Shown here piece after piece: positions 1-64,000 of a stretch of 64,000 bases of DNA; the stretch's first letter is position 1, and every line of letters starts with the position of its first letter. The position numbers and the translations under genes are program-made. Source of the DNA: Clostridia bacterium. GTDB lineage: Bacteria; Bacillota; Clostridia; Oscillospirales; CAG-272. The notes below the pieces were generated by a model, which saw only the letters and a program-made list of their open reading frames with translations, made no database searches and was not told where the DNA came from. The stretch spans positions 171,790 to 235,789 of the forward strand of contig JAFTMG010000006.1 of NCBI GenBank assembly GCA_017452525.1, in the 5' to 3' direction.

Positions 1-1197
1 TCGGGGCATGGTCTGCTGCTCTGTCGGGCGGGTAGGCATATCCATCTTCATCTGCTGTTTTTGTACCGACTCCGCGCGACCGTCCCGGATCGGAAACATG
101 GCATCGGACACACGGGGGCGTTGCGGCGGTTGCTGCGCGGCAAATAGCCGTCTTGCCTCCTCGGCGGAAACGTGCCCTTGGCTGAGCTTGATATCGGGGC
201 GCTGTTTATCCTGCTCCAGCGCGTTGCGCACCGCATAATAGATCGCCTCAAACACGGGCTTTTCGTTGGAGAATTTGACCTCCAGCTTGGCGGGATGCAC
301 GTTGACGTCCACCGCCGCGGGCTGGATCTGTATGTTCAGCACGCAGCACGGAAATTTTTCGGGCGGCATATAGGAGCAATATGCCTGCTCCACCGCCGCA
401 CATGCGGTCTTACTCTTGACGTAGCGACCGTTGATAAAATAATTTTGGAAATTGCGATTGGATTTGACGTTGTCGGGTCTGCCGATGAAGCCGCTAACGG
501 CAACGCCGCCCTCTTCTCTCGCTTCGATCTCGATCAGACGGGAAGCAAAATCCTTGCCGAAAACGGCATAGACCGTATGGCGCAGATCGTTATCCCCTGC
601 GGTCTCAAGTCTTACGTTGCCGTCTACGATCAGGCGGAAGGCAATATCCGGGCGGGACAGTGCCACCTTTTCCACGTTGGCGGCAACCGCCATTGCCTCG
701 GTCACGTCCTTCTTCAAAAACTTGCGCCGCGCGGGCACGTTGGCAAAGAGATCCTCCACGATCACCGTGGTACCATCCGAGCATCCCTGCTCGGTCAGCG
801 TGACGTTTTCGCCACCGTATGCCTCCAGCACCGCCCCCATCTCTGCCCCGTGAGGCTTGGAAAAGATGCGCAGGTGCGAGACCGAGGCGATCGCCGCCAG
901 CGCCTCTCCGCGGAAGCCCAGCGTCAGGATCCCATCCAGATCTTCCGCCTCTTTGATCTTACTGGTCGCGTGTCGGCGCACGGCAATGGGCAGATCCTCT
1001 GCCGCCATACCGCAACCGTTATCGGAGACACGCATAAAGGTCACGCCGCCGTTTTGGATCTCCACGGTGATACGGGTACTGCCCGCGTCAATGGCGTTCT
1101 CCATCAGCTCCTTGATAACCGATGCGGGGCGGTCCACCACCTCACCGGCGGCGATCAGATTGGCAACGGCGAAGCTGAGTACATTGATCTTTCCCAT
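1..1197 (-). CDS. mutL: DNA mismatch repair protein MutL (5' part; runs off left edge)
   Basis: MutL is the GHKL ATPase that links mismatch recognition by MutS to strand incision. The 399 visible codons are open to base 1. The N-terminal ATPase is intact: ENAIDA (33-38), DNGCG (59-63), TSKI (78-81) and GFRGEAL (94-100), followed by the transducer domain. From about residue 340 a Gln/Pro-rich linker begins. The C-terminal dimerisation and endonuclease domain lies outside the window, so nuclease competence cannot be judged. The ATG at 1197 follows an AAAGGAG site. It lies 30 bases after mutS and is probably co-transcribed with it. Confidence 0.97.
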   Translation of the reverse strand, partial: MGKINVLSFAVANLIAAGEVVDRPASVIKELMENAIDAGSTRITVEIQNGGVTFMRVSDNGCGMAAEDLPIAVRRHATSKIKEAEDLDGILTLGFRGEALAAIASVSHLRIFSKPHGAEMGAVLEAYGGENVTLTEQGCSDGTTVIVEDLFANVPARRKFLKKDVTEAMAVAANVEKVALSRPDIAFRLIVDGNVRLETAGDNDLRHTVYAVFGKDFASRLIEIEAREEGGVAVSGFIGRPDNVKSNRNFQNYFINGRYVKSKTACAAVEQAYCSYMPPEKFPCCVLNIQIQPAAVDVNVHPAKLEVKFSNEKPVFEAIYYAVRNALEQDKQRPDIKLSQGHVSAEEARRLFAAQQPPQRPRVSDAMFPIRDGRAESVQKQQMKMDMPTRPTEQQTMPR

Positions 1198-1227
1198 GCG
1201 AATATCTCCTTTCATCATTTTTGGGGG

Positions 1228-3825
1228 TTATTTCAACCGTTTCTGGAGATCAAACAGAAGAGACATTGCCTCATAGGGTGAAATGGTATTGAGGTCGATC
1301 TGCTTCAATTCCTCCATGACCTGCTCGCGCAGGCAATCCTCTACGCTGATATTATCAGGGCTGTCCGTCTCCTGCTTTTCCTCAACGGCATCGACACTCT
1401 GCAAAGCGCGCGCCGTCTTTTCCACGCTGGCAAGCACTTCCTTGGCGCGCTTGATCACCTCATTCGGCAATCCTGCCAGCTTGGCGACCTCGATACCGTA
1501 GCTGTCGTCGGTGGAGCCGCGTACGATCTTGCGCAGGAAGGTGATGTTATCTCCCCGCTTTTTCGCCGCCACGTTATAGTTGACGATACCGGGGAATTCT
1601 TTTTCCAGCACTGTCAGCTCATGATAGTGAGTGGCAAACAGCGTCTTGGCGCCGATGCGGCGGCTGTACGTATATTCAGCGATGGCACGCGCAATGCTCA
1701 TGCCGTCAAAGGTGCTGGTTCCCCGCCCGACCTCATCGTAGATGATCAGACTGCGGCGGGTAGCATTACGCAGAATGTATGCCACCTCATTCATCTCCAA
1801 CATAAAGGTGGACTGTCCCGATGCCAGATCGTCTGAGGCACCCACACGGGTGAAGATGCGGTCCACAATGCCGATCCGCGCCTCCTTGGCGGGAACGAAG
1901 GAGCCGATCTGCGCCATCAGGGTGATGAGTGCCACCTGCCGCATAAAAGTGGATTTACCCGCCATATTGGGACCCGTGATCAGCAAGAGCCGATTGGCGG
2001 AGGTATCCAACAGTACGTCGTTGGGCACAAAATAAGCATCCTTGACGAACTGCTCTACCACGGGGTGTCTGCCGTCGCGGATATCGATGCCGTCCGTCAT
2101 ATTGACCTCGGGGCGCACATACTGATTGCGCGCCGCCACCACGGCAAGGCTGAGATACGCATCTGCGGTGGCAAGCAATGCCGCCGCCTTCTGGATCCTT
2201 GCGCTGTTTTCGGCGATGTGCGAACGGACCTGCTGGAATATATCGTATTCAAAGGAGCAGATGCGGTCGGCGGCACCGAGAATGGTGCTTTCCAGATCCT
2301 TCAGCTCCTGCGTGATATAACGCTCACAGTTGGAAAGCGTTTGCTTTCGGATGTATCTGTCCGGCACCTGATCGATCAGCGATTTGGTGACCTCGATATA
2401 GTAGCCGAACACCTTATTATAAGAGACCTTAAGGGTCTTGATACCCGTCTTTTCCCGCTCCTCTTCTGCCATCTGCTCCAGATAATCCTTGCCGTTGGTC
2501 ATAATGGAACGGAGACGGTCGATCTCCTCGTGATATCCGTCGGCGATCATGCCGCCCTCGCGCACGGAAAAGGGCGGATCGGCAACGATCGCCTCATCAA
2601 TGCACACATACAGATCGGCAAGCGTGTCCATTTCCCGACAAATGCGGGAAAGCTCCTCGCTTCGACAGTTTTCCAAAAGCGCCTTCAGCTCCGGCAGTAT
2701 CTTGATGGTTGCCGCCACGGCACGCAGATCCTTGGCATTGGCGGAACCGTAAACGATCTTGGTGATCAGTCGCTCCAGATCCAACACACCCGAAAGCAGG
2801 TCTCCCATCTCCTCACGGAGCATAAATCCGTCGTACAATTCCTCCACCGCGCTCTGTCGGCGATTGATCTCGGCGGTGCTCAGCAGCGGATGCTCCAGCC
2901 ATTTACGAAGCAATCTGGCGCCCGGAGCGGTGCGGGTCTTGTCCAACACCCACAGAAGCGAGCCGCGTTTTTCCTTGGTGCGCATAGTCTCGCACAGCTC
3001 CAGATTGCGGCGCGTGTTCACGTCCATCTCCAGATACTGCCCCTGTGTATACAGATTCAGCTCCTTGATATAGGAGATGTCCTTCTTCTGCATCTCGGCG
3101 ATATAGTCGAGCAAGGCGCCGACCGCGCCGACCAGCGCACGGTCACGGAGCGTTTCCTCGGGAATCGGCGTTTCAAACTGGGTCTTGACACGGTCAAGCG
3201 CAGATCCGTATTCAAATCTGCCCGGCTGCCCTGCGGACAGCATGGCGTGGAGACGGCCGTGAATGAAATCCGCCACCTCGCCGAATTTGTTTTCGGATAC
3301 GTTGGTAATGATCTCGCTGGGCGAATAGGTGCCCAGCTCATTGATCAGGCGGCTGTCCAGATGATCCCCCTCAAAGGAGGTGGCATAGATCTGCGCGGTG
3401 GAAACATCCGCAAAGCAGACGCCGTAGGAAAACTCGCCAAAGCAAATCGCGCAGAGATAGTTATTCTGATTTTCACTGAGCAGGTCGGTCTCGATCAGCG
3501 TACCCGGCGTTACCACGCGCACCACCTCACGGGTCACAAGTCCCTTGGCAAGCGCGGGGTCCTCCATCTGCTCACAAATGGCAACCTTATAGCCCTTGGC
3601 GATCAGACGGCCGATATAGGTCTCGGAGCTGTGAAACGGCACGCCGCACATGGGCGCACGTTCCGCTTCGCCGCAATCTCTGCCCGTCAGGGTAAGCTCC
3701 AGCTCGCGGGAGACCGTTTTGGCATCCTCGAAAAACATTTCGTAGAAATCGCCCAGGCGGTAAAACAGGATATAGTCTTTATATTGATTTTTGACCTGGA
3801 AATATTGCTCCATCATCGGAGTCAT
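1228..3825 (-). CDS. mutS: DNA mismatch repair protein MutS
   Basis: MutS binds mismatches and small loops and recruits MutL. The 865 residues are normal for bacterial MutS. The mismatch-wedging F-x-E lies in GDFYEMF (F27, E29). The Walker A motif GPNMAGKST begins near residue 618 and is followed by the ABC-ATPase motifs, including DEVGRGTSTFDG. The C-terminal tail is complete. The ATG follows CAGGAG at 8 bases. It sits between the YlbF-family gene (43-base gap) and mutL in the arrangement known from Bacillus and clostridia. Confidence 0.99.
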   Translation of the reverse strand: MTPMMEQYFQVKNQYKDYILFYRLGDFYEMFFEDAKTVSRELELTLTGRDCGEAERAPMCGVPFHSSETYIGRLIAKGYKVAICEQMEDPALAKGLVTREVVRVVTPGTLIETDLLSENQNNYLCAICFGEFSYGVCFADVSTAQIYATSFEGDHLDSRLINELGTYSPSEIITNVSENKFGEVADFIHGRLHAMLSAGQPGRFEYGSALDRVKTQFETPIPEETLRDRALVGAVGALLDYIAEMQKKDISYIKELNLYTQGQYLEMDVNTRRNLELCETMRTKEKRGSLLWVLDKTRTAPGARLLRKWLEHPLLSTAEINRRQSAVEELYDGFMLREEMGDLLSGVLDLERLITKIVYGSANAKDLRAVAATIKILPELKALLENCRSEELSRICREMDTLADLYVCIDEAIVADPPFSVREGGMIADGYHEEIDRLRSIMTNGKDYLEQMAEEEREKTGIKTLKVSYNKVFGYYIEVTKSLIDQVPDRYIRKQTLSNCERYITQELKDLESTILGAADRICSFEYDIFQQVRSHIAENSARIQKAAALLATADAYLSLAVVAARNQYVRPEVNMTDGIDIRDGRHPVVEQFVKDAYFVPNDVLLDTSANRLLLITGPNMAGKSTFMRQVALITLMAQIGSFVPAKEARIGIVDRIFTRVGASDDLASGQSTFMLEMNEVAYILRNATRRSLIIYDEVGRGTSTFDGMSIARAIAEYTYSRRIGAKTLFATHYHELTVLEKEFPGIVNYNVAAKKRGDNITFLRKIVRGSTDDSYGIEVAKLAGLPNEVIKRAKEVLASVEKTARALQSVDAVEEKQETDSPDNISVEDCLREQVMEELKQIDLNTISPYEAMSLLFDLQKRLK

Positions 3826-3868
3826 GGCAAATTCTCCTGTTCTTCAGATATGGGGGCAACCGTGCCGA

Positions 3869-4261
3869 TCAATGGCAGCCCTTGCAGGTAGCGCAGTTAT
3901 GGGTGCAACCCGGCTCCTCGCCCGTAATGCGGGACATGATGGTCTGGTTGACCTCGTTCATATAGGCATTGACGTCTTCCTGCGCCTCGTTCAACTCGGT
4001 AAACGCCTTATTTTCGATGATCAGATGATACAGCTCGTCAATGCGACGCTGGATGATCTCAAGGAAGTGAGTATCCTTCTCCTCCTTGGCAACCTCGTTC
4101 TGAAGAGCCTTTTGCTGAACCTCATACTCTACCATATAACGTCTCAGCTCGGGATCGTTCTCATAAGCTTTTCTTGCCTCCTCCAGGCGAACCAGGCGAG
4201 GATCGTTCTTCAATGCATCGCCAAGCTTGGCGGCGAGCTCCATAATTTCTTTGTTTTCCAT
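3869..4261 (-). CDS. YlbF/YmcA (RicF/RicA-like) family protein with Cys-rich tail
   Basis: A 130-residue, highly helical protein that looks like the YlbF/YmcA family. In Bacillus subtilis these are subunits of the RicAFT (Y-) complex, which carries Fe-S clusters and affects RNase Y-dependent mRNA maturation. The four C-terminal cysteines C119, C123, C126 and C129 (CTHNCATCKGCH) could bind a cluster or metal. Bacillus ymcA likewise lies next to miaB, near mutS and mutL, which supports the assignment. The ATG follows AAGGGA at 10 bases. Which Ric paralogue it matches is unclear. Confidence 0.85.
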   Translation of the reverse strand: MENKEIMELAAKLGDALKNDPRLVRLEEARKAYENDPELRRYMVEYEVQQKALQNEVAKEEKDTHFLEIIQRRIDELYHLIIENKAFTELNEAQEDVNAYMNEVNQTIMSRITGEEPGCTHNCATCKGCH

Positions 4262-4307
4262 GTTGATCAGTTCCCTTCTATAACATTTAAAATTTTATGG
4301 TCTTGAT

Positions 4308-5723
4308 TTATGCCTCGGCAATTGTGCCGTAAAGCGCGTAACTGTCGGCGCGGTCAATATGAACGCACACGTAATCGCCCATCCGCGCGGGGTCGCAGGG
4401 GAAGAAAACGATTTTTCCCTGATCTGTTCTGCCCTGACAAAGCTCGGCGTTGGTCTTGCTGACGCCATCGCACAGCACGCGCAGCGTTTTGCCCTCCAGC
4501 GGCAGATTTTTTTCCAGAGAGATCTCATTCTGCAGGGCAAGCAGGCGCGAAAAGCGCTCGCTCTTGACCGCATCCGGCACGGGATCCGGCATGGTGTCGG
4601 CGGGAGTTCCCTTGCGCGGCGAGAAGATAAAGGAATACAGCATATCGAAGCGCACGCGGCGAAGCATCTCCAGCGTTCCCTCGAAGTCCTCCTCCGTCTC
4701 CCCGGGAAAACCAACGATAATATCCGAGGTGATGGCGATACCGGGGATTTTGCTTCTCATATATTCCACAATGGAGTAATATTTTTCGGTATCATAGCGG
4801 CGGTTCATCGCCTTCAGCACGCGATCGCTTCCCGACTGCATCGGCAGGTGAAAATGGGGCGCGATATGGGGACAGGTCGCCATGACGTCGATCAGCTTTT
4901 CGGTGGCATCCTTGGGGTGGCTGGACATGAAATGCAACAGATAATCTCCCTCAATGGTGGAAACGTCGCGAAGCAGGTCGGCGAAATCATAGCCGTTGCC
5001 CAGATCCTTTCCGTAGGAGTTAACGTTCTGCCCCAAAAGGGTGATATCGCGGTAGCCACTTTCCACCAACTCCCGCACCTCGGCGATCACGTCCTCCGCG
5101 CGGCGGCTTCTCTCCCGCCCGCGCACGTACGGCACGATACAGTAGGAGCAGAAATTGTTGCAGCCGTACATGACGGATACCCACGCGCGGTAGCTGCTTT
5201 CCCGCTTGACGGGGATCCCCTCCACGACAATCCCTTCTGTCGCCTCCGGGCAGAACAGCCGTTTTCCCCGCTCCAGCTTTTCATGAAGCAATTCCGGAAA
5301 ACGGTGTGCCGAGGTGGTGCCGAAGACCAGATCCACGTAAGGGTATTTGTTTTTCAATTCGTTTTTGCGGCTCTCCTGCGCGGGCATACAGCCGCAAACG
5401 GCGATCACCAGATCGGGATGCTTTTGCTTGATATGCTTGTACTGCCCGATGATCGAAAGTGCCTTCAGTTCAGCATGTTCACGGATAGCGCAGGTATTGA
5501 CTACGATCAGATCCGCCTGCGCGGGTTGCTCGGTCAGCTCATACCCCATGGCAAGCGCGGTGCCCTTGAGCTTTTCGCTGTCCGCCTCATTCTGCTGACA
5601 ACCGAAGGTCAGAACGAAGGCACGGCGTCGCGCGCCCGTCTCTGCCGCATATTTATCATTCCACAGCCGAAGCTGCTTGATATATTGCTGTTGATTGGTG
5701 TTTTGTTCCATAAGAATCTGCAT
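4308..5723 (-). CDS. miaB: tRNA-2-methylthio-N6-dimethylallyladenosine synthase MiaB
   Basis: MiaB is a radical SAM methylthiotransferase that converts i6A37 to ms2i6A37 in tRNAs. From the ATG at 5723 (471 aa) the N-terminal UPF0004 cluster cysteines are C42, C78 and C112, the radical SAM cysteines are C188, C192 and C195 (CNNFCSYC), and a TRAM domain ends the protein. The ATG has GGAG 8 bases upstream. A TTG at 5768 (15 residues longer) also has a GGAG site and cannot be excluded. It is first in the miaB-ylbF-mutS-mutL operon. Confidence 0.96.
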   Translation of the reverse strand: MQILMEQNTNQQQYIKQLRLWNDKYAAETGARRRAFVLTFGCQQNEADSEKLKGTALAMGYELTEQPAQADLIVVNTCAIREHAELKALSIIGQYKHIKQKHPDLVIAVCGCMPAQESRKNELKNKYPYVDLVFGTTSAHRFPELLHEKLERGKRLFCPEATEGIVVEGIPVKRESSYRAWVSVMYGCNNFCSYCIVPYVRGRERSRRAEDVIAEVRELVESGYRDITLLGQNVNSYGKDLGNGYDFADLLRDVSTIEGDYLLHFMSSHPKDATEKLIDVMATCPHIAPHFHLPMQSGSDRVLKAMNRRYDTEKYYSIVEYMRSKIPGIAITSDIIVGFPGETEEDFEGTLEMLRRVRFDMLYSFIFSPRKGTPADTMPDPVPDAVKSERFSRLLALQNEISLEKNLPLEGKTLRVLCDGVSKTNAELCQGRTDQGKIVFFPCDPARMGDYVCVHIDRADSYALYGTIAEA

Positions 5724-5794
5724 CTTACCTTCTCCGGATTTTTCGGCAAATTTCGCCGCGAACAGCAAGACTTCTCCATCATGCTATTCATATT

Positions 5795-5824
5795 ATTATA
5801 TAACAAAAAAGGGGGGTATGTCAA
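5795..5824 (-). promoter_or_regulatory. Promoter of the miaB-ylbF-mutS-mutL operon
   Basis: On the minus strand TTGACA (5819-5824), an 18-base spacer and TATAAT (5795-5800) match the vegetative consensus fully. The -35 box lies in the loop of the preceding gene's terminator hairpin. Confidence 0.85.
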
Positions 5825-5833
5825 CCCCCTTTT
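5805..5833 (-). terminator. Terminator of the MBL-fold gene pair
   Basis: Read on the minus strand, AAAAGGGGG pairs with CCCCC followed by a T run, a compact intrinsic terminator directly after the stop at 5840. Its loop holds the -35 box of the next promoter. Confidence 0.8.
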
Positions 5834-5839
5834 CAATGT

Positions 5840-6838
5840 TCATGCCTCGGGCGAGACAGAAAGTTTCTCACCGTCGGTGGAAAAGACGTACGTCTGCTCG
5901 CCGGAGTTGATCAGCCTGACGGGGCTCTCCGGAAACAAATGGCGGATCACCTTGGCACCCGTGCCGATGCGTGCGCTGATCACGACGTACTGCGGGTCAA
6001 ACCGCATCATATCGGGCGCGGCGGCATCGCGAGCATAGCCGTGGTGAACGTATTTGACCACATCCACCTGCCCAAAGATCGGCAGATAGACATCCGTCAT
6101 CTCCCCTGCCATCTCCTCGGTAGGCACGGGAAGCTTTTTGGTAGTATCGCCGGTGAAGAGGAAGGTGCGTTCACCGTGGCGGACGTGAAACCAATCGCTG
6201 CAGTTATTGACTGCCAGAATGGCGATCTTGCGGTCATCGCGGTCACCGTCACAGTAAATATCCACCAGATGCGCCATTTTCTCCCCTATGCCGTAATCCA
6301 GATAGGCGGGGCAAACGGTGATAAGAGGCGATCTCTCATCTCCCTCGACCATACGGAAGCAGAAGCGGTTCTCCGCACCGAATGCATGGGTAATGACCTT
6401 CGCCTGCGGCTGGAATTCGCGGAGTGCCGCATCCAGGCGTGGACGGTATTTCTCATCCCCGTTGGTATCTTTCAGATTATAATGCGGGTCCATTTGCGAC
6501 GCCGGCGGGACGTAGAAGGAATCCACTTCGATATAGGGCGACGGAAAGACCGACGCAAACAGCGCGCCGATGTGGTCCACGTGGCAATGCGATGCCATCG
6601 AGGTGATCTTCAGCTTGCAGGAGGCATCCCCGATCAGCTCGGGGCGTCCGCCCAGCAGCTCCCGACGGATCCTCAGCAGATATTGCAAAGCATAATCGTT
6701 GGTATCGACACCGCCGTCGATCAGATAATAGGTACCGTTATATTCCCACAAAAAGGCGTCGGACTTCGGGGGATCATCATGCCCGATAAAATGGACTCGT
6801 AAAATACCGTCTTTCTTGGCAAAGCTATTGGCTGTCAT
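5840..6838 (-). CDS. Metallo-beta-lactamase-fold hydrolase (paralogue 2)
   Basis: A 332-residue cytosolic-looking protein (no signal peptide) of the MBL-fold superfamily, resembling the ComEC C-terminal hydrolase type. The metal motif HCHVDH is at 84-89. Further ligand candidates are the Asp of FTGD and the His pair of KYVHHG. It is a clear paralogue of the gene just upstream: both begin with a conserved FAK-[KR]-D stretch followed by H-x-IGH and share the core motifs. The ATG follows AAAGGAG at 8 bases, 21 bases after its partner. The substrate is unknown; nucleotide or phosphodiester hydrolysis is a guess from the fold. Confidence 0.85.
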   Translation of the reverse strand: MTANSFAKKDGILRVHFIGHDDPPKSDAFLWEYNGTYYLIDGGVDTNDYALQYLLRIRRELLGGRPELIGDASCKLKITSMASHCHVDHIGALFASVFPSPYIEVDSFYVPPASQMDPHYNLKDTNGDEKYRPRLDAALREFQPQAKVITHAFGAENRFCFRMVEGDERSPLITVCPAYLDYGIGEKMAHLVDIYCDGDRDDRKIAILAVNNCSDWFHVRHGERTFLFTGDTTKKLPVPTEEMAGEMTDVYLPIFGQVDVVKYVHHGYARDAAAPDMMRFDPQYVVISARIGTGAKVIRHLFPESPVRLINSGEQTYVFSTDGEKLSVSPEA

Positions 6839-6859
6839 CGCTTGTTCTCCTTTCTTGGA

Positions 6860-7846
6860 TCAGAGTTCGGGCGAAAGCGTGAGCCGCTCGCCGTCACAGG
6901 AAAAAACATAGGAGCGCAGACCGCAATTGACGGTCTTCACGTCACACGCGGGATACTTTTGGCGGATCGCCTCATGTCCCGTGGCAAGATGGGTCGTCAG
7001 TACGACATAGCGGGGAAAGAGCGACATCATCGCCTCGGCAGCGCCGTCCCGCTTATAACCGTGATGCACGTATTTCACCACGTCCACCTGCCCCAGAATA
7101 TCCGCATACGCCTCGATCATCTCCTCGGGCATCTCGTAGCCCATAGGCTTATTCTTTTTGACCGTATCTCCCGTAAACAGGAAGGAACGCGCACCGAACC
7201 GCACGTGGATCCAAACACTGTTGTTGTTGACCACCAGCGTGGAGATATTGGGGTTCTCTTCCCCATTCTTGAGCGCCTTGATCAAAAGGGAGACCCGCTC
7301 GGGACCTGCACTGTTGATCCACGGCGGGCAGACGGTGATCACAGGGGTGCTCTTCTCCGCCGTCATGGGTAACGTCAAACGGTTCTCCGTACCGAAGCAT
7401 ACGTCGATCACCTTCGCCCCCGGCTGATATTCCGATATGGCACCGGCAAGGGAGGCACGGTATTTGATGTCTCCGCTTTTTCCGTATCTCACGTCCAATC
7501 CGGAATCAGGCGGCATATACACGGTATCGATCTCAAGATAAGGAGATGGGAAAACGTCCGTGATCAAAGCGCCTATATGATCTCTGTGACAATGGGAAAT
7601 GATCACCGAGAGGCGCAAGCGGCAATCCGTGTCATTCCACTGCGACTCATGCCCTGCCAGAAACGTACGGCGGACCTCCAAAAGATAGTTCAGGGAGGCA
7701 TCGCATTCAAACAGACCGCCGTCGATCAGAACAAGTGCCCCGTTATATTCCAGCAAAAAGGCATCGGATTTGGGCGGCTCCTCACCATGCCCGATCAAAT
7801 GAACACGCAGCTCGTTGTCCCTTTTGGCAAATTCGTTGGCATACAT
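6860..7846 (-). CDS. Metallo-beta-lactamase-fold hydrolase (paralogue 1)
   Basis: A 328-residue MBL-fold protein with HCHRDH at 85-90, FTGD, and KYVHHG near the C-terminus, so all expected metal ligands are present. I start it at the ATG at 7846, which aligns with the start of the downstream paralogue and has AAGGAG upstream (11-base spacing). An in-frame TTG at 7876 lacks a ribosome site. No promoter of its own is obvious between it and the terminator of the upstream small gene, so read-through or a weak promoter is possible. Confidence 0.83.
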   Translation of the reverse strand: MYANEFAKRDNELRVHLIGHGEEPPKSDAFLLEYNGALVLIDGGLFECDASLNYLLEVRRTFLAGHESQWNDTDCRLRLSVIISHCHRDHIGALITDVFPSPYLEIDTVYMPPDSGLDVRYGKSGDIKYRASLAGAISEYQPGAKVIDVCFGTENRLTLPMTAEKSTPVITVCPPWINSAGPERVSLLIKALKNGEENPNISTLVVNNNSVWIHVRFGARSFLFTGDTVKKNKPMGYEMPEEMIEAYADILGQVDVVKYVHHGYKRDGAAEAMMSLFPRYVVLTTHLATGHEAIRQKYPACDVKTVNCGLRSYVFSCDGERLTLSPEL

Positions 7847-7874
7847 ATCCGCATCTACTCCTTCCCTGATATTC

Positions 7875-7899
7875 AAAAAGGAGCAGCATATGCCGCCCC
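7875..7899 (-). terminator. Terminator after the 81-aa membrane protein
   Basis: On the minus strand GGGGCGGC pairs with GCTGCTCC (two G-U pairs) around an ATAT loop, followed by a run of five T, just downstream of the stop at 7918. Confidence 0.65.
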
Positions 7900-7917
7900 T
7901 CTTTGATATACATCACC

Positions 7918-8163
7918 TTAGTCAGCCAGAACGGTGATTCTGTTGCCGGTAATCTCAGTTACAAGGTCAACGATCCAGAAAATGAAGCCCAGACCTACGA
8001 AGCAAAGGATACCAACGATCAGAGTTACGATGTTCTTGGTCTCAACGTAGCGAAGAATGCGATATACTGCGCTAACGACATAACCCAGAAACAGCTGGAG
8101 CAGGATCTTCGCAATCTTCGGCAGATCCTCGTACATTGCGGTGATGGAAGAATTGTTAGACAT
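7918..8163 (-). CDS. Small membrane protein of unknown function
   Basis: An 81-residue protein with a short hydrophilic N-terminus, a hydrophobic segment at about 16-36 and a second at about 44-68 ending in FWIVDLVTEI, so it probably spans the membrane twice. The ATG has an ideal AGGAGG nine bases upstream, and the gene has its own consensus promoter and terminator, so it is a separately expressed unit. The second segment faintly recalls TM2-type proteins, but I do not assign a family. Confidence 0.8.
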   Translation of the reverse strand: MSNNSSITAMYEDLPKIAKILLQLFLGYVVSAVYRILRYVETKNIVTLIVGILCFVGLGFIFWIVDLVTEITGNRITVLAD

Positions 8164-8207
8164 TTTACATGTCCTCCTGAATAAGTAATATAGGGTTAAC
8201 AGTGATT

Positions 8208-8236
8208 ATTTTATCACATAATCACATCTTTGTCAA
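8208..8236 (-). promoter_or_regulatory. Promoter of the 81-aa membrane protein gene
   Basis: Minus strand: TTGACA (8231-8236), 17-base spacer, TAAAAT (8208-8213), about 45 bases upstream of the ATG. Confidence 0.8.
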
Positions 8237-8288
8237 TGCATTTGGCGAAAAAACCGTATTTTATCGGGTGAGTCCGCCTCGTGTATGC

Positions 8289-8318
8289 AAAAAAGGCGAG
8301 ACCGAGGTATCGCCTTTT
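8289..8318 (-). terminator. Terminator of rpsU
   Basis: Minus strand: AAAAGGCGA pairs with TCGCCTTTT, ending in a T run, 16 bases after the rpsU stop. Confidence 0.85.
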
Positions 8319-8333
8319 GCACAATCAAACAGA

Positions 8334-8510
8334 TTATTTGTACTTGCGCTTTCTTGCAGCTTCAGACTTTTTCTTGCGCTTTACGCTGGGCTTCTCGTAG
8401 TGCTCTCTCTTGCGAAGCTCGGTAAGAACACCGGAACGAGCGCACTGACGCTTAAAGCGACGAAGGGCACTGTCCAGAGACTCGCCTTCTTTAACTTTTA
8501 CTTCTGCCAT
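8334..8510 (-). CDS. rpsU: 30S ribosomal protein S21
   Basis: A 58-residue, very basic protein with the S21 layout: an N-terminal [20 protein letters not shown], a central REHYEKPS motif, and a Lys/Arg-rich tail ending RKRKYK. S21 sits on the 30S platform near the anti-Shine-Dalgarno region and assists initiation. The ATG at 8510 has a GGAGGG-rich stretch upstream. It is transcribed alone from a near-perfect promoter and closed by its own terminator, between leuS and the small membrane protein gene. Confidence 0.97.
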
Positions 8511-8576
8511 TTTTATCTACCCTCCCTCCGCTGTGAACCAAACGCTAACTGTTCTTTCAAAACAATCACGTTCTTT

Positions 8577-8605
8577 ATTATACACGAAATTACGTCCCGT
8601 GTCAA
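8577..8605 (-). promoter_or_regulatory. Promoter of rpsU
   Basis: Minus strand: TTGACA (8600-8605), 17-base spacer, TATAAT (8577-8582), a full consensus match. Confidence 0.88.
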
Positions 8606-8644
8606 GAGATACACGAAAAATAAATCGAATTTTTTGTTCTTTTT

Positions 8645-11044
8645 TTATCGAACAACGATGTTGATGATCTTATTGGGGACCACGATCTCCTTCACAAGGG
8701 TCTTCCCTTCAATTGCCGCTGCCACGGAGGGTGCCGCCTTGGCAATTGCCAGCGCGGTATCGCGATCTGCGTTCAGGGGAAGCTCTACCTTACCTCTGAC
8801 CTTACCGTTGACCTGAACGGCAAGCTCTACCGTCTCATCGATGGTCTTGGCTTCGTCATACTGCGGCCATGCGGTCAGTGAGCAGAAGCCCTCTCCGCCC
8901 AGCTGCTCCCACATCTCCTCGCAGAGATGAGGCGCGAAGGGACAAAGTGCCTTGATGAAGGTCAGTAGCTGATCGCGGGTCAGCGAGCCGTGATCGTAGA
9001 TCTCGTTGAGCAGACCCATCATCGCGGCGATGGCGGTGTTGAACTTCATCTCCTCGATGTCGCTCGACACCTTCTTGAGCATCTTATGGAAAGCACTCTC
9101 CAGCTTGGCGTTGTTCTCTTCCTTCACCATGGAGGACAGCTCGGCAACACGGTCGAGGAATCTCTTACAGCCCTTGACCGAGCTCTCAGACCAAGGAGCC
9201 GCGCTGGCGTAATCGCCCATAAACAGAATATATACGCGGAGAACGTCGGCACCGTAGGCGTCAACCACCTCGTTGGGGTCAACCACGTTGCCCTTGGATT
9301 TGGACATCTTGTCGCCATCGGGACCGAGGATCAGACCCTGTGCCGTTCTCTTGGCGTAGGGCTCCGAGGTGGGAACCTCACCGATGTCATAGAGGAACTT
9401 GTGCCAGAAACGGGAGTAGATCATATGTCGGGTCACGTGCTCCATACCGCCATTGTACCAGTCAACAGGCAGCCAATACTTCATCTCGTCCATATCGGCA
9501 AGACACTGATCGTTCTTGGGATCGATATAGCGCAGGAAATACCAGGAGGAACCGGCCCACTGAGGCATGGTATCGGTCTCGCGCTTTGCCGCACCGCCGC
9601 ACTTGGGGCAGGAGCAGTTGACGTAAGAGTCGATCTTCGCCAAGGGGCTCTCTCCGCCCTCACCGGGGGCAAATTCCTTGATCTCGGGCAGTCTCAACGG
9701 CAGCTCCTCATAAGGTACGGGAACCATGCCGCACTTGGGGTAATGTACGATCGGAATAGGCTCACCCCAATAACGCTGGCGGTTGAACGCCCAATCCTTC
9801 ATCTTATACTGAACACCTGCTTCGCCGATGCCCTGCTCGCCCAGATACGCCAGCATCTTTTCGATGGCTTCCTTCTTGGTGGCAATGCCGTTGAGAAAAT
9901 CGGAGTTGACCATCTCACCGTCACCGGTGTATGCCTCCTTCTCAATATCGCCGCCCTTGATGACCTCGATGATATCGATGCCAAACTTCTTGGCAAACTC
10001 ATAGTCGCGCTCGTCATGCGCAGGAACCGCCATGATCGCGCCGGTACCGTAGCCCATCATAACGTAGTCGGCGGTATAGATCGGGATCTCCTTACCGTTG
10101 ACGGGGTTGATGCCGCAAATACCCTCGATGCGAACACCGGTCTTTTCCTTGACCAGCTGGGTGCGCTCAAATTCTGTCTTCTTGGCGCAAACCTCGCGGT
10201 AAGCAACGATCTCATCCATATTGGCGATGCGGTCGGAAAGCTTATCCAGCATGGGGTGCTCAGGCGCAATGACCATGAAGGTCACGCCGTAAAGGGTATC
10301 GGGTCTGGTGGTATAGATGCGGAGCTTTTCATCGGTGCCGGTCACGGCAAAGTTCACGAATGCACCGGTAGACTTGCCGATCCAGTTGACCTGCTGCTGC
10401 TTGACCTGAGGCAGATAATCTACCCCCTCAAGACCCTGCAGGAGCTTGTCCGCATATTCGGTAATGCGCAGATACCAGACGTCCTTAGACTTCTGTACGA
10501 TGTCGCTGTGGCAAATATCGCACTTACCGCCTTGAGAGTCCTCGTTGGAAAGAACGACCTTACAACTGGGGCAATAGTTGACCAGCGCGGTGTCACGGAA
10601 GACCAGACCGTTCTCAAACATCTTGAGGAAGATGTATTGGGTCCACTTATAGTATTTCTCCTCGGTGGTATCGACTACACGGGTCCAATCAAAGGAGAAG
10701 CCAACGCGCTTCAGCTGACTTGTAAACCGCTCAATGTTCTTATCGGTCACCTGACGGGGGTGAATACCGGTTTTGATGGCGTAGTTCTCGGTGGGCAGAC
10801 CGTATGCGTCAAAGCCGATCGGGAACAGGACGTTATAGCCCTCCATTCTTCTCTTGCGGCTGATGACCTCAAGACCGGAATATGCCTTGATGTGACCGAC
10901 ATGCATACCCGCACCGCTGGGGTACGGGAATTCTACAAGTCCGTAAAACTTGGGCTTGGTGTGATCGGAGGATGCCTCAAAGACGTGAGCCTCTTCCCAA
11001 CGCTTCTGCCATTTGGGTTCGATATTCGGGAAATCGTACTTCAT
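8645..11044 (-). CDS. leuS: Leucyl-tRNA synthetase
   Basis: Class I synthetase that charges tRNA-Leu. The 799 residues carry the HIGH-type motif HVGH at 48-51, a zinc-ribbon-like CPSC...CDIC segment, the editing (CP1) domain, and KMSKS at 579-583. The C-terminal domain ends normally. The ATG follows AGAGGT at 8 bases. It is the last gene of the minus-strand run nadD-yqeK-rsfS-leuS, 40 bases after rsfS. I see no clear hairpin terminator after it; transcription may continue into rpsU. Confidence 0.99.
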   Translation of the reverse strand: MKYDFPNIEPKWQKRWEEAHVFEASSDHTKPKFYGLVEFPYPSGAGMHVGHIKAYSGLEVISRKRRMEGYNVLFPIGFDAYGLPTENYAIKTGIHPRQVTDKNIERFTSQLKRVGFSFDWTRVVDTTEEKYYKWTQYIFLKMFENGLVFRDTALVNYCPSCKVVLSNEDSQGGKCDICHSDIVQKSKDVWYLRITEYADKLLQGLEGVDYLPQVKQQQVNWIGKSTGAFVNFAVTGTDEKLRIYTTRPDTLYGVTFMVIAPEHPMLDKLSDRIANMDEIVAYREVCAKKTEFERTQLVKEKTGVRIEGICGINPVNGKEIPIYTADYVMMGYGTGAIMAVPAHDERDYEFAKKFGIDIIEVIKGGDIEKEAYTGDGEMVNSDFLNGIATKKEAIEKMLAYLGEQGIGEAGVQYKMKDWAFNRQRYWGEPIPIVHYPKCGMVPVPYEELPLRLPEIKEFAPGEGGESPLAKIDSYVNCSCPKCGGAAKRETDTMPQWAGSSWYFLRYIDPKNDQCLADMDEMKYWLPVDWYNGGMEHVTRHMIYSRFWHKFLYDIGEVPTSEPYAKRTAQGLILGPDGDKMSKSKGNVVDPNEVVDAYGADVLRVYILFMGDYASAAPWSESSVKGCKRFLDRVAELSSMVKEENNAKLESAFHKMLKKVSSDIEEMKFNTAIAAMMGLLNEIYDHGSLTRDQLLTFIKALCPFAPHLCEEMWEQLGGEGFCSLTAWPQYDEAKTIDETVELAVQVNGKVRGKVELPLNADRDTALAIAKAAPSVAAAIEGKTLVKEIVVPNKIINIVVR

Positions 11045-11084
11045 GATGTTTTACCTCTTTAAATCTATGCGTGTTGCCACGCGA

Positions 11085-11525
11085 TCATTCGTTGTCTTCG
11101 GAAGGCTCTGCCACGGGTGCGCCGTAGAGCTTATCCAGATTGTAAAATTCACGTGCCTCGCGGCTGAGAACGTGAACGATCACCGTGCCGTAATCGACAA
11201 GGATCCAGGAAGAGTTGTCTCTTCCCTCAATGTTCTTGCACTTCAGACCGCGCAGCTCCATCATATAATCCACCTCGTTGGCAAGGGCGCGAACGTGGGT
11301 TCCGGAGGTACCGGTGCCGACCACCATATAATCGGCGATATCGGAGTTTCCTTCCACGCGGTAGATCTTGATGTTGCGTGCTTTTTTATTGTAAAGTGCC
11401 GCGTGAGCCGCCTCGGCGATCTCACATGCCTCGGCATCGGTCAGCGGAGGAAGCAATTTTGCCTGCTCCTCCAAAGAGAGATTCTGCATCTCGGGGGACG
11501 TGGCGTTGATCATTTTTTCTTCCAT
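11085..11525 (-). CDS. rsfS: Ribosomal silencing factor RsfS (Iojap/YbeB family)
   Basis: RsfS binds ribosomal protein L14 (uL14) and blocks 30S-50S joining in starved cells. The 146-residue protein holds the family core: a YMVVGTGTSGTHVRALA stretch followed by S-W-I-L-V-D-Y-G-T-V-I-V-H, then a REAREFYNLDKLY-like end. The extra N-terminal 35 residues and acidic tail are lineage features. The ATG follows AAAGGA at 9 bases. It lies between yqeK and leuS, a common clostridial order. Confidence 0.95.
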   Translation of the reverse strand: MEEKMINATSPEMQNLSLEEQAKLLPPLTDAEACEIAEAAHAALYNKKARNIKIYRVEGNSDIADYMVVGTGTSGTHVRALANEVDYMMELRGLKCKNIEGRDNSSWILVDYGTVIVHVLSREAREFYNLDKLYGAPVAEPSEDNE

Positions 11526-11550
11526 TTTTATTATTCCTTTCGTGATAGGT

Positions 11551-12201
11551 TCATCGAATCATGGCGCGGCGCGTCTGCTCCACCAGCTCGTTACGGGCAA
11601 GCATCGTCTCGGGGCTGATCAGGGCGCCTTCCTCCAACAGCCCTCGAACGGTGCGGTCAAAAGAGGACAGCAGGACCGCCCGCAGATGCGCCTGACGCTC
11701 CTCTTCGTTCATCCGTTCAGGGTCAGCTCCCCAGAACATCTCCCGCAGCTCCACGCAGTCAGGGAAGGTACGGGACATGTCGATATAGTCGGCAAGATAG
11801 ATCAGCTTTTCGCAAAGCGTCATGCCCTCTCTCCCCGTGGTGTGCCAACGCACGGCATCGATCACCGCAGGGTCCGCAAATTCGGGATACAGCCTCGGGA
11901 TCAGCAGTGCCGCGGTACGGGCGTGTAGGGTCTTGGGAGAGATCTCATCGCTATAATATGTTATTATACCAAACTTTTGCAAAGTTTGCAACTGGGTTTG
12001 CAAAGAAAATTCTTTTGTTATATCATGAAGAAGAGCGGCGGCACGCAAGATCATGATCTGCGCGGGCGCATAGAGAGCACCGAGTCTCTCTGCCATTCTT
12101 TCCACCTCCACCGTGTGGCGGTAGCGTTTTTCTGACATGGTGGGGCGTAGCTGCTCCCGCAACGCGTCCAGCATCTCCTCACGGATCTCATATTTACTCA
12201 T
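11551..12201 (-). CDS. yqeK: HD-domain hydrolase YqeK (Ap4A hydrolase family)
   Basis: A 216-residue HD-domain protein. In related bacteria YqeK hydrolyses diadenosine tetraphosphate (Ap4A) symmetrically to ADP. The metal-binding pattern is visible: H29 in RYRHTVEV, H59-D60 in LLHD, and a later WHTTG histidine. The ATG follows GAGGT with a 5-base spacer and starts 8 bases after nadD, so the two are translationally close. The yqeK-nadD pairing is standard in Firmicutes. Confidence 0.94.
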   Translation of the reverse strand: MSKYEIREEMLDALREQLRPTMSEKRYRHTVEVERMAERLGALYAPAQIMILRAAALLHDITKEFSLQTQLQTLQKFGIITYYSDEISPKTLHARTAALLIPRLYPEFADPAVIDAVRWHTTGREGMTLCEKLIYLADYIDMSRTFPDCVELREMFWGADPERMNEEERQAHLRAVLLSSFDRTVRGLLEEGALISPETMLARNELVEQTRRAMIR

Positions 12202-12209
12202 CGTTCACC

Positions 12210-12809
12210 TCATCGGTACAGACCGTTTTGGTGGATATACGTCTCCACCGCGGGGGCAACCATCTCCGAGATCGGTCTTCCCTCCTTCACGGCACATCGC
12301 ACCTCCGTGGAGGACAGCACGATGGGCGGCACGACCACACGGCGGACGATGGCGCCGTACTTATCACTGTATTCGCCGATCTTGGCGACAATGGCGCTGT
12401 CCAGCGACCGATCCTCGTCTCTGCGGATGTAGATGGGGTAACAGAGCTTGAAGATCTCTTCTGCCCGGTACCACGTGTCCAGCGTCATAAGCATATCCGT
12501 ACCGCAAAGAAGGAACAGACGGTGCTCGGGCGCGGCAAACTCCCGCAGCGTGTCCACGGTATAACTCTTCCCTCCCCGACGGATCTCGCAATCGCTGACG
12601 ATCACGCCCTCAATGCCGCCAAACGCCAGCTCACACATACGCAAGCGGTGACGGGGATCGTCATTGGCATCCACTTGCTTATGGGGCGGCACGGCTGCGG
12701 GAATCACGTAGAGGATATCCAGCTTCATCTGCGACATAAATGCCTGTGCCGCCACCACATGCCCGAGGTGAGGCGGTGAAAAAGTACCGCCGTAAATCCC
12801 AATTCTCAT
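12210..12809 (-). CDS. nadD: Nicotinate-nucleotide adenylyltransferase
   Basis: NadD joins nicotinate mononucleotide and ATP to form deamido-NAD in NAD biosynthesis. The 199-residue protein has the GGTFSPPHLGH nucleotidyltransferase motif at 7-17 and the C-terminal LSSTEVR (ISSTxxR-type) signature. The length is typical. It follows yhbY by 17 bases and precedes yqeK. Confidence 0.98.
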   Translation of the reverse strand: MRIGIYGGTFSPPHLGHVVAAQAFMSQMKLDILYVIPAAVPPHKQVDANDDPRHRLRMCELAFGGIEGVIVSDCEIRRGGKSYTVDTLREFAAPEHRLFLLCGTDMLMTLDTWYRAEEIFKLCYPIYIRRDEDRSLDSAIVAKIGEYSDKYGAIVRRVVVPPIVLSSTEVRCAVKEGRPISEMVAPAVETYIHQNGLYR

Positions 12810-12826
12810 ACCTTCCTCTTCTCCGC

Positions 12827-13117
12827 TTACGCCAGCTCGATCTTCGGGTTCTTCTCGGAGCGGCGGTAAAGCACGAACCGCGTACCGACAACGGATACCA
12901 CGTCCGCACCGACCGCCTCTGCCAGCTCTTCTGCCGCCTCACGGGCGGTCATACCGCTGTTCTCCAAGGCTCTCATTTTGATCAGCTCCCGTGCCTCCAG
13001 CGCATCGGAAACCGTTTTGATCATATTTTCATTTACGCCGTCCTTGCCCACCTGCATGATGGTGTCCATATCGTTGGACAGAGAGCGCAGACGCGCGCGT
13101 TGCTTGCTTGTCAACAT
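12827..13117 (-). CDS. yhbY: YhbY-family RNA-binding protein (CRM domain)
   Basis: A 96-residue single CRM-domain protein starting LTSKQRARLR with the loop VGKDG. In Escherichia coli YhbY associates with pre-50S ribosomal particles. The ATG follows AAGGAG with a 6-base spacer. It fits the ribosome-linked neighbourhood with nadD, rsfS and leuS. Confidence 0.94.
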   Translation of the reverse strand: MLTSKQRARLRSLSNDMDTIMQVGKDGVNENMIKTVSDALEARELIKMRALENSGMTAREAAEELAEAVGADVVSVVGTRFVLYRRSEKNPKIELA

Positions 13118-13159
13118 TACAAACTCCTTATTTCTGATATATTTCTACCGTGCGGCTTA

Positions 13160-13768
13160 TCAAAGCCCCAATTTCTCGGCAAGCTGACGGCAGATACCGT
13201 CAATGGCGCGGCGACGGTGGCTGATGGTGTTCTTCTCTTCCATCGGCACCTCTGCCAGCGTCCTGCCCAGCGAATCGATCCAAAAGAGAGGATCGTAACC
13301 AAATCCGCCGTTGCCGCGGGGCGCATGCAGGATCTCTCCCTCCAGTCTGCCCTCAGCCGTCAGCGGTGCGCTACCGTCCGGGAAGACCATTGCCATGGCA
13401 CAGACGTATGCCGCGGCGCGGTGACCGATGCCGCTCATCTCGCGAAGCAGCTTTTGGTTGTTTGCCTCGTCATCGCCGTGACCGCCCGCATAGCGCGCGG
13501 AGTAGATGCCGGGCGCGCCATCCAGTGCTTCCACCGTCAATCCGGAATCATCGGCAAGTCCGATATAGCCCGAAGCGGCTGCTGCCTGCGCCTTGATCAT
13601 GGCATTTTCCGCAAAGGAATTGCCGTTCTCCTCGATATCCTCGGTCATTCCTACGTCGTCCAGCGAAAGGATCTCCAGCTCCACGGGCAGACGCTCGCGC
13701 AACAGCACGTCCATCTCCTTGAGCTTATGGCGATTGTGGGATGCCAACACGATCTTCAGCACTGCCAT
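13160..13768 (-). CDS. rdgB: XTP/dITP diphosphatase (RdgB/HAM1 family)
   Basis: House-cleaning pyrophosphatase that removes XTP, ITP and dITP from the nucleotide pool. The 202-residue protein shows SHNRHKLKEM near the start, LADDSGL with the catalytic Asp pair, APGIYSARYAG, FGYDPLF and SHRRRA. The ATG has GGAGG seven bases upstream and starts 12 bases after ftsY. Confidence 0.97.
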   Translation of the reverse strand: MAVLKIVLASHNRHKLKEMDVLLRERLPVELEILSLDDVGMTEDIEENGNSFAENAMIKAQAAAASGYIGLADDSGLTVEALDGAPGIYSARYAGGHGDDEANNQKLLREMSGIGHRAAAYVCAMAMVFPDGSAPLTAEGRLEGEILHAPRGNGGFGYDPLFWIDSLGRTLAEVPMEEKNTISHRRRAIDGICRQLAEKLGL

Positions 13769-13780
13769 CTCCGCACCTCC

Positions 13781-14701
13781 TTATTCCTCTTCCGCGCCGT
13801 CGAACAGCGCGTTCACGAATTCCTCGGCGGAGAACGGCTGCATATCGTCGATCTTTTCGCCGACGCCGATAAACTTCACGGGGATCTGCAGCTCCTCCTT
13901 GATGGAAATCACGATTCCGCCCTTGGCGGTACCGTCCAGCTTATTGAGGATCAGACCGGTGATATTGGCGGCGTTCTTGAATTCCTTCGCCTGGAAGATG
14001 GCGTTCTGACCGGTAGTCGCATCCAGCACCAACAGGTTTTCCCTTGCGGCATCGGGCAGCTCGCGGTCGATGATACGGTTGATCTTCGCCAACTCGTCCA
14101 TCAGATTTTTCTTATTATGCAGTCTGCCCGCCGTATCGACGATCAGAACGTCTGCCTGATGCTTGCGGGCATAATTGACGGCATCGTAGACGACCGCCGC
14201 GGGATCGGAGCCCTCCTGCTGGCGCACCAGCTCTACGCCGGCGCGGTCACACCAGACCGCCAGCTGATCGATCGCTGCCGCGCGGAAGGTATCTGCCGCC
14301 GCGACGACCACCTTTTTGCCCTGCTTGCGCAGTTGATTGGATATCTTACCGATGGAGGTGGTCTTACCCGCACCGTTAACGCCGATCACAAGGATCACGG
14401 AGGGCGTGGTCGTAAGTGTCAGAGGCTCGCCCTCTCCGATCATCTCGCAGAGAATGGCGCGCAGGGTATCCATCACCTGCTCCTGCTCCTTCAGGCGTCC
14501 TGCCTTGACCTCCTCACGAAGCCGCTCAATGATCGCCTCGCTGGTTGCCGCGCCGATATCGGCGCAGATCAGTTGCTCCTCCAGCTCCTCCAGCAGATCC
14601 TCGTCTACCGCGCGGAAGGATTTTACGATCTCGTTGATCTGTCCGAAAAGCGCCTGTTTGGTCTTTGCAAGACCGCTTTTCAATTTATCCAAAAATGCCA
14701 T
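13781..14701 (-). CDS. ftsY: Signal recognition particle receptor FtsY
   Basis: FtsY is the membrane-associated SRP receptor GTPase that docks Ffh-bound ribosomes at the translocon. The 306-residue protein has the NG domain only, with GVNGAGKTT (G1), DTFRAAA, DTAGR and NKLDGTAKGG; the acidic A domain is essentially absent, as in many Gram-positives. I take the ATG at 14701, preceded by GGAG. This start overlaps the end of smc by 17 bases, suggesting coupled translation. Confidence 0.97.
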   Translation of the reverse strand: MAFLDKLKSGLAKTKQALFGQINEIVKSFRAVDEDLLEELEEQLICADIGAATSEAIIERLREEVKAGRLKEQEQVMDTLRAILCEMIGEGEPLTLTTTPSVILVIGVNGAGKTTSIGKISNQLRKQGKKVVVAAADTFRAAAIDQLAVWCDRAGVELVRQQEGSDPAAVVYDAVNYARKHQADVLIVDTAGRLHNKKNLMDELAKINRIIDRELPDAARENLLVLDATTGQNAIFQAKEFKNAANITGLILNKLDGTAKGGIVISIKEELQIPVKFIGVGEKIDDMQPFSAEEFVNALFDGAEEE

Positions 14702-17700
14702 CCCATTCTTCTCCTTCTTTTTTAGAAATATTGCTGATATCCAAAGACAGGATCTTGGATATGCCCTGCTCGGGCATGGTAACACCGTACAGACGGTTTG
14801 CCGCCTCCATGGTGCCGCGGCGGTGCGTGATCATAATGAACTGCGTGCCGTCCACGTACCGCTTGATGTACTCTGCCAAACGCGCGACGTTGACCTCGTC
14901 CAGCGCTGCCTCGATCTCGTCCAGAATACAGAAGGGTGTGGGGTTGACCTGCAGGATCGCGAAGAACAGCGCGACGCCGATAAAGGACTGCTCGCCGCCC
15001 GACAGCTGCATCAGATTCTTGATGATCTTGCCGGGAGGTGCCGCCTTGATCTCAATGCCGCTCTCCAGCACGTTTTCGGGATCGGACAGTGAAAGCTCGG
15101 CGCTTCCGCCACCGAACAGCTCGCGGAACACGCGCCCGAAATTCTCGTTGATGGCGTTGAAGGCATCGCTGAAGGCGGAGGTCATCTCCTTCTCCAATCT
15201 GCCGATGATGCCGGTCAGCTCATTCCTTGCCTTGGCAAGATCCTCGATCTGTGCCTTCATGGTATCATACCGTGCTTTAACCTCGTGATACTTATTGACG
15301 GCATCCAGATCCACGTGTCCGATCCAGCGCAGCTTGTTGCGGCATTCGATCTGCTTCTTTGCCGCCTCCGCCCTGGTCTCAGACGTCAGGGGCGGATAAT
15401 TCAGCTCGATCGCCGCCGCGCGGGTCAGCTGATAATCGTCCCAAAGCTGAGAAGACAATCCGTCCTGTTCCTCACGAAGCTGTGCCAAGCGGGTCTCCAA
15501 GCGGGTGTATTCGCGGAAAATCACGTCCTTCTGCGATTCCTTATCGCGCCGCTTGATGTTGATCTCGTTGCGCTTGCGGTCAAATTCAAAATTGTCTCGC
15601 TCAAGCGTTGCTCTGCGGTCATTCAGCTCCGTCAGCGTCTTCTCTCCGAGGGCAAACGCCTCGCGGTTGACACGTTGTGCCTCCTCCAGCGCCCGTAGTT
15701 GCTCTCCGTATACCGCAATACGTTCCCGCTGTACCTCCACCTCGGCGGCGGCGCTTTCCATGCGCGCACGGGCGGTGGACAGCAAGGTGTTCTCCGTTTC
15801 AATATCCTTTTGCAGTTCGCTGAGTCGGATATGAAGATCGGTCAGAATGCTCTCCTGCTCCGCCTTCTTTTCCAACGCATCGTTGCGCTCTGCATCCTTT
15901 TGCTCACGGAACGAGGTGATCTCGGCAATCTGTACCAACAATTCTTTCTCGCGTGTCCGCAGCTCCTCCAGATCCTCCTCATGGCGGCGGCTCTGATTTT
16001 CCAGCTGCTCCGCATCGGCACGAAGCTTTTCCAGAAGCCCGTTGTTGGCTTCCAGCTTTGCCTGCAGCTGATCCAGTTGCGTCTTTTCGGAATTCTGCAT
16101 CACGGAGATCAGATGACGGCGATCGGCAAGATCGGTCTTCTGAAGCTCCAGCGACTCCATCTCATCCTGATAAGCTTTCCACGTTTTCTCCAGGCGGGCG
16201 ATGGAGGCGATCAGCGACTCTCTCTCCTCCTCCAGCTTTTTGATCTCTGCCGCTCTTCCCAGAATGTTGCTTTTCTGCTTGACAGAACCGCCCGTAAAGG
16301 AACCGCCGGCATTGATCTGTTGACCGTCCAGCGTGACTACGCGGACACGGTACCGCATTGCCTTCGCCATGGCGGTAGCATGGTCAATATCGTCAAAGAT
16401 CACCGTTCTGCCCAACAGTGCCGAAAGGATCTCGCGGAATTTCGGCTCGGAGGCAGTCAGCTGATCCGCCATTGCCACGTAACCGGGGAAGCTCTTTGCC
16501 TGTTGCAGCTCGGGGGTGAGGCTCTGCCCTCGCATGGAGGTCAGCGGGAAGAAGGTCGCGCGACCTGCCTCCGCGCGCTTCAGCGCGTACATTGCCGCCT
16601 TTGCCACCTGCTCGTCCTCTACGACGATATTCTGCAAATTGGTTCCCAGTGCCGTTTCGATTGCCGTCACGTACTGCTCATCGACCGAAATGATCTTGGA
16701 GAGCGGTCCGTATACCGTACCGCACCGCATGCCGCGGGCATCGGTGATCTGCCCCGCCGCGTATTGCTTCATTACGAAGCGGACACTGTTATTATATCCC
16801 TCGAAATGTTCCTCCATGGCGCGGAAGGTATCGATACGCTGGTTGACGGAATCTCGGCGCAGACGCATGCCGGACAGTTGCTCCTCCAGCTTCTCCACCT
16901 GCTCGCTCTTTTCATCGATGGAGGTCATACAGGAATCGATCTCGGCATCAAGTCCGTCGATGGACTCCTGATATTCATCAACGCCACGTTGTTTTAAAAG
17001 ACATTTTTCACGCAATTGCGTGGATATCTTCTGGTATTCTTCCATTTCCGCCAAGATGGAGGAATTCTGATCGTTGGCGGTCACGTTGGCGTTTTCCAGC
17101 ACGGACAGTCTGACCTTGACATCCACCGCCTCGGCGTCCAGATTGCGGATGTCGTATAGCGCGGTGGCGATCCGCGCTTCCAGATCTGCCGCCTTCTCGC
17201 CGTATTTTCTCTGCTTTTCGCTCGCCTCCCGCTGGGCGGATTCCACTTGGGTCAATTGAGCGGAAAGCTCCTCGATCTTCTGCAAATGGCTGCCGCAGGT
17301 CGCCGTCTCGGTCTCGATCGAACGGTTGACGCTGGCAACGGTTCCCTCCGCAGCGGCGCGCAGTTCCTTGGTATGAGCGATGTTGTTCTCCGCCACGCGG
17401 TATTGGCTGTCCAGATCGTGGTTTTTGTTGGTCTGCTCACGGATCTGCGTCAAAAGCTCCTCAGAGTGCTGCTTGCCGCTCTGCGCCGCCTCGTACAGAC
17501 GGTCATCCTGTGCCTGAAGACTGGCGATCGCTTCCTCCGTGTTTTTCAGATCGAAGGAGGAACGCGCAAAATTTTCCTCAGTCGCGGTGATGTCGGCGCG
17601 AAGCTTTTCGGTATCGTACAACCAAAGCTGCACGTCCACCTTTTTCTTGATCTCGTGCAGTTCAATGGCACGCTTTGCCTTCTCCGCTTCCTTTTCCAGC

Positions 17701-18317
17701 GGGCCGACCTGGCTCTCTACTTCAAGGAAAATATCGTTGACACGGGTCATGTTGTCCTCGGTCGCCGCCAGCTTGCGCTCTGCCTCCGTCTTTTTGTGGC
17801 GGAATTTGGCAATACCCGAGGCATCCTCAAATACCGTTCTTCTCTCTTCACTCTTACGGGAGACCATTTCGGCGATCTTACCCTGACCGATGATGGAATA
17901 GCCGTCTCTGCCGACACCCGTATTCATAAACAGCTCGTAAATATCGCGCAATCGGACCGCCTTGCGGTTGATGAAATATTCACTTTCCCCCGCGCGATAA
18001 TAGCGGCGGGTCACCGTCACCTCATCGTAGGGCGACTCCAGACGCATATTGGGATCGGTATTGTCGAAGGTAACGGAGACCTCCGCGTAGCCCATCGGTC
18101 GGCGGCTGGATGCGCCTCCGAAAATGATATCCTCCATTTTGGTGCCGCGCATGGATTTGCTGGAGATCTCGCCCAGCACCCAGCGCATAGCATCCGCAAT
18201 ATTGGATTTGCCGCTTCCGTTGGGTCCCACGATGACCGTGGTACCCTCTTCAAAGGTCAGCTTGGTTTTATCCGGAAATGACTTGAAGCCTTGCAGTTCC
18301 AGCGATTTTAAGTACAC
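14685..18317 (-). CDS. smc: Chromosome segregation ATPase Smc
   Basis: Smc with ScpA and ScpB forms the bacterial condensin ring. The 1,210-residue protein has Walker A GPNGSGKSN at 31-39, two long coiled coils, a hinge around residues 510-640, and the C-terminal LSGGE signature followed by the Walker B ILDEIEAALDE. I start at the GTG at 18317, which has GGAGGG five bases upstream and gives the usual start V-Y-L-K-S-L-E-L-x-G-F-K-S-F. It follows the radical SAM gene and overlaps ftsY. Confidence 0.98.
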   Translation of the reverse strand: MYLKSLELQGFKSFPDKTKLTFEEGTTVIVGPNGSGKSNIADAMRWVLGEISSKSMRGTKMEDIIFGGASSRRPMGYAEVSVTFDNTDPNMRLESPYDEVTVTRRYYRAGESEYFINRKAVRLRDIYELFMNTGVGRDGYSIIGQGKIAEMVSRKSEERRTVFEDASGIAKFRHKKTEAERKLAATEDNMTRVNDIFLEVESQVGPLEKEAEKAKRAIELHEIKKKVDVQLWLYDTEKLRADITATEENFARSSFDLKNTEEAIASLQAQDDRLYEAAQSGKQHSEELLTQIREQTNKNHDLDSQYRVAENNIAHTKELRAAAEGTVASVNRSIETETATCGSHLQKIEELSAQLTQVESAQREASEKQRKYGEKAADLEARIATALYDIRNLDAEAVDVKVRLSVLENANVTANDQNSSILAEMEEYQKISTQLREKCLLKQRGVDEYQESIDGLDAEIDSCMTSIDEKSEQVEKLEEQLSGMRLRRDSVNQRIDTFRAMEEHFEGYNNSVRFVMKQYAAGQITDARGMRCGTVYGPLSKIISVDEQYVTAIETALGTNLQNIVVEDEQVAKAAMYALKRAEAGRATFFPLTSMRGQSLTPELQQAKSFPGYVAMADQLTASEPKFREILSALLGRTVIFDDIDHATAMAKAMRYRVRVVTLDGQQINAGGSFTGGSVKQKSNILGRAAEIKKLEEERESLIASIARLEKTWKAYQDEMESLELQKTDLADRRHLISVMQNSEKTQLDQLQAKLEANNGLLEKLRADAEQLENQSRRHEEDLEELRTREKELLVQIAEITSFREQKDAERNDALEKKAEQESILTDLHIRLSELQKDIETENTLLSTARARMESAAAEVEVQRERIAVYGEQLRALEEAQRVNREAFALGEKTLTELNDRRATLERDNFEFDRKRNEINIKRRDKESQKDVIFREYTRLETRLAQLREEQDGLSSQLWDDYQLTRAAAIELNYPPLTSETRAEAAKKQIECRNKLRWIGHVDLDAVNKYHEVKARYDTMKAQIEDLAKARNELTGIIGRLEKEMTSAFSDAFNAINENFGRVFRELFGGGSAELSLSDPENVLESGIEIKAAPPGKIIKNLMQLSGGEQSFIGVALFFAILQVNPTPFCILDEIEAALDEVNVARLAEYIKRYVDGTQFIMITHRRGTMEAANRLYGVTMPEQGISKILSLDISNISKKEGEEWDGIFG

Positions 18318-18373
18318 TTTTTCCCTCCGTCCCGAGTTTTCAACGGATCGTTGCAAACTCAAGCTTTTTTATC

Positions 18374-19402
18374 TCAATTATCACACATGATTTCAATTTG
18401 ATATCCTTGCAGGCGGTCCGTTTCCAAGACCCGGATACGCCGCAAGCTAAACTCACGGCAAAGCCGCGTTGCGTTGGCGCGTCGATGCCCCACCGCACGG
18501 GACGCCGCGCCACGCGGCACGAAAAGCCGTATCACCCCGTCGTTTGGCAAGGATACACGAAGCATTGCCTCGCGGATCCGACGGTAAAACACCTCGCTCA
18601 TGGCAAGCTCGCCCACCGCGCTCTCATTGGCACCGCCCCAAACAGTATCGGGATCGGAAAGATTTTCCGAGGCACAAAGACCGACGCGGATGACGGGCAG
18701 CGAGGCACGCGCGAAGATCTCCAGCACATCGGCAGTCCGCTCCAGCATCTCCGACTGCGGCAGCACACGGTACACGCCCCGCTCTGCCATGCGGCAAAGC
18801 GCGGTATTCCGAAAGACTACCGTGGGATACACTCTGGCGGCATCCGCACCGAGAGAAACGATGCGCTCTGCCGTCATGCGCTCACTCGCGCCATCCGCGG
18901 CGGGCAAACCGATCATCATCTGCCCCACCAGACGAAAGCCGTGCGCCTTCACGCTCTCGCACGCGCGCTCCGCCGTTTTGCCGTCATGCCCACGGGCAGA
19001 AGCGGTAAGAACACGGTCATCCATGCTCTGCAATCCCAGCTCCACCGTTTCCACCGCATAGTGGGACAGGATCTCCAGGATCTCCCCATCCACATAGTCG
19101 GGGCGGGTGGAAAGTCGGATCGCGTGAACGTCACCTGCTCGCACGTATTCCTGCGCCAGCTCCAAAAGCGAGATCATCAGTCCGCGGTCGATACCGGTAA
19201 AGGATCCGCCAAAAAAAGCGATCTCCCGATGGCGGCAATCCCCCAGCGTGGCAAGTGCCGTTTCGATCTCGTCTCTTACGCGGGACAGATCAAAATCACC
19301 GTGCCCCGAGATGGTACGCTGATTGCAGAACACGCAGGTATGAGGGCACCCGAGATGCGGAATGAAAATCGGAATATTGGCGTGCTGTCTCGTTCCCGAC
19401 AT
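18374..19402 (-). CDS. Elp3-like radical SAM protein
   Basis: A 342-residue radical SAM protein with the 4Fe-4S motif CPHTCVFC (C19, C23, C26), followed by FFGGSFTG, LSTRPDYV and ELGLQSMDD, features of the Elp3/HemN-like branch. It lacks an acetyltransferase domain, so it is not full Elp3. Such a gene next to smc and rnc is common in clostridia; its substrate is unknown to me. The ATG at 19402 is chosen because the promoter's -10 box (19454-19459) places transcription start inside the longer GTG-started reading frame. Confidence 0.86.
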   Translation of the reverse strand: MSGTRQHANIPIFIPHLGCPHTCVFCNQRTISGHGDFDLSRVRDEIETALATLGDCRHREIAFFGGSFTGIDRGLMISLLELAQEYVRAGDVHAIRLSTRPDYVDGEILEILSHYAVETVELGLQSMDDRVLTASARGHDGKTAERACESVKAHGFRLVGQMMIGLPAADGASERMTAERIVSLGADAARVYPTVVFRNTALCRMAERGVYRVLPQSEMLERTADVLEIFARASLPVIRVGLCASENLSDPDTVWGGANESAVGELAMSEVFYRRIREAMLRVSLPNDGVIRLFVPRGAASRAVGHRRANATRLCREFSLRRIRVLETDRLQGYQIEIMCDN

Positions 19403-19453
19403 TTCTTCCGCCCCCTTCCTCACCGCTTGAAAAAGCGCAAAATTTATCACTAT

Positions 19454-19482
19454 ATTATATCACAGAATACGCGTCTTGTCCA
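19454..19482 (-). promoter_or_regulatory. Promoter of the radical SAM-smc-ftsY operon
   Basis: Minus strand: TGGACA (19477-19482), 17-base spacer, TATAAT (19454-19459). It rules out the GTG at 19450 as a start. Confidence 0.75.
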
Positions 19483-19542
19483 GCATTATTTTTCATATGG
19501 CGTCTTTTTTTCCTCCATATGGCAAAACAAGCGGAAAATTCC

Positions 19543-19571
19543 TTGACTTTTTCTTATATATATAGTAAAAT
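19543..19571 (+). promoter_or_regulatory. Promoter of the CvpA-like gene
   Basis: TTGACT (19543-19548), 17-base spacer, TAAAAT (19566-19571), divergent from the radical SAM promoter. Confidence 0.8.
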
Positions 19572-19614
19572 AAAAGCACGACATCATTAAATTTCTTTTT
19601 GGAGGTATCTACAT

Positions 19615-21408
19615 ATGTATCCCAACTCCATGATGTTTGCGGGCATTTTTGCCGCCTTGATCCTTATTTGGGTCGTTCTCGGTGTTCTGCTTGCAATCAA
19701 GCGCGGATTTTTCCCCTCTCTGATCCGTCTCGTCATGATCGCGGCTTGCTTCGCGGTCGCCTTTTTCCTGGCATCCTTCCTGGCAGTCAAGCTCACGGGC
19801 TACGCCGACGGACTGATGCAAAAATTCATGGGGGACTCTCTGGCACAGATCGAGACCCACAGCCCCTCCACGGCGGATCTGATCCACCACCTCCCCGTAG
19901 CGCTGATGGCGCCTGCGCTGTTCGTCTCCATCTTCTTCCTTCTGAAGTGGCTCACGCTCATCGTCTTCCGCGTGCTGAAGGCCATTCTGCCCTCCCGCTC
20001 CTCGCTTCTCTTCCGCCTTCTCGGCGGTGTGACCGGTGCGCTCTCTTCCCTGATCTGCGTTCTCGTGATCCTGCTCCCTCTCTGGGGCACGTTGCACGTG
20101 GGACATCACACCATTCTGACACTGTCTGAGGCGGATCTGAAGCAGAACGGGTCTCTTTCCGCCACGGTGGAGAAGATCGAAAAGGTTGACACCACACTGA
20201 TCGCGCCCGCAACAGATAACCTGACGGCAGAGATCTTTACCGATCAGGGCAGCAATATTCTGTATGACTCCCTGACCAAGTTCCAGCTGCAGGGGCAGGA
20301 TGTGATCCTCGGCGACGAGGTGATCGCTCTCTCCCAAACCGCGGCTGACGCGCTCACCTTCGCGGATACCGTGTCGGACGGCTTTGAGATCACCAACATG
20401 ACCGCAGAGCAGGAATCCGCGCTTCGTTCCCTGATCGAGGATGTGGACCACTCGGATCTGCTCCGCAATATCAGCGCGGAATGGATCGTTGCCATCGCAG
20501 ACGCTTGGCAGAAGGACGAGGCGTTTATGGGCATTGCGCCCCCCGCCGTCGATGCCAACATAAAGCCGCTGGTGCAGACCCTGCTCGGCTACGTTGCCTC
20601 CACCGATGAGAGCAAGATCGCGGAGGATCTGAACACCTTCGTGGATCTGCTTGCACTGATTCCCCAGGGAGATCTTTCCAAGATGCTGACCAACAACGTC
20701 TTTCTCAACGACCTTGCAACCGTCCTTGGGAACCATGAGCGTTTTCGTGATTTCTTCGCCGAATGGCTGGCGGATCTCGGCTCTGCATGGTCTGTCAAGC
20801 AGCCCTTTGACGGTCTGAGCAGACCTGCGACCAACGAAATGATCGATCCTCTCCTCAACTCCCTCTTCGCCATCATCGGCACAACCAACGGCGAGTGCAT
20901 CGGCGATGATCTGGAAGGTCTCTCCGAGATCACCGGAATCATGAACAAATACGAGATCCTGAACGCGGAAAAATCCGAAAAGGAGATCGCCTCCTTGTTG
21001 TCGAAGGGCACCATCGTGACCGAGCTGACCGCCGTGCTGACCGAGCATGAAAGATTTGCTCCCATTCTGGATACCGTGACCGGTCTGGGACTTTCCATGA
21101 TCTCCAGCCAGTTGAGCATTTCCCTCCCCGATTCCGATACACTGAAGGATCTTTCCGCCAACGTATCCACCACGCTCAACGGTATTCTGGATAAGCCTGC
21201 CGAGGAGCAAAAGGAAGCCATCGTAACCGAAGTAGAAAAAGCCATTCAGGATTATAAGGTGGACGTTCCCGAGGGCGTTTCCGATATGGTTGCACAGACC
21301 ATTGTAAACAAGTTCGGTTCGGCAGAAAGCATCTCCGAGCAAAACGTTTCCGAGCATCTGGCGGGACTTTACGACTCCGTCGGTGATTTGGATTCCTTCT
21401 TCAAGTAA
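19615..21408 (+). CDS. CvpA-like membrane protein with long helical C-terminal domain
   Basis: A 597-residue protein. Its first 160 residues resemble CvpA topology: a membrane segment at about 8-28, an amphipathic KRGFFPSLIRL stretch, segments at about 39-62 and 90-115, and a Gly-rich fourth segment after RLLGGVTGAL (about 135-157). The remaining 440 residues are acidic, helix-rich, without cysteines or a recognised catalytic motif, and contain loosely repeated helical units. GGAGG lies nine bases before the ATG. It is transcribed alone. CvpA proteins affect colicin V export and envelope stress; the function here is unknown. Confidence 0.75.
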   Translation: MYPNSMMFAGIFAALILIWVVLGVLLAIKRGFFPSLIRLVMIAACFAVAFFLASFLAVKLTGYADGLMQKFMGDSLAQIETHSPSTADLIHHLPVALMAPALFVSIFFLLKWLTLIVFRVLKAILPSRSSLLFRLLGGVTGALSSLICVLVILLPLWGTLHVGHHTILTLSEADLKQNGSLSATVEKIEKVDTTLIAPATDNLTAEIFTDQGSNILYDSLTKFQLQGQDVILGDEVIALSQTAADALTFADTVSDGFEITNMTAEQESALRSLIEDVDHSDLLRNISAEWIVAIADAWQKDEAFMGIAPPAVDANIKPLVQTLLGYVASTDESKIAEDLNTFVDLLALIPQGDLSKMLTNNVFLNDLATVLGNHERFRDFFAEWLADLGSAWSVKQPFDGLSRPATNEMIDPLLNSLFAIIGTTNGECIGDDLEGLSEITGIMNKYEILNAEKSEKEIASLLSKGTIVTELTAVLTEHERFAPILDTVTGLGLSMISSQLSISLPDSDTLKDLSANVSTTLNGILDKPAEEQKEAIVTEVEKAIQDYKVDVPEGVSDMVAQTIVNKFGSAESISEQNVSEHLAGLYDSVGDLDSFFK

Positions 21409-21442
21409 TATTCCATGCATTTCCCCGCAGCGGGAAACGCCA

Positions 21443-21477
21443 AAAGAGCCGACAGGGACGTTCCCCGTCGGCTCTTT
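21443..21477. terminator. Bidirectional terminator
   Basis: AAAGAGCCGAC (21443-21453) pairs with GTCGGCTCTTT (21467-21477), between the convergent CvpA-like and phosphodiesterase genes; T-rich on the plus side. Confidence 0.85.
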
Positions 21478-21490
21478 CCTTATTTCACGT

Positions 21491-22297
21491 TTAACAGCAG
21501 GTCGCGCCGTAGCACTCGCCGTTGACGATAAGGGATCTTCCCTCCCATTCACGGGCGGGCTCCGCATCCAATAGCGTCACGATCGTGGGTGCCACGTCCT
21601 TGATACTGATCACGCCCAGATCCCGTCCTGCGGGGAAGCTCTTGCCGCAGAACAGCATAGGAATGGTCATATCCTCGGGCAGATCGGAGCCATGTCCGCG
21701 CCCGTGTCCGCCGTGGTCTGCCAGAACGATCATCGTGTAATCATCCGGAAGCGCACGGTATACGCGCTCGATGCAATCGAACGCCTTGTAGATGCTCTTT
21801 TCGTATTGCTCACTCATCCAGCCGCAATCATGTCCGCCCACCTCATCCGTCTCGCCGAGATACAGGAAGGTAAAATCGGTATGCTCCTTCTCCAGATGCG
21901 CCAGGAAGGCATCGGTGATGGCAATATCGGTATCGCGGTAGCGGTGCTGATTCAGCATCACCGAGGTCCATACACGGTCGGGGCGTGCCAGATCGCGCAG
22001 CTCCTGCCAGGTGTAAAACATGGCGGTGGATCTGCCCGCACGTGCCAGCTGCTCATAAAGACCGTCTATCGGGCGCACCTGAGGGGTGTAGGTATTGGTC
22101 GTGATCCCATGTCGGTCGGGATCTACGCTGTGGAAGAGCGACATGTGACACGGCAAGGTCACCGAAGGGAAGACCGTTCTCGCGGTCAGCGAATAGGAGG
22201 ACTTCTCCATCAGCTCGCGAACAAAGGGATGACCGCATGCCAGCATACCGTCGGGGCGCATGCCGTCCACCAAAATCAAAACAACCTTTTCACTCAT
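21491..22297 (-). CDS. Alkaline phosphatase superfamily phosphodiesterase (nucleotide pyrophosphatase type)
   Basis: A 268-residue protein of the type I phosphodiesterase/nucleotide pyrophosphatase branch. The motif LVDGMRPD supplies metal ligand D11, T47 in FPSVTLPCH is the likely nucleophile, and GETDEVGGHD and LADHGGHGRGHG give the remaining Asp/His ligands. No signal peptide is seen, so it is probably cytosolic. The ATG at 22297 has GGAGG eight bases upstream and starts 13 bases after the metallophosphoesterase gene. The substrate is unknown. Confidence 0.88.
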   Translation of the reverse strand: MSEKVVLILVDGMRPDGMLACGHPFVRELMEKSSYSLTARTVFPSVTLPCHMSLFHSVDPDRHGITTNTYTPQVRPIDGLYEQLARAGRSTAMFYTWQELRDLARPDRVWTSVMLNQHRYRDTDIAITDAFLAHLEKEHTDFTFLYLGETDEVGGHDCGWMSEQYEKSIYKAFDCIERVYRALPDDYTMIVLADHGGHGRGHGSDLPEDMTIPMLFCGKSFPAGRDLGVISIKDVAPTIVTLLDAEPAREWEGRSLIVNGECYGATCC

Positions 22298-22310
22298 ATC
22301 TCTTCCCTCC

Positions 22311-23441
22311 TTACAGCTTGGTATCCTCAAGGATCTCGCCGCTATCCGTATTGAAGATCACACGGATCTCCTCGCCGTCCATCGAAACCGCACAACCGTG
22401 GAAATGCTCCTCGGGACGGTCCTTGTTGGGCATAAACGGCTTGGAGCCGATCACCGCCGTGCATGGCTGACCCAAATGGTCAAGCTCGCCACCCACAGGG
22501 AGGATCTTGGTCGTATGGTTATGACCGAAGAGCATCAGATCCGGCTTGATATGCTCGCGCAGAAGAGCGCACCATTCACCGTAAAGTTCCTGCTCAATAT
22601 CGAAGGGCGGGTGGTTGACAAAGGAGAACGGAATGTGGCAGATCACCAGCTTATGCTTGACATCCTCTGCCGCGTATTCCTCCTCGGCGCGACGGATCAC
22701 GTCACGGATAAACTGCGTCTCGCGGAGACGGAACTGGTGGAAGCAGATGGTATGACCGTATTCGGCATTGGTATCCGGCTTATCCTCACCGCAATCCAGC
22801 ACCATGCCCCAGATATTACCTGCGCGGAAGGTATAGTAGGTTCTGCCGTTATCGGTCGGGGTATATTCGGCAAAATTCTCGGCACAGATGCCGCGGGTGT
22901 CGTGGTTGCCGCGGGAGAACACCACGGGACGGCTGCCGCCCGTGATCCCCGAAGCGATCTCACAGACCGCGTTGAAATTCTCTACCCTGCCGCTATGATT
23001 GGGGATATCACCGTTGAGGACCAACAGATCGATATCGTCTCCCCAATAGCGACCTGCCGCTACCGGACTCTTGACCAGATTGTGCGCGTCGGACACGTGA
23101 TAGATGCGCACCGGGTCTCCCGTGACCGGGCGGAAATCGTAGGTGATCTCCACGGGCTCCTCACTGGTGGGAAAATAGGGCTTGCGTTCGATCATCTTGC
23201 GATAGACCACCGTATAGCTCCGCTCGCGGTCCAGCGCCTCCATCGGCACTTCCACGCGGTGCATGTTGGTGTTGGAGCGAAGAATACCGTTGGACTCGTC
23301 ATAATATACTTCCTCGCCAACCTTGACCCAAACGATCACCTCGCAGGAGAACGGCATGAAGATCTGATACGTATTTTTCAGGGCAAATACAGTCGGATTG
23401 GCAACCATATTCACGGGAATTTCTTTTTGCGTACTCATCAT
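22311..23441 (-). CDS. Calcineurin-like metallophosphoesterase
   Basis: A 376-residue protein. The first 110 residues look like a beta-sandwich (fibronectin/Ig-like). The phosphoesterase domain carries the full dimetal set: VSDAHN, NGDIPNH, RGNHDTRG, CHIPF and FGHNHTT. There is no signal peptide. The ATG pair at 23441/23438 follows AAAGGA; I take the first. It forms an operon with the downstream phosphodiesterase, so the two hydrolases may act in sequence on one phosphoester. The substrate is unknown. Confidence 0.88.
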   Translation of the reverse strand: MMSTQKEIPVNMVANPTVFALKNTYQIFMPFSCEVIVWVKVGEEVYYDESNGILRSNTNMHRVEVPMEALDRERSYTVVYRKMIERKPYFPTSEEPVEITYDFRPVTGDPVRIYHVSDAHNLVKSPVAAGRYWGDDIDLLVLNGDIPNHSGRVENFNAVCEIASGITGGSRPVVFSRGNHDTRGICAENFAEYTPTDNGRTYYTFRAGNIWGMVLDCGEDKPDTNAEYGHTICFHQFRLRETQFIRDVIRRAEEEYAAEDVKHKLVICHIPFSFVNHPPFDIEQELYGEWCALLREHIKPDLMLFGHNHTTKILPVGGELDHLGQPCTAVIGSKPFMPNKDRPEEHFHGCAVSMDGEEIRVIFNTDSGEILEDTKL

Positions 23442-23479
23442 TGTCACAGTCCTTTCCTATCAAAATAAGGGGATAACTC

Positions 23480-23508
23480 ATTGTAGCACACTCAAATCGC
23501 AATTGCAA
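23480..23508 (-). promoter_or_regulatory. Promoter of the metallophosphoesterase-phosphodiesterase operon
   Basis: Minus strand: TTGCAA (23503-23508), 17-base spacer, TACAAT (23480-23485). The -35 box is weak. Confidence 0.55.
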
Positions 23509-23609
23509 TCTTTTTCTGAAAAATTTATTTCAAGATGCCATTATATTCCATAAAAAGTATTTAAATGGATGTTAGTGAATTTTATTCCTGTATTTTTTTG
23601 GCAAAACCC

Positions 23610-23637
23610 TTGATTTTTTCAAAAAAAAGAGTATAAT
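23610..23637 (+). promoter_or_regulatory. Promoter of the FliB-like gene
   Basis: TTGATT (23610-23615), 16-base spacer, TATAAT (23632-23637). An ATG at 23638 abuts the -10 box and so cannot be the start. Confidence 0.7.
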
Positions 23638-23679
23638 ATGTTCTGTTATTTTTTGCAAGTCGGAGGTCAGATCTTCTGT

Positions 23680-24879
23680 ATGTCATCCTCACATACTTAC
23701 ACAGTCCCCGCCTATTACCCCGAATTTCGCTGTAAAACAGGCGACTGTCGACACCCTTGCTGCACCGGATGGGACATTGCTATTTCTATGAACGAATATT
23801 TTCGTATGCTCGGCATGGACTGCTCGCCCGAATTGCGGCGGCGGTTGGACACCGCCTTTCATCTTGCGGATGATCCGAGCGAATACCATTACGCCGTCAT
23901 TTCCCCCCGTTGGGATGGCGATTGTCCCCTTCACCTGCCAAACGGCTATTGCGGTCTGCAATGCGAATGTGGAGAGGATGCCATTCCCTCGATCTGCCGC
24001 TATTATCCGCGCAGTCCGAAAACGCGATATGCATATCAATGTCAATGCTCCAACAGCTGTGAGGCTGTAGTCGAACTACTCTTCTCCATGCAGGAGCCGA
24101 TGACCTTTCTCCGCCGCCCGCTGTCGTTTCATATGGTTGAGCATGTCCCGCATGAAAATGATCCTGTCGCCCGACTTTTCCCTGCCATCCAAAAGGCATG
24201 CCTGCATATTCTTCAGGATCGCACCCGCCCGTTTTCTCTGCGGCTTCAGCATCTGGGAGAGCTGACGATGGTACTGGACGTCCCCTATCATCGAGAAAAT
24301 GCCGATGGTATGCGGGCCCTGCTTCCCTTTGCCGCCACGGCAGCACATGCCGATCAACAAGAGTATCAGCAGCCCGGAAACCGTGAGCTACTCAGCGCAC
24401 TGACATTCCTGCGGGATTACCTCTGCCATTTGGAATCCTCGCAGGCAAACCTCGCACAGGAATCCGAATCTGCACGCACCCTTTTGGGCATACCGGCTGA
24501 CGGTCCGCTTCCGACAGAGGTTGCCTCGCGCTGGGTAAGCTACCGTGAGCAATTTAATCGCTTTTTCCCTGACAACGAGAGACAGTTGGAGCAGCTCTTT
24601 GTCAATCATCTGTGTTATGACTGCTATCCATTCTCGCCCGACCACAAAACCCTGTGGGACAGCTTTCTCTCCTTCTGCACCGCATACGCGCTGGTCATCC
24701 TTTTCTCCGTCTGCCATCTGGCGCAACTCGGACATGCGGACAATGCCGCCTATGCAGATATTGTCGCCGCGGTGTTCCGCATGGTGGAGCACACCGCCTT
24801 TACGCGCAACACGGCAATTCTGACACGGCGCTTCCATTTTTATCTTCCCGAGCAGATCATGCTGTTGACCGAACTATAA
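23680..24879 (+). CDS. FliB-like (flagellin lysine-N-methylase family) protein
   Basis: A 399-residue protein whose Cys-rich N-terminal half matches the FliB family: C18, C23, C27 and C28 in FRCKTGDCRHPCCTGWDI, then GDCPLH, YCGLQCECG and ICRYYPR. The cysteines probably bind an Fe-S cluster. Salmonella FliB methylates flagellin lysines, but clostridial relatives occur without flagella and may modify another protein. The ATG at 23680 is set by the promoter position; GGAGG lies 13 bases upstream, longer than ideal. No flagellar gene is in the window. Confidence 0.82.
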   Translation: MSSSHTYTVPAYYPEFRCKTGDCRHPCCTGWDIAISMNEYFRMLGMDCSPELRRRLDTAFHLADDPSEYHYAVISPRWDGDCPLHLPNGYCGLQCECGEDAIPSICRYYPRSPKTRYAYQCQCSNSCEAVVELLFSMQEPMTFLRRPLSFHMVEHVPHENDPVARLFPAIQKACLHILQDRTRPFSLRLQHLGELTMVLDVPYHRENADGMRALLPFAATAAHADQQEYQQPGNRELLSALTFLRDYLCHLESSQANLAQESESARTLLGIPADGPLPTEVASRWVSYREQFNRFFPDNERQLEQLFVNHLCYDCYPFSPDHKTLWDSFLSFCTAYALVILFSVCHLAQLGHADNAAYADIVAAVFRMVEHTAFTRNTAILTRRFHFYLPEQIMLLTEL

Positions 24880-24922
24880 CAGAACGGACCGATCCCATCC
24901 ACGGATCGGTCCGTTCTGTTTT
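24878..24922. terminator. Strong bidirectional terminator
   Basis: An 18-bp perfect stem (24878-24895 with 24903-24920, 7-base loop) followed by TTTT on the plus side and A-rich on the left. It begins inside the stop codon of the FliB-like gene and serves the convergent rubrerythrin gene too. Confidence 0.92.
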
Positions 24923-25481
24923 AATTGGTCTTTTTGAAATATGCCTGCGAATGAGAACATACGGGGCAGATCTGCGGGGGCTCCTTGGCGGTGATCACAT
25001 AGCCGCAATTGAGGCAGATCCATTTGGTCTGCGCCGAATCGGAGGTAAACACACTGCCTTCCCGAACGCTCTTCAGATACGTCAGATAGCGCTCCTCGTG
25101 CCGCTTCTCGATCTCGGCAACACGGTCAAAGAGATAGGCGATCTGCTCAAAGCCCTCGGCACGGGCAGTTGCCGCAAATTCGGCGTACATGGTCTCCCAC
25201 TCGAAATGCTCTCCGCCTGCCGCCGCCTCCAGATTGCGCTCAGTGCCGCTCCAACCGCCCAGATAGCGGAACCAGATCTCGGCATGCTCCTTTTCGTTGC
25301 CCGCCGTCTCGGCAAAAATATCGGCGATCTCCTCATAGCCGTCGCTTCTCGCCTTTGCCTCAAACCACCGATAGCGCAAATACGCCTGCGACTCACCGCT
25401 GAGCGCGGTATGCAGATTCTGCTCGGTTCGGCTTCCTTTCAGGCTTTCCAGAATGTTTTCCTGCACGGTATAGCTTGCCAT
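24921..25481 (-). CDS. Rubrerythrin
   Basis: A 186-residue peroxide-scavenging protein of anaerobes. The ferritin-like helical domain has ExxH-type di-iron ligand motifs (E30 in SGESQAYLRY, EKEH at 63-66, EKRHEER near 125-131). The C-terminal rubredoxin-like domain has C156-L-N-C159 and C172-P-V-C175. It uses peroxide as electron acceptor via a rubredoxin-type Fe centre and suggests an oxygen-sensitive host. It follows the acetyltransferase gene by 59 bases and may share its transcript. Confidence 0.96.
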   Translation of the reverse strand: MASYTVQENILESLKGSRTEQNLHTALSGESQAYLRYRWFEAKARSDGYEEIADIFAETAGNEKEHAEIWFRYLGGWSGTERNLEAAAGGEHFEWETMYAEFAATARAEGFEQIAYLFDRVAEIEKRHEERYLTYLKSVREGSVFTSDSAQTKWICLNCGYVITAKEPPQICPVCSHSQAYFKKTN

Positions 25482-25540
25482 AAAATATCCTCAGCTTTCC
25501 TCAAGATATTTTAAGCATCGCCAGACCGAGGGGCTTCTAT

Positions 25541-26131
25541 TCAGTAACCGCCGCGTTCCCATGAAAAATATTCGGAGCGCAGAATGGAGCAGATGCCCAC
25601 GTTGCGGTAATCTCCCTTAATATACATGCTCTGCCGCAGCATTCCCTCAAAGGTCATCCCGTTTTTCTCCATCACACGGCGGGATGCCTCGTTTCCCTCC
25701 ATGAACTTTGCCTCAATGCGATTGACCTCCAACCTTTGAAAGCCGAATCGAATCACCTCGCGGACCGCCTCCGTAGCGATCCCTCTTCCCCAGAAGGAGG
25801 GGTGCAGAACGTAGCCGATCTCCGCGCAATCCGCCTCGCAATGAAATCGGGTAAAGCCGCAGGTGCCGATCATGCGCCCGCTCGCCCGCTCGATCACAGC
25901 CCAATCGAAAAAATCCCCCGCCGCATAATGCGCGCTGATGTATGCCAGGTATTCCCGCGTGTACTGTATGTCAGGATGCGGATCCCACGTCAGATGTCTC
26001 GTCACGTCGCTTCTGTGCGCGTAATCAAACATATCCTCCGCGTCACTTACCAGCATACGGCGCAATATCAGCCGCTCGGTCTCAAGCTGCGGAATATGTG
26101 AAAATATATGGTAAATCGTTTGTTTTTTCAT
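25541..26131 (-). CDS. GNAT-family N-acetyltransferase (RimJ/RimL type)
   Basis: A 196-residue acetyltransferase: an N-terminal LETERLILRRM strand, the substrate region ending in IGTCGF, then IGYVLHPSFWGRGIATEA, the acetyl-CoA pyrophosphate loop (R-G-x-A), and VMEKNGMTFEG near the C-terminus. RimJ/RimL relatives acetylate ribosomal protein N-termini, but many homologues act on small molecules, so the substrate is open. Confidence 0.9.
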   Translation of the reverse strand: MKKQTIYHIFSHIPQLETERLILRRMLVSDAEDMFDYAHRSDVTRHLTWDPHPDIQYTREYLAYISAHYAAGDFFDWAVIERASGRMIGTCGFTRFHCEADCAEIGYVLHPSFWGRGIATEAVREVIRFGFQRLEVNRIEAKFMEGNEASRRVMEKNGMTFEGMLRQSMYIKGDYRNVGICSILRSEYFSWERGGY

Positions 26132-26164
26132 CAGCCTTCTCTTTTCGGAAAGATTACATTATTC

Positions 26165-26193
26165 ATTATAAGCCATTGTCTCACGGATTGCAA
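26165..26193 (-). promoter_or_regulatory. Promoter of the acetyltransferase-rubrerythrin unit
   Basis: Minus strand: TTGCAA (26188-26193), 17-base spacer, TATAAT (26165-26170). Confidence 0.65.
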
Positions 26194-26267
26194 TGGGTTT
26201 TCGGGAAAAATTTCCTTTTAAAAAAGCATATCTTTCTCAAAAAAGAGTTTCTTTTTGTGAAAGAATG

Positions 26268-26276
26268 TGGTAAAAT
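26268..26276 (+). promoter_or_regulatory. Probable extended -10 promoter of the ligase-domain/racemase/MurE-like operon
   Basis: TGG directly before TAAAAT (26271-26276) gives an extended -10 element; the -35 region (TTTCTT, 17 bases upstream) is poor. Confidence 0.45.
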
Positions 26277-26314
26277 ATAGATATGCATCTCAACATGGAC
26301 GGAGGATGGAGAGA

Positions 26315-26725
26315 ATGAATACCAAAACCGCATTTCGCTATAGCATGATCCCCTTCATTCTCGGTGCCAATTGGCGCGCCCGTTGGTATGCCGAGCGGTA
26401 TTTCGGCACTTTTCGTGTAAAAGCGCAGATATTAGACCAAAAATTCCACTTTTCGTTGTTATTTTCTGTTGCCTCCCGTTTTCGAAAGATCAATTTCTCA
26501 AACAATTATGCTGACTTTCTGCTCTCCGAGCTGCGCCACTTTGCCGCCGAATTTCCGGACAAGCTGTTGGTGCTGATCGCGACGACGCCGCGTTATCGCG
26601 CGTTTGTGCAGGAGCACCGTGCAGAACTTGAAAAATACTACGTTCTATCCGATCCCGAGCTATCTTTTCTCGTAAAAGAGTCCCCTGCGGATCGTGTACC
26701 GCATTTGAAAGGAGACCCTTCATGA
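26315..26725 (+). CDS. Stand-alone N-terminal domain resembling carboxylate-amine (ATP-grasp) ligases
   Basis: A 136-residue protein. Its pattern (IPFILGANWRARWYAERYFG, then KLLVLIATTPRYRAFVQ, then a LSDPELSFL end) resembles what I know of the N-terminal pre-ATP-grasp domain of clostridial carboxylate-amine ligases, which normally continue for about 250 more residues. The ATP-grasp catalytic domain is absent. Its stop overlaps the next start (ATGA at 26722-26725), so it is a designed end rather than decay, or a truncation that has become fixed. The ATG at 26315 has GGAGG nine bases upstream. Function unknown. Confidence 0.65.
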   Translation: MNTKTAFRYSMIPFILGANWRARWYAERYFGTFRVKAQILDQKFHFSLLFSVASRFRKINFSNNYADFLLSELRHFAAEFPDKLLVLIATTPRYRAFVQEHRAELEKYYVLSDPELSFLVKESPADRVPHLKGDPS

Positions 26726-27480
26726 GCCATGCTACCCCCGCCCTTCTGGGCATTCTGGGCGGTCTCGGACCGATGTCCACCGTTTGCTTTTACGAAATGC
26801 TGACGTCGCACACCTTCGCGACGTCGGACAAGGAACACATCGACATGGTGATCAGCAGCCGCGCCACCACGCCGGACCGCACCGCTTATATTCTGGGGCG
26901 CTCCGATCTCAATCCCCTCCCCGTCATGATCGAGGAGGCACGAAAGCTGACCGCTTACGGCGCGGACCTTCTGGCGGTTCCCTGCAATACCGCTCATTAT
27001 TTCTACGACGCGCTTCGTGCCTCGGTCTCGGTCCCCATTCTCAACATCATCGAAGAAACCGTATCTCTGCTTGCACGCATGAAGGTCAGGCAGGTCGGTA
27101 TTCTTGCCACCGAGGGAACGGTCTGCGCGGGCGCTTACCATAAGGTCTGCCGCGCTCACGGGATCACCGCCGTCGCCCCCCCTCCCGAGGACCAGAAAAG
27201 ATTGAACACACTGATCTACGACACCATCAAAAGCGGCCGCCGCCCTCGCGCGGAGGATCTGGAGCGGATCGGAAGACCCTTGCTTCGAAACGGCTGTGAG
27301 AGGCTGATCCTTGGTTGTACCGAGCTTTCCCTGATCAAGCGGGACTGTGGGCTGGAGGACTATATTTACGTAGACTCCACTGAGGTCCTCGCCCTGCGCA
27401 CCATCCTTCGCTGCGGCAAAACACCCATCGGATTTTCCGACGAGCTGCTCACCCTCGCAGCCGAAACCACCACACGTTGA
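26722..27480 (+). CDS. Aspartate/glutamate racemase family protein
   Basis: A 252-residue PLP-independent racemase. The two catalytic cysteines are C88 in VPCNTAH and C199 in LGCTEL, with the N-terminal LGGLGPMST motif. Both cysteines present suggests real racemase activity, probably on Asp, though Glu or another acidic amino acid is possible. AAAGGAG lies 7 bases before the ATG, which overlaps the preceding gene by four bases. A MurE-like ligase follows, so the D-amino acid may be ligated. Confidence 0.93.
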   Translation: MSHATPALLGILGGLGPMSTVCFYEMLTSHTFATSDKEHIDMVISSRATTPDRTAYILGRSDLNPLPVMIEEARKLTAYGADLLAVPCNTAHYFYDALRASVSVPILNIIEETVSLLARMKVRQVGILATEGTVCAGAYHKVCRAHGITAVAPPPEDQKRLNTLIYDTIKSGRRPRAEDLERIGRPLLRNGCERLILGCTELSLIKRDCGLEDYIYVDSTEVLALRTILRCGKTPIGFSDELLTLAAETTTR

Positions 27481-27494
27481 AGAAGGAGTACGAC

Positions 27495-28985
27495 ATGCTT
27501 TTTTCCCATTTGATACGCGAACTCTCTCTCCCCTTCCGGCTGTGCGGTGATACCAACACCGCCACCGAGGTCACACATATCAGCAACGATTCCCGACAGA
27601 CGCACAAGGACTCCCTTTTCGTCTGTATCCGCGGTGCCATTTCCGACGGTCACGATTACGCGACTGCCGCATACGCCAACGGTTGCCGTCTCTTCGTGGC
27701 AGCCCGCCCACTCCCCCTGCCGCCCGATGCCACCGTCCTCATCACAGAAAATACGCGCGAAGCACTGCACCTTCTCTCCGCCGCCCTTTACGGTCATCCC
27801 TCCGAACAGCTGCGAGTTGTCGGCATCACGGGAACCAAGGGGAAAACGACCACCGCACTGATGATCGCACATATTCTGAACAGCTGCGGCATTTCCGCAG
27901 GATACATAGGCTCCAATGGCGTTTCTTACGGAAGCTATCATTTCCACACCGTCAACACCACACCCGAAAGCTGTGACATCCAACGATATCTGCGGGATAT
28001 GGTGCGGGAGGGCGTGCGCGTTTGCGTCATGGAGGTATCCTCTCAGGCGCTGAAGCTGGAGCGCGTCCACGGCGTGCGGTTTGATACCTGTGTTTTCACC
28101 AACCTGTCCCCCGACCATATCAGCGCTCACGAGCATCCCGACTTTGAGGATTATATGGCATGCAAGGCAAAGCTGTTCCGCGATTACCCTCATGAGCATC
28201 TCATTTACAATGCCGACGATCCCCTCGCCGAGGACGTGGTCGGTGCTTCCCGCGCCCACGCGCTTCGGTTCGCCCTTCATCACCCCGCAGAGTTCACAGC
28301 AGACCGCCTGTCGCTGATGCGGGAGGAGGGCAAGCTGGGGCTGACCTTCCGTCTGTTCACAGCCGCGTGTGAACAAACGGTCACCCTGCCCTTCCCGGGC
28401 GCCTTCAGTGTCTGCAACGCGCTGGCGGCGGTGGCGGTCTGCACCGTATTCGGGCTGAACGTTCCGCAGATCGCCAAGGCTTTGGAAACGGTGTCTGTTT
28501 CGGGGCGCTTTGAGGTCATCTCACTTGACAGCGGCGTGACCTTTGTCATCGACTATGCGCACAACGGCATCAGCCTCCGCTCCGCGCTGGAAACGCTTCG
28601 TCAATACCGTCCCAACCGCCTGATCTGTCTTTTCGGATCAGTGGGCGGACGGACGCAAATGCGCCGCGCCGAGCTTGGACGTGTGGCGGCGGAGCTTGCC
28701 GATCTGTGCATCATCACCTCCGACAACCCCGACAACGAGCCTCCCATGAATATCATCCGAGACATCTCCGCCCAGTTTGCGGGCAGCTCTTGCCCCTATC
28801 TGGAGATCCCCGACCGCGAAGAAGCGATCCGTCACGCACTGGCGATCGCCGCCCCGGGTGACATCGTCCTCCTTGCGGGCAAGGGACACGAGCGCTATCA
28901 GCTGATCGCGGGCAAATACGTTCCCTTCTGCGAGCGTGATATCATCGCCGCGGAGGTATTGCGCAGAGCGCTTTCGACGATCTGA
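27495..28985 (+). CDS. MurE-like Mur ligase (UDP-N-acetylmuramyl peptide ligase family)
   Basis: A 496-residue Mur ligase with the three-domain layout: N-terminal UDP-binding domain, ATP-binding domain with GTKGKTT at 113-119, and C-terminal domain. Mur ligases attach an amino acid to a carboxylate by an acyl phosphate. The meso-diaminopimelate signature DNPR is replaced by DNPD (410-413), so the Arg that would contact the distal carboxylate is missing. The ATG at 27495 has GGAG six bases upstream, 14 bases after the racemase stop. It may be a secondary ligase adding a racemase product to another acceptor. Confidence 0.88.
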   Translation: MLFSHLIRELSLPFRLCGDTNTATEVTHISNDSRQTHKDSLFVCIRGAISDGHDYATAAYANGCRLFVAARPLPLPPDATVLITENTREALHLLSAALYGHPSEQLRVVGITGTKGKTTTALMIAHILNSCGISAGYIGSNGVSYGSYHFHTVNTTPESCDIQRYLRDMVREGVRVCVMEVSSQALKLERVHGVRFDTCVFTNLSPDHISAHEHPDFEDYMACKAKLFRDYPHEHLIYNADDPLAEDVVGASRAHALRFALHHPAEFTADRLSLMREEGKLGLTFRLFTAACEQTVTLPFPGAFSVCNALAAVAVCTVFGLNVPQIAKALETVSVSGRFEVISLDSGVTFVIDYAHNGISLRSALETLRQYRPNRLICLFGSVGGRTQMRRAELGRVAAELADLCIITSDNPDNEPPMNIIRDISAQFAGSSCPYLEIPDREEAIRHALAIAAPGDIVLLAGKGHERYQLIAGKYVPFCERDIIAAEVLRRALSTI

Positions 28986-29001
28986 TACAGAGTACAAAAT
29001 G

Positions 29002-29037
29002 AGCAGGCGGTACACCAAATCCGGTGTACCGCCTGCT
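29002..29037. terminator. Hairpin between convergent genes
   Basis: A 15-bp stem (29002-29016 with 29023-29037, 6-base loop) between the MurE-like gene and the oxidoreductase genes. The T run is short on both sides. Confidence 0.7.
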
Positions 29038-29049
29038 TACGTGTTCAAA

Positions 29050-29976
29050 TCATTTCCGATAAGCGCCGACCATCATGCGCGTCAGCGCACGCGCTTCTCT
29101 GAGTCCTGCGCCCTCAGGCGTCTCGCCCTTCATAAAGGCAACGACGGGAGCATCCTTGCCCGCAACCAGAGGAACCTCTGCCCCGTTCAGCGTGACCTTG
29201 CCCGATGCCGCGACCACATAGCCGCGGTCACCGCCGACCTCCATCGTCATGGGGAATCCCTTGGTCACAAAGCCGGTCTCATTGATGGCAATGGTGCCGT
29301 CCTCGTAGGTCATCACGGTCACGGCGTTATCCTCGATACCGTCGGGATTGAGGACCGCGTCCTTCTCATCACGGCATGCGTGAGTAAAGGCGGACTGATA
29401 GGTGCTCGGCTCTCCCAGTAGCCAGTTGATCAGGTACATGCCGTGCGCGCCAAGGTCGATCATGGCACCGCCGCCGCATTCCTTCAGATTGTAGAAGTGA
29501 GCGGGCAGCCAATGATCGATACTGCCACTGTGGCAGTTGCGGAAACGAACGTAATTGACCTTGCCCAGTTCTCCGCGGTCGATCAGATCCTTGACGGTCA
29601 GATGTACCGAGGTGAATTTCTGCACCAGAGAGATGACGAAGCGAACGCCCGCTTTCCGGACGGCATCCTCCACGCGAATGCAATCCTCCTCTGTCAGCGC
29701 AAGCACCTTTTCGGTAAAGATATGCTTGCCGCTCTCGGCGATCTTCACCATAACGTCGGCATGCGCGTCGGTCGCGGTATTGACGATCACACCCTCGGCA
29801 TCACTTGCCAACAGAGCGTCCAGAGAATCAAACGTGGGGATCCCGAACTTCTCGGCAAACGCCGTCTTCCACTCGGCATTGTCATCGTAAACTCCGACGA
29901 CCTCGCCGTATTCCAACGCTTTCTTGGTATAGTCCTTGGCGTGGACGTGCCATACGCCGCAAATTGCTACTTTCAT
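29050..29976 (-). CDS. Gfo/Idh/MocA-family oxidoreductase (second of pair)
   Basis: A 308-residue NAD(P)-dependent sugar or polyol dehydrogenase family member. The N-terminus VAICGVWHVHAKDY departs from the usual G-x-G-x-x-G, and the catalytic EKP motif reads EKV, though the Lys is kept. A conserved C-terminal GGAMIDLGAHGMYLINW region is present. It overlaps the upstream oxidoreductase gene by four bases (29973-29976). The substrate is unknown, and the altered cofactor-loop and EKP proline may mean changed specificity. Confidence 0.9.
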   Translation of the reverse strand: MKVAICGVWHVHAKDYTKKALEYGEVVGVYDDNAEWKTAFAEKFGIPTFDSLDALLASDAEGVIVNTATDAHADVMVKIAESGKHIFTEKVLALTEEDCIRVEDAVRKAGVRFVISLVQKFTSVHLTVKDLIDRGELGKVNYVRFRNCHSGSIDHWLPAHFYNLKECGGGAMIDLGAHGMYLINWLLGEPSTYQSAFTHACRDEKDAVLNPDGIEDNAVTVMTYEDGTIAINETGFVTKGFPMTMEVGGDRGYVVAASGKVTLNGAEVPLVAGKDAPVVAFMKGETPEGAGLREARALTRMMVGAYRK

Positions 29977-31058
29977 TCGAAATACACCGCCTTACCGGTC
30001 TTGGAGGAAACGTAGATCGCCTCAAGGATCTCGGAAACGACGCACGCCTGCTCGGGCAGAACGACGGGATCGGTATCCTCAACAACGGCACGGATCCAAT
30101 TGTGAGCTTCGGTCACGGCGGGCGTCACCTTGGCACCGGAGTAGAAGGCGACACCGCCTGCCTTGGTATCCACGGTGCTGTCGACCGCACGGTTGTATTC
30201 GATCTTATTGACGGTCAGACTGTCATTCTTGATCGCCAGACCGGCGCGGCTTCCGCACAGACGGCAGCTGCCCTCTGCGATCGGCTCGTCGGTATTGAGA
30301 GCCCAGCTGGTCTCCAGCATAATGGTTGCGCCGTTCTTCATCACGATCATAGCGCAAGCTGCTTCCTCCAGCGGCGTAGTGCTGACACCCTTATCACCCC
30401 AGATATTGCCTGCTTCGGGATGCTCGAGCATCTTATGCGTCTTACCCACGACCATGGCAGGCTCATAGTTATTCATCAAAGAGAGCGTCAGATCCAGAGA
30501 ATGGGTCGCGATATCGATGATGGGACCGCCGCCCTGCTCTTCCTCATTCAGGAACACGCCCCAGTTGGGAGTGCCTCTGCGGCGGATCGCATAGCAGTTG
30601 GCATAGTAGATCTCACCCAGAACACCGTCCTTGATCAGCTCTCTGGCATACTGCGTCTGTGCCTTCTGACGGTGCTGGTAACCGATGGTCAGCTTTTTGC
30701 CTGTTTCCTTGGCGGCGGCAACCATGCGGCGTGCGTCTGCCGCGGTCTTTGCCATGGGCTTCTCGCACATGACGTGCTTGCCTGCGTGCAGCGCGTCGAT
30801 AGAGATATCGGCATGCTCACGGTTGGGGGTCAGAACGTGGACGACCTCAATGGTGGGGTCCTTGAGTAATTCTTTATAGTCGGTATAGACCTTGGCGTCG
30901 GGTGTGCCGTATTCACGTGCTGCTTTCTCTGCCTTCTCGATCACGATATCGCAGAAGGCGACCATTCTAACGTTGGGAACGGTCTTCAGGGAGGGCACGT
31001 GCTTGCCGTTGGCAATACCGCCGCAACCGATGATACCTACGTTTACAATTCTTTCCAT
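29973..31058 (-). CDS. Gfo/Idh/MocA-family oxidoreductase (first of pair)
   Basis: A 361-residue family member with a canonical Rossmann start (GCGGIA, residues 11-16), EKPMAKT with the catalytic Lys, and GGGPIIDIATHSLDL where the Asp/His line the active site. Enzymes of this family oxidise or reduce sugars, inositols and amino-sugar derivatives. It has a strong promoter and is coupled to a second family member, so a heteromeric or two-step sugar conversion is likely. It diverges from the SGNH hydrolase operon. Confidence 0.93.
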   Translation of the reverse strand: MERIVNVGIIGCGGIANGKHVPSLKTVPNVRMVAFCDIVIEKAEKAAREYGTPDAKVYTDYKELLKDPTIEVVHVLTPNREHADISIDALHAGKHVMCEKPMAKTAADARRMVAAAKETGKKLTIGYQHRQKAQTQYARELIKDGVLGEIYYANCYAIRRRGTPNWGVFLNEEEQGGGPIIDIATHSLDLTLSLMNNYEPAMVVGKTHKMLEHPEAGNIWGDKGVSTTPLEEAACAMIVMKNGATIMLETSWALNTDEPIAEGSCRLCGSRAGLAIKNDSLTVNKIEYNRAVDSTVDTKAGGVAFYSGAKVTPAVTEAHNWIRAVVEDTDPVVLPEQACVVSEILEAIYVSSKTGKAVYFE

Positions 31059-31124
31059 AGCTTGTTTTCTCCTTTTCGGGTGTTATGAAAACCGTATTGT
31101 TTTCATATTTTCCATGGTGTTTTC

Positions 31125-31153
31125 AGTATACCATACACAGAAAAGCATGTCAA
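31125..31153 (-). promoter_or_regulatory. Promoter of the oxidoreductase pair
   Basis: Minus strand: TTGACA (31148-31153), 17-base spacer, TATACT (31125-31130). Confidence 0.85.
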
Positions 31154-31200
31154 GTGCTATCCGATTTTTTACAAAACATATACATACTTTTCGTAACGGC

Positions 31201-31229
31201 TTGAAAAAAGCATAAAAATGTGGTATAGT
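31201..31229 (+). promoter_or_regulatory. Promoter of the SGNH-DUF5058-M20 operon
   Basis: TTGAAA (31201-31206), 17-base spacer, TATAGT (31224-31229), 29 bases before the ATG. Confidence 0.8.
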
Positions 31230-31257
31230 TTAACTATGACACCGAAAGGAGAAACAT

Positions 31258-32247
31258 ATGCTTCTGACACTTGAACAGATCCAAAATATTGCCCGTGGCT
31301 GTGCCCGCGTGGAGGAGAGGGACGGCACCTTTGTGCTGATGCGCTTCACCGAGCGGCAGGCACAGGCGTATCTCAATATCGGCAACGAGGATTTTTACAA
31401 CAAGACCTTCGCCACCGCTGGTGTACGCCTTGCCTTCAAAACAGATTCCCGCCTTTTTGCCTTTGATTACCGGTTTGCCCGCGGCTCCAGCCGACAGTTC
31501 GGTCACTTTGACGTCTATATTGACGGATACTTGACCAATCATTTCGGCACAGTGGGGCTTGAAAACATGGCGGGACGTGCCGATATTGCCCTGCCCGAGG
31601 GCATGAAAACGGTGGAGATCCACTTCCCGTGGTCCTATGGCGCCAGCATTTCCAACGTGACGGTCGAGGACGGCGCCACCGTGGAAGGCGTTTATCGCCC
31701 TCACACCATGATCTGCTTCGGCGATTCCGTCACCCACGGCTATGACGCCATCCACCCCTCGTTCTCTTACGTATCGCGTCTTGCCTCTCTGCTGGATGCG
31801 GACTGCATCAACAAGGGCATCGGCGGAGACATCTTCTTCCCCGCACTGCTTGAGGAGGCGGAAGGTCCTGACCCCGACTTTATTACGGTAGCCTACGGTG
31901 CCAACGATTGGTACAAGAGTACCCCCGAGGAATTTGAGGCAAACTGCCGCGGTTTTCTCTCGCGTATTACGGCACTTTATCCCACCTCCCGGATCTTCAT
32001 CCTCTCCACCATCTGGCACTGTGAGTACCATCTCAGATCCAAGCTAGGTATGACCGGTCCGGAGCAGAACGCGTGGATGCGGGAGATCTGCCGTGATTAT
32101 CCGACCCTTCATTACGTGGACGGTGCGCTCATGACACCTCACCGTCAGGAATTTTATACCGACCGCGCGGGTCACCCCAACGAGGCGTGCTTTGCCTTCT
32201 ATGCTTCCAACCTCTACGCCGCCATGGTCAAGGCACTCAATAAATAA
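31258..32247 (+). CDS. SGNH/GDSL-family hydrolase with N-terminal beta domain
   Basis: A 329-residue esterase/lipase-type protein. Residues 1-140 look like a beta-sandwich. The SGNH core has the nucleophile S157 in CFGDSVTHG, the oxyanion Gly in GIGGD, the Asn in YGANDWY, and a C-terminal Asp/His in DRAGHPN. No signal peptide or membrane segment is seen, so it is probably cytosolic and removes acyl or acetyl groups from something imported. The ATG follows AAAGGAG. It leads an operon with DUF5058, a membrane protein and an M20 peptidase. Confidence 0.9.
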   Translation: MLLTLEQIQNIARGCARVEERDGTFVLMRFTERQAQAYLNIGNEDFYNKTFATAGVRLAFKTDSRLFAFDYRFARGSSRQFGHFDVYIDGYLTNHFGTVGLENMAGRADIALPEGMKTVEIHFPWSYGASISNVTVEDGATVEGVYRPHTMICFGDSVTHGYDAIHPSFSYVSRLASLLDADCINKGIGGDIFFPALLEEAEGPDPDFITVAYGANDWYKSTPEEFEANCRGFLSRITALYPTSRIFILSTIWHCEYHLRSKLGMTGPEQNAWMREICRDYPTLHYVDGALMTPHRQEFYTDRAGHPNEACFAFYASNLYAAMVKALNK

Positions 32248-32268
32248 AATCATATAAAGGAGTCTGTT

Positions 32269-33054
32269 ATGGAATTCAGTGTAAACCATCCGATCCTGTT
32301 TCTGCTGGTCGGCGTGATCATCACTGCGGTATTGGCGCAGTCGGCATACTTTCTCGTCAAGTCTGTCAAGCGCGCCAGGGTGCTCGGCATGGACATGACC
32401 AAGATCAGAAAAACAATCGTTACCGCCGCCATCTTTACCGTTGCTCCCGCGGTATCCATCGTCATCGCCGTCATTTCCCTTTCCCAATCGTTGGGCATTG
32501 CCCTTCCGTGGCTTCGCCTTTCGGTCGTCGGCTCACTCTCCTATGAGGCGATTGCCGCCGCCAACGCCGCCTCGGGTATGGGCATGAAGCTCTCCGATCT
32601 TGTCGGCAACATGACCGCCTCTGCCTACGTGACCATCATGATCGTCATGACGGTCTCTATCATGGTTGGCATCTGGCTCGTTCCCCTGCTTGCCAAAAAG
32701 ATCCAGAGCGGTCTGGTCAGCTTTGAAAAAAAGGACAAAAAGTGGAGCGACACCTTGCAGAACGCCCTCTTTATCGGTATGATCTCCGCCTTCGTCGGTT
32801 ACGTATTCTGCGATCTCTCCCGTCTGTGGCTGGCGCAGGACGGCGTGTACGTCAACGGTGACGGTGAGGTCTTCTCTGCCACGTCCGGTCTGATTCCCGT
32901 ACTCGTTATGGTGGTCGCCGCCGTGATCATGGCGCTGTGCGGACTGATGATGAAGCTCTTTAAATGGAAATGGCTGAACGATTATGCCCTGCCGATCAGC
33001 ATGGTGCTCGGCATGCTCTCCGCCATTCCGCTTACTGCTCTTCTGGGAGGTTGA
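32269..33054 (+). CDS. DUF5058-family membrane protein
   Basis: A 261-residue integral membrane protein that I recognise as DUF5058-like. It has about six hydrophobic segments, beginning at residues 8-30, with a Gly/Ala-rich cytoplasmic loop (AANAASGMGM) and a charged SFEKKDKKW loop in the middle. DUF5058 proteins commonly sit next to another small membrane protein and an M20 peptidase or amidohydrolase, so a role in transport of an amino acid derivative is an inference. AAGGAG precedes the ATG. Confidence 0.78.
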   Translation: MEFSVNHPILFLLVGVIITAVLAQSAYFLVKSVKRARVLGMDMTKIRKTIVTAAIFTVAPAVSIVIAVISLSQSLGIALPWLRLSVVGSLSYEAIAAANAASGMGMKLSDLVGNMTASAYVTIMIVMTVSIMVGIWLVPLLAKKIQSGLVSFEKKDKKWSDTLQNALFIGMISAFVGYVFCDLSRLWLAQDGVYVNGDGEVFSATSGLIPVLVMVVAAVIMALCGLMMKLFKWKWLNDYALPISMVLGMLSAIPLTALLGG

Positions 33055-33058
33055 TATC

Positions 33059-33739
33059 ATGGCTAAAATGAAAACAAATAACGAATACTCTTATATGGAT
33101 AGCGTCCACCGCGACGGTCGCATCTGGAATCTTTCCATGATGGTACTGCTCATGGCATTCCCCGTGGTAGTCGGTCTGATCTTCTCCGCCATGCCCGATT
33201 GGGCGGCGGTCGGCAAGGGACTTCTCGCGACCGCGCCGATGTATTGGGCGGTCGGTGTCATTGAAACGATCACCTATATTCCCATGCTGGGTGCGGGCGG
33301 ATCCTATCTCTCCTTCGTCACCGGCAATATCTCCAATCTGAAGCTTCCCTGCGCCCTCAACGCGCTGGAAAACGCAGAGGTCAAGGCACAGAGCGAGGAG
33401 GGTGAGATCATCTCCACCATCGCTATCGCCGTCTCTTCCATCGTCACAACATTGATCATTATCATCGGTGTTATCCTGATCGTCCCGCTGACCCCCATCC
33501 TTTCCTCCGAGACCCTCAAGCCCGCCTTCGATCAGATGTTGCCCGCGCTCTTCGGCGGTCTCGGCGTGGTATTCGTCTCCAAGAACGTCAAGCTGGCGAT
33601 CGCACCCGTGCTGCTCATGCTGATCCTCTTTATCTTCGTTCCCGCCCTCAACGCGGGCACGGTGGGCATCATGGTCCCCGTCGGCGTTGTCTTTACCATT
33701 GTTTACGCAAGAATCATTTACAAAAGAGGCTGGCTCTGA
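33059..33739 (+). CDS. Polytopic membrane protein, partner of DUF5058 protein
   Basis: A 226-residue protein with about five or six hydrophobic segments, including VTTLIIIIGVILIVPL and a C-terminal segment before IYKRGWL. The ATG at 33059 has GGAGG eight bases upstream and starts four bases after the DUF5058 stop, which argues for a two-subunit membrane complex. I recognise no family with certainty. No ATPase is nearby, so any transport would be secondary. Confidence 0.78.
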   Translation: MAKMKTNNEYSYMDSVHRDGRIWNLSMMVLLMAFPVVVGLIFSAMPDWAAVGKGLLATAPMYWAVGVIETITYIPMLGAGGSYLSFVTGNISNLKLPCALNALENAEVKAQSEEGEIISTIAIAVSSIVTTLIIIIGVILIVPLTPILSSETLKPAFDQMLPALFGGLGVVFVSKNVKLAIAPVLLMLILFIFVPALNAGTVGIMVPVGVVFTIVYARIIYKRGWL

Positions 33740-33760
33740 TTCCCGCCACGGAGGTTTATC

Positions 33761-35200
33761 ATGATCTATGTTGTTATTGCATTGCTCGCAGCCCTCGTTA
33801 TCTTTCTGACAGTCGTGCTGATCCGCGCGGTCGCCTTCAAGCCGCCGATCGAGACAAGCTCCGAGCGTGCGGAAGAAAGCTTCGATAGGGACGCGGCGAT
33901 CCATGCGCTTGGCGAGCTGGTCAAGTGCAAGACGGTGTCCCGCTACACACACGAGGAAGAGGACGATGCCGAGTTTGAAAAATTGATCGCCCTGCTCCCC
34001 AAGCTTTACCCCAACGTATTCAAGACCTGTTCTCTCACCAAAATGGAGGACCGCGGTCTGCTCTTTCACTGGGCGGGCAAAACGGCAGATGAGCCTGCCG
34101 TTCTGATGGCACACTACGACGTGGTTCCTGTCAACGAGGACAAGTGGGACAAGCCGCCCTTTGCCGCCATCATTGAGGACGGTGTCATGTGGGGGCGCGG
34201 CACGCTGGACACCAAGGTCACCTTCAACGGTGTTCTCTCTGCCGCCGATCATTTGATCGCGCAAGGATTTGTCCCCGAGAATGATATTTATTTTGCCTTT
34301 TCGGGCGGTGAGGAGGTCAACGGCAAGGGTGCCGTTCATATCGTCAACTATTTCAAAAAGCACGGGATAACCCCCGGTGCCGTGGTAGACGAGGGCGGTG
34401 CCGTGGTTGAAAACGTCTTCCCCGGTGTGAAAAAGCCCTGTGCCATGATCGGTATCGCCGAAAAGGGGCTGTTGGATCTGCGTTACACCGTTCAGTCCAA
34501 TGGCGGCCATGCCTCCGCGCCTAAGCCGCACACGCCCGTCGGCGTGCTTGCCCGCGCCTGCACGCGTGTGGAAAACAATCCCTTCAAGGCACACGTCACC
34601 AAGCCCGTTGCCGAAATGTTTGACACGCTGGGCAGACACTCCACCTTCCTCTACCGCGTCATTTTCGCCAACCGTTGGTGCTTCGGCTTCGTTCTTGACC
34701 TGCTTGCTAAAAAGAGCGGCGGTGAGATGAACGCGCTGATGCGCACCACCGTGGCATTCACCCAGATGAGCGGCAGCTCGGCATCCAACGTCATTCCGCC
34801 CTCGGCAAGCATGGTCTCCAACATCCGCCTCAATCCCGAGGACACAGTGGAAAGCGCCACCGAATATATCCGCCGCGTGATTGGCGACGAAAACGTAACG
34901 CTTGAGGTGGTCAACGGGCAGAATCCCAGCCGCATCTCCCGCACCGACTGCGACGGCTGGCGCAAGGTCTCCAAAGCCGTTGCCGATACGTGGCAGGGCT
35001 CCATCGTGACTCCCTATCTGATGGTACAATGCTCGGACAGCCGCCACTGGGGCATTATTTCCGACCGTGTTTACCGCTTCTCCGCCATGGATCTGACGAG
35101 CGCCGAGCGCGCCACCATTCACGGCAACAACGAGCGCATCCGCCTCGAATCCATCGGACGTGCTGTCGAATTCTATATCCGTCTGATGAAACAGCTTTAA
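33761..35200 (+). CDS. Membrane-anchored M20-family peptidase (PM20D1/CPS-like)
   Basis: A 479-residue M20 metallopeptidase with an N-terminal membrane anchor (residues 1-26), so the catalytic domain is probably extracytoplasmic. Zinc ligands and catalytic residues are H118 and D120 in AHYDVV, D150 in WGRGTLD, E184/E185 in GGEEV, D210 in VVDEGG and a C-terminal His in IHGNNER. The layout is like PM20D1 and yeast carboxypeptidase S, which cleave N-acyl amino acids or C-terminal residues. It is last in the SGNH-DUF5058 operon, suggesting release and uptake of an amino acid or acyl product. Confidence 0.92.
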   Translation: MIYVVIALLAALVIFLTVVLIRAVAFKPPIETSSERAEESFDRDAAIHALGELVKCKTVSRYTHEEEDDAEFEKLIALLPKLYPNVFKTCSLTKMEDRGLLFHWAGKTADEPAVLMAHYDVVPVNEDKWDKPPFAAIIEDGVMWGRGTLDTKVTFNGVLSAADHLIAQGFVPENDIYFAFSGGEEVNGKGAVHIVNYFKKHGITPGAVVDEGGAVVENVFPGVKKPCAMIGIAEKGLLDLRYTVQSNGGHASAPKPHTPVGVLARACTRVENNPFKAHVTKPVAEMFDTLGRHSTFLYRVIFANRWCFGFVLDLLAKKSGGEMNALMRTTVAFTQMSGSSASNVIPPSASMVSNIRLNPEDTVESATEYIRRVIGDENVTLEVVNGQNPSRISRTDCDGWRKVSKAVADTWQGSIVTPYLMVQCSDSRHWGIISDRVYRFSAMDLTSAERATIHGNNERIRLESIGRAVEFYIRLMKQL

Positions 35201-35209
35201 CAAACAGAA

Positions 35210-35260
35210 AGACAACCTCCGCCACGCGCATTGCTCGCGCGGCGGAGGCTGTCTCTTTTT
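35210..35260. terminator. Bidirectional terminator
   Basis: A long hairpin (arms 35210-35228 and 35236-35254, two mismatches) followed by CTTTTT on the plus side. It ends the M20 operon and lies at the 3' end of the convergent AraC gene. Confidence 0.88.
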
Positions 35261-36104
35261 ACCGCTTGACGTCCCTTGACGGCGGCACGCCGAAGGTGCG
35301 TTTATAGAGGCGGGAAAAATAGAAGACATCGCAGTAGCCAAGATATTCGGCGATCTCGCTGATATTCATGTCTGTATTTTGCAAAAGTTCCCCCGCATAG
35401 TGCATTTTTTCATTGTTGATGTAGGCAGTCGGCGTCATTTGGAGATATTGCTTGAACAAACGTGCGAGGTAGGAGCGCGAAAGATTAAAATGGGTACAGA
35501 TATCGTGAACACTGAGAGCCCCCGCAAGCCTTGCACGGATGAACAACAGAATTTTATCCAGCGTTGGGGACAACCGTCGCTTACTGTACGCGCTCTCACA
35601 GATCCCGCCCAGCATGATCAGAATACGCTCAAATTCCACATTGAGCAGCATGCGCGCGGTATGCGTCGTTTCCGAGGCATTGCCGATACATCCGCCGATA
35701 CGTGAGAGGAACTCAGTATATCTCTCCCCTGTTTGCAAATATTCATCCAAAAAAACACAAGAGGATTGCACCGGAGGAAGCGCAAAGGAAAAATGATGAC
35801 GCTCGTACGAAAAAGACGGCACACCGTCACAGAACTCCAAATCTCCTTGAAAATGCAAAAAGTAATATTCGCAGCTGTCCTCCGTCTTCGCCGTGTATAG
35901 CGTGCGTTTGGGAATGAGAATAGCATCGCCCGGATTTACATGAAAAACACGCCCGTTAAAGTGAAATTCCGCGGTTCCCTTGATCATAAAGACAAACAGA
36001 TTACGGTTTACATGCTTTCTTCCCTCATGCTCCCAGCCGCGGCTCTGTCGCACGCGTCCCGCCATGGGGCAGTTGATCGTCTTCGTCAGATCCAGTCGAA
36101 GCAT
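35259..36104 (-). CDS. AraC-family transcriptional regulator
   Basis: A 281-residue regulator. The N-terminal cupin-like domain has GTAEFHFNGRVFHVNPGD, the ligand-binding jelly roll. The C-terminal domain has two helix-turn-helix units (LSVHDICTHFNLSRSYLARLF and ISEIAEYLGYCDVFYFSRLYKR). The ATG at 36104 is set by AGGGGG upstream and by a promoter whose -35 box overlaps the alternative TTG at 36158. It is divergent from a glycosidase-like gene and binding lipoprotein, and probably activates them in response to a sugar. Confidence 0.93.
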   Translation of the reverse strand: MLRLDLTKTINCPMAGRVRQSRGWEHEGRKHVNRNLFVFMIKGTAEFHFNGRVFHVNPGDAILIPKRTLYTAKTEDSCEYYFLHFQGDLEFCDGVPSFSYERHHFSFALPPVQSSCVFLDEYLQTGERYTEFLSRIGGCIGNASETTHTARMLLNVEFERILIMLGGICESAYSKRRLSPTLDKILLFIRARLAGALSVHDICTHFNLSRSYLARLFKQYLQMTPTAYINNEKMHYAGELLQNTDMNISEIAEYLGYCDVFYFSRLYKRTFGVPPSRDVKR

Positions 36105-36125
36105 GACACACCCCCTTTTTCTTTT

Positions 36126-36154
36126 ATCATAGCACGCTTCCCCCTGAATGTCAA
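36126..36154 (-). promoter_or_regulatory. Promoter of the AraC gene
   Basis: Minus strand: TTGACA (36149-36154), 17-base spacer, TATGAT (36126-36131). Confidence 0.82.
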
Positions 36155-36221
36155 GCAAGCGAGTTCACTTTTACACAAAAATACAGCGTTTTTGTCTATG
36201 GAATTTTGTGCCGTGTTGTTT

Positions 36222-36227
36222 TATAAT
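36222..36227 (+). promoter_or_regulatory. -10 box of the glycosidase-like operon, likely activator-dependent
   Basis: TATAAT with no recognisable -35 box at the right distance (TGGAAT at 36199-36204). This fits activation by the divergent AraC regulator. Confidence 0.5.
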
Positions 36228-36256
36228 AAAATCAAACCATACAGGAGGTACCATTT

Positions 36257-38215
36257 ATGCAAAACGCTTTACATATTCAATTCGAGCGCAACATGTTGAC
36301 CTTCTCGTCGGAGAGCTATACTCCTCTCTTCAAAGCGGATGCCGATTTTTGGCGGCTCCATCTGGATTTCTGTCAGGTGGGCAAAAATAATGAGCTGGGT
36401 GTCTATTCTCACGCGCAGGCGCCTGCCGCCATCCGTCATGAGGACAACACGCTGACCGTTCACTATGACGATCTCCTTGCCGAGGATGGAATTACCTATC
36501 CCATTGCACTGACGCTGACTGTCCGTCAGGTAAACGGCGCATTGGAATATACCGCCAAGATCGACAATCGAAGTGAGGTGCGCGTGAACGAGCTGCAATA
36601 TCCCTTCTTTGAAATAGCTTATACCACAGAGCAAAGCAAAAAGGATGTTCTTTATCTGCCAATGGGGCTCGGACAGCGCGTGACAGATCCGCTCAGCTAT
36701 GTCCAAAAAGCGCACACCGAATACATGGCTGCGGACTACAAAAACATCTGGCACCTTCACACTTATCCCGGACAGATGTCCATGCCTTGGATCTGTCTGC
36801 AAAACGGTGAGCATACCTTAGCACTCTCCCGCCGCGACGAGATCTGCCGTATCAGCGGCTTTGTTCTCGGCACAGGTCCCCGCGAGGAGAAGGATACCCG
36901 CTTGATCATGACCGTCAGCTCCTATCCTGCCGTACTTCCCGGTGAGACGGTCACGCTGGAGGGTTATCGCCTCGCCGTCTACGATACCGATTGGCGCGAG
37001 GAGGCCGCATCCTACCGCGCATGGTCCAATCACACCTATCTCGCGGATATCATCGACGAAAATGGCCGTATCCGCCACAAGTCAAGTATCAAACCGCTTC
37101 ACGGCTGGCAGCGTATCATTCTGAAGCATCAATACGGTGAGATTTTTCACACCTATCACGATCTGCCCCGCATTTATCGCGAGGGCGCGAAATACGGCAT
37201 TCGCATGATCCTGCTCTTTGCCTGGTGGCAGGAGGGTATGGACAGCGGCTATCCCAACTACCAGCCGGACGAAGAGCTCGGAGGTGCCGATGCCCTGCGC
37301 AATGCCATTCGCCAGATCAACGAACTGGGCGGTAAAGTGGTGCTTTACGCCAACGGTCACATCATCGATGTCAACACCGATTATTATCGGGACGAAGGTT
37401 GGAAATACACCATGAAGAACATCGAAATGCAGGAGTACCGTGAGTATTACAAATTCTCTAACAACGGCACGATGCTCCGCTACGGGGGACTCAAGACCTT
37501 TGTCGGTGCCTGCCACGGCACGCCACAATGGCGCAATAAGGTCGAGGAGCTGGCACACCGTCATCTGAATCTCGGCTCCAACGGCACCTTCTTCGATCAG
37601 CTCAGCTGTGGCTTCCGCCTTTGCTTTGATAAATCCCACGATCACGGCAACCGAATTGACGTTGATCCGCAATTCCGCGTGGATACGGTCAAGCGCATCC
37701 GCGAGATGGTGGATGAGGATCAATGGTTCGGCAGTGAGTGGGCATCCGACCGCATCAGTCCTCTGCTCGACTTCACCCACGGCTGCGGCACGGGTACGTC
37801 GCTCAAGGAGGGCGTTTATCCCTACATTTACCGTTACACCTTCCCCGAGGTGCTGACATCCAACCGTCTGGCGCACGACGAGAAGACGATCTACCGCCGT
37901 GAACTGAATTATGCCTTCATCCACGGTATGCTGTTCGATGTTGCCCTTTACCGCTGCCGCATCGATACCATGAACGATTGTCCCAATTACTCGGCGCTGA
38001 TCAAGAAGCTGACCGATCTGCGTGGGGCTTATCTTGATTTCTTTACCGATGGCACCTATGATCTGCCTTCGGTCGATCTGCCGCAGGGCATACGCGGCGT
38101 TCAATATACGCTCGGTGACCGTAAGATCCTGGCTCTTTGGAATGACAGCCGCGAGGACTGCACGCTGTGCGGCACGACCGTTCCCGCAGGCGACGTTGCG
38201 ATCGCAGAGCTTTAA
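36257..38215 (+). CDS. Glycoside hydrolase-like protein (DUF6259-like, TIM-barrel)
   Basis: A 652-residue protein with an N-terminal beta-rich domain (about 1-260), a central probable TIM barrel (IRMILLFAWWQEGMDSGYP near 310-330; GSNGTFFDQLSCGF near 445; GSEWASDRISPLLDF near 490), and a C-terminal beta region. Clusters of Trp, Asp and Glu suit carbohydrate binding. No signal peptide, so it probably acts on imported oligosaccharide. It resembles DUF6259 proteins of gut bacteria; activity and catalytic residues are not established. AGGAGGT precedes the ATG. Confidence 0.72.
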   Translation: MQNALHIQFERNMLTFSSESYTPLFKADADFWRLHLDFCQVGKNNELGVYSHAQAPAAIRHEDNTLTVHYDDLLAEDGITYPIALTLTVRQVNGALEYTAKIDNRSEVRVNELQYPFFEIAYTTEQSKKDVLYLPMGLGQRVTDPLSYVQKAHTEYMAADYKNIWHLHTYPGQMSMPWICLQNGEHTLALSRRDEICRISGFVLGTGPREEKDTRLIMTVSSYPAVLPGETVTLEGYRLAVYDTDWREEAASYRAWSNHTYLADIIDENGRIRHKSSIKPLHGWQRIILKHQYGEIFHTYHDLPRIYREGAKYGIRMILLFAWWQEGMDSGYPNYQPDEELGGADALRNAIRQINELGGKVVLYANGHIIDVNTDYYRDEGWKYTMKNIEMQEYREYYKFSNNGTMLRYGGLKTFVGACHGTPQWRNKVEELAHRHLNLGSNGTFFDQLSCGFRLCFDKSHDHGNRIDVDPQFRVDTVKRIREMVDEDQWFGSEWASDRISPLLDFTHGCGTGTSLKEGVYPYIYRYTFPEVLTSNRLAHDEKTIYRRELNYAFIHGMLFDVALYRCRIDTMNDCPNYSALIKKLTDLRGAYLDFFTDGTYDLPSVDLPQGIRGVQYTLGDRKILALWNDSREDCTLCGTTVPAGDVAIAEL

Positions 38216-38230
38216 AACAGAGGTGTCAAC

Positions 38231-39682
38231 ATGAAAACGAAATTGGCAGCGACCCTGCTCTTACTCTCTTTGCTTTGCTTGGCAGCCTGCGGAAAAACGC
38301 CGCAAAAGCAGAATGATCCCACCGCAACGACAACGGCATCCGAAACAACAGCGGCAGAGACCGTAATAACGGAAACAACGACTACAAGCATTTACGACGA
38401 GATCGCCGACCCGAGCTTTGAAGGTGAGACCTTCACCATTCTCTGCCGCACCGATATGAGAGATGAAATCTATTCCGAGGGTGAGAGCGGTGACGTATAC
38501 GGCGACGCCGTCTTTGCCCGAAACCGCGCGGTTGAGGAAAATCTCGGTATCAAGCTGGATCACATTCACACAGCGGGAAACTGGTCCAACCGTGATAACT
38601 TCATGAACCGTGTTTCCTCCACCATTCTGAGCGGCGATAACGACTGGCAGCTGATCGCGGGATATATGAGCTATATGCCCGGCATGGTCACCAAAGGACT
38701 CTTTATCGATATCAATACTCTCCCGAGTCTCTCCCTCGATTCGCCTTGGTGGATCCAAGGCTACAACGACAACGTGACCATTCACAACAAAATGTATACC
38801 GCGATGGGGGATCTTTGCTCCAGCGGTCTGAAAAACGCCTACTGCGGCTACGTCAATATAGATCTGCTGGAAACTTACGGCCATAAGGTGGAAGAACTGT
38901 ATGACGCGGTCAACAGCGGCACATGGACGCTGGACATGGTGCTTGAGATCGCAGGGCAAGTCTCTACCGATCTCAACGGCGACGGCAAATACGACGCCGG
39001 CGACCTGCACGGAATTGCCATGAGTGACGTCACCATGAGCTCACTTCCCACGGCATTCGGCGTTAATTACACGACTAAAAACGAAGAGGGTATCCCCGAA
39101 ATCAGCATCCATACCGAGCGGTTTCTGACCTCTTACGAGCGGATCTATGAGGCATCGCATTCGAACTTTTGGCATCCCGTATACGACGTAGAAAAATTCG
39201 TAGAGGGCCGTACTCTGTTCCTCTTCCACACGCTGGAAACCAGCGGCGAAATGCGTGATATGGTCAGCGACTATGCGGTATTGCCCATGCCCAAATATGA
39301 CACCGAGCAAGAAAACTACCGCACGGCGACCCGTGCCGTGGCGTCCATTCTGCTCGTCCCCAACACGGTGCAGAATCTCGATCTGTGCGGCGCCGCCTTG
39401 GAGAGCCTGAACTATGAAAGCTATCTGCAGGTCACGCCCGCCTATTATGAAACGGTACTCCAACTCAAGCAGGTGCGTGACGAGGGGTCTCAGCAAATGG
39501 TCCGACTCGTCCGCGAATCGCTTTATTTTGACTTCGGATACGTGTACTCCGACAATTTGGGAAGCATCAGCGGTATTATGCGAAAAGCACTCACCAATCC
39601 TAATATCACCAGCCAGATTAAAGGCAATGTATATTCGTGGGAAAAGAGTCTGGAGATCCTGCTGAGATTCTTTGAGAAATGA
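38231..39682 (+). CDS. Extracellular solute-binding lipoprotein (sugar ABC-type)
   Basis: A 483-residue lipoprotein: signal peptide with lipobox ending L-A-A-C (C20), a Thr-rich flexible linker (about 30-52), and a family 1-type solute-binding domain. It follows the glycosidase-like gene by 15 bases and precedes a terminator, but no ABC permease or ATPase is adjacent. Either it uses a permease coded elsewhere or it acts as a surface glycan-binding protein feeding the glycosidase system. AraC control is likely. Confidence 0.85.
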   Translation: MKTKLAATLLLLSLLCLAACGKTPQKQNDPTATTTASETTAAETVITETTTTSIYDEIADPSFEGETFTILCRTDMRDEIYSEGESGDVYGDAVFARNRAVEENLGIKLDHIHTAGNWSNRDNFMNRVSSTILSGDNDWQLIAGYMSYMPGMVTKGLFIDINTLPSLSLDSPWWIQGYNDNVTIHNKMYTAMGDLCSSGLKNAYCGYVNIDLLETYGHKVEELYDAVNSGTWTLDMVLEIAGQVSTDLNGDGKYDAGDLHGIAMSDVTMSSLPTAFGVNYTTKNEEGIPEISIHTERFLTSYERIYEASHSNFWHPVYDVEKFVEGRTLFLFHTLETSGEMRDMVSDYAVLPMPKYDTEQENYRTATRAVASILLVPNTVQNLDLCGAALESLNYESYLQVTPAYYETVLQLKQVRDEGSQQMVRLVRESLYFDFGYVYSDNLGSISGIMRKALTNPNITSQIKGNVYSWEKSLEILLRFFEK

Positions 39683-39690
39683 TCTTATAT

Positions 39691-39731
39691 GAAAAGTGCC
39701 GCCGAACGCAAACCGTTCGGCGGTACTTTTC
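39691..39731. terminator. Bidirectional terminator
   Basis: An 18-bp stem (39691-39708 with 39714-39731) with flanking AAAA and TTTT parts, between the binding lipoprotein and the convergent prmA. Confidence 0.9.
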
Positions 39732-39742
39732 ATTGTATTGTT

Positions 39743-40705
39743 TTACGCCTTTTTCATCGCCATGGCGCACCAGCCATTGTCCTCAATGGCCTCTGCTACG
39801 ACGATCTTATGTGCGGCAAGGGCATCTACCACGTCCTGCGCGCGCTCGGAGATAATACCCGAGACCAGCAGGATGGCGTCATCCTTCATAAACGCGCCCA
39901 CGTCGGGTGCCATGCGGATGATGATATCTGCCACGATGTTGGCACAGATGAGATCATAGGGTCCCTCGGTGCGGTCCACGCCCCCCAGCAGGTCGGAGAC
40001 GTCGCAGGTGATATTGGTACATCCGTTCTCCTTGACGTTGTCGCGTGCCACGCGGACGGCGACCTCGTCGATATCATAGGCGCGACAGCTCCCCGCTCCG
40101 AGAAGCGACGCGCTGATGGCAAGAATGCCGCTGCCCGTGCCTACGTCCAGCACGCGGCAACCGGGCTTTGTGTACTTTTCCAGCAATTCGATGACAAGGC
40201 GGGTCGTCTCATGGGTACCCGTACCGAATGCCATACCAGGGTCCATGGTCAGAATGACCTCGCCCGGCTTTTTATCGTACTTCTCCCATGCGGGAACGAT
40301 GACCATTCTCTTTCCGATGTGAAGCGGCTTGTAGTATGCCTTCCAGGAATTTGCCCAATCATCCTCGTTCACGCCGATCTGTTCGATCTCGCCCTCAATG
40401 CGGTCCTCTGCCAGACGCTCGCGGATAAACGCGACCGTCTCTGCCAGCGGGCGCTCGGCAGGAAGATAGGCGGAAACAGAAGCACGTGTCTTATCCGCGT
40501 TGAGAATGCTCTCATCGATCAGATCGCCGTAGCAGGTCTTCATATCGATATCGCTGTAGTCCTCGATCATCAGATTGTTGGTCACCATGCTCATGATCGC
40601 GGTCAGACGGTCCAGGTGGGGCAGCTTGACGGTCACGCGGATCTGGACCCAGTCCTTGATCTCGCTTCTCGCCTCGCACACGTAGTCTTTATCCAATTCT
40701 GCCAT
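39743..40705 (-). CDS. prmA: Ribosomal protein L11 methyltransferase
   Basis: PrmA trimethylates ribosomal protein L11 with S-adenosylmethionine. The 320-residue protein has an N-terminal substrate domain, then the hallmark MDPGMAFGTGTHETT loop and the SAM-binding motif LDVGTGSGIL, followed by the CANIVADII motif. The ATG has GGAG six bases upstream, 15 bases after dnaJ. It ends the hrcA-grpE-dnaK-dnaJ-prmA operon, as in other Firmicutes. Confidence 0.97.
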   Translation of the reverse strand: MAELDKDYVCEARSEIKDWVQIRVTVKLPHLDRLTAIMSMVTNNLMIEDYSDIDMKTCYGDLIDESILNADKTRASVSAYLPAERPLAETVAFIRERLAEDRIEGEIEQIGVNEDDWANSWKAYYKPLHIGKRMVIVPAWEKYDKKPGEVILTMDPGMAFGTGTHETTRLVIELLEKYTKPGCRVLDVGTGSGILAISASLLGAGSCRAYDIDEVAVRVARDNVKENGCTNITCDVSDLLGGVDRTEGPYDLICANIVADIIIRMAPDVGAFMKDDAILLVSGIISERAQDVVDALAAHKIVVAEAIEDNGWCAMAMKKA

Positions 40706-40720
40706 GATGCTCTCCTCCGA

Positions 40721-41857
40721 TCATCCGTTCTTTTTCTTCTTGAAAAAGCCGCTCTTCTTCGAATAATTGCTCTCGCCGCAGCTCTCGGCGAATGCGCGCA
40801 TGGCATCTTTTTGCTTTTCATTCAAGCCGCGGGGGATCTCCACGTTGACACGGAAGGTCAGGTCTCCTCTGCGGTTGTTATTATTAACATAGGGTATTCC
40901 CTTTCCGCGCACGGTAAAGGTAGTCCCGGGTTGGGTACCCTCAGGAATGGTATACGGGATGGGATCCTCCAGCGTGGGGATCTTGATCTCGGCACCCAGC
41001 GTTGCCTCGGCAACGGTGATGGGGATCTCACAGTAGAGATCAAATTCCTCTCGCACGAAAACGCTGTGCGGCTTGACCTGAATGGTGATGATCAGATCGC
41101 CCGCGGGACCGCCGTTGCGACCGTCACAGCCCTGACCGCGCAAAGCGATCTTCTGTCCGTTATCAATGCCTGCGGGAATGGTCACAGTCAGCGACTTGGT
41201 GCCGCGCACCGAACCGGAACCGCGGCAGGCGGAACAAGGATTCTTGATGACCTTACCGGTACCGCGGCACGCGTCGCAGGGTGCGGTGCTTTGGAACTGC
41301 ATACCGCCCAATCTTTGCGTCACGCGCTTCTGACCTGAGCCGTTACAGCTGCGGCAGGTCTCTGCCGACGTTCCCTTTGCCGCGCCACTGCCGCCACACT
41401 CGGTACACTTCTGCACACGGTTATAGCTGACTTCCTTTTTGACGCCGAATGCCGCTTCCTCAAAGGTAATGGTCAGTCGGATACCGATATCGTCACCGCG
41501 GGTCGGCGCGTTGGCACGGCGACCGCCGGTGGAAGAGCTGAAGCCGCCACCGAAAAAGCTGCTGAAAATATCGCCAAAATCACCGAATCCACCGAAATCA
41601 GCACCGAAACCGGAGCCGCCGGCGGCAGGGTCAAAGGCGGCATGACCAAACTGATCGTATTTTGCCTTCTTCTCTTCATCGGACAGCACGGCATACGCCT
41701 CGTTCACTTCCTTGAACTTTGCCTCTGCCTCTTTATCGCCCGGATTCATATCGGGATGGTATTTTTTTGCCAGAGAGCGATATGCCTTTTTGATGGCATT
41801 CGCGTCGGCGCTTCGATCTACGCCAAGCACCTCATAATAGTCTCTTTTGTCTGCCAT
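40721..41857 (-). CDS. dnaJ: Co-chaperone DnaJ
   Basis: DnaJ delivers substrates to DnaK and stimulates its ATPase. The 378-residue protein has the J domain with HPD at 34-36, a Gly/Phe-rich linker, four CxxCxGxG zinc repeats ([32 protein letters not shown]), and the C-terminal peptide-binding domains. AAAGGT precedes the ATG. A hairpin lies in the 97-base gap after dnaK. Confidence 0.98.
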
Positions 41858-41914
41858 AGCTTACCTTTCATTGCCGATCTCGCCTTTTTTGAAATCGGCT
41901 TTAATACACGAATC

Positions 41915-41945
41915 CGCAGGAAAGGGCAACATGCCCTTTCCTGCG
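41915..41945 (-). promoter_or_regulatory. Stem-loop between dnaK and dnaJ
   Basis: A perfect 13-bp stem (41915-41927 with 41933-41945, 5-base loop) without a T run. It may stabilise the dnaK transcript or lower dnaJ expression relative to dnaK. Confidence 0.6.
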
Positions 41946-41954
41946 TGTTTTCTA

Positions 41955-43787
41955 TCAGTTATTGCCGGTACTGTTATCCTCAAAATCAGCGTTGTAGTAG
42001 CCGTCGGCACCCTGCTGTGCGCCGGCTCCCGCATCGCCGCCGGGATTCTGCCCGCCCTGTGCGGCGTACAGCTTCTCGGAAACGGCGTAGAACGCCTTCT
42101 CAAGCTTCTCGGTATCAGCCTTGATCGCCTCGGTATCGTTGCCCTTTACGGTCTCCTTGAGGGTCTCGATGGCTGCCTTGACCTCAGTCAGCTCGCTCTC
42201 GGGAATCTTGCCCTCGATCTCGCTCAGGGTCTTCTCGCTCTGGAAGATCATGGACTCGGCGCGGTTCTTGGTGTCCACAGCCTCCTTCTGCTTCTTATCC
42301 TCAGCGGCGAACATCTCAGCTTCCTTGACTGCCTTATCGATGTCCTCCTGGCTCATGTTGGTGGAGGAGGTGATGGTGATGTGGGTCTCCTTGCCGGTAC
42401 CCTTATCCAACGCGGATACGTTTACGATACCGTTAGCGTCGATATCGAAGGTAACCTCGATCTGAGGCACGCCGCGGGGCGCGGGAGCGATACCGTCCAG
42501 ATTGAAGCGGCCCAGCGTGGTATTGCCGGCTGCCATCTCGCGCTCACCCTGCAGAACGTGGATCTCAACGGAGGTCTGACCGTCTGCGGCGGTGGAGTAG
42601 ATCTGGCTCTTCTTTACGGGGATGGTGGTGTTACGGTCGATGATTCTGTTGAAGACACCGCCCAACGTCTCGATACCGAGAGACAGAGGGGTAACGTCCA
42701 GCAGAAGCAGATCCTTGACGTCGCCGCCAAGCACGCCGCCCTGAATAGCGGCACCGATGGCAACACACTCGTCGGGGTTAATGCCCTTGAAGGGCTCCTT
42801 GCCGACGAACTTCTTCAAGGCATCCTGAACGGCGGGAATACGGGTGGAGCCGCCGACCAGCAGGACCTTATCGATCTCGTTGACGGACAGACCTGCGTCA
42901 TCCAGCGCCTTTCTGGTGGGGATCATGCAACGGTCGACCAGATCTGCAGTGATGCGGTCAAACTCTGCGCGGGTCAGCGTAGCCTCAAAGTGGAGAGGGC
43001 CCTCTGCGGTGGCGGTAATGAAGGGCAGATTGATTTCGGAGCTGGTCATGCCGGACAGCTCGATCTTTGCCTTCTCTGCGGCATCGCGCAGTCTCTGCAG
43101 GACCATCTTGTCGCGGCGAAGATCCACGCCGTGTTCTGCCTGGAATTTCTGTGCCATCCAGTCGATGATGCGCTGGTCGAAATCGTCGCCGCCCAGCTTG
43201 GTGTCACCGTTGGTTGCGAGAACCTCGAAAACACCGTCGGAGATCTCCAGAAGCGAGACGTCGAAGGTACCGCCGCCCAGGTCGAAGACCATGATCTTCT
43301 GGTTCTCTTCCTTATCCATACCGTAAGCAAGTGCTGCCGCGGTAGGCTCGTTGATGATTCTCTTGACCTCAAGACCCGCGATCTTGCCGGCATCCTTGGT
43401 TGCCTGACGCTGTGCGTCGGAGAAGTATGCGGGAACGGTGATGACCGCCTCGGTCACGGTGGTACCGAGGAATGCCTCTGCGTCGCTCTTCAGCTTCTGC
43501 AGGATCATTGCGGAGATCTCCTGAGGAGTGTACTGCTTATCGCCAACGTTCGCCTTAAAATCGGTGCCCATATGGCGCTTGATGGAAATGATGGTTCTGT
43601 CGGGGTTGGTGATTGCCTGACGCTTTGCCACCTGACCGACCATACGCTCGCCGGTCTTGGAAAAGCCGACGACGGAAGGTGTGGTTCTCGCGCCTTCCGG
43701 ATTCGGAATGACGCTGGGCTCGCCGCCTTCAAAAACAGCGACGCAAGAGTTGGTTGTACCCAAATCGATACCAATAATTTTTCCCAT
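41955..43787 (-). CDS. dnaK: Molecular chaperone DnaK (Hsp70)
   Basis: A 610-residue Hsp70 with the N-terminal [18 protein letters not shown] phosphate loop, the [15 protein letters not shown] motif, the [14 protein letters not shown] motif, a substrate-binding domain and a Gly-rich tail ending [18 protein letters not shown]. The ATG at 43787 has GGAGG eight bases upstream, and the in-frame TTG at 43802 is inside the ribosome site. It follows grpE by 79 bases. Confidence 0.98.
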
Positions 43788-43866
43788 GATTGTTTCCTCC
43801 AAAATATATCACAAATTATTTACTAAAGTTATCAGAGAATGAGCGCTTGAAGCTCCCCTTCTCAAA

Positions 43867-44436
43867 TCAGTTGGCAACCTTGACCATGGCGTAGCGGATG
43901 ACCTTGTCGCCCTTGGCAAAGCCCTTTTGCAGGACCTCCACGATCTCTCCTTCTCCATGCTCCTCGTCTTCAATGTGCATCACGGCATTGTGAACGTTGG
44001 GGTCAAAGGTCTCGGCGGGGATCTCGGTCACGCCGAGCTTGCCCAGGGAATCGTAGAAGCTCTTCAGCGTCATCTCGAGCCCTTTGGCGACCACGGAAGG
44101 ATCGTCGTTTTTATACTGTGCCGCACGCTCCAGATTATCCAGAATGGGAAGAAGTGCCGCGATACAGTCGGCACACGCCTCAGCGTAGACCCCTTCCCGC
44201 TCCTTAGCGGAACGCTTGCGGAAATTTTCATATTCAGCCGCCATGCGCAGATATTTGTCGTTGAGCGCGGCACATTCCTCTGTCTTGGCGTCCAGCAGCT
44301 TCTGCATGGCTTCCGTTTTTGCCGTATCGGCAGATGCGTTGACCGACGCCTCGGCAACCTCTTCTGCCTGCGCGGTCTCCTCGATCACTTCCTCGGCGGC
44401 GGTTGCCTCTTGGGAATTTTTCTTCTTTTTATCCAT
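43867..44436 (-). CDS. grpE: Nucleotide exchange factor GrpE
   Basis: GrpE releases ADP from DnaK. The 189-residue protein has a charged N-terminal tail, a long coiled coil (about 48-100, including YLRMAAEYENFRKR) and the C-terminal beta domain with EIPAETFDPNVHNAV and the G-Y-x-x-x-D-K-V-I-R type end, here QKGFAKGDKVIRYAMVKV. It lies between hrcA (35-base gap) and dnaK. Confidence 0.97.
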   Translation of the reverse strand: MDKKKKNSQEATAAEEVIEETAQAEEVAEASVNASADTAKTEAMQKLLDAKTEECAALNDKYLRMAAEYENFRKRSAKEREGVYAEACADCIAALLPILDNLERAAQYKNDDPSVVAKGLEMTLKSFYDSLGKLGVTEIPAETFDPNVHNAVMHIEDEEHGEGEIVEVLQKGFAKGDKVIRYAMVKVAN

Positions 44437-44471
44437 TGATATTGCCCTTTCTTCAGATATTCGGACCGTGC

Positions 44472-45563
44472 CTATTTATCTGTATTCTGATCTGTTTTGG
44501 TGAAACCCGGCAGCAGGAAGGTGTCTTCATCCCCCATCAGGTCGGCGATATTGCCGCAAAGACTTTCGATGGTAGCAAGCACCTTGGCATAGTCCATACG
44601 AAGAGGACCGATGACACCGATGGCACCCACCGTTTTTCCACCGCGCTTGATTGGCTTGAAGATCAGCGCCGACTGATTCATCACCCGCACCGAGCTCTCG
44701 GAGCCGAGATACACGTTGACCTTATCCTCGGTATGCCCCGAGACCAGATTCAGGATCTCTTCCTTGCTCTCAAAGGCACTCATCAGCTCACCGAGCTGAC
44801 CCACGTCGGAATATTCGGGATACTGAGTCAGATGGCTGAGGCCGCTCAAATTCAGCTCACCGCCGTCCAGCTCACTCATGACCTCGTATATGGTCTTGAT
44901 GATGGGATTGACCAGCGCGGAATCGCCGCCCATGGCATTTTCTATGCGCATGATGATGGGAAGCGTGATGTTTTCCATGCTCAATCCTGCCAGCTCGGTA
45001 TTCAGACAGCCGCCGAATCTTTCCACCGTCTCCTCCGAAACAGCGGTATCCAGCTTCACGTATTTGGTCTTGACCGCGCCGGTGGAGGCAACGACGACCA
45101 AAAGGAAGTTGTGCGGATCGATATAGATGGTCTCCACCTTCAGAATACTGACGGAGGAAATACGCGGCTTGATGGCAATGCCGGTATAGTTGGTCAGCTT
45201 GGATGCCAGCTTGGAGGCGGCAACCAGGACCTGATCCAGCTCATTCATTTTAATATGAAGGATCTTATTGATCTCGGCGATCTCTCCAGAGGTCATGGCA
45301 TAATGCTCCAGAAGAGAGTCCACGTAAAAGCGGTATCCGAGAACGCTGGGCACTCTGCCCGCCGAGGTGTGAGGCTGCTCCAGATAGCCCATCTCCTCAA
45401 GCTCCGCCATCTCGTTACGAATGGTAGCAGAGGAGCAGGTAATCTGCTTGTTTTGCATCAAGGATTTGGAGCCGACCGGTTCGCCGCCTTCAATATGCGC
45501 GTCAATAATGGCTTTCAGGATCTGTTTTTTTCGCTCACTCAGCTCACGTCCTACAAGTCCCAC
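44472..45563 (-). CDS. hrcA: Heat-inducible transcription repressor HrcA
   Basis: HrcA binds CIRCE operators and represses class I heat-shock operons. The 363-residue protein has an N-terminal winged helix (ERKKQILKAIIDAHIEGGEPVGSK), the GYLEQPHTSAGRVPS motif, and the C-terminal GAF-like domain with IGVIGPLRMDY. It starts with GTG at 45563, preceded by GGGGAGG at 9 bases. A CIRCE element lies just upstream, so the operon is autoregulated. Confidence 0.98.
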   Translation of the reverse strand: MGLVGRELSERKKQILKAIIDAHIEGGEPVGSKSLMQNKQITCSSATIRNEMAELEEMGYLEQPHTSAGRVPSVLGYRFYVDSLLEHYAMTSGEIAEINKILHIKMNELDQVLVAASKLASKLTNYTGIAIKPRISSVSILKVETIYIDPHNFLLVVVASTGAVKTKYVKLDTAVSEETVERFGGCLNTELAGLSMENITLPIIMRIENAMGGDSALVNPIIKTIYEVMSELDGGELNLSGLSHLTQYPEYSDVGQLGELMSAFESKEEILNLVSGHTEDKVNVYLGSESSVRVMNQSALIFKPIKRGGKTVGAIGVIGPLRMDYAKVLATIESLCGNIADLMGDEDTFLLPGFTKTDQNTDK

Positions 45564-45591
45564 CGATTTTGACCTCCCCTTCCTTGTTGTT

Positions 45592-45618
45592 TTAGCACTC
45601 TTGTGTTTGAAGTGCTAA
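45592..45618. promoter_or_regulatory. CIRCE operator (HrcA binding site)
   Basis: TTAGCACTC, nine bases, AAGTGCTAA: the CIRCE inverted repeat with one mismatch (A for G) in the right arm, between the hrcA promoter and its start. Confidence 0.95.
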
Positions 45619-45630
45619 CCTTGTGCTTTA

Positions 45631-45659
45631 GTTTTACCACTTTTCTGCCGTTTTGTCAA
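45631..45659 (-). promoter_or_regulatory. Promoter of the hrcA-grpE-dnaK-dnaJ-prmA operon
   Basis: Minus strand: TTGACA (45654-45659), 17-base spacer, TAAAAC (45631-45636), directly upstream of CIRCE. Confidence 0.82.
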
Positions 45660-45750
45660 GGGTTTCTGCTAATAAAATTGTGAACAAATTGTAAACATCA
45701 CGCTTTTTGGCTTTTTTGTTAGCAAATGAAGCTTGTTTTTGCCAAAAGAA

Positions 45751-45785
45751 ATCCCGTCTCTGTGACAAACTGACAGAGACGGGAT
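45751..45785 (-). terminator. Terminator of the Dlt-like operon
   Basis: A 13-bp stem (45751-45763 with 45773-45785), followed on the minus strand by TTCTTTT, 13 bases past the lipoprotein stop. Confidence 0.75.
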
Positions 45786-45797
45786 CTTTGCGTGGGA

Positions 45798-46301
45798 TCA
45801 TTCTCCCAGCGTGTAGGTGATAGAGGTCACAACGCCGTCGCGCAGGAGGAATTTGGCGATCACACCGACACCGGCGGCATAGACCAGCGCGGTCTCGGAC
45901 TCGCTCTTGGGCGTGCTGTGAGCACCCACGACCTTATCGCGGCTGTCGCCGATGGTCACGCCCATCGTGGTAGCGGCACCGTCATCCAGAATGGTCAGAC
46001 CAACGATGCGCTCGGTCTTGCCGTCATCCTCGGTCTTGACAAGGATGCTGCCGTAGGTATAATCCTTATCCAGTCCCTGAATGGCGCAGCTTGCCGCCTC
46101 AAAATACGAGGTAGGCTCGCCGAGATCCTTCGGCATATCCATACCAACGTAAAGCTCCTTGCCGTTGACGTTGAGCGACCATTCCTCCACCCGCTGTGTT
46201 TCGTGCGTCACTTCCGCCTCCCCGCTTCCGCAGGCAAACATCGAGGTCATCAGCATCAAGACCGCCAGCATGGCGGTAACTGTCTTCACATATTTTTTCA
46301 T
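45798..46301 (-). CDS. Small lipoprotein, unknown function
   Basis: A 167-residue protein with a lipoprotein signal peptide (KKY start, hydrophobic stretch, MTSMFAC with C24). The rest contains VNGKELYVGMDMPKDLGEP and ends with a YAAGVGVIAKFLLRDGVVTSITYTLGE stretch, a small beta-rich fold. I recognise no family. The ATG at 46301 has AAAGGA upstream. It is the last gene of the Dlt-like operon and is probably displayed on the outer membrane face as its surface component. Confidence 0.75.
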   Translation of the reverse strand: MKKYVKTVTAMLAVLMLMTSMFACGSGEAEVTHETQRVEEWSLNVNGKELYVGMDMPKDLGEPTSYFEAASCAIQGLDKDYTYGSILVKTEDDGKTERIVGLTILDDGAATTMGVTIGDSRDKVVGAHSTPKSESETALVYAAGVGVIAKFLLRDGVVTSITYTLGE

Positions 46302-46318
46302 ACGATCATTCCTTTCAT

Positions 46319-47344
46319 TCAATACGGCGACACGGCGTTCGCCTTTTCCGCTGCGTACGCCGCGCACTTCTCTGCCCAGATCCCAGACAGGACGGCATCG
46401 TTCTTTTGCGAGGTCAATCCGTGCTTCTCGGTCAACAGTTTGCCGAAATAGGTACTCAGCTTCTCCGCACCCCATACGTTGAGATGAAGCCCCGCGTCAT
46501 AAGTATCCCGCTCCCAGTCGATGCCGATCTCCTCCGACATGGCAAGGAAATTATAATAGGCAAGTCCGTGTGCCTCGGCATATGCCGCGATCTGCGCGTC
46601 CCATTCCTCATACCACAGCGGATAGATGGAGGGCGCCTTGATCAGGATCAGCTCTACTCCGTAGTGTTCGCAAATCTCCCGCATTTTATCCAGATAGTCC
46701 ATGCAGGTCTGCGGAACGGTATAATCCTCCAGCGGGACCCATGGAGGCTGCGAGGTCACGGGGCGCACACCCGTTTGCATCAGATATCCGTTATACCCCA
46801 CGCGGTCACGGCGGAACAGATAGGTGATATCCTCCCCGGAAAGCTCATTCCAGCGGGAATGATAACGCAGAAGGGGGAACAGATAGGTAATGGCATCCTC
46901 TTCCTCGGTCATGGATGCCTGAACGGCACCCCATTTGGAGGAGGACCACCGCATCCCGTCAATGGACATACGGTTATAGGCTTCATTCTGCGGCGTACCG
47001 TATTTGACCGACAGCACGTTGAAGACGACCGCCTCGGGGGATTCGCGCCGTAACATCTCATCCAATAAATAATAGGACTGCCAGATCAGCTGCTGCGCTG
47101 AGCCGCGGATATAGGAGGTGATCCCATATTCCTCCCACAGCGTGATGGGAGAGAAGTTCTCATAGACTTCACAGTCTCCCACGAACAGGACCTGATGAGG
47201 CGAGGTCTCCTCGTAATACTCGGCGATCAATGCCCCCTCCGGGATGGATGTCATATATTTCGGGGTCATGAGCGCGGTGAGCAATTGCCAGATGACGATC
47301 ACTGCCACCGTCGCACACACTCCGGACAGTATTCTTTTTTTCAC
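46319..47344 (-). CDS. DltD/SGNH-like protein, partner of the MBOAT acyltransferase
   Basis: A 341-residue protein with one N-terminal membrane anchor and an extracytoplasmic SGNH-like domain. The block I motif reads VGDCEVYENFSP, with Cys (C58 from the GTG start) where the nucleophilic Ser normally stands; a C-terminal YDAGLHLNVWGAEKLS supplies the Asp and His. It immediately follows the MBOAT gene, as DltD-type partners do. I start at the GTG at 47344, which has GGAGG five bases upstream; an ATG at 47356 overlapping the MBOAT stop is possible. Confidence 0.82.
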   Translation of the reverse strand: MKKRILSGVCATVAVIVIWQLLTALMTPKYMTSIPEGALIAEYYEETSPHQVLFVGDCEVYENFSPITLWEEYGITSYIRGSAQQLIWQSYYLLDEMLRRESPEAVVFNVLSVKYGTPQNEAYNRMSIDGMRWSSSKWGAVQASMTEEEDAITYLFPLLRYHSRWNELSGEDITYLFRRDRVGYNGYLMQTGVRPVTSQPPWVPLEDYTVPQTCMDYLDKMREICEHYGVELILIKAPSIYPLWYEEWDAQIAAYAEAHGLAYYNFLAMSEEIGIDWERDTYDAGLHLNVWGAEKLSTYFGKLLTEKHGLTSQKNDAVLSGIWAEKCAAYAAEKANAVSPY

Positions 47345-47355
47345 CGCAACCTCCA

Positions 47356-48948
47356 TCAGAATTGATTGTAAATAAACTGGCTGGCATCAAATCCGATGCC
47401 GTAGGCACCAAAGATCATGATAAGCAGGAAGACGAGGGCGACCGCCGATGCCTCGGCGGTTGGATGGCGGTCCAGCTTGGCTCTCACCGGCTCGCGGATC
47501 CCCCACAGGCTGACGGCGAACATCACGGCGGTGGCGATCAGCAAAAGGATCCAATCGGCGCGTCCCAGCCCCAGATCCAGCACCGCTCCGTTGAACAGAT
47601 CTCCATAATTGAAGGTGGTGAACATGCTTCCCCACAGACGGAAGGTCAGCGGCACGTCCCGATAGCAATCCAGCGTGCGGATCACACCCATCAGAAGCAC
47701 TGTCCGCGCCGCCTGCACCCCGTGCCAGACGGCGGACTCATTCAGCCGCGGGAAGCGGCGGTAAAATCGGGTATACAGGGGGACACATTCCTGAGAGACC
47801 AGGATCACAAGACAGTTGAGAAGACCCCAAACGATAAAGTTCCACCCCGCGCCGTGCCAGAGTCCGGTCAGAAACCAGGTAGCGACCGTGGCAAGATAGA
47901 CGGGGATCCTCTTCCCCACCGCGTTGCCGAAATGCTGTCTTGAAAACTTGGAAAGCCTCTGCATCGGCTTGCAGACGGAAAGCGGATAAAAGACGTAATC
48001 GGTAAACCATGTTCCCATGGTAATATGCCAGCGGTTCCAATATTCCTTGGTAGAACGGGAAAGGAAGGGTCTGTTGAAGTTCTCCGTCAGACGGATCCCC
48101 ATCGCTTCGGAAAGACCGACGGTGATATCGATACCGCCCGTGAAATCGGCATAGATCTGCACGGTATACAGAAGGATCATCATCAGAACGTACATTCCGC
48201 GATACGACGCGGGCTCGTCCAGCAATGCCTTGATGACGATCAGCGCGCGGTCGGCGATCACCAGCTTTTTGAAATAGCCCCACAGCACGCGCTCCAGCCC
48301 CCACCGCACATTGCGGGAGGAGAAGGCGTGTCCGGCAGTCAGCTGCGGTCCCAAATCGGCGTAGCGGCTGATCGGTCCCTGCACCAGCTGAGGAAAATAC
48401 GACACGAAGAGCAAAAATTTCAGCGGGTGTCGCTCTGCCGAAACCTTTTCACGGTAAACGTCGATGAGATAGCTCATCGACTGGAAGGTATAGAAGGAGA
48501 TACCCATCGGCAGGAGCAGAGACGGAATATTCAGCGTATTCTCCGCGCCGAACGCATGCAAAAGGCGGTTGACATTATGTACGGCAAAGCCGGTATATTT
48601 CAACACCGCCAGCATGCCGAAATTGAATATCAGCCCCAACAGCAGCATACGGAAGCGTTTCTTTTTCTCCCGCGCCTTAAAGGACTTTCTCTGCTCCTTC
48701 TCCCACGCCTGCCGCTGTTCGGTCAAGGTGGTCTCCTGCGCCCGCAGATTGGCATCCATCCACCGTCCCACCGCGTAGGTGGAAGAGGCGGTCAGAAGCA
48801 GAAAGATCAGGTAGCGCGGTCCGGCAAGCCAATAAAACACAAGGCTCGCCACCAGCAGAAGACGCCATTGCCACGCTCGCGGGAACAGATAATACCCTAC
48901 GAGCAACAGCGCGGCAAAGAGCAGAAATTCATAGGATGTAAACAGCAT
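47356..48948 (-). CDS. MBOAT-family O-acyltransferase (DltB/AlgI-like)
   Basis: A 530-residue polytopic membrane enzyme of the MBOAT family that moves an acyl group across the membrane to a surface acceptor. The conserved histidines are H308 in NRWHITMG and H365 (catalytic) in TGLWHGAGWN. About 10-12 membrane segments are visible. The gene lies between an acyl carrier protein and an SGNH-like partner, so it most likely takes the acyl or aminoacyl group from the carrier. The closest scheme is DltB, but AlgI-like O-acetylation is possible. Confidence 0.93.
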   Translation of the reverse strand: MLFTSYEFLLFAALLLVGYYLFPRAWQWRLLLVASLVFYWLAGPRYLIFLLLTASSTYAVGRWMDANLRAQETTLTEQRQAWEKEQRKSFKAREKKKRFRMLLLGLIFNFGMLAVLKYTGFAVHNVNRLLHAFGAENTLNIPSLLLPMGISFYTFQSMSYLIDVYREKVSAERHPLKFLLFVSYFPQLVQGPISRYADLGPQLTAGHAFSSRNVRWGLERVLWGYFKKLVIADRALIVIKALLDEPASYRGMYVLMMILLYTVQIYADFTGGIDITVGLSEAMGIRLTENFNRPFLSRSTKEYWNRWHITMGTWFTDYVFYPLSVCKPMQRLSKFSRQHFGNAVGKRIPVYLATVATWFLTGLWHGAGWNFIVWGLLNCLVILVSQECVPLYTRFYRRFPRLNESAVWHGVQAARTVLLMGVIRTLDCYRDVPLTFRLWGSMFTTFNYGDLFNGAVLDLGLGRADWILLLIATAVMFAVSLWGIREPVRAKLDRHPTAEASAVALVFLLIMIFGAYGIGFDASQFIYNQF

Positions 48949-48968
48949 CGGTCAGCACTCCAGGGGGA

Positions 48969-49196
48969 TCATGCCTCGTCCAGTTTTTCGATCAGTGCCC
49001 AGATCGCGGCGGCGGAATTGAAGTTTTCGGGAATGATCTCCTCCGCGGGGATCGACACGTCAAAGGCGTCGTTGATCTCGGTGATCAGCGTCACGATATC
49101 CAGCGAATCCAGAATTCCCTCGTCGATCAGATCCTCTCTGCTCTCAAAGTCCACATCGGGGTGCAGCTCGTTCAGAATATTCAGCAATTGTTCCAT
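48969..49196 (-). CDS. Acyl/aminoacyl carrier protein (DltC-like)
   Basis: A 75-residue carrier protein with the phosphopantetheine site S31 in EGILDSLDIV and an acidic four-helix pattern. The ATG at 49196 follows AAGGAA at 8 bases. Position between the adenylation enzyme and MBOAT matches DltC, which carries D-alanine. Confidence 0.93.
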   Translation of the reverse strand: MEQLLNILNELHPDVDFESREDLIDEGILDSLDIVTLITEINDAFDVSIPAEEIIPENFNSAAAIWALIEKLDEA

Positions 49197-49224
49197 GATA
49201 TGATTTCCTTTCTCGGTTGATTTC

Positions 49225-50733
49225 TTATTCATTCAGCATCGCGCGCAGTGTCTGTCTGTCCAGCTTGCCGTTGGCGGTCAGCGGCATCGTCTCCAGCTGT
49301 CGAACGGTGGCGGGCAGCATATAACGGGGCAACAGCTTTTTCAGCGTAGCGCCAAGTCCGCCCGGGGTCTGATCTCCCGTATAGAATATGGCGATCTTGC
49401 GCCCTGCCTCATCGTACAGGCAACAAGCGCGACGCACACCCGGGTCGGTGGCGGCGGCAGCCTCGATCTCTCCCAGCTCAATGCGGTGACCCATGTGCTT
49501 GATCTGATGATCACGCCGTCCCACAAACATCAGTTCCCCCGCTTCGTTCAGATATCCAAGGTCACCCGTGCGATAAACGGTCTCGGGATAGGCGTGGTGA
49601 AGCGGGTTCTGCACAAACGCCTCGGATGTCTTTTCGGGATTCGCGAAGTAGCCGAGCGTCACGCAGGTGCCGCGCAGATAGATCTCTCCGCGCTCCCCCG
49701 GTGCGACCTCCCTGCCGTCCTCGCCAATCAGCAGAAGGCCCGTGTTGCGGAACGGTCTGCCCACGGGGATGCTCTCCCCCTCCTCAAAGGTGCGGTTCGC
49801 CTCATAATAGCAGGACATGCCCGTTGCCTCGGTGGGACCGTACAAATTGAAGAATCTCGCCTCGGGCAAGGCGGCACGCCACAGATTAAACTGACGGATC
49901 GGAAAGACCTCACTGCCAAAGGCTACGGTATGAAGATATCTGAGCGGGCATTTTTCCAGCACGTCAAAGGAGGAGATCATGGTCAGCGCCGAGACCACCC
50001 AGCAAACGGTGTTGATGCGGTATTCGTTCAGATATTCCGCCAGCTTAAAGGGAAACATAAACTGCTTTTTGGGTATGAAATACGTCGTTGCGCCGTATTT
50101 GACCGTCGGCATGATCTCCTTGAGAGGCGCGTCGAAATACAGCGGCGTCTGATTACCGAATACGGTATCCTCGCCGAACGGGAGTGCCTCACAAAGGCTT
50201 TCGGTATAATCGATCACCGAGCGGTGGCATGCCGCCACCCCCTTCGGCATTCCCGTGGATCCGGAGGTAAAGACCACGTAGATCGGATCGACGTCGATCT
50301 GTGCCGCCCGCACCGCCGCCAGCGCGGCGCCGTTCTCGGCACACGCGGCAAGAGACGCGCAATCGGCGATCTCGCCCTCAAAGGGAAGCTCTCTCGCCAG
50401 CCGCTCCGTTTTTGCCGAGCAGATCAGCAGGCGCGGTTGCAGCGTCTCCAATATCTTCTGCATGCGAAGCATGGGCATTTCAGCATCCATCGGTACGTAG
50501 AAGCAGCCCGCGTAGACGGTGCCGAAAAAGGCGGCGATCTCCATGGCGGATTTTTCCATCAGGATCACCACCGGTTCACGGCGCATGCCGCGGGCGCAAA
50601 CGGCGGATCCGATGGCACGGGAGAGGCGGGAAAGCTCACCAAAGGTCAGCCCCTGCTCTCCGTCGGAAAAGGCAAGCTTGTCCGGCAATCGCGCGGCGGT
50701 GCCTTCCAGATATTGCAATATATTGGTCAACAT
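49225..50733 (-). CDS. Amino acid adenylation enzyme (DltA-like)
   Basis: A 502-residue ANL-family enzyme that activates an amino acid as aminoacyl-AMP and loads it onto the carrier protein. Motifs: FTSGSTGMPKG at 155-165, D201 in YFDAP (the Asp that binds the amino group), NLYGPTEAT, YRTGDLGY and TANGKLDR with catalytic K490. D201 argues for an amino acid rather than a fatty acid. D-alanine is the likely substrate by analogy, but the pocket differs enough from DltA that this is not certain. GAAGGAG precedes the ATG. Confidence 0.9.
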   Translation of the reverse strand: MLTNILQYLEGTAARLPDKLAFSDGEQGLTFGELSRLSRAIGSAVCARGMRREPVVILMEKSAMEIAAFFGTVYAGCFYVPMDAEMPMLRMQKILETLQPRLLICSAKTERLARELPFEGEIADCASLAACAENGAALAAVRAAQIDVDPIYVVFTSGSTGMPKGVAACHRSVIDYTESLCEALPFGEDTVFGNQTPLYFDAPLKEIMPTVKYGATTYFIPKKQFMFPFKLAEYLNEYRINTVCWVVSALTMISSFDVLEKCPLRYLHTVAFGSEVFPIRQFNLWRAALPEARFFNLYGPTEATGMSCYYEANRTFEEGESIPVGRPFRNTGLLLIGEDGREVAPGERGEIYLRGTCVTLGYFANPEKTSEAFVQNPLHHAYPETVYRTGDLGYLNEAGELMFVGRRDHQIKHMGHRIELGEIEAAAATDPGVRRACCLYDEAGRKIAIFYTGDQTPGGLGATLKKLLPRYMLPATVRQLETMPLTANGKLDRQTLRAMLNE

Positions 50734-50751
50734 AGTACGTCGCTCCTTCGG

Positions 50752-51834
50752 TCAGTAGTACGCCTCGAGCTCCGGCGTTTCGGTAATAATGATATCCGAG
50801 GTGGCGGGCAGATCGTCACGGTCGGAGGTATAGAAATAGGGGCGCACCTTATTATATGCCTGCGCCTGCTTGTCGGTCAGAAGACAGCCGCTGTGATTGT
50901 ATTGGGCACGAAGCCGTGTGGCATCGTAATGATACCAGGTACGAACACCGGGGGTGTCGCTGATATTGACCAGCATCCAGAAATGAGTCTCCTCGGTCAG
51001 TCCCGGGGCGCGCTGCAGCTCGATGAAGGGAATGTCCAGATAGGTCAGAAATGCTTTGGCGGCGGCGAAATAGGTGAAGCAATCCCCCGCGCCCGTCACG
51101 AACAGACCGTTATACGCCTCGCCGATCCAATCGGTCTTGTCCGAGTGATTCACGTAGGAGATATTGGTCTGGATATAGTCGTACACGGCACGAAGCTGAT
51201 CTTCCTTGCTCATCCCCGCCTTGAGAATCTCGCCACAGACCTTTTCCACGCCCTCAAACAACAACGTTTCGTTGACATTCTTTTGTTTTACGTACACAGA
51301 AGCGGTTGCCGACGCCGTGTTTCCCGCAAGATCGGTAGCGGTGTAGATCACCGTATACGCCCCCTCCGCCGCCGTATTGACCTTGGAGGAATCCACCTGC
51401 AACGTGATGCCCTCCTCACCCGCGTTATCGCTCAGGCGGATGTTTTTCCGATAGGCAACGGACTCGCCCACGTAGACCGAAATATCCTCCGCGCCGTCGA
51501 TCACGGGCGGCGTGGTGTCCACCACCGTCAGTCGCACTCTGCGCGAGCCGGTGGGGGTATTGATATAGACCGTGTATTCTCCCGGAGCCGTCGGAACTAC
51601 CGTTTCCTCGGCATAGCTTGCGCCCGATACACCGCACATCACCGATGCCTCGGGAAGTGCATCCCCCGCCTCCATCGTATAAGGCAGGTATACCTGAGCG
51701 GCATTGAGACGGTTCAACCCAAACGCCACAAGACCGAGAATGAGTACGGTCGCACATCCCCAAAGCAACATGGCTGGGATAGATTGAAACGCGCGTCCCC
51801 GGCGGGCAACACGAAGAGAGCGTGAATTTGACAA
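50752..51834 (-). CDS. Membrane-anchored transglutaminase-like protein with Ig-like domain
   Basis: A 360-residue protein with a basic N-terminus, one membrane segment at about 19-42, an extracytoplasmic Ig/HYR-like beta domain (about 95-190: DTTPPVIDGAEDISVYVGES), and a transglutaminase-like core with C252 in GAGDCFTYF, then THFWMLV (His) and YHYDATR (Asp). All three catalytic residues are present, so it may be a protease or a cross-linking enzyme at the cell surface. The start is a TTG at 51834 with AAGGAGG seven bases upstream. It heads the Dlt-like operon. Confidence 0.85.
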   Translation of the reverse strand: MSNSRSLRVARRGRAFQSIPAMLLWGCATVLILGLVAFGLNRLNAAQVYLPYTMEAGDALPEASVMCGVSGASYAEETVVPTAPGEYTVYINTPTGSRRVRLTVVDTTPPVIDGAEDISVYVGESVAYRKNIRLSDNAGEEGITLQVDSSKVNTAAEGAYTVIYTATDLAGNTASATASVYVKQKNVNETLLFEGVEKVCGEILKAGMSKEDQLRAVYDYIQTNISYVNHSDKTDWIGEAYNGLFVTGAGDCFTYFAAAKAFLTYLDIPFIELQRAPGLTEETHFWMLVNISDTPGVRTWYHYDATRLRAQYNHSGCLLTDKQAQAYNKVRPYFYTSDRDDLPATSDIIITETPELEAYY

Positions 51835-51908
51835 GGCTTTTCCTCCTTGAGCATCGAACTGATGTATTCCAAACGTCGGCGCGAAGCGCCGTGATTTTAT
51901 CTCTTTAT

Positions 51909-51938
51909 ATGATAGCATATACGACCCCCGATTGTCAA
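51909..51938 (-). promoter_or_regulatory. Promoter of the Dlt-like operon
   Basis: Minus strand: TTGACA (51933-51938), 18-base spacer, TATCAT (51909-51914). Confidence 0.72.
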
Positions 51939-52059
51939 TCAAAATCATACGGAAAAGTCCGACAAAATGCGACGAAGTCCCGATTTTTCTCATTCACCGT
52001 TCTCGTGCCCGTCTCTTGGGGGCTCTTCTTCGTTTTTCCGAGAAATCTGCCCCTCCCAC

Positions 52060-52088
52060 TTGACTTTTGGTACACTTCTCGGTATAAT
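52060..52088 (+). promoter_or_regulatory. Promoter of the glycyl radical enzyme operon
   Basis: TTGACT (52060-52065), 17-base spacer, TATAAT (52083-52088), 34 bases before the ATG. Confidence 0.85.
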
Positions 52089-52122
52089 TTTGTTAGAATG
52101 ATGCAGGAAAGGAGTACACATC

Positions 52123-54114
52123 ATGAGCCGAAAACTTTACGATCTGATCGTTTCCAGACAACACCATACATATCGCCGAGATCATCCCGAGTTGGAGTCT
52201 CTGGCAGAGGAATTTCACAAGGAAGGACTTGCCCCCATCGAGCGCATGACGCGCCGCTTCGAGTTGCTGACCTCGCTGGAGACACCCGTGCTTTTGCCCG
52301 AGGAAAAGATCTGCATGATGCGCACCGTCAAGCAGATCCCCGATTGCTTCACCGAGGAGGAATGGGCGGATATCAGGAGCCGCCACTTCATTCACGAGCT
52401 GGGATACATGTCCAATCTTTCCCCCAATTATGCCAACACCATCCGCGTGGGTCTTCTCGCCCGTTATGGGGAGGCAGACGAATACGGCAAGCGCATGATC
52501 GATGCCATCCTCTCTCTCACTGACCGCTATCGCGCGGAAGCGGAGAGAATGGGCAAGCAGGAGCTGGCGGCAGTATTGACCCGCGTTCCCCGCTACGGTG
52601 CCACCTCATTCTACGAAGCGTTGCAATTTTTCCGTATTTTGCACTATTTTCTCTGGCTGGAGGGCGATTATCACAACACCACCGGCCGTTTCGACCAATA
52701 CATGTTCCCCTATCTGAAGGCAGATATGGACAAGGGACTCTACACCCGTGAGACGGCGCTTGCCATGGTGGAAGACTTCTTCCTCTCCTTCAACAAGGAC
52801 AGTGACCTTTACGTGGGTGTTCAGCAGGGCGACAATGGACAGAGTATGGTGCTGGGCGGACGGACTGCCGACGGCAGCGACGGCTTCAATCTGCTCTCCG
52901 AGCTTTGTCTGATCGCCAGCCGCAACCTGCTGATGATCGACCCCAAGATCAATCTGCGCGTCAGCAAGGACACCCCGCTTGAGGTCTTTGAACTTGGCAG
53001 CGAGCTGACCCGTGCGGGACTCGGCTTCCCGCAATATTCCAACGACGACGTGGTGATCGAAGGACTGATCAAGCTGGGATACGCACCCGAGGATGCCTGC
53101 AACTACGTGGTTGCCGCCTGCTGGGAATTCATCGTTCCCGCCGTTGGCGCGGATATCGCCAACATCGGCGCACTCTCCTTCCCCCGCGTGATCGACACCT
53201 GCCTGCACCGTGATCTGGCGCACAGCGCCACCTACGGGGATTTCATGGAAGCGGTCCGCGCAGAGATCCGTGCGGAATGTGACCGCATCTGCGGCGGCAT
53301 CCAAAACCTTTGGTTCGTTCCCTCTCCGCTGATGAATCTTCTGATCGACGGCGGCATCTACAACGGTGCCAAGTACAACAATTTCGGCATTCACGGCTCC
53401 GGCGTGGCAACCGCCGCGGACTCTCTTGCCGCCATTGAAAAATACGTCTACAACGAAAAGTCCGTCACACCTGCCGCGCTGATCGAAGCGGTGGACAGTG
53501 ACTTTGAAAAGCACGCCGACCTGCTCCCCCTCCTCCGCTACGAGGCACCCAAAATGGGCAACAACGACGACGCGGCAGACAGCAAGGCTGTTGACCTGCT
53601 GGACACCTTTGCCGATGCCCTGCAGGGGCGCACCAACTGCCGTGGCGGCATCTACCGCGCCGGCACGGGAACCGCCATGTACTATCTGTGGCACGCGGCT
53701 GAGATCGGCGCCTCCCCCGACGGTCGCCGCCGCGGCGAGCCCTTCGGCACCAACTTCTCCCCCAGCCTCTTTGCCAACGTTCAGGGACCTATCTCCGTCA
53801 TCAAATCCTTTACCAAGCCTCATATGGAGCGCACCATCAACGGCGGACCGCTGACGCTGGAATTCGCCTCCTCCATGTTTGACTCTGCAGACAGCATCCA
53901 TAAGGTTGCCACGCTGGTCAAGGCGTTTGTGGAATTGGGCGGTCATCAGCTCCAACTCAATGCCGTCAACACCGAAACCCTCAAGGCGGCACAGGCAGAC
54001 CCCGACCGATACCGTCAGCTGGTCGTCCGCATCTGGGGCTGGAGCGCCTACTTCGTCGAGCTTGACCGCGAATATCAGGACCACGTTCTGCGCCGTCAGC
54101 AATATCGGGTCTGA
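52123..54114 (+). CDS. Glycyl radical enzyme (PFL-like) of unknown substrate
   Basis: A 663-residue enzyme of the pyruvate formate-lyase-like family. The active-site thiyl Cys is C333 in AACWEF, with the paired acid E335 (C-x-E), as in dehydratases and decarboxylases rather than the C-C of PFL. The radical Gly is G639 in RIWGWSAYF, where most members have RVxGYSA. It is clearly shorter than the 750-900 residues usual in the family, so loops are missing. The adjacent activase confirms a radical mechanism. The substrate cannot be read from sequence. GGAG precedes the ATG. Confidence 0.92.
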   Translation: MSRKLYDLIVSRQHHTYRRDHPELESLAEEFHKEGLAPIERMTRRFELLTSLETPVLLPEEKICMMRTVKQIPDCFTEEEWADIRSRHFIHELGYMSNLSPNYANTIRVGLLARYGEADEYGKRMIDAILSLTDRYRAEAERMGKQELAAVLTRVPRYGATSFYEALQFFRILHYFLWLEGDYHNTTGRFDQYMFPYLKADMDKGLYTRETALAMVEDFFLSFNKDSDLYVGVQQGDNGQSMVLGGRTADGSDGFNLLSELCLIASRNLLMIDPKINLRVSKDTPLEVFELGSELTRAGLGFPQYSNDDVVIEGLIKLGYAPEDACNYVVAACWEFIVPAVGADIANIGALSFPRVIDTCLHRDLAHSATYGDFMEAVRAEIRAECDRICGGIQNLWFVPSPLMNLLIDGGIYNGAKYNNFGIHGSGVATAADSLAAIEKYVYNEKSVTPAALIEAVDSDFEKHADLLPLLRYEAPKMGNNDDAADSKAVDLLDTFADALQGRTNCRGGIYRAGTGTAMYYLWHAAEIGASPDGRRRGEPFGTNFSPSLFANVQGPISVIKSFTKPHMERTINGGPLTLEFASSMFDSADSIHKVATLVKAFVELGGHQLQLNAVNTETLKAAQADPDRYRQLVVRIWGWSAYFVELDREYQDHVLRRQQYRV

Positions 54115-54116
54115 TC

Positions 54117-54932
54117 ATGCTGGGAACCGTTTTCGATATTAAGGAGCTTGCCATCCATGACGGCCCCGGCACGCGCATCACCGTCTTTTTGAAGGGGTGT
54201 CCTCTGCGCTGTCTCTGGTGCCATAACCCCGAGGGACTGGACGCCGCTCCGCAATTGGCGGTCAAACAGACGCTTTGCGTGGGATGCGGCACCTGCGCGG
54301 TGCCCTGCTCCCACCCCGAATGTCAGCCCTACGGCAGATGTCTGCATGCCTGCCCCAACGGGTGTCTCTCCGTCAAAGGAGAGCGCATCGACAGCGACAC
54401 GCTGGCAACGCGGCTTCGCGCCAACGCCGACGTGCTCGCGCTTCTCGGCGGCGGCATCACGGTATCGGGCGGTGAGCCGCTGATGCAAGCGGATTTTGTG
54501 TGTGAGCTGGCGGAAAAGCTTTCGGGCATTCATCTGGCGCTTCAGACCAGCGGTCACGCCTCTGCGGAGACCTACCGCCGCGTGATCGGTCATTTCGATT
54601 ATATCATGCAGGACGTCAAGCTTGCCGACCCGCAGCTGCACAGGCGGTATACAGGCGTGGACAACACCCGCATTCTCGAAAACATCCGCATTCTCCGCCA
54701 AAGCGGCAAGCCGTTTCTCTTCCGTGTTCCCCTCATTCCGGGTATCACCGACACGGAGGAAAACCTGCGCGCCATCTCCCGCATCGTAGAGGACGCACCG
54801 GTGGAGCTTTTGAAATACAATCCCTTTGCGGGTGCCAAGTACAACACCGTCGGCTTGACCTATCCTCTCCCCGAGCTTCGGAATCGGGACGAGGATTTCA
54901 CCAAATACTTTCAGAACGCGACCATCGCGTGA
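54117..54932 (+). CDS. Glycyl radical enzyme-activating radical SAM protein
   Basis: A 271-residue activase that abstracts a hydrogen from the radical Gly of its partner enzyme. The radical SAM motif is GCPLRCLWCHNPE; an insert holds two extra ferredoxin-like cysteine clusters (CVGCGTCAVPC and the later CLHACPNGC), as in the GRE-activase family but not in PflA. SGGEP and LLKYNPFAGAKY follow. It starts two bases after the glycyl radical enzyme stop, so the pair is a unit. Confidence 0.95.
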   Translation: MLGTVFDIKELAIHDGPGTRITVFLKGCPLRCLWCHNPEGLDAAPQLAVKQTLCVGCGTCAVPCSHPECQPYGRCLHACPNGCLSVKGERIDSDTLATRLRANADVLALLGGGITVSGGEPLMQADFVCELAEKLSGIHLALQTSGHASAETYRRVIGHFDYIMQDVKLADPQLHRRYTGVDNTRILENIRILRQSGKPFLFRVPLIPGITDTEENLRAISRIVEDAPVELLKYNPFAGAKYNTVGLTYPLPELRNRDEDFTKYFQNATIA

Positions 54933-54980
54933 CGAAAGCCGAAAAAACAGTACCGCAACCGAAAGTTGACGGATAGTTGG

Positions 54981-55009
54981 TGGACAGCAACCGCCAAATA
55001 TGAGATAAT
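54981..55009 (+). promoter_or_regulatory. Promoter of the XRE-membrane regulator
   Basis: TGGACA (54981-54986), 17-base spacer, GATAAT (55004-55009). Confidence 0.6.
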
Positions 55010-55029
55010 ATCGGCGGAGGTGATCCGAA

Positions 55030-55632
55030 TTGACCATAGGACAACGCATTGGCGAAACGCGAAGGAGCCGCGGCTACTCGCAGGAATACGTCGCCGAACA
55101 ATTGAACATCAGCCGCCAGGCAGTCTCCAAATGGGAGCAGGACCTGAGCGCCCCCGACACCTATAACCTGATCGCACTCGCCGAATTGCTCGGCGTTTCC
55201 GTGGAATATCTGGCAACGGGAAAGAAACAGGAACCAACGCAAGAGCCGTCACCCAATCTCCCTCTGTCCGCAGACAGTGCCATCAATACGCCCAAAATCG
55301 CGGGCTTGATCCTACTCGGCGCAGGACTTTTGGCATTGATATTGGGGTGCATACTCTCCAAAACACTGCTGGCGGTATCTGCCCTCTTACTGTTGTACGG
55401 CATTCTCTGTTTAACCGTCCGCAAGCATCTCGGTATTGTGCTTCTCTGTATCTCTCTTGTCATTTCGCTTTTGCTTGTGACCATGCTGATGCCTATCCGC
55501 GTTGCGGGAGATTCCGGTAACAGCGCGACCGTTATTACCCTTTTCCCACTTACTCTCCGGATAGTCATTGCAGCCGCCGTCATATGTATTCTGATCAAGA
55601 TCATTCGAAAATACAAAAACAAAATCAGATAA
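55030..55632 (+). CDS. XRE-family regulator with C-terminal membrane domain
   Basis: A 200-residue protein. The HTH (about 5-58) is of the SQEYVAEQLNISRQAVSKWE type, which is standard for clostridial XRE regulators. After a hydrophilic linker, about four hydrophobic segments follow (about 88-106, 110-128, 132-152 and 167-190), making this a membrane-bound DNA-binding protein. It starts with TTG at 55030 after GGAGG. Its place next to the glycyl radical operon does not prove control of it. Confidence 0.88.
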   Translation: MTIGQRIGETRRSRGYSQEYVAEQLNISRQAVSKWEQDLSAPDTYNLIALAELLGVSVEYLATGKKQEPTQEPSPNLPLSADSAINTPKIAGLILLGAGLLALILGCILSKTLLAVSALLLLYGILCLTVRKHLGIVLLCISLVISLLLVTMLMPIRVAGDSGNSATVITLFPLTLRIVIAAAVICILIKIIRKYKNKIR

Positions 55633-55640
55633 AGCAAAAC

Positions 55641-55668
55641 ATCCCGCCGCAAATGCATGCGGCGGGAT
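55641..55668. terminator. Bidirectional terminator
   Basis: An 11-bp stem (55641-55651 with 55658-55668) followed by ATTTTT on the plus side; it separates the XRE gene from the convergent binding lipoprotein. Confidence 0.88.
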
Positions 55669-55683
55669 ATTTTTGAGATTCAA

Positions 55684-57162
55684 TTATTCGATCGAGTCAA
55701 AGCCATCGTTGATCTTTGTAAGAGTCTTCTCAATAACCTTTTCAGATGCCTTCAGCATCGAAGCAAGGTTATTACTACCATTGATCAACTGGTTGTTTAC
55801 AGCAACATTCAGATTACCGATCTGATAGTAGGTACCCACGTCGAAGAAGCGGGTTGCGAAGATGATATCAAGCATCTCCTCGGACTCAGCATCACGGATG
55901 CCCTTACCGACCAGGGTAATATCATAGTATGCGGGAAGCAGCTCCTGCTGACCGTAATAAGACATTGCCTCCATGATAGCGGCACTCATTTCGGGATCTG
56001 CGGCATCGGGAATGCACATCAGCGCGTTACCGTAAGCGTGCAGGGTGTTGCAGTACTCAGCCTGCTCCGCATCGCCCTTCGGGTAAGGAAGGATACCGAA
56101 ATCCAGCTCCAGCTCACGAAGCGCGTGAACGGAGTTGATGTAACGAGTGTAGAACAGTACTCTGCCCTCTTCGAAGGACTTGATAGAGCCGTCACCCTCG
56201 ATAAACTTGTTGTTCTGCTCGTTGCGGACGTTGATCCATCTCTCCAAAACGGCGAGGTTCTTCTCGTTGTTCAGGGAGTAAACGAGCTCAGAGCCGTTTT
56301 CAATGGTAGCAAAGCGAGCGCCTGCCGCATGCATAATACCGATGGCAGAGTCGGTCCAGATCAGGAAGCCGTACTGGTCGTTGTCATCGTAGGTGCCGTT
56401 ACCGTCCAGATCTGCGCCGATGCCGGTTGCCATCTGGATCATCTTTTCCTGAGTCCACTCATTGTTCTTAACAAGCTCATAGGGGTTATCCAGATTGTTA
56501 TTGGCAACCATGGTCTTGTTGAACAGGATGCAGTAGGTGCAGTTGTTGTCCAGCGTCATAGCATCGCCGGTGGTGTAGAACATACGGCCGTCGATCTCCA
56601 GCTGCTCCTGCGCCTTGGGGTCCCACCAGGACTTGGAAAGATCGATGTTTGCCATTTCGTTCAGGTCATACAGATAGCCCTGATATGCCAGGCTACTGAC
56701 GTCGTACGTACCGATCGAAGCAATGTCATATGCATGGTCACCCGCCATCGTGCTGGTGGTAACCTTGGTAAAGCCCTTACCGGATCCGCCGGAGGAACCG
56801 AAGTCCTCTTCAACCTGAATGGTAACACCCATCAGATCGCCCAGCAGGGTCGACATATTATATCTGGCATCGTTCAACGGCTCGCCGGTGATCTCTTCTG
56901 CCCAGAACTCATCGTAAGACCAGTTACCGCAGCAGAGAATGTTGATCAGCTTACCGGCATACTCGGGCTTTATCGTGATCTCCAGCTCTTCCTTGGTTTC
57001 TGCGGGCTCGGTGGTCACGTCGGTGCCGACCGTGGTATTTTCGCCGGCATTGTCAGTTCCGGCAGTCGTGGTAGCCGCGGGGGCGTCTGTTTTCGTGCCG
57101 CATGCGACCATAACGGAGAGGCACATCATCATCGCAAGAAGCAACGCAAGTGTTCTTTTCAT
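55684..57162 (-). CDS. Extracellular solute-binding lipoprotein, orphan
   Basis: A 492-residue lipoprotein: signal peptide with MVAC lipobox (C21), a Thr/Ala/Glu-rich linker (about 25-60), then a large solute-binding domain of the sugar ABC type (DIASIGTYDVSSLAYQGYLYDL, YGFLIWTDSAIG and a C-terminal ATRFFDVGTYYQIG). It is transcribed alone from its own promoter; no permease is next to it. It resembles the other orphan binding protein at 38231-39682. The ATG at 57162 follows AAAGGAG at 7 bases. Confidence 0.85.
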   Translation of the reverse strand: MKRTLALLLAMMMCLSVMVACGTKTDAPAATTTAGTDNAGENTTVGTDVTTEPAETKEELEITIKPEYAGKLINILCCGNWSYDEFWAEEITGEPLNDARYNMSTLLGDLMGVTIQVEEDFGSSGGSGKGFTKVTTSTMAGDHAYDIASIGTYDVSSLAYQGYLYDLNEMANIDLSKSWWDPKAQEQLEIDGRMFYTTGDAMTLDNNCTYCILFNKTMVANNNLDNPYELVKNNEWTQEKMIQMATGIGADLDGNGTYDDNDQYGFLIWTDSAIGIMHAAGARFATIENGSELVYSLNNEKNLAVLERWINVRNEQNNKFIEGDGSIKSFEEGRVLFYTRYINSVHALRELELDFGILPYPKGDAEQAEYCNTLHAYGNALMCIPDAADPEMSAAIMEAMSYYGQQELLPAYYDITLVGKGIRDAESEEMLDIIFATRFFDVGTYYQIGNLNVAVNNQLINGSNNLASMLKASEKVIEKTLTKINDGFDSIE

Positions 57163-57218
57163 GGGAATTCTCCTTTCATTGTTCACGATCTCATATTTTG
57201 AAAATCGTATACAATAGA

Positions 57219-57247
57219 ATTATACCACAGACACCTTCTCCCGTCAA
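57219..57247 (-). promoter_or_regulatory. Promoter of the orphan binding lipoprotein
   Basis: Minus strand: TTGACG (57242-57247), 17-base spacer, TATAAT (57219-57224). Confidence 0.83.
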
Positions 57248-57301
57248 TGTGCATAATCACACAAAATTCACTTCGGTTTTGTGCAATTTCCAAAAATCGT
57301 C

Positions 57302-57340
57302 AAAAAAAGAACCGAGCCATTGATCAAATGGACTCGGTTC
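57302..57340 (-). terminator. Terminator of the amino acid ABC transporter operon
   Basis: Minus strand: GAACCGAG pairs with CTCGGTTC around an inner CCATT/AATGG stem, followed by seven T, 8 bases past the ATPase stop. Confidence 0.85.
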
Positions 57341-57348
57341 CGTTTTTA

Positions 57349-58278
57349 TCAAAGCACGCAACGCAAAAACTGCTGGGTGCGGGGATGCTTAGGATGATTG
57401 AACAGCTCGTCGGGGGTGCCCTCCTCGAGGATACCGCCGTCCGCCATAAACAGGATGCGGTCTGCCACCTCACGGGCAAAGCCCATCTCATGCGTGACGA
57501 CCAGCATGGTCATATTCTCTCGCGCCAGCTCCTTCATTACGTCCAACACCTCGCCGACCATTTCGGGGTCAAGTGCGGAGGTGGGCTCGTCGAAGAGCAT
57601 GATCTCGGGGTCCATTGCCAGCGCGCGGATGATGGCGATTCTCTGCTTCTGACCGCCGGAGAGCTGGGAGGGGTACGCGTCTGCCTTTTCGGTCAGCCCT
57701 ACGCGAGCCAACAGCTTATCCGCTTTGGCACTTGCCTCCTCGGGGGTCTGCAGCTTCAGCTTGACGGGCGCGAAGGTGATGTTCTCCTTGACCGTCATAT
57801 GCGGGAACAGATTGAAGTGCTGGAATACCATGCCCATCTTCTGGCGCGCCAAGTCGATCTGGATATGATTCGCCGCAAAGATCTGCTTCATCCGCTTGCG
57901 GTATTCCCCGCCCTCGTTCTTTTCGTGGAGCAGGTCCTTTTCCTTGATCTCACGGATCAGCATCTCGCGGCGTTCTTCCTCGGAAAGTCCGGGATTCTCC
58001 GCCACGCTCTTCTCATACAGCTTGCCGTAAGTCAGGGATGCCTCGATCACGTCAAAATGCAGATAAGGATCCACAGGGGTGATCAGCTTTCCGTTGACCC
58101 AGATCTCGCCGTAGGTGGGCTTTTCAAGCAGATTGATGCAACGCAGGAAGGTAGACTTGCCTCCGCCGGAGGGACCGACGATGACCAGCTTCTCGCCTCT
58201 CTTGACGTGGTAAGAAACGTTTTTCAGTATCATGTTCTTACCGTCAAAGGTCTTATAAAGATTCTTAACCTCGATCAC
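57349..58278 (-). CDS. Polar amino acid ABC transporter ATP-binding protein with insertion
   Basis: A 309-residue ATPase. Walker A is GPSGGGKST at 35-43, the Q-loop Gln is Q153, then LSGGQKQR, the Walker [12 protein letters not shown] and the THEMGF switch. A normal GlnQ-type ATPase is 240-250 residues; here an extra 60-70 residues (about 68-142) lie between Walker A and the Q-loop, ending near the sequence [14 protein letters not shown]. The start is GTG at 58278, with GGAGG 10 bases upstream, overlapping the permease gene by 14 bases. Confidence 0.92.
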
Positions 58279-58957
58279 TCTTAGCCAACCTCCTCTCAAG
58301 CAGCTTGAACAGATAATTGAGTCCGTAAACCAGGATCAGATAGATCGCGGCGATGGACAGATAGGGGAAATATACGTCTGCGGTACGGGAGATGACGCGC
58401 TCAGCCGCCTTGGTCAGGTCGATGACGCCGAGGAAGCCGATGACGGAGGTCTCCTTCAAGAGGGCAATAAACTCGTTGCCGATGGCGGGCAATACGTTTT
58501 TGATCGCCTGCGGAAGCACGATGCTCTTCATGGTGGTGGCGGAGGAAAGTCCCAGAGAACGTCCCGCCTCGGTCTGACCGATATCCACCGCGTTGATACC
58601 GCCGCGCATGATCTCGGCAACGTAAGCGCCCGAGTTGATACCGAAGCCCATGATACCGATCGCCACGGCCTGCGTGGACCAAACGAAAATAATGTTGTAG
58701 GTGATCAGCAGCTGTACCACGATAGGCGTGCCGCGGATGATGGTGGTGTAGATCTCACAAATGGCATTGAGATACTTCAGCTTTCCCGTCTGCTTGTAAT
58801 ACACCTTTACAATGGCGACCAAAGCACCGATAACCACACCGATCAGGGTCGCGCATAGGGCGATGATCAACGTATTGCCGAGACCGCCCAAAAACATCTT
58901 GTATCGGTCTTCGCGAATGAACGTCTTCTCAAACGCCAGAATCAAATTCTCAAACAT
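58265..58957 (-). CDS. Polar amino acid ABC transporter permease
   Basis: A 230-residue permease of the GlnP/HisM type with about five membrane segments and the EAA loop ([22 protein letters not shown]). The [11 protein letters not shown] start is typical. It follows the binding protein by 90 bases, with a hairpin between, and overlaps the ATPase gene. Substrate type follows the binding proteins: a polar amino acid. Confidence 0.95.
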
Positions 58958-58987
58958 AGATATGTTTCTGCCCTTTCTGGAATATGT

Positions 58988-59023
58988 CAGCGGGGGCTGC
59001 CGCTTCAGCCGCCCCCGCCGCTG
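58988..59023 (-). promoter_or_regulatory. G+C-rich stem-loop between binding protein and permease genes
   Basis: CAGCGG pairs with CCGCTG and an inner GGGC with GCCC with one bulge; no T run. Such hairpins between a binding protein and its permease often stabilise the upstream message, giving more binding protein. Confidence 0.5.
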
Positions 59024-59047
59024 TATGTCGTCTTACTCTGCCGCGGA

Positions 59048-59857
59048 TCAGGCGCCGACCTCGGTTGCCTTAGCGGAGAACTCGGTGACCCACTTCTCAA
59101 TGGTGCCGTCCTTCAGAAGTCCCTCAATGACCTCGTTGATGACAGCCAGCAGATCCTCGTTGCCCTTGGCAACGCAGATGCCGTACTCTTCCACTTCCTG
59201 TGCCACGGTACCGTCAGCCTTCACCAGCGCGAAGGTCTTCAGACCGGTGTTGTTGGAAACGATGATCTCAGCGGTCAGCTTGTCGGTAACCACGGCGTCA
59301 ACCTTGGTGCCGATGACAGCCGCTGCAGCCGCGGGAGACTTGTAGACAGTCAGACCGGTGCCGTCCAGCGTCTTGTCAGCGATCAGGTCGCTGATCAGGA
59401 AATCGGAGGTGGTGCCTTCCTGAACACCGATGTTCTTGCCCTTCAGATCTTCCACGGTCTTCATGGTCTCATCTGCTGCGGGAACGATCAGGTACTGCTC
59501 GGTGGAGGAGTAAGGAATGGAGAAATCCACGCTCTCCTTGCGCTCGTCGTTGATGGTCATGCCGGCGGCACCGCAATTTGCCTTGCCTGCCTGCACGCCG
59601 CTGACGATGGTATCAAATGCAACGTCGGTCACGGTCATTTCCACGCCCAGCTTTGCTGCAACGGCTTTCATGATCTCCATGTCGACACCGACGATCTCGT
59701 TGTTATAGTAGAACTCGTAGGGGGCAAAGCCTGCTTCGGTGTAAACCGTCAGCTTGCCGGAGGACTTGATGGCATCAAGACCGCTCTTTGCGCCGCAACC
59801 GACCAGAAGGGTTGCCAGCATCAGAACAGCCAAAACCAAAGACAATACTTTTTTCAT
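59048..59857 (-). CDS. Polar amino acid ABC transporter substrate-binding lipoprotein (copy 2)
   Basis: A 269-residue periplasmic-type binding lipoprotein with lipobox LLVGC. The core shows GKLTVYTEAGFAPYEFYYN, GVDMEIMKAVA and TINDERKESVDFSIPY, all typical of polar amino acid binding proteins. It is very close to the upstream copy. The ATG at 59857 has GGAG seven bases upstream and its own consensus promoter. It heads the operon with the permease and ATPase. Confidence 0.94.
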   Translation of the reverse strand: MKKVLSLVLAVLMLATLLVGCGAKSGLDAIKSSGKLTVYTEAGFAPYEFYYNNEIVGVDMEIMKAVAAKLGVEMTVTDVAFDTIVSGVQAGKANCGAAGMTINDERKESVDFSIPYSSTEQYLIVPAADETMKTVEDLKGKNIGVQEGTTSDFLISDLIADKTLDGTGLTVYKSPAAAAAVIGTKVDAVVTDKLTAEIIVSNNTGLKTFALVKADGTVAQEVEEYGICVAKGNEDLLAVINEVIEGLLKDGTIEKWVTEFSAKATEVGA

Positions 59858-59917
59858 GATTTTTCTCCGTTTCTGTTCATCTGTGAAATATAATATTTGC
59901 GTAGACACGCAAAGTAA

Positions 59918-59946
59918 ATTATAATGGATATTTATAAATTTGTCAA
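59918..59946 (-). promoter_or_regulatory. Promoter of the copy-2 binding protein/permease/ATPase operon
   Basis: Minus strand: TTGACA (59941-59946), 17-base spacer, TATAAT (59918-59923), a full consensus. Confidence 0.9.
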
Positions 59947-60046
59947 GTGGAAATATGCATTTTCTTCATCATTTCCACATCTTTTTTATTTATATTTTTC
60001 GCTCGCGCTTTTCCGGTTTATTTATGCATTCCAAAATGAATATATA

Positions 60047-60079
60047 CAAAAGGAGAGCGGACGTTCCCCGCTCTCCTTT
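60047..60079 (-). terminator. Terminator of the copy-1 binding protein gene
   Basis: Minus strand: AAAGGAGAGCGG pairs with CCGCTCTCCTTT (12 bp), followed by TTTTG, ending the upstream gene before the next promoter. Confidence 0.85.
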
Positions 60080-60101
60080 CATATGCGGACCGACACAGGA
60101 T

Positions 60102-60914
60102 TTACGCGCCGACCTCGGTTGCCTTTGCGGAATACTCCTGCTCCCACTGGGAGATCTTGCCGCTGTCGACCAGCTCCTGAACGACCTCGTTGATGACTGC
60201 CAGCAGTTCCTCATTGCCCTTGGCAACGCAGATACCGTACTTCTCGATCTCAGCTACGGGAGTACCGTCCTTATTGATCAGAGGGAACACCTTGAGACCG
60301 CTGTTGTTGTTGAAGATGATCTCGGCGGTCAGCTTATCGGTGACAACGGCGTCGATCTTGCCGATGGAAGAAGCGGCGAGAGCGGGCGTGTTATAGGGAG
60401 TCAGTTTTGCGCCTGCCATCTTGCCGTTGGCGATCAGCTCTTCCACAAGCAGGTCGGAGGTGGTACCGTTCTGAACGCCGATCTCCTTACCTGCCAGATC
60501 CTCCGCATAGGTGATGGTGGTGTTATCCGCGGAAACGATCACGTACTGCTCGGTCTGGGTGTAAGGAACGGAAAAGTCTACGCTTTCCTTACGCTCGTCG
60601 GTGATGGTGATGCCTGCGGCACCTGCGTTGACCTTACCGGTCTGAACGCCGCCGATGATGGCATCGAAGTTGGTATCCTGAACCTCAAGCTTGACACCGA
60701 TCTTATCGGCAACTGCCTTCATGATCTCAATGTCAACGCCAACGATCTCATTGTTATATACAAACTCGTAGGGGGCGAATCCCGCTTCGGTGTAGATGGT
60801 CAGCTTGCCTGCCTTCTTGATCGCGTCAAGACCGGTTGCTTTGCCGCAACCAAACATGGTCAGCGTAGAGATCAGCATCAGAGCTGCCAGAGTCAATGCA
60901 AGAACTTTTTTCAT
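60102..60914 (-). CDS. Polar amino acid ABC transporter substrate-binding lipoprotein (copy 1)
   Basis: A 270-residue lipoprotein with lipobox MFGC and the same core motifs as the downstream copy (GKLTIYTEAGFAPYEFVYN; TITDERKESVDFSVPY), and the same C-terminal AKATEVGA. The two are tandem duplicates. This copy is transcribed alone with its own promoter and terminator, so it can be expressed separately. It may supply the single permease with a second ligand range. Confidence 0.94.
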   Translation of the reverse strand: MKKVLALTLAALMLISTLTMFGCGKATGLDAIKKAGKLTIYTEAGFAPYEFVYNNEIVGVDIEIMKAVADKIGVKLEVQDTNFDAIIGGVQTGKVNAGAAGITITDERKESVDFSVPYTQTEQYVIVSADNTTITYAEDLAGKEIGVQNGTTSDLLVEELIANGKMAGAKLTPYNTPALAASSIGKIDAVVTDKLTAEIIFNNNSGLKVFPLINKDGTPVAEIEKYGICVAKGNEELLAVINEVVQELVDSGKISQWEQEYSAKATEVGA

Positions 60915-60957
60915 GGTGTTTTCTCCTTCAAGACGAATAATTATTTTTGATGTGGCT

Positions 60958-60986
60958 ATTATAATGCATTTTTATTCATTTGTCAA
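60958..60986 (-). promoter_or_regulatory. Promoter of the copy-1 binding protein gene
   Basis: Minus strand: TTGACA (60981-60986), 17-base spacer, TATAAT (60958-60963), the same as at copy 2. Confidence 0.9.
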
Positions 60987-61098
60987 CCCCTTTTTTTCAT
61001 TTTTTTGAATTTTCTTCACATTGTTGAATAATCGTCATCAAGCCACAATATCTTCTGTACTTTTTGAACACAAAACACAAATTTTTCAAAAAAAGCCC

Positions 61099-61127
61099 TT
61101 GACAAACCGACGGTTCGGTGATATAAT
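61099..61127 (+). promoter_or_regulatory. Promoter of the T-box leader / trpXYZ-like operon
   Basis: TTGACA (61099-61104), 17-base spacer, TATAAT (61122-61127). Confidence 0.92.
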
Positions 61128-61133
61128 ACGCAC

Positions 61134-61430
61134 ATATTCATACAAAAACCGATGAATGAGAAGAGTAACCGCGAGGGAGACCGTGCAGAGAGCTGCGGAC
61201 GGTGAGATCGCAGTCGGAGAAGCCGCGGTGAATGGACTTATGAGGGCGATCGAACACAGGGTTCTTCCCTGCCAGTAGCAATCGACGGGATCCGCACCCG
61301 TTATCCTGCGGCGGCATATCATGCGTATGCATAGGAGTGGGTATTGCTCTGCGATACCAACTTGGGTGGTACCGCGAACGGCTCCCCGTTCGTCCCAAGC
61401 ACCGATCGATGTCGGTGGTTGGGCTTTTTT
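61134..61430 (+). promoter_or_regulatory. T-box riboswitch, tryptophan specifier
   Basis: A tRNA-sensing leader. It has the start-of-Stem-I pattern GAAGAGTAAC...GAGGGAGA, the T-box sequence TGGGTGGTACCGCG at 61363-61376 (antiterminator), and a terminator (61394-61405 pairing with 61412-61423, one mismatch, then CTTTTTT). The specifier is read as TGG (61233-61235) directly after GAA (61230-61232), so uncharged tRNA-Trp would turn the operon on. The downstream genes are a trpXYZ-like transporter, in agreement. Confidence 0.92.
61394..61430 (+). terminator. Terminator of the T-box leader
   Basis: CCCAAGCACCGA pairs with TCGGTGGTTGGG (one G-G mismatch), loop of six, then CTTTTTT; it competes with the antiterminator that uses the T-box. 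Confidence 0.9.
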
Positions 61431-61455
61431 ATTTTTCCCGAAAGGATACAAGAGG

Positions 61456-61527
61456 ATGAACCGCATTTTTCTCAGCAAGATCCCCGGCAAGCGATGGCGG
61501 GCAAGAACACGCAAAAGAACGTATTGA
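61456..61527 (+). CDS. Possible 23-codon leader peptide before trpX
   Basis: ATG at 61456, preceded by AAGGA (spacer 9), encodes a short basic peptide, MNRIFLSKIPGKRWRARTRK ending RTY, stopping at 61527. It contains one Trp. It lies between the T-box terminator and trpX, so it is only transcribed after read-through. It may be chance or a translational coupling leader. Confidence 0.35.
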   Translation: MNRIFLSKIPGKRWRARTRKRTY

Positions 61528-61579
61528 TTACATTATATTATATAGGTCGCACACCGACCGTCAGGAAAGGATCTTTATC

Positions 61580-62593
61580 ATGAAAAAACTGTTTGCATTG
61601 ACACTTGCCCTTCTTCTCACCGTCACCTCCCTCTCTCTCTTTGCCTCCTGCGGCACTACCGCGGATAAAACGCTTGCCGAAAAGGTCAGCGCCGGTGAAG
61701 AGCTGAAAATCGGTATCATTCAGTATATGAGCCACCCCTCCCTTGCCAATTGCTACGAGGGCATCAAAGCCGCGCTGGAGCAATCCGGCATTCCCATGAC
61801 GATCGATTATCAGATCGGCTCCAGCACCTCCGCCGACACCGATTGCTCCGGCTACGCCCAGACGATGGCAAACGCCGGCTACGATATGATCATTGCCATT
61901 GCCACTCCCGCCGCACAGTCCGCCTTCGCCGCTACGGCAGATACCGCTATCCCCGTGCTCTTCTGTGCCGTATCCGATCCGGTAGCCGCTAAGCTGGTAC
62001 AAAGTCTGGAAGTTCCCGGTGATCTCTGCACCGGCACCTCCGACGTGCTGGATCTGGAGGCGCAGGTCGATCTCATTCAGGCAATGCAGCCGGATGTCAA
62101 GAAGATCGGTATTCTCTACACCTCCTCCGAGGCAAACTCGCTGACCAATCTTGCCAACTTCCGTGCCATCTGTGATCTGCGCGGGCTTGAGGTCGTCGCC
62201 TCTGCCGTACAGAACGCCTCCGATATCCCCGCCGCCGCCGAAAGCGTTGCCTCCCGTGTGGACTGCATCAACAACTTTACGGATAATAATGTGGTAAACA
62301 GCCTTTCCATCGTGCTGGATGCCGCTGCCAAGTATAATATTCCCGTATACGGCTCCGAGGAGGAGCAGGTCAAAAACGGATGCCTTGCCTCCGTCTCCAT
62401 CGATTACGTGGCGCTGGGTCAGGTGACCGGTCAGATGGCAGTCGACATCATGAAGGGTGCCGATATTGCCGCCATGGCGGTCAAGACCATCTCCGACGCG
62501 ACTCCCATCATCAACACCGACGTTCTCGCCGCGCTCAAGATGAGCATTCCGCAGGGCTACGCCGACATCGCCACCACCACGACCAACAAATGA
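61580..62593 (+). CDS. trpX: Tryptophan ABC transporter substrate-binding lipoprotein (TrpX-like)
   Basis: A 337-residue lipoprotein with lipobox FASC (C24) and an ABC-substrate-binding (PF04392-type) domain: GIIQYMSHPSLANCYEGIK, IIAIATPAAQSAF, VLFCAVSDPVAA, and KKIGILYTSSEANS. This family differs from classic amino acid binding proteins and is the TrpX type of predicted tryptophan transporters. The Trp T-box upstream strongly supports the substrate. AAAGGA precedes the ATG. Confidence 0.9.
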   Translation: MKKLFALTLALLLTVTSLSLFASCGTTADKTLAEKVSAGEELKIGIIQYMSHPSLANCYEGIKAALEQSGIPMTIDYQIGSSTSADTDCSGYAQTMANAGYDMIIAIATPAAQSAFAATADTAIPVLFCAVSDPVAAKLVQSLEVPGDLCTGTSDVLDLEAQVDLIQAMQPDVKKIGILYTSSEANSLTNLANFRAICDLRGLEVVASAVQNASDIPAAAESVASRVDCINNFTDNNVVNSLSIVLDAAAKYNIPVYGSEEEQVKNGCLASVSIDYVALGQVTGQMAVDIMKGADIAAMAVKTISDATPIINTDVLAALKMSIPQGYADIATTTTNK

Positions 62594-62629
62594 TCTCTCG
62601 CCAAATCACACGATCCGAGGTAATATTCC

Positions 62630-63586
62630 ATGCTCGCTCTGTTCGGCACACTTGAAGTTTTCATCAAAATGGGACTGGTCTATTCCCTGCTCGCCATGGG
62701 ATACTACGTCTCCTATACCCTTCTGGACTTTCCCGATCTGACCGTGGAAGGAACCTTCCTCGGCGGCGCCGTGACCTACGGTCTTCTGGTTACTCACGGC
62801 TGCAACCCGTGGCTCGCCCTCATTCTCGCCTTTCTGATGGGTGCCGCATTCGGCACGCTGACGGGCGTTCTCCACGTCAAGCTGAAGATCCGCCCCCTGC
62901 TGTGCGGTATTCTGGTCTCCACCGGGTTGATCTCGCTGAACCTCGTTGCCACCTCGGCAGGTGTGATGGGCGATTTCCGCGGGGAATCCGCCTCCACCAT
63001 CACCTACGGGCGCAGTCTCACCACCCTGCACAACTCCTTCCCCGCCGATCTCATCCCCGCCAAGATCCACGGCATCAGTCTGCGGGACGTGCTGTTGTTT
63101 TTGCTGATCGCCCTTCTCTTTAAGCTTCTGTTGGACCTCTTTCTCAAAACGCGCCGCGGCATGCTGCTGCGTGCCACCGGCAACAACGCGCAATTCGTCA
63201 CCACGCTCGCCAAGGATGCAGGCAACAACAAGATCCTCGGGCTTGCCATCGGAAACGGCTTTGCCGCCGTCTCCGGTGTACTGTACTCCCACGTCACGGG
63301 CAACGTCAACCAAAGCATGGGCATCGGCACCGTGGTCATCGGTCTGGCTTCACTGATCATCGGGCTTTCCGTATTCCATAAGGTCCGCCTTCTCAAGCCC
63401 ACCACCAAGGTCATTCTCGGTGCCATCATTTATCAAGCGTGCCTGACGCTGGTCAACCGACTTGGCGTTCCCACCGCCTACAACAAGCTTGTCATGGCGT
63501 TGCTCTTCGTGCTGGCGCTGATCTTAGGCGACCGCGTGCTTCGTCGAAACACCAAGAGCAAGAAAACACAGGAAAAGGAGAGATGA
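62630..63586 (+). CDS. trpY: Tryptophan ABC transporter permease (TrpY-like)
   Basis: A 318-residue permease with about eight hydrophobic segments, of the branched-chain-like permease family. LDFPDLTVEGTFLGGAVTYG and GNNAQFVTTLAKDAGNNKILGLAIGNG are typical of this transporter type. It begins 36 bases after trpX and is followed closely by the ATPase gene. Confidence 0.92.
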   Translation: MLALFGTLEVFIKMGLVYSLLAMGYYVSYTLLDFPDLTVEGTFLGGAVTYGLLVTHGCNPWLALILAFLMGAAFGTLTGVLHVKLKIRPLLCGILVSTGLISLNLVATSAGVMGDFRGESASTITYGRSLTTLHNSFPADLIPAKIHGISLRDVLLFLLIALLFKLLLDLFLKTRRGMLLRATGNNAQFVTTLAKDAGNNKILGLAIGNGFAAVSGVLYSHVTGNVNQSMGIGTVVIGLASLIIGLSVFHKVRLLKPTTKVILGAIIYQACLTLVNRLGVPTAYNKLVMALLFVLALILGDRVLRRNTKSKKTQEKER

Positions 63587-63589
63587 GCC

Positions 63590-64000
63590 GTGCTGGAACT
63601 GAATCACATCACCAAGATCTATAACGCCGGTCAGATCACCGAGACCTGTCTGTTTAACGACTTTTCACTGAACTTCCACGACGGCGACTTCGTCTCCGTC
63701 GTCGGATCCAACGGCAGCGGCAAGACCTCTCTGCTCAACATCATCTGCGGCACCATCCCCATCGACGGCGGTGCCGTGCTGCTGGACGGCAAGGACATTT
63801 CGGAAATGCCCGAATATGCCCGCTACCGTCAGATCGGTCGCGTCTATCAGAACCCTGCCATGGGCTCCTGCCCCGATCTGACCATTGCCGAAAACATGGC
63901 ACTGGCAGACTGCAAGGGAAAGCGATACGGACTGCAGCGCGGCGTCAACGGCAAGCGTCTGGCGCATTACCGCGAGCTGCTCTCCACCCTCGGGCTGGGA
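63590..64000 (+). CDS. trpZ: Tryptophan ABC transporter ATP-binding protein (TrpZ-like, 5' part)
   Basis: The first 137 residues of an ABC ATPase, cut by the right edge. Walker A is GSNGSGKTS at 39-47, and the Q-loop Gln lies in YQNPAMG. The start is a GTG at 63590, with AAAGGAG nine bases upstream, three bases after the trpY stop. Signature and Walker B lie outside the window. Confidence 0.93.
   Translation, partial: MLELNHITKIYNAGQITETCLFNDFSLNFHDGDFVSVVGSNGSGKTSLLNIICGTIPIDGGAVLLDGKDISEMPEYARYRQIGRVYQNPAMGSCPDLTIAENMALADCKGKRYGLQRGVNGKRLAHYRELLSTLGLG

Follow-up and report, generated by a model that had tools for sequence, protein, structure and literature searches.

A short glycyl radical enzyme clade of gut Clostridia with altered radical-site motifs: a candidate eliminase for sugar- or polyol-derived substrates

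Which reaction is catalyzed by a glycyl radical enzyme (GRE) whose radical glycine is flanked by two Trp residues? This question is raised by two adjacent genes in a 64,000-nucleotide stretch of DNA from a Clostridia bacterium (hereafter the window, meaning the whole stretch that was analyzed). The first gene (52123–54114, plus strand) encodes a GRE of 663 aa that matches PF02901 (PFL-like, 261 bits) and PF01228 (Gly_radical, 67 bits), both over the cut-off. The second (54117–54932, plus strand), whose ORF begins 2 bp past the GRE stop, encodes a GRE-activating radical-SAM enzyme of 271 aa, with matches to Radical_SAM and Fer4_12 in Pfam and to TIGR02494 (237 bits vs a cut-off of 174). Both ORFs lie where a preliminary description of this DNA had placed a two-gene unit, and the promoter it claimed has a predicted counterpart in a sigma-70-like site (TTGACT-17-TATAAT, 52060–52088, plus strand, 11/12 in a consensus scan) located 34 bp 5' of the start codon; the same scan gave four promoter-type sites in the region, whereas shuffled sequence would yield 1.3. 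A ribosome-binding site, AAAGGAG, can be read at 52108–52114 (plus strand). The thiyl-radical Cys and catalytic Glu, assigned by homology, lie in C333-W334-E335 (codons 53119–53127, plus strand), and the radical glycine lies between two Trp residues, W638-G639-W640 (codons 54034–54042, plus strand), in the segment RIWGWSAYF. In the activase, the CX3CX2C motif for the SAM-binding 4Fe-4S cluster (C28, C32, and C35; 54198–54221, plus strand) is invariant in 71/71 activases, the complete ones mostly being of 251–280 aa. It is followed by a short auxiliary ferredoxin-like insert (54276–54365, plus strand), of which C54, C57, C60, and C79 are present in all 71 sequences, C64, C69, and C75 in 69, and C83 in 43.

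The pair has no operon partners within the window, where it is flanked by a transglutaminase-like/dlt region (by eye) and, downstream, by an HTH-type ORF (55030–55632, by eye). The earlier statement that no dehydrogenase or microcompartment gene is adjacent holds, but its extension to transporters needs a qualification, as a gene for a solute-binding lipoprotein (SBP_bac_8; 55684–57186, minus strand, opposite to the pair) lies about 750 bp off, outside the operon. A dlt-like (D-alanylation) operon is seen by eye near the pair (46319–50733, minus strand). Further away, at 29050–31058, 31258–32247, and 36257–38215, reading by eye picked out a GDSL-like hydrolase, a glycosidase-like ORF, and a pair of Gfo/Idh/MocA-like oxidoreductases, which suggest a second sugar-catabolic region in the window.

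Relatives of the GRE were collected from one genome per species, among which 519 loci encoded some relative, and the best 80 of the 519 were kept. The window protein and 65 proteins from these 80 loci gave an alignment of 66, and addition of 19 sister proteins gave a set of 85. The 65 aligned relatives are 653–679 aa long and 60–74% identical to the window protein, and more than 100 positions are invariant in the 66 proteins, including C333, W334, E335, W638, G639, and W640. Because both motifs are invariant across 66 aligned proteins of this length, they do not arise by chance. The sister proteins (41–52% identity) keep CWE, and most of them have RVWGWSG. In the whole set of 85 clade members the catalytic Cys, the radical Gly, C-W-E, and W-G-W are present without exception, whereas 11 of 11 reference GREs have A-G-Y. 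Accordingly, the motifs read in the preliminary description are genuine, and the Trp pair around the radical glycine, which it took as one sign of a subfamily, is common to the clade (85/85). Among the named sources, all of them gut Clostridia, metagenome-assembled genomes of goat, sheep, deer, cattle, buffalo, yak, and horse origin predominate, and cultured strains are few (Ructibacterium gallinarum, Acetatifactor muris, and Bacterium 1xD8-48). Two cultured gut commensals, R. gallinarum DSM 107454 and A. muris DSM 23669, carry orthologues at 74% and 68% identity, respectively. Of 391 Clostridia genomes sampled, 20 hold a clade match at 1e-110 or better, and the clade occurs in dozens of rumen or hindgut species.

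We compared the enzyme with known GRE families by profiles, in which glycerol dehydratase (317 bits), propanediol dehydratase (276–293), HypD (286), PflD (285), and CutC (231–279) scored best, all of them eliminases, and decarboxylases (149–198) and PFL (80) scored lower. The CxE motif is found in decarboxylases too. All GRE equivalog models matched in NCBIfam scored far below their cut-offs, and membership was rejected for HypD (NF043068, 274 vs 1100), PflD (NF007437, 244 vs 1109), CutC (TIGR04394, 225 vs 1050), and HpsG/HpfG, HPAD, and IAD (136–237 vs 1000–1150). Likewise, pyruvate formate-lyase was rejected, since A332-C333-W334 holds no adjacent Cys-Cys pair and TIGR01255 gave 68.5 vs 994. 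Assignment as a glycerol/propanediol dehydratase failed on Asp447, which is N347 in 85/85 members although C-x-E is present, and assignment to the YbiW/PflD type failed on the His of the N-terminal H-x3-[DN]-[YF] motif, which is N98 in 85/85. AAREs are recently recognized, eliminase-like GRE homologues of unknown substrate in which the radical Gly is replaced with Ala, Ser, or Thr (PMC11528403); the clade is not of this type, because it keeps the Gly (G639) and alters its neighbors instead.

Identity to HypD, CutC, PflD, YbiW, and the glycerol and propanediol dehydratases is 25–29% over 530–660 positions, and, for comparison, an identity of 40–50% has been regarded as already short of the threshold that divides most GREs of distinct function (PMC11528403). 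Quick maximum-likelihood trees, one of 68 rows and the other of 53 with PflB as the outgroup, gave the WGW clade an SH-aLRT of 100; its branch, at 0.95 changes per site, exceeds in length the ones holding HypD or CutC. It did not cluster inside a characterized subfamily among the tree rows (HypD, CutC, PflD, YbiW, and the glycerol/propanediol dehydratases); IslA (isethionate lyase), HpsG, HPAD, BSS (benzylsuccinate synthase), and HplG, which lie outside the trees, were compared by profile score and fold only. We found no report of a GRE with WGWS in the open-access literature searched. The earlier proposal, that the protein falls in none of the well-known subfamilies, is supported by these low scores, identities, and tree support and is largely right: the clade is a distinct, never characterized subfamily of an already known kind of enzyme, set apart from IslA, HpsG, HPAD, BSS, and HplG by profile and fold only.

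GREs without known function are numerous in the gut (PMC11574389). The window genome itself (G000) has genes for eight or more GREs; those other than the window enzyme are of 667–766 aa, none over the TIGR01774 cut-off, on contigs C8, C23, C115 (two), C71, C49, C72, and C61 (loci L137 and L157–L162). Other, uncharacterized GREs with a G-W-N radical loop (RVSGWNARF or RVCGWN) and C-W-E or C-Y-E, unlike the named families, were seen at L157 (8603–10786), L158 (8528–10711), and L160 (163–2385) of this genome and at L173 (7543–9669) and L176. A further short clade of 700–736 aa (L163–L167, L169–L171, and L174) has CIENF and RVSGFSA, keeps the active-site His, and is supported by an SH-aLRT of 100, with no characterized member in the reference set used.

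The AlphaFold2 modeling proposed earlier, carried out on the 66-row alignment, returned a complete GRE fold (pLDDT 90.8, pTM 0.91), which matched GREs over residues 1–663 in Foldseek and VIA-align comparisons. The best match was PflD (8yjo; Z 39.5, rmsd 2.5, 655 of 663 residues aligned), followed by PflD with 1,5-anhydromannitol-6-phosphate (8id0; Z 39.1) and glycerol dehydratase (Z 39.0), where Z values less than 1 apart are ties. The enzyme is indeed short for a GRE, as had been stated, compared with E. coli PflD (765 aa), YbiW (810 aa), HypD (786–791 aa), and CutC (849–857 aa). Loss of a domain was ruled out as the cause, because the model aligned end to end with PflD. The notion of a shortened scaffold is instead refined to the trimming of eight loops relative to PflD, with the largest cuts following residue 75 (21 residues) and residue 96 (31 residues), which accounts for the length of 663 aa with every domain present.

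Residue equivalences in the active site were taken from the sequence alignment with reference GREs, not from model coordinates. C333 and E335 align to C433 and E435 of glycerol dehydratase. N98, at a position that we take to be that of H164 of glycerol dehydratase, is found in 85/85 clade members and corresponds to His in PflD, YbiW, and HypD and to Asp in the CutC rows, and N347, also in 85/85, corresponds to Asp in glycerol dehydratase (D447) and PflD. In addition, D273, K275, W334, G575, P576, T578, E580, W638, and W640 are invariant in the clade and occur in none of the references, which have Lys or Arg at the position of E580. H424 is nearly invariant, and Y183-H184 fall at His281-Ser282 of glycerol/propanediol dehydratase in a register that moves by one between alignments. 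With C333, E335, and G639 conserved but N98, N347, and the other residues particular to the clade, the core of the predicted radical relay is kept, while the groups predicted to act on substrate hydroxyls and the environment around the radical glycine are rebuilt. The three Trp residues (334, 638, and 640) by the Cys and Gly of this predicted relay are unusual. Since N98 and N347 replace the hydroxyl-handling residues of the dehydratases, the leaving group or the chemistry may differ.

Of the known systems, PflD and YbiW are GREs that open the rings of 1,5-anhydromannitol- and 1,5-anhydroglucitol-6-phosphate. They share with the window enzyme the complete fold, CxE, the radical Gly, and a neighboring activase, but identity is 25–28%, their length is 765–810 aa vs 663, their regulators and neighbors are other ones, and the His of both, the Asp of PflD, and A-G-Y are replaced with N98, N347, and W-G-W, respectively. 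Their opening of anhydrohexitol phosphates is attributed to Ma et al. (2024) in PMC12441222 (complexes 8id0 and 8id7). The B12-independent glycerol/propanediol dehydratases resemble the enzyme in the top profile score, the fold, C-x-E, and the Tyr before N-D, but differ in identity (29%), in D447 (N347 here), and in their microcompartment or dehydrogenase partner, which is absent here. HypD shares CxE, the fold, and a high profile score, but it falls far short of its NCBIfam cut-off, has His at N98, and is about 125 residues longer.

The preliminary description had found no clue to the substrate among the neighbors, which is correct for the window but not for other genomes, where the neighbors hint at a carbohydrate class. 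In 67 of the 75 loci an activase gene comes next after the GRE, and as many as 28 of the 75 have an AraC- or LacI-type regulator no more than two genes upstream (a divergent AraC regulator close upstream in 18 and LacI in 9). The 95 operon neighbors span 135 Pfam families, none found in more than three, and were too varied for a substrate to be read from conserved neighbors. Many of them are carbohydrate enzymes (GH36-like, trehalase-like, GH51, GH127, GH2, GH35/42, GH43, GH4, and GH94) and esterases (GDSL, pectin- or xylan-type, and carbohydrate esterases); the presence of glycosidases alone is weak evidence, because gut Clostridia carry many such genes. No PTS genes were recognized among the scanned neighbors. 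For two families, the GH36-like protein and DUF4867, proximity was weighed against the number of copies. The GH36-like gene (PF05691), chosen for counting since it had already been seen near the GRE, lies directly 3' of the activase in 5 of 30 GRE-bearing genomes, the five cases spanning four genera; with 19 copies in the 30 genomes, about 0.15 would be expected within 10 kb by chance (Poisson P 6e-7, the true P being larger because the genomes are related). This link looks real. The protein has intact KIDNQ and RCSxDF catalytic motifs in nearly all copies, and the one relative it has in the PDB is a galactinol-sucrose galactosyltransferase from a plant; the window genome has no PF05691 copy over threshold. 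DUF4867 failed the same test, occurring near the GRE in 0 of the 30 genomes searched although it shares a locus with the GRE in 4 of 80. It was dropped as a partner along with a link to sulfoquinovose, its role itself being open (PMC11968277).

The order of genes also varies around the pair. A GDSL-type hydrolase gene lies between GRE and activase at L064, L066, L070, L073, and L076, as do DUF4867 at L082 and a GH35/42-type enzyme at L097. A calcineurin-type phosphoesterase is encoded upstream of the GRE at L069, L076, L094, and L103 (directly so at L069 and L103), and an MFS transporter near it at L076, L094, and L099.

Because the best profile matches are all eliminases, C–O elimination is the most likely reaction. 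By sequence and model, the protein is an intact GRE of a distinct clade with its own activase, and we consider it somewhat probable that it works as a C–O-cleaving eliminase whose substrate derives from a sugar or polyol; it would probably strip off water, or some other group, from a sugar derivative out of plant fiber. By homology, the activase would cleave SAM and abstract a hydrogen from G639; the resulting glycyl radical would take the C333 hydrogen to give a thiyl radical, and this would in turn take a hydrogen from a hydroxyl-bearing carbon of the substrate. E335 would then remove the hydroxyl proton, and the ketyl radical would expel the neighboring group, for which hydroxide or some other oxygen leaving group is the likeliest candidate, before the product radical recovers a hydrogen from C333. 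Genomic context suggests as the substrate a small polyhydroxylated molecule (a sugar acid, polyol, or sugar derivative) freed by plant-glycan glycosidases, and as the product a deoxy-keto compound that would pass to reductases and aldolases. The very mixed contexts across loci and the isolation of the window's own pair count against this carbohydrate reading.

A specific form of the eliminase explanation, in our view somewhat unlikely, is a sugar-acid dehydratase, in which the radical would form at C2 beside the carboxylate and the C3 hydroxyl would leave, supplying a KDG-type aldolase with a 2-keto-3-deoxy acid. It draws on two operons, L055 (GRE, activase, SDR, aldo/keto reductase, a sugar ABC importer with a putative solute-binding protein and permeases, a DHDPS-type aldolase, and GH36) and L073 (an IolB-type isomerase over the cut-off, PfkB kinase, class II aldolase, FGGY kinase, DUF4867, ETF, GRE, GDSL, and activase), and on a glycerate kinase near the GRE at L058, L110, and L117, but these loci are only a handful of the 80 and IlvD- or enolase-type dehydratases ordinarily do that reaction. 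No other recognized dehydratase family occurs in L055 or L073, where two and some genes, respectively, have no Pfam match. By appearance, both are sugar-catabolic operons and weakly fit a GRE with a deoxy-keto product. Opening of an anhydropolyol or cyclic ether as in PflD and YbiW, possibly on a non-phosphorylated substrate, is quite unlikely: PflD leads the fold matches and ranks among the highest by sequence, but the Z gaps below 1 are ties, the NF007437 score is far under its cut-off, the His of PflD/YbiW and the Asp of PflD are N98 and N347 here, and none of the scanned neighbors was recognized as a PTS gene.

Chemistry on a non-sugar substrate, by a C–N or C–S lyase or a decarboxylase, is unlikely but a serious rival; CutC, isethionate lyase, and HPAD have the same fold and the neighborhood is not conserved, yet those families score lower and the enriched partner is a glycosidase. 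That the gene is an inactive or decaying copy is very improbable, as its reading frames are intact, more than 100 positions are invariant in the 66 proteins, and the activase adjoins the GRE at most loci, against which stands only that GRE-rich genomes hold many paralogues.

Returning to the C–O-cleaving eliminase, it seems evenly balanced whether the CWE/WGW clade carries out an as yet unknown GRE reaction, such as radical dehydration of a sugar acid or C–O cleavage of a sugar, at its rebuilt site (W334, W638, W640, and Asn for His/Asp) during plant-glycan breakdown in the herbivore gut. Characterized GRE clades mostly each have their own reaction, several of which are important in the gut. 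The clade is a concrete target for a new radical reaction in fiber breakdown, and its clade-specific radical-site motif offers a way to see how glycine-flanking residues tune radical formation.
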